This document shows, one piece after another, positions 1 through 8,617 of a stretch of 8,617 nucleotides of DNA. The stretch covers positions 1 to 8,617 of the forward strand of contig DATKZS010000091.1 of NCBI GenBank assembly GCA_035527835.1. Direction: 5' to 3'. The translations under genes were made by a program, and so were the position numbers. The notes beneath the pieces were generated by a model that saw nothing but the letters and a program-made list of their open reading frames with translations, was not told the DNA's origin and did no database searches. Position 1 is the stretch's first letter. Each line of letters starts with the position of its first letter. The DNA comes from DATKZS01 sp035527835 [NCBI: bacterium]. Lineage in GTDB: Bacteria; RBG-13-61-14.

Positions 1-3000
1 CAATGGAGAAGACCACGGAGAAGCCGCCCTGGTACAGCACGTTGATGAGGTTGGAGTTGCGCACCCGGACCGTAACGTGAGTGGTGCTTCCCACCAGCAC
101 GTCCGTGAGCGGCTCGTAAACCTTTTCCAGATCGGCGGCCCTGCTGTTGACCGTGCCCACCGGCATGCTCAGGATGAAGCCCCGGATGGTGACCAGGTCG
201 CTGCCCAGGATGTAGCCGTCGGCGTCGAGGTCCTGCACGTCGGGGATGCCGCGCGGGAGGACCTTGTCGTAGCTCTGGGTTAATGACAGGACCTGGCTCT
301 GGAGGACGGCTTGGTCGGAACCCAGCACGTAGCCGTCACCGTCGCCCTCGCCCCAGTAGTAGCAGCCCGGGGTGTCCGGGAAGGCGGCAAGGTTGGGGCT
401 CGGGTCAAAGCTCCAGGGGTCGGTCTGGTTCCAGTACTCGTGGAAGTTAAAGTTGTTGTCCCTCCCGACGAGCGTCTCGAAGTTGGTGGCGCCGTCCGCC
501 GGGTCGAGCGGGTCCAAAGGCGTGGCCCCGCTCATATGCTCCACCTCGTAATTATCCGGGATATAGTCCCCATCACTGTCCCAGCTCAGCGGATCGGTAA
601 AATGCGTGGTAACCTCATCGCCGTCACTCAGCCCGTCGCCGTCGGTGTCGGGGTTGTTGGGATCGGTGCCGTGGGTCAGGATTTCGGCCCCGTCGTCAAG
701 GCCGTCGGAATCGGTGTCAGGTAGCAGCGGATCAGTGCCATAGGCCAGGACCTCGTCCCCGTCCGTGAGGCCGTCGCCGTCGGTGTCGGGGAGGAGCGGG
801 TCAGTGCCGTAGGTCATGACCTCGTCGCCGTCGGTGAGGCCGTCAGCGTCGGTGTCGGGGTTGCAGTGGCCGGGATCGTCCTGGTTGATGAGTCCGTCAC
901 CATCGTCGTCCTCCAATCCGTCCCGGATGCCGTCGTTGTCCGTGTCATAATTCAGCGGCTCCGTGCACGACCCGGTCTCCTTGGTGTCCGTCATCCCGTC
1001 GCCGTCGGCGTCGCGGCCGATGCGGGCGAAATAGACATCATACCAGACCCCGTTCACATCATTGTTATAGTCCTCGGCCCAGGACAGGCCGAACTCGGAA
1101 CCGTTCCAGCAGATTGACGGATAGATGCTGTTGCTCGGGTTGTCGGTGAGACGGAGGTCCGCGGCCATTTTATCTCCCGTGGGAGAGAGCAAGTTGAAAT
1201 AAATATCCCTGGGATCACCGGGATCAGCGACATCGTCCATCCAAGAGAACCCATAATAATAACCGGCCCAGGCCAGGACCGGATAGAGGCTCGTATTGGA
1301 GGCATTGTTGACGTCAATCACACCGGATGAAGCATGGTCTGGTGAAGAGATGCGTGATAAATAAATGTTCACGTCCCAGTCAGGGCTCGATCCGGTCGAG
1401 GTGTACCAGGCCGCCATATATTCCGAGCCGTTCCAGACGAGATCCCCGAAACCAGCGAAACCATCGCTTGAAGCAGCAGGATAAAATGATTTATTCAAGA
1501 ACCCGTTCGCGGCCAATGTTTCCAGATAGATGTCAGATACCAATGGCGGGCCGCCGCAATTGCGATGAATCAGCCCATACCCGTTTCCGTTCCAGGCCAG
1601 GCGCGAATCGCTGTATCGGCAGGAAGTGCCGCTCGTGATGCGCACGCTGGGTCCAATCCTCTGGCCCTGGCTGGAGAGACGGGCGAAAAAAATATTATTG
1701 TTGTAGAAGTTGGGGCTCAAATTCCAGGTCAGTCCGAACTCCGATCCCGACCAGGTGATATCCCCTAGTATGCCTCCCGCGCCTGAGCCTGAGACATTAG
1801 CGCCAGGACCGATATTTTGGCCTTGCGCGGAGAGTCTGGTGAAATATATATCCTGGGGAACATGGGACCCTGACCAGGCCAGACCGTAAACGCTGTCCGC
1901 CCATATCAATGAAGGCCAGCGGTCCCAATAAGTGTCAAAGGTCACCCTCATGTCGCCGCCGATCTTATGGCCGTCTTGGCCGATGCGGGCGAAATAAAGC
2001 TCCCCTTCACAGGTCCATTCCGTGTCGCCGTGCAAGCAACCGGGCTCGTCCCTGAAATCCAGCCAGGCCAGGCCGAACTCGGAGCCGGCGCAGGCCAGCA
2101 TGGGCCCGTCGTAGCCCTCCTCGGCGCCGCTCACGATCAGGTTGCCGCTATCCAGCGGGATGAGCAGGTCCGGGACGATAGTGTCGTCGAGCGGGTTCGC
2201 GCCCCAGTTGACCTCGGGACTGTCGTTGATGCCGTCGCCGTCGGAATCGGGGTCGTTGGGGTCGGTGAGGAAGAGGCGCGGGAAGGGCGGGAAGCGGGGT
2301 ATGACCTGGACGTCGCCTGCCGCCGCGGTGGTGCCGGGGAGCATATCGGTCCCCAGCCAGATGGCCAGGTCATGGACCGAGTCGCCGGCCGCGGGCGTGG
2401 AGTCGAGCGTATTGTCGGGCCCGGGCCCGGCCACTACTCCCCGCTCGAAGCCGTCCCCGAGCCCGTCGCCGTCGCTGTCCGGCTTCAAGGGATCGGTCAG
2501 GGAGACATTGATCTCATACCCGTCATGAAGCCCGTCATCATCGGTGTCAACAAGACAGGGGTCGGTATCGAGCGCCAGTTCCTGGGTATTGGTCAGGCCG
2601 TCACCGTCGGGATCGGACATTGAATCGCCGGCGAGCGGATTCAGGCCGCAGGCCGCGTGCTCGTACTCCCAGCCGTCGCCCAGGCCGTCGCCGTCGGTGT
2701 CGGGGTTGTCCGGGTCCGTACCGAGGGCGGTCTCCTGGTAGCCGTAAAGGCCGTCGCCGTCTTGGTCCGAATCGAAAAGAAGTTGAATGTTGGGAGAACA
2801 AAAATTGATCGAAGGTTCCGGAACTGGCCCGGACCAGTCCAGGGGGTTGCCATAGGAGTCTCCGATAGCCCATTGAAAAATTGAACGGATGGACGGATAG
2901 TGATCGTCACACCAGACGTATCCCCATGAATATTCCGAAATAGTGGAATCATGGAAACTGAAATCAACCATCAGGCTGTCAGTCCCGTTATAGTAGAAGG

Positions 3001-5206
3001 GCTGATCGAAATCGAAAACGAACCAGCCCGCTTGTTCAACCAGGATATCATTCTGGTAATTCACCTCCCATCCCGAACCTTCCCACTCGATGTTGCCCGG
3101 CGCCACGTCGGTGTATTCCAGGTAAGGCGTATGTTTCATCCGGATCGTGAAATTATTAATAACGACATAGGGAGGGGTCCTGACGTTGACGGCAAGGGAA
3201 TATATGTTTCCGGCCGCGCCGATTTCCGCCGCCGGGTAAATCACCTGCTCCCGCATATTATCAATATCGGCTTCGAGAAGCAAACTTTCATATTCATCAG
3301 GATCTCCTATGGTCAATGAATGCGCGTCATCCGCCGGGTTCATGGGATCGCGGCCCCACTTCACCTCGGAGCCGTCCGGCTCTCCGCCCCCGTCCGAGTC
3401 CTGGCTCAGCGGATTCGAGCCATATACGTTAACCTCGTCGCCGTCGGTCACGCCGTCGTCGTCGCTGTCCTGGTCATAAGGATCGGTGAAATAGACCATG
3501 ACCTCGTCGTAATCATCAAGCCCGTCGGCGTCCGAATCCGGGTCCAGCGGCGAGCATCCGTTCTGGAACTCTTCCGCGTTGGTGAGCCCGTCGCCGTCCG
3601 CGTCGAGGCCGCCGTCATCAACCAGGGGATCAAAGCCCCATACCAGCTCCCAATAATCGTCCATGCCGTCGGAGTCGGAGTCGGGATCGCACGGGTTGGT
3701 GCCGGCGCCGAACTCGTCGTAATTGTTCAACACGTCGGAATCGTAATCGTCCGTGCCGTCGCTCAGGCCTGGTCCCATGCAGGGATGTCCAAGCTCCCAG
3801 GTGTCGGGCATGCCGTCGCCGTCGCTGTCGGCCAGGCACGGGTCCAACCCGTTCTGATACTCCCACAGGTTGGAGAGTGTATCTGAGTCGGAATCAATCG
3901 AACCGTCATCAACCAGCGGGTCAAGACAGCCCTTGTCTATCTCGAACCCATCGGGCATGCCGTCGCCGTCGCTGTCGGGGTTGGCGGGGTTAGTGCCGTA
4001 ACTGACTTCGTCCGTATCAGAAAGCACGTCATTGTCCGCGTCCACATCGGAGCTGAGCAGGATCCTGACCGTATCAATGCCATCCGTGGTGGCAACGTCA
4101 GGGAGGCCGGAGTGGTCGAAATCGGCGATGGCAAGGCCGGAGCCTTTCTGGTCGGCGAAAAAAGCAAAGGCGCTGGTGAACTGGCCATGGCCTTGGCCCA
4201 GGGCGATGGACAGCCCCGGCCCCGTGCTGTAAATGCTGTTGGCGGTCGAGATATCGAGAAGGCCGTCGCCGTTTAAGTCAGCGAGGCGGACCTGGAATGG
4301 TTTGTACCCCACCACGATACCCTTGAACGGAGTCATCCCGCCCAAGCCATCGCCCAGCAGCACCACCATATTATGCTGGCCGGAGGCCTCGGCCAGGACC
4401 GCGTCCAACTTGCCGTCGCCGTTAACGTCTCCCAGCGCCACGTCATTATTGGATGAGCCCGCGCTGATGACCCGGGCCGCGCCAAACCCGCCCGCGCCAT
4501 CGCCCGGAATCACCGAAACGGTGTTGCTCGTATAATTGGCCACGACTAGGTCAAGATCAGTGTCTCCGTCCATCAGCCCCGCATCCAACTCCATGCATTT
4601 CCCGCCCGCATCGTAGGCCACGACCGCGTTCAAGGTGCCACCTGCATTTCCGAGCAGTACTCCAAAAGCATTATCGCCCCGGCATACCGCTACGTCGGCC
4701 AGGCCATCCTTATTAAAGTCCCCGGAAACGATCCCCTCCGGATAGGTGCCGCAGGAAATATTGCCGACGCTGTTGAAGGTGCCGTTACCGTTCCCCCGAA
4801 GCAATCGGACATAGCCGGAGCTGCCACTCCCGCGATTGGAAAAAGCCAGGTCCGCAACCGTATCTCCAGCCAGATATAATATCGTCACATCACGGAACCG
4901 TGCCCCCGACCAGTTATAGCTTGCGGCCGAGAACGTCCCGTTTCCCAGGTTTGTAAGGATGGAATAGTATGTATTGTCGCGTGCGACCACGATGTCCTCC
5001 CACCCATCCTTGTTAAAGTCTCCATGAGCCATGCGGTAAGGCGTGGCGCCGATGGTATAGCTCTGCGCCGGGTCGAAGGCGATGGGGTCGGCGGAGAGGG
5101 CGAGGGCGGGAAGGAAAAGCAGAACCAGGAGCAGGATGGAAATCCTGGATAAAATGCGGAGCCGGGAAGCTGAAGACCTTGCCTGGTTGACAGTGAAAAA
5201 CCTCAT
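1..5206 (-). CDS. Giant secreted protein with two seven-repeat propellers, TSP3 arrays and dockerin-like pair (partial, C-terminus missing)
   Basis: I read this frame codon by codon from the ATG at 5206 to the left edge: 1735 codons, no stop, no frameshift. The start is supported by AAAGGAG six bases upstream and by an immediate signal peptide (Arg-rich n-region, core ISILLLVLLFLPALALSA, cleavage near residues 36-39). Approximate order by residue: FG-GAP propeller 55-386; TSP3 units 387-626; beta-sandwich-like module 627-811; TSP3 units 812-1010; seven-repeat second propeller 1011-1398; TSP3 units 1399-1573; dockerin-like loops 1615-1685; start of another beta-rich region to 1735. The motifs point to an exported, calcium-dependent adhesive or structural surface protein; this role is inferred and no enzyme motif was seen. 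The anchor or secretion signal may lie beyond the window. It follows the amidase gene on the same strand after 204 bases but seems to have its own promoter. Confidence 0.9.
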   Translation of the reverse strand, partial: MRFFTVNQARSSASRLRILSRISILLLVLLFLPALALSADPIAFDPAQSYTIGATPYRMAHGDFNKDGWEDIVVARDNTYYSILTNLGNGTFSAASYNWSGARFRDVTILYLAGDTVADLAFSNRGSGSSGYVRLLRGNGNGTFNSVGNISCGTYPEGIVSGDFNKDGLADVAVCRGDNAFGVLLGNAGGTLNAVVAYDAGGKCMELDAGLMDGDTDLDLVVANYTSNTVSVIPGDGAGGFGAARVISAGSSNNDVALGDVNGDGKLDAVLAEASGQHNMVVLLGDGLGGMTPFKGIVVGYKPFQVRLADLNGDGLLDISTANSIYSTGPGLSIALGQGHGQFTSAFAFFADQKGSGLAIADFDHSGLPDVATTDGIDTVRILLSSDVDADNDVLSDTDEVSYGTNPANPDSDGDGMPDGFEIDKGCLDPLVDDGSIDSDSDTLSNLWEYQNGLDPCLADSDGDGMPDTWELGHPCMGPGLSDGTDDYDSDVLNNYDEFGAGTNPCDPDSDSDGMDDYWELVWGFDPLVDDGGLDADGDGLTNAEEFQNGCSPLDPDSDADGLDDYDEVMVYFTDPYDQDSDDDGVTDGDEVNVYGSNPLSQDSDGGGEPDGSEVKWGRDPMNPADDAHSLTIGDPDEYESLLLEADIDNMREQVIYPAAEIGAAGNIYSLAVNVRTPPYVVINNFTIRMKHTPYLEYTDVAPGNIEWEGSGWEVNYQNDILVEQAGWFVFDFDQPFYYNGTDSLMVDFSFHDSTISEYSWGYVWCDDHYPSIRSIFQWAIGDSYGNPLDWSGPVPEPSINFCSPNIQLLFDSDQDGDGLYGYQETALGTDPDNPDTDGDGLGDGWEYEHAACGLNPLAGDSMSDPDGDGLTNTQELALDTDPCLVDTDDDGLHDGYEINVSLTDPLKPDSDGDGLGDGFERGVVAGPGPDNTLDSTPAAGDSVHDLAIWLGTDMLPGTTAAAGDVQVIPRFPPFPRLFLTDPNDPDSDGDGINDSPEVNWGANPLDDTIVPDLLIPLDSGNLIVSGAEEGYDGPMLACAGSEFGLAWLDFRDEPGCLHGDTEWTCEGELYFARIGQDGHKIGGDMRVTFDTYWDRWPSLIWADSVYGLAWSGSHVPQDIYFTRLSAQGQNIGPGANVSGSGAGGILGDITWSGSEFGLTWNLSPNFYNNNIFFARLSSQGQRIGPSVRITSGTSCRYSDSRLAWNGNGYGLIHRNCGGPPLVSDIYLETLAANGFLNKSFYPAASSDGFAGFGDLVWNGSEYMAAWYTSTGSSPDWDVNIYLSRISSPDHASSGVIDVNNASNTSLYPVLAWAGYYYGFSWMDDVADPGDPRDIYFNLLSPTGDKMAADLRLTDNPSNSIYPSICWNGSEFGLSWAEDYNNDVNGVWYDVYFARIGRDADGDGMTDTKETGSCTEPLNYDTDNDGIRDGLEDDDGDGLINQDDPGHCNPDTDADGLTDGDEVMTYGTDPLLPDTDGDGLTDGDEVLAYGTDPLLPDTDSDGLDDGAEILTHGTDPNNPDTDGDGLSDGDEVTTHFTDPLSWDSDGDYIPDNYEVEHMSGATPLDPLDPADGATNFETLVGRDNNFNFHEYWNQTDPWSFDPSPNLAAFPDTPGCYYWGEGDGDGYVLGSDQAVLQSQVLSLTQSYDKVLPRGIPDVQDLDADGYILGSDLVTIRGFILSMPVGTVNSRAADLEKVYEPLTDVLVGSTTHVTVRVRNSNLINVLYQGGFSVVFSI
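152..364 (-). other. Dockerin-like tandem EF-hand pair
   Basis: Two F-hand calcium loops occur in the order expected of a type I dockerin. The first is GEGDGDGYVLGSDQAVLQSQ, with ligands E1620, D1622, D1624 and D1631. The second is DLDADGYILGSDLVTIRGF, with D1659, D1661, D1663 and D1670. Each is followed by a short helix with hydrophobic residues at regular spacing (AVLQSQVL; VTIRGFIL). The loops are 39 residues apart, slightly more than in classic cellulosomal dockerins. Unlike most dockerins it is not at the extreme C-terminus, since at least 50 more residues follow, including a strand pattern THVTVRVRNSN...GGFSVVFSI. Whether it binds a cohesin is unknown. Confidence 0.68.
488..1012 (-). 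repeat. TSP3-type calcium-binding array 3 (about eight units)
   Basis: About eight units lie between residues 1399 and 1573: DADGDGMTDTKE, DTDNDGIRDGLE, DDDGDGLINQDD, DTDADGLTDGDE, DTDGDGLTDGDE, DTDSDGLDDGAE, DTDGDGLSDGDE and DSDGDYIPDNYE. The array starts directly at the end of the last propeller repeat, with no linker. The middle four units are the most regular part of the protein and form a near-exact 69-base tandem repeat, listed separately. Confidence 0.88.
581..856 (-). repeat. Four tandem 69-base (23-residue) units within TSP3 array 3
   Basis: Four consecutive units of exactly 23 codons run from 856 down to 581 on the minus strand. Each starts with D-T-D-x-D-G-L and ends in T-D-P-x-x plus one residue. 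Units one and two differ at only a few residues (DTDADGLTDGDE against DTDGDGLTDGDE, then YGTDPLLP in both). The third and fourth have diverged further (HGTDPNNP, HFTDPLSW). This looks like recent duplication inside the coding sequence. Confidence 0.8.
1013..2176 (-). other. Second seven-repeat region, W-x-G-S-E-F-G-L-x-W type, probable beta-propeller
   Basis: Seven repeats of about 55 residues cover residues 1011-1398. Each has a core like W-x-G-S-E-F-G-L-x-W, then D-I/V-Y-F-x-R-L/I, then G-x-x-I-G-x-x-x-R-V/I-T. Examples are AGSEFGLAWLD, SGSEFGLTWN, NGNGYGLIHR, NGSEYMAAWY, AGYYYGFSWMDD and NGSEFGLSWAED. The first core Gly is near residue 1041 and the last near 1369, about 55 residues apart per repeat. 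The last repeat ends at DVYFARIGRD and lacks its final strand. A strand of that type (GNLIVSGAEEG) precedes the first repeat, as expected for strand-swapped closure of a seven-bladed propeller. Fold and closure are inferred; no family name is assigned. Confidence 0.7.
2177..2773 (-). repeat. TSP3-type calcium-binding array 2 (about six units, with an irregular insert)
   Basis: Six units are visible between residues 812 and 1010: DSDQDGDGLYG, DTDGDGLGDGWE, DPDGDGLTNTQE, DTDDDGLHDGYE, DSDGDGLGDGFE and DSDGDGINDSPE. Between the fifth and sixth there is a stretch of about 60 residues without the motif (near 2250-2440), rich in Gly, Ala and Pro and containing DLAIWLGTDMLPG and RFPPFPRLFL. This may be a flexible loop or a small inserted element. 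The array joins the sandwich-like module to the second propeller. Confidence 0.82.
2774..3328 (-). other. Beta-sandwich-like module inside the giant protein
   Basis: Residues 627-811 have no Asp-rich repeats and read as alternating strands rich in aromatic residues. Landmarks are REQVIYPAAEIGAAG, VINNFTIRMKHTPYLEY, IEWEGSGWEVNYQ and FYYNGTDSLMVDFSFHDS. I recall a similar pattern (IYPA-x-E-x-G, TIRMKHT, WE-x-SGW, PF-x-YNGT-x-x-LMVDFSF) as a recurrent module in large extracellular bacterial proteins, but I cannot attach a family name. The local codon mix is more AT-rich than in the flanking Asp arrays. It sits exactly between two TSP3 arrays, as expected of a head module carried on a stalk. Function unknown; ligand binding is a guess. 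Confidence 0.6.
3329..4048 (-). repeat. TSP3-type calcium-binding array 1 (about ten units)
   Basis: About ten Asp-rich units of the form D-x-D-x-D-G-x-x-D-x-x-E cover residues 387-626. Two unit types alternate in the first part: DSDGDGMPDxWE-like units ending in a G-x-DP turn, and DxDxDxLxN-type units followed by E-Y/F-Q-N-G. Cysteines recur at unit ends (KGCLDP, LDPCLAD, NPCDPD, NGCSPLD), as in thrombospondin type 3 repeats, where they can form disulfides. Such arrays fold around many calcium ions and act as stiff stalks; here the array joins the first propeller to the sandwich-like module. Confidence 0.85.
4049..5044 (-). other. FG-GAP / VCBS-type seven-bladed beta-propeller region
   Basis: Seven repeats of about 50 residues carry the FG-GAP signature, with calcium-loop cores such as GDFNKDGWEDIVVA, GDFNKDGLADVAV, GDVNGDGKLDAVLA, ADLNGDGLLDI and ADFDHSGLPDVA. 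The first loop is near residue 63 and the seventh near residue 362, a mean spacing of about 50 residues. Seven repeats are enough for one closed integrin-type propeller. The second repeat (LAGDTVADLAF) has lost most Asp/Asn ligands and the fourth (DGDTDLDLVV) is atypical, so perhaps five of the seven blades bind calcium. In this family such heads usually bind protein or carbohydrate partners; the ligand here is unknown. Confidence 0.88.
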
Positions 5207-5212
5207 GGCTCG

Positions 5213-5219
5213 CTCCTTT
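5213..5219 (-). promoter_or_regulatory. Ribosome binding site of the giant protein
   Basis: AAAGGAG on the minus strand ends six bases before the ATG at 5206. It is a strong Shine-Dalgarno match at the usual spacing and fixes the start codon. Other frames have a start nearby but no such site. Confidence 0.8.
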
Positions 5220-5263
5220 CGCAGGGCTGCGGCGAATGCCTGGCTGATACAATCGTTAATAAC

Positions 5264-5292
5264 AGCCTAGACAATCCGGAAGCAAAAGTCAA
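5264..5292 (-). promoter_or_regulatory. Candidate sigma-70-type promoter of the giant protein gene
   Basis: On the minus strand TTGACT (5292-5287) is followed by a 17-base spacer and TAGGCT (5269-5264). The -35 box matches the consensus at five of six bases; the -10 matches at three of six, including the leading TA and final T. An AT-rich tract (5293-5311) just upstream resembles an UP element. Transcription would start near 5257, giving a leader of about 50 bases. The same -35 hexamer occurs in the promoter at 7540, which adds some support. Confidence 0.5.
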
Positions 5293-5335
5293 GCAAATTC
5301 TTAAAAATATTCGGGGGGGTAGGGACATGGTGTAA

Positions 5336-5362
5336 GCGCGGGTGAGGGCACCCGCGCCCCCT
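5336..5362. repeat. GC-rich palindromic repeat, copy 1 (intergenic)
   Basis: GCGCGGGTG (5336-5344) and CACCCGCGC (5349-5357) are perfect 9-base inverted arms around the loop AGGG, followed by five C and a T. Positions 5337-5362 match 6620-6645 at 25 of 26 bases, the single difference being in the loop. A hairpin here could stabilise or end the amidase transcript, but because it is shared with a coding copy it is more likely a dispersed REP-like element. Confidence 0.75.
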
Positions 5363-5410
5363 TCCGCAGGCCCCGAGGGACAGGGCGGCGCCGTTAGCAT
5401 CGGGGGGCGG

Positions 5411-7435
5411 TTATTCGTGGGCCAGGGTGAGTTGGGGATAGGAGTCGAGGTAGGAGATGATGCCGGAGGCGATGGAGGAGGCGGCGGCCTGCTGGTAGTC
5501 GGAGGAGCGGAGGCGCTTTTCCTCTTTTTTGTTGCTGATGAAGGAGACTTCGACCAGGGCGCAGGGCATGGTGGCGCCGGTAAGGACCCAGAACGGGGCT
5601 TTTTTCACGCCATGGTCGGCGACGCCGTAACCCTTGTTCAACTCCTTGACCAGGGACCTTTGCAGGGTGCGGGCCAGCGGCACCGAGTCCTCCACCTTGC
5701 TGGCGGTGATGAGGTCGGCCAGGATTTTGTTGGTCACGTCGCGGGTGTCGGCCATCTCCTCTTCCCGGGCGAAGTTCTCCTTGGCCGCGAGCCGCAGCGA
5801 GGCGTGGTCCGTGGTGTTGTCCAGGTAATAGGTCTCCGCGCCGTTGGCGTCGCGGTTGGTGGAAGCGTTGCAATGGATGGAGACGAAGAGGTCGGCGTTC
5901 ATGGTATTGGCCATGGCGGTGCGCTCGACCAGAGTGAGGTAGCGGTCGTCCTTCCTGGTGAGCACGACCTGGAGGTCCGGCCGGCGCCGCTCCAGCTCGC
6001 GCTTCACCTTGTGCGCAATGGCCAGCGTGATGTCCTTCTCCTTCAGCCCCGACGGACCCACGGCCCCGGGATCGCGCCCGCCGTGGCCCGCGTCAATCAC
6101 CACCAGGGTCTTTTTCTTCCCGGCCTGGAGCGCCGGCTTTTTCGCGATCTGGTCCGTTCCCGGCTTCGTCGTCTTTTTAGCTTCTTCCCTCGCTCCTCGC
6201 TCCCCGCCCCTCGCTTCTCCTTTCCCCGGCTCGCCGTACACGTCAATGACGTAGCGGAAGTTGTCGCCGGCCATGGGGAAGGCGTTGAAGTGGTCAATGC
6301 GCTCGATGTCGAGGACGACGCGGGTCACGAAGGGCTCGTACTGTCCGGCGCGGGCCTTTTTGAGCAGGCCGTCGCCGATGGGCAGGGTGTAGCAGCCGGG
6401 CTCGGGCGTGCCCTGCTTCATCGAGCTCGCGATCACGGCGCCCTGGAAATCAATATAGAGGCGGGGCGGGGTGCCGAGCTCGGGGTCGGGCTTCAACAGG
6501 TGCGGCGGATCGTAGGGGACCTCGCGGTCCAGCTCGACCACCACGCGGGTGTAGTCCTGGTTGGACCAGTAGCGCAGGTCGAGGAGATGGGCCACGGGCG
6601 CGGACGGGGCGGGCGGAGACGCGGGTGGGGGCACCCGCGCCCCCTCTGGATCGCCTGCAACGGGTGCGGCATCGAGGAGAGGGGTCGCCGGCCGGAGGCC
6701 GCCTCCCAGGTTCGATGGCGGCACATCCTCTTCAATGATGGCGGGGTTTTCCGGGACGGGCGCGGGGGCCGGGGCGGGGGCCGCGATCTCGCCTGCTTGC
6801 AGGTCCATGACCGGGACCGGCGCTCCGGGAGTGGGCTGACCTTTCACTTCCTCATTTTTCTCTTCCGCGCCGGCATTTTTGGCAGCCAGGGCGGGCGCGG
6901 GCACGGCGCCGAGGTCGGGGTTTTGGGCGAGGTCGGAGAGGCGCTGTCGGGCCTTTTGCGCCATGTCGCCGCTCCTGAACCCGGCGGCCTTCTGGAAGGA
7001 CTGGATTGCCGGGCCGCGCTCGCCCTTGATGAGGTGGATCTCGCCGCAATAGTATTGCGCGTCGTCGGCCAGGGTGCTCTCGGGATGGTCGCGGCCGAGC
7101 CGCTCATAAGCGATGAGCGCGCGGTCAAGGTCAGCGGGATCAAAGGCCGCCTTGAAGGCCTGCATTCCGAGCACGCCCACCATGAACAGAGCGTCGTCCG
7201 CCTTGTGGCAGCCCGCGAACCGATCGGCGACCGCCTGGAACTCAGCCATCAGCGCGCGGCTCTGCTTTGCGGAAAGCGGGCCTTGCCTGGTCAGCGCGTA
7301 ATATTGATCAGCGGCGGCTTTGTAGGATGCTTCGCAACGGGAGGGCTCGGCGCGGGCGGGTCTTGTCCATGGCACCGTAATAAGGGCCACAAGGATCAGG
7401 AGAGCAACAATCCTTTCGCGCATCATCATCCGCAT
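5411..7435 (-). CDS. N-acetylmuramoyl-L-alanine amidase with TPR-like, AMIN and Amidase_3 domains
   Basis: The product (674 residues) is a zinc amidase that cuts the bond between N-acetylmuramic acid and the stem peptide in periplasmic peptidoglycan. A signal peptide (RERIVALLILVALITV, cleavage after ARA at residue 29) is followed by a helical TPR-like region (about 30-165; AIQSFQKAAGF), a long Pro/Ala linker, an AMIN domain (about 282-401) and a C-terminal Amidase_3 domain (about 443-665). The catalytic set is complete: H451 in DAGHGGRDPGA, E466 in GLKEKD, H521 in FVSIHCNAS and E629 in VEVSFISN. AmiC proteins are about 420 residues, so the TPR-like part and linker are extra; they may bind a regulator. 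I chose ATG 7435; ATGs at 7429, 7426 and 7423 are nearly as good, and none has a strong ribosome binding site. The frame extends to a TTG at 7576 but would cross the divergent promoters. The stop is TAA at 5411-5413. Confidence 0.93.
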   Translation of the reverse strand: MRMMMRERIVALLILVALITVPWTRPARAEPSRCEASYKAAADQYYALTRQGPLSAKQSRALMAEFQAVADRFAGCHKADDALFMVGVLGMQAFKAAFDPADLDRALIAYERLGRDHPESTLADDAQYYCGEIHLIKGERGPAIQSFQKAAGFRSGDMAQKARQRLSDLAQNPDLGAVPAPALAAKNAGAEEKNEEVKGQPTPGAPVPVMDLQAGEIAAPAPAPAPVPENPAIIEEDVPPSNLGGGLRPATPLLDAAPVAGDPEGARVPPPASPPAPSAPVAHLLDLRYWSNQDYTRVVVELDREVPYDPPHLLKPDPELGTPPRLYIDFQGAVIASSMKQGTPEPGCYTLPIGDGLLKKARAGQYEPFVTRVVLDIERIDHFNAFPMAGDNFRYVIDVYGEPGKGEARGGERGAREEAKKTTKPGTDQIAKKPALQAGKKKTLVVIDAGHGGRDPGAVGPSGLKEKDITLAIAHKVKRELERRRPDLQVVLTRKDDRYLTLVERTAMANTMNADLFVSIHCNASTNRDANGAETYYLDNTTDHASLRLAAKENFAREEEMADTRDVTNKILADLITASKVEDSVPLARTLQRSLVKELNKGYGVADHGVKKAPFWVLTGATMPCALVEVSFISNKKEEKRLRSSDYQQAAASSIASGIISYLDSYPQLTLAHE
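6620..6645. repeat. GC-rich palindromic repeat, copy 2 (inside the amidase gene)
   Basis: CGCGGGTG (6620-6627) and CACCCGCG (6632-6639) are perfect 8-base arms around GGGG, followed by five C and a T, as in copy 1. It lies in frame in the amidase's proline-rich linker, around residues 264-272, and is read as GARVPPPAS. It avoids both the TPR-like and AMIN domains, as expected if an element inserted where the protein tolerates it. Confidence 0.75.
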
Positions 7436-7526
7436 CCGCTTGTTCCGCTTTTCCGCGTCCGCAACAGGTCCAGTCGATAGTACATAGTTTAACCCGAAAA
7501 CCGTGTGGTTTGCAAGGGGCTGAGGT

Positions 7527-7532
7527 ATTATA
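7527..7532 (-). promoter_or_regulatory. Possible -10 box for the amidase gene
   Basis: The minus strand reads TATAAT here, a full -10 match, but no recognisable -35 hexamer sits 16-18 bases upstream (TTGCAA at 7545-7550 is too close). If used, transcription would start near 7520 with a leader of about 85 bases. Its spacer would overlap the -35 box of the plus-strand promoter, so the two genes might compete for polymerase. Confidence 0.35.
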
Positions 7533-7539
7533 ATTATTA

Positions 7540-7567
7540 TTGACTTGCAATGCGGCTCTGCTATAAT
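7540..7567 (+). promoter_or_regulatory. Strong sigma-70-type promoter for the right-hand TSP3 protein
   Basis: TTGACT (7540-7545), a 16-base spacer and TATAAT (7562-7567) match the consensus at eleven of twelve bases. An AT-rich tract (7526-7539) lies just upstream and resembles an UP element. Transcription should start near 7574, about 98 bases before the ATG at 7672. Confidence 0.8.
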
Positions 7568-7658
7568 GCGCGCCAAGATCAGGGGCAGAGAAGCGCAATT
7601 TGATGCCCTATTCGCCTCGATCCCTTGACCGGTTGCAAAAGGTGGACATTTCTATCCC

Positions 7659-7665
7659 AAGGAGG
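7659..7665 (+). promoter_or_regulatory. Ribosome binding site of the right-hand TSP3 protein
   Basis: AAGGAGG lies six bases upstream of the ATG at 7672, an excellent Shine-Dalgarno match that decides the start. Confidence 0.85.
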
Positions 7666-7671
7666 GAGCAG

Positions 7672-8617
7672 ATGAAAAGGGCGAAGCTTCTGGTGGCGGT
7701 TTGGCTTGTGGTTCTTCCGGCCTTGTTTTTCCCTTCCCTATTATGCGCGCAAGATGCGGACGGCGACGGCGTCTCCGACCGCAACGACAACTGCGTAGGC
7801 GTCTTGAACCTCCTGCAGGAGGACCTGGAATGGAGCACCCAGGCCGGGACCCTGGTCCTGTATGACGATTCCCTGGCCATCCATAGCTGGGCTACCCCGC
7901 CCCTGGAAACGGGAAGCACCGTACACGACGGCGACACCGCGATGAAGATCATCGGCAATAATCTCATCACGGAAATCGCGCCCGACCTCGGCCAGAGCGG
8001 GCCCCAGCGATACCTCCGCTTCTGGATCTACCTCACCTCCCCCACCGCGGACCTGGCCCTGCAGATGAACTGCGGCGACGGCGAGGGCTGGGACCACAAG
8101 TGGGGCTTCTCCGGCAACGGGACCTGGGAAGGAGAGGCCTGGGCCTTCAACGGCCGCGATTACAACCTGCCCGTGGGCCAGTGGCTCCCGATCATGCTTG
8201 ACATCCAGGGCGCCCTCTCCTGCGACAACGGCAAAGCCATCTACGGCATCGGCTGGGACGTGCTCCCGGGCAATACGGCCTTCGTGGACTCCGCGGCCTT
8301 CTACTCCACCAGACCCAGTGGCGACGTCTGCGATTTCACCAGCGACTTTGACGGCGACGGGCTGAGCGACGCGCAGGAACTCGGCTTTTCCTACACCGAT
8401 CCGGCCGATCCCGACTCCGACGACGACGGCCTCTCCGACGGGGACGAGGTCAATACCTGGTTGACTGATCCCAATGACCCGGACTCGGACGGCGATAATT
8501 TAAGCGACGGCAACGAGGTCAATTACTTCGGCACTGACCCTAACCTGCCGGATGCTGACACCGACTCCGACGGCCTGCCTGACGTGGTGGAGACGGATAC
8601 CGGACTATATGTGGACT
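7672..8617 (+). CDS. Secreted TSP3-repeat protein with an N-terminal jelly-roll-like domain (partial, C-terminus missing)
   Basis: The frame is open from ATG 7672 to the window edge (315 codons), preceded by a strong promoter and ribosome binding site. Residues 1-26 form a Sec signal peptide (LLVAVWLVVLPALFF, cleavage after CA). The cysteine in SLLCAQ does not fit a lipobox because the residue before it is Leu. A TSP3-type unit follows at once (DADGDGVSDRNDNC, residues 28-41). Residues about 48-216 form a strand-rich domain with YLRFWIYLTS, DHKWGFSGN, LPVGQWLPIMLDI and a last strand FVDSAAFYS; this resembles jelly-roll or carbohydrate-binding-module folds, by inference only. A TSP3 array resumes at residue 225 (DFDGDGLSDAQE, DSDDDGLSDGDE, DSDGDNLSDGNE) and continues off the edge. 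It is probably a surface or extracellular calcium-binding protein of the same broad class as the left-hand giant. Confidence 0.88.
   Translation, partial: MKRAKLLVAVWLVVLPALFFPSLLCAQDADGDGVSDRNDNCVGVLNLLQEDLEWSTQAGTLVLYDDSLAIHSWATPPLETGSTVHDGDTAMKIIGNNLITEIAPDLGQSGPQRYLRFWIYLTSPTADLALQMNCGDGEGWDHKWGFSGNGTWEGEAWAFNGRDYNLPVGQWLPIMLDIQGALSCDNGKAIYGIGWDVLPGNTAFVDSAAFYSTRPSGDVCDFTSDFDGDGLSDAQELGFSYTDPADPDSDDDGLSDGDEVNTWLTDPNDPDSDGDNLSDGNEVNYFGTDPNLPDADTDSDGLPDVVETDTGLYVD

Follow-up and report, generated by a model that had tools for sequence, protein, structure and literature searches.

The window, the whole 8,617-nucleotide stretch of DNA that was analysed, carries one open reading frame for a giant protein. 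The reading that we prefer, with evenly balanced confidence, is that this protein is a secreted, apparently non-catalytic, multi-headed client of a non-cellulosomal cohesin–dockerin system. We infer the docking from a dockerin-like EF-hand pair in the tail, which is coupled to the start of an Ig-like domain and recurs on peptidases in the same phylum, and from candidate cohesin-like partners in all three phylum genomes searched.

Layout of the giant protein

The frame opens with an ATG at 5206, preceded by a GAAAGGAGCG stretch, and runs stop-free down to position 2 at the window edge. Residues 1–39 read like a putative signal peptide, and they are followed by an FG-GAP propeller, TSP3, a middle head, TSP3, a second propeller, TSP3, the EF pair and the Ig-like start. 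The features, all on the minus strand, are given below with the evidence on which each rests.

2..5206, minus strand: giant secreted protein ORF, 1735 residues seen and open at the left edge of the window (ORF listing and translation)
5090..5206, minus strand: signal-peptide-like N-terminal segment, residues ~1–39 (judged by eye from the sequence)
4049..5044, minus strand: FG-GAP beta-propeller with seven blade cores, residues 55–386 (Pfam FG-GAP_3; core spacing)
3317..4042, minus strand: TSP3 stalk 1, residues 389–630, 10 motifs (TSP3_bac; regular expression)
2777..3274, minus strand: beta-rich middle head, residues 645–810 (relatives in genomes G001, G076 and G143; profile; strands in the predicted model)
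2174..2773, minus strand: TSP3 stalk 2, residues 812–1011, 5 motifs and a non-TSP3 insert at ~925–985 (TSP3_bac; regular expression)
1013..2161, minus strand: predicted seven-bladed propeller of the 'GSEFGLAW..DIYFARI' repeat type, residues 1016–1398 (CylK fold match; six-row alignment; profile)
443..1012, minus strand: TSP3 stalk 3, residues 1399–1588, 8 motifs (TSP3_bac, best stretch 1474–1496; regular expression)
158..364, minus strand: dockerin-like EF pair, residues 1615–1683, loops EGDGDGYVLGSD and DLDADGYILGSD (alignment with relatives; loop inspection)
2..127, minus strand: first part of an Ig-like domain that runs past the window edge, residues 1694–1735 (alignment with complete relatives; model of the relative L142)

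An initial annotation of the window had described one unbroken frame of at least 1735 codons with a head-stalk-head-stalk-head-stalk-dock plan, and the ORF, profile and fold evidence confirms this. It had also proposed a search for proteins of the same domain order; the exact order is absent from all other ORFs read, and the domain combination as a whole has no curated family match. The parts recur in shuffled form in L082, L083, L084, L108, L146 and L148. Within its phylum, the giant protein is one among several giants assembled from the same shuffled parts. By eye, a stretch resembling caspase or legumain, with the motifs HGG/HGGQ and DACYSG, can be seen in L082 (4768 residues) and L108 (4155 residues).

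The EF pair–Ig module and its candidate partners

Both EF loops in the window, residues 1620–1631 and 1659–1670, are 12 residues long and keep their acidic ligands. Acidic ligands at positions 1, 3, 5 and 12 are the rule for F-hand loops of type I dockerins, and these positions hold E, D, D and D in loop 1 and D, D, D and D in loop 2. The loops have DGY[VI]LGSD in common. The protein had been annotated as ending near a dockerin-like pair; the pair is real, but the chain continues from residue ~1694 into an Ig-like domain. The window tail shows 45% identity to the complete tail of L091 from G001.

Against a profile made with the window row omitted, the window module scores 74.1 bits, or 52.7 bits once its closest relative is dropped as well; shuffling the whole protein 500 times gives at most 5.0 bits (4.6 without the closest relative). 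Since the profile rows for the module, and likewise those for the second propeller and the middle head, came from searches begun with the giant protein, this is a test against chance composition and not a fully independent one. On its own, the window tail has no significant PDB match (the best is an EF-loop chain with an E-value of 0.53) and no Dockerin_1 or Big_1 match in Pfam.

The likeness to solved dockerins thus comes from the 19-row family profile, the window tail alone being not significant. The best PDB match of this profile is 8x3a (2.2e-10), an EF-loop chain deposited as 'Serine protease', and it is followed by the type I dockerin DocCel5 (3.1e-5), a ScaB adaptor chain (1.1e-4) and calmodulins from 0.05. 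Among the 19 rows, Pfam detects Dockerin_1 in four (best 1.7e-5) and, at E up to 1, Big_1 in two (best 2.3e-4). In a predicted model of L142 the EF part has three helices (40–50, 65–68 and 78–88) of moderate confidence, with 10-residue blocks mostly at pLDDT 57–74. The remainder of the L142 module, of which the window has the first part only, is predicted to adopt an Ig-like fold, as do Big_1 (invasin/intimin) domains. Intimin domains head its fold matches (Z 12.1, rmsd 2.1–2.2 Å over 96–97 residues), tied with all matches within 1 of that Z, for example a phage neck protein and a beta-galactosidase.

Symmetric duplication is a hallmark of dual-mode dockerins. Over 17 proteins, with kinship ignored, the two loops of a chain agree at 3.76 of 7 positions, versus 2.54 when loops are re-paired, and none of 20,000 shuffles attains the observed agreement; for the start of the helix after the loop, 134 of 20,000 shuffles do so in the same pairing test. 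Ten first-loop motif classes were listed, and for six representatives chosen by hand only one of the 720 possible pairings, the true one, attains the observed loop agreement. When the degenerate L091 is added to the six, 41 of 5040 pairings attain the observed value. Loop symmetry is slight in L092, L146, L150 and L091, which agree at 1, 2, 1 and 1 of 7 positions, respectively. The window loops carry LGSD/LGSD, and other phylum members carry GVPD and DGPD pairs. Such sharing of one motif would fit a symmetric dockerin that binds in two ways and has a partner of its own.

G001, G002 and G003 are the genomes searched of phylum RBG-13-61-14, which the available text of PMC11382960 describes as Candidatus Coxosiota, with three genomes of 3.65–4.74 Mb from freshwater and subsurface sediments. 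A five-row profile matches the module in all three (13, 11 and 5 matches, respectively, partial ones included), and the EF pair and the Ig-like domain together make up one recurring module. The 19-row profile, with hand-chosen rows and with scoring limited to 8 candidates in each genome, has matches in 14 of 386 relatives, namely the three phylum genomes and 11 of 383 others. Matches in those 11 are weak (best E-value 1.7e-5), and all but one cover one half or a short piece. The phylum of G143 gives weak matches in 4 of 124 genomes. None of the 35 genomes that lay behind 35 of the 46 loci first matched mainly via TSP3 stretches (judged by eye) has a match to the module profile, which did match the three phylum genomes elsewhere. 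Since single matches in G259 (5.4e-5) and G443 (6.2e-5) weakly span both halves, the fusion may also occur outside the phylum. Four matches in G001 lie at contig ends (C34, C96, C41 and C48), and the window also ends inside the module, as expected because repeated sequence breaks assemblies.

The module is C-terminal in L142, L091, L095 and L150, in the first three after a TSP3 stalk. It is N-terminal in L144, L145, L149, L151, L152, L153 and L090, internal in L146, and cut by a contig end or gap in L082, L084, L147 and L148. Five of the six module proteins scanned have a peptidase domain: C25 with a propeptide (L095), M6 with PKD repeats (L143), M74 (L144), S8 (L150) and C1 (L148). The sixth, L142, shows TSP3 only, and no glycosidase domain was found in the six. 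L143 also matches Sde0182_C, a C-terminal family of cellulose-binding proteins, at 74.8 bits against a cut-off of 27; this match falls where its PKD matches also lie.

As a separate observation made by eye, the tail Ig domain of L092, L093 and L143 (M6-peptidase-type) appears to be split by a PD40/TolB-like propeller insert; a Pfam PD40 match supports the insert in L143 only.

With the Pfam cohesin model, two domains are detected in G002, and G001 and G003 yield none. Searching with a profile of these two rows brings in a third G002 domain (2.8e-19) and single domains in G003 (1.3e-7) and G001 (6.8e-6), so that cohesin-like domains occur in all three phylum genomes: three in G002, including the two input rows, and one in each of the others. 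Two of the five pass the Pfam cut-off. When all five are combined in a profile, 9 of its 12 PDB matches are named as scaffolding, anchoring or cohesin proteins (best 2.6e-4). Cohesin-like domains compare with tail matches as 3 versus 11 in G002, 1 versus 5 in G003 and 1 versus 13 in G001.

In the five places found, in fragmented genomes, there is one cohesin-like domain per chain. In the chains read, it is followed by an EF-hand pair and later by an Ig-like stretch of the chain's own, and for this reason these chains may not be scaffolds; their domain content recalls an adaptor rather than a classical scaffoldin. The giant chain, for its part, had been proposed as a scaffold part. The evidence reverses this role, since no cohesin was found in it and its tail is of the kind borne by docked clients.

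Two of these loci showed further features. At L111 (G002), the ORF immediately upstream of the cohesin-like gene resembles an outer-membrane barrel protein by eye. L146 (G001), of 3149 residues, contains the end of a GLAW-type propeller, the cohesin-like domain, an EF pair, AGPDGVCDTSA-type repeats and an Ig-like stretch, besides its internal module copy.

The small number of recognisable cohesins, together with a module that sits at one end of unrelated cargo in the fashion of a sorting domain, could also be explained if the module were a sorting or retention signal for a secretion or anchoring machine and the giant protein a plain surface adhesin. We regard this as the most serious alternative, though a good deal less probable than docking: a module found at the N-terminus of several proteins, and in the interior of one, does not sit easily with a sorting signal, calcium ligands and loop symmetry are dockerin traits, and cohesin-like domains are present in all three genomes.

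The EF pair adjoins the Ig-like domain in 17 of the 19 aligned rows, those long enough to show both, although the rows were picked by a two-part profile. This close coupling would be natural if the two formed a rigid end cap, an intramolecular dyad that stabilises the chain and whose task is not docking, and EF pairs can indeed be purely structural. Symmetric motifs that are specific to each paralogue and lie in the second half of the loops are not expected of such a cap, and we think it improbable.

Heads, stalks and the proposed assembly

The claimed seven-repeat FG-GAP head is borne out by a Pfam search, which was one of the checks proposed at the outset and found both FG-GAP_3 and TSP3_bac in the giant protein. 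FG-GAP_3 matches in 5 stretches with an E-value of 2.9e-26 (92.3 bits against a cut-off of 26.9). Seven blade cores lie at residues ~62, 112, 162, 210, 259, 309 and 361, with a spacing of 48–52 residues, and self-similarity of this region peaks at 52 residues, exceeding 300 of 300 shuffles. Profile and spacing together indicate an FG-GAP propeller. A TcdB_toxin_midN match (0.024) was discarded; it is short, falls within the FG-GAP region and is under its cut-off.

The three claimed TSP3 stalks were likewise recovered. TSP3_bac matches in 14 stretches with an E-value of 2e-35 (120.7 bits against a cut-off of 25), which identifies the repeats as bacterial TSP3, and the 23 motifs, split 10, 5 and 8, were counted with a permissive regular expression of which Pfam supports 14 stretches. 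TSP3-type arrays are also found in the myxobacterial proteins that NCBIfam names CglD and MtsD. The giant protein differs from both in that it misses their curated equivalog cut-offs by far (109.7 of 400 and 63.5 of 800, respectively), and identity with either was rejected.

The middle head has relatives in G001 (L108, 42–45%), G076 and G143. The head is conserved: a profile from which the window was left out gives residues 650–813 a score of 116 bits, compared with 3.3 bits for the best of 500 shuffles. It has no family in Pfam or NCBIfam and no credible PDB relative by sequence. It had been described as sandwich-like: a conserved beta-rich head stands, but the 'sandwich' label is unproven because the strands are predicted with moderate confidence.

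Pizza proteins were considered as PDB relatives of the middle head and rejected as chance matches via repetition, with per-repeat E-values >60 in the three shown. The head matches nine places in the G143 genome, and one copy there (L110) sits in a protein that we judged by eye to be subtilase-like.

The second seven-repeat region was said to differ in kind from the first, with a propeller to be expected from structure prediction at about residues 1011–1398, and both points hold. The modelled residues 1016–1402 superimpose on the propeller of CylK, which is seven-bladed, with a Z-score of 39.9 and an rmsd of 3.0–3.5 Å over 348–356 residues, and a six-row alignment shows seven repeats in the paralogues. 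The fold search covered this propeller, taken from a model of residues 645–1402, and the Ig part of L142. Mean pLDDT of the former model is 60.5, with propeller blocks mostly at 60–89 and the stalk mostly <50. A profile built without the window gives 143 bits, the best of 500 shuffles 4.7 bits. Since periodicity within this single chain does not exceed that of 300 shuffles, the assignment rests on the paralogues and the predicted fold. No Pfam or NCBIfam family and no significant PDB sequence relative was found for the region.

Further fold matches are E. coli YncE (Z ~30), Photorhabdus lectins (Z 26–28) and WD40 proteins (~25–27), and the neighbours also include neuraminidases, glycoside hydrolases and polysaccharide lyases. 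That the giant protein is an enzyme with a catalytic, sialidase-, lyase- or CylK-like second propeller is suggested by the enzymes among these neighbours and by CylK itself, but is very improbable, given an identity to them of only 8–11%, a fold shared with lectins and WD40 proteins, and a region that lacks a curated enzyme family match in Pfam and NCBIfam.

In the preferred reading, as a docked client, the giant protein would be exported, and its TSP3 stretches would load calcium and serve as extended spacers. The three heads would bind outside ligands, which may be sugars, glycoproteins or the surfaces of neighbouring cells, and the tail would dock in a calcium-dependent manner into the cohesin-like domain of another surface or secreted protein. 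Tailed C25, C1, M6, S8 and M74 peptidases could dock likewise, bringing proteases and binding fibres into one assembly. The parts of this mechanism and their co-occurrence are what we observe. Of the calcium-stiffened, multi-ligand surface fibre put forward in the initial annotation, the head-and-stalk plan and the dockerin-like pair are retained, and stiffening, ligand binding and docking are what these parts would be expected to provide.

More tentatively, Ca. Coxosiota may possess a largely phylum-confined extracellular assembly, in which dockerin–Ig tails with at least three motifs (LGSD, GVPD and DGPD) dock proteases and long, non-catalytic multi-head fibres onto cohesin-like adaptors. 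If so, it would be a protease-and-adhesin counterpart of the cellulosome, with the giant protein as its grasping arm.

Neighbouring genes and known systems

Two further genes lie in the window.

5411..7576, minus strand: Amidase_3 cell-wall amidase with an AMIN-like part, the upstream neighbour (Pfam; AMIN just under the cut-off)
7540–8616, plus strand: second, divergent TSP3 protein, with an ATG at 7672 and running off the right edge

By E-value, the best matches of the amidase among 145 genomes are in G001 (58%), G003 (51%) and G002 (50%), and the next is in G110 (46%). This ranking places the window in the candidate phylum RBG-13-61-14, most likely in a relative of G001. Its N-terminus has a weak YbgF-like match. 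The homologue in G001 lies on contig C79, ~16 kb from the module protein L142 and not adjoining it. The second TSP3 gene is preceded by a sigma-70-like promoter at 7540–7567 (11 of 12 matches) and an AGGAGG-type site at ~7660.

Cohesins and dockerins outside cellulosomes have been reported from several phyla, with functions that, in the available texts, are proposed rather than tested. One close precedent is the 'planctosome' proposed for freshwater Planctomycetes, for which polypeptide degradation was suggested (PMC6461901). As far as the accessible part of that paper goes, the two systems have in common non-cellulosomal cohesin and dockerin modules, secreted peptidases and TSP3 in a large protein, but the planctosome belongs to another phylum, its peptidases are M12B and M14, its TSP3 repeats are in the cohesin-bearing anchor, and a dockerin–Ig unit is not described there. 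The cellulosome-like complex of Ca. Stygibacter (Cloacimonadota) likewise has peptidases of the C25 gingipain-like and S8 kinds that bear a dockerin at the C-terminus; in the portion of PMC8542988 available, its scaffoldin measures 3,755 aa and carries cohesins in tandem as well as CBMs, in contrast to the one cohesin-like domain in each chain at the five sites identified here. A giant ORF of Omnitrophota contains dockerins as well, and these were suggested to be adhesins, but it has nine non-cellulosomal dockerins, and a head-stalk plan is not given in the available text of PMC10066038.

With cellulosomal type I dockerins the window module shares two 12-residue EF loops with acidic ligands, and its family profile matches solved dockerins. 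It differs in being coupled to a downstream Ig-like domain, and the giant protein has no evident carbohydrate-active context. Among the literature matches listed, there is no recognised description of the EF pair–Ig unit.

Non-cellulosomal cohesin–dockerin precedents are thus already known from the planctosome, Ca. Stygibacter and Omnitrophota. The present sequences extend these to a further phylum and contribute a dockerin–Ig unit that can sit at the N- or the C-terminus, loop motifs that vary from paralogue to paralogue, and a long client with three heads in which no enzyme domain was recognised. One dockerin–Ig tail is found on five peptidase families and on giant, apparently non-catalytic fibres, in a phylum with few environmental genomes. 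Since candidate cohesin-like domains are present in all three genomes, partner and specificity are directly testable with short recombinant domains.
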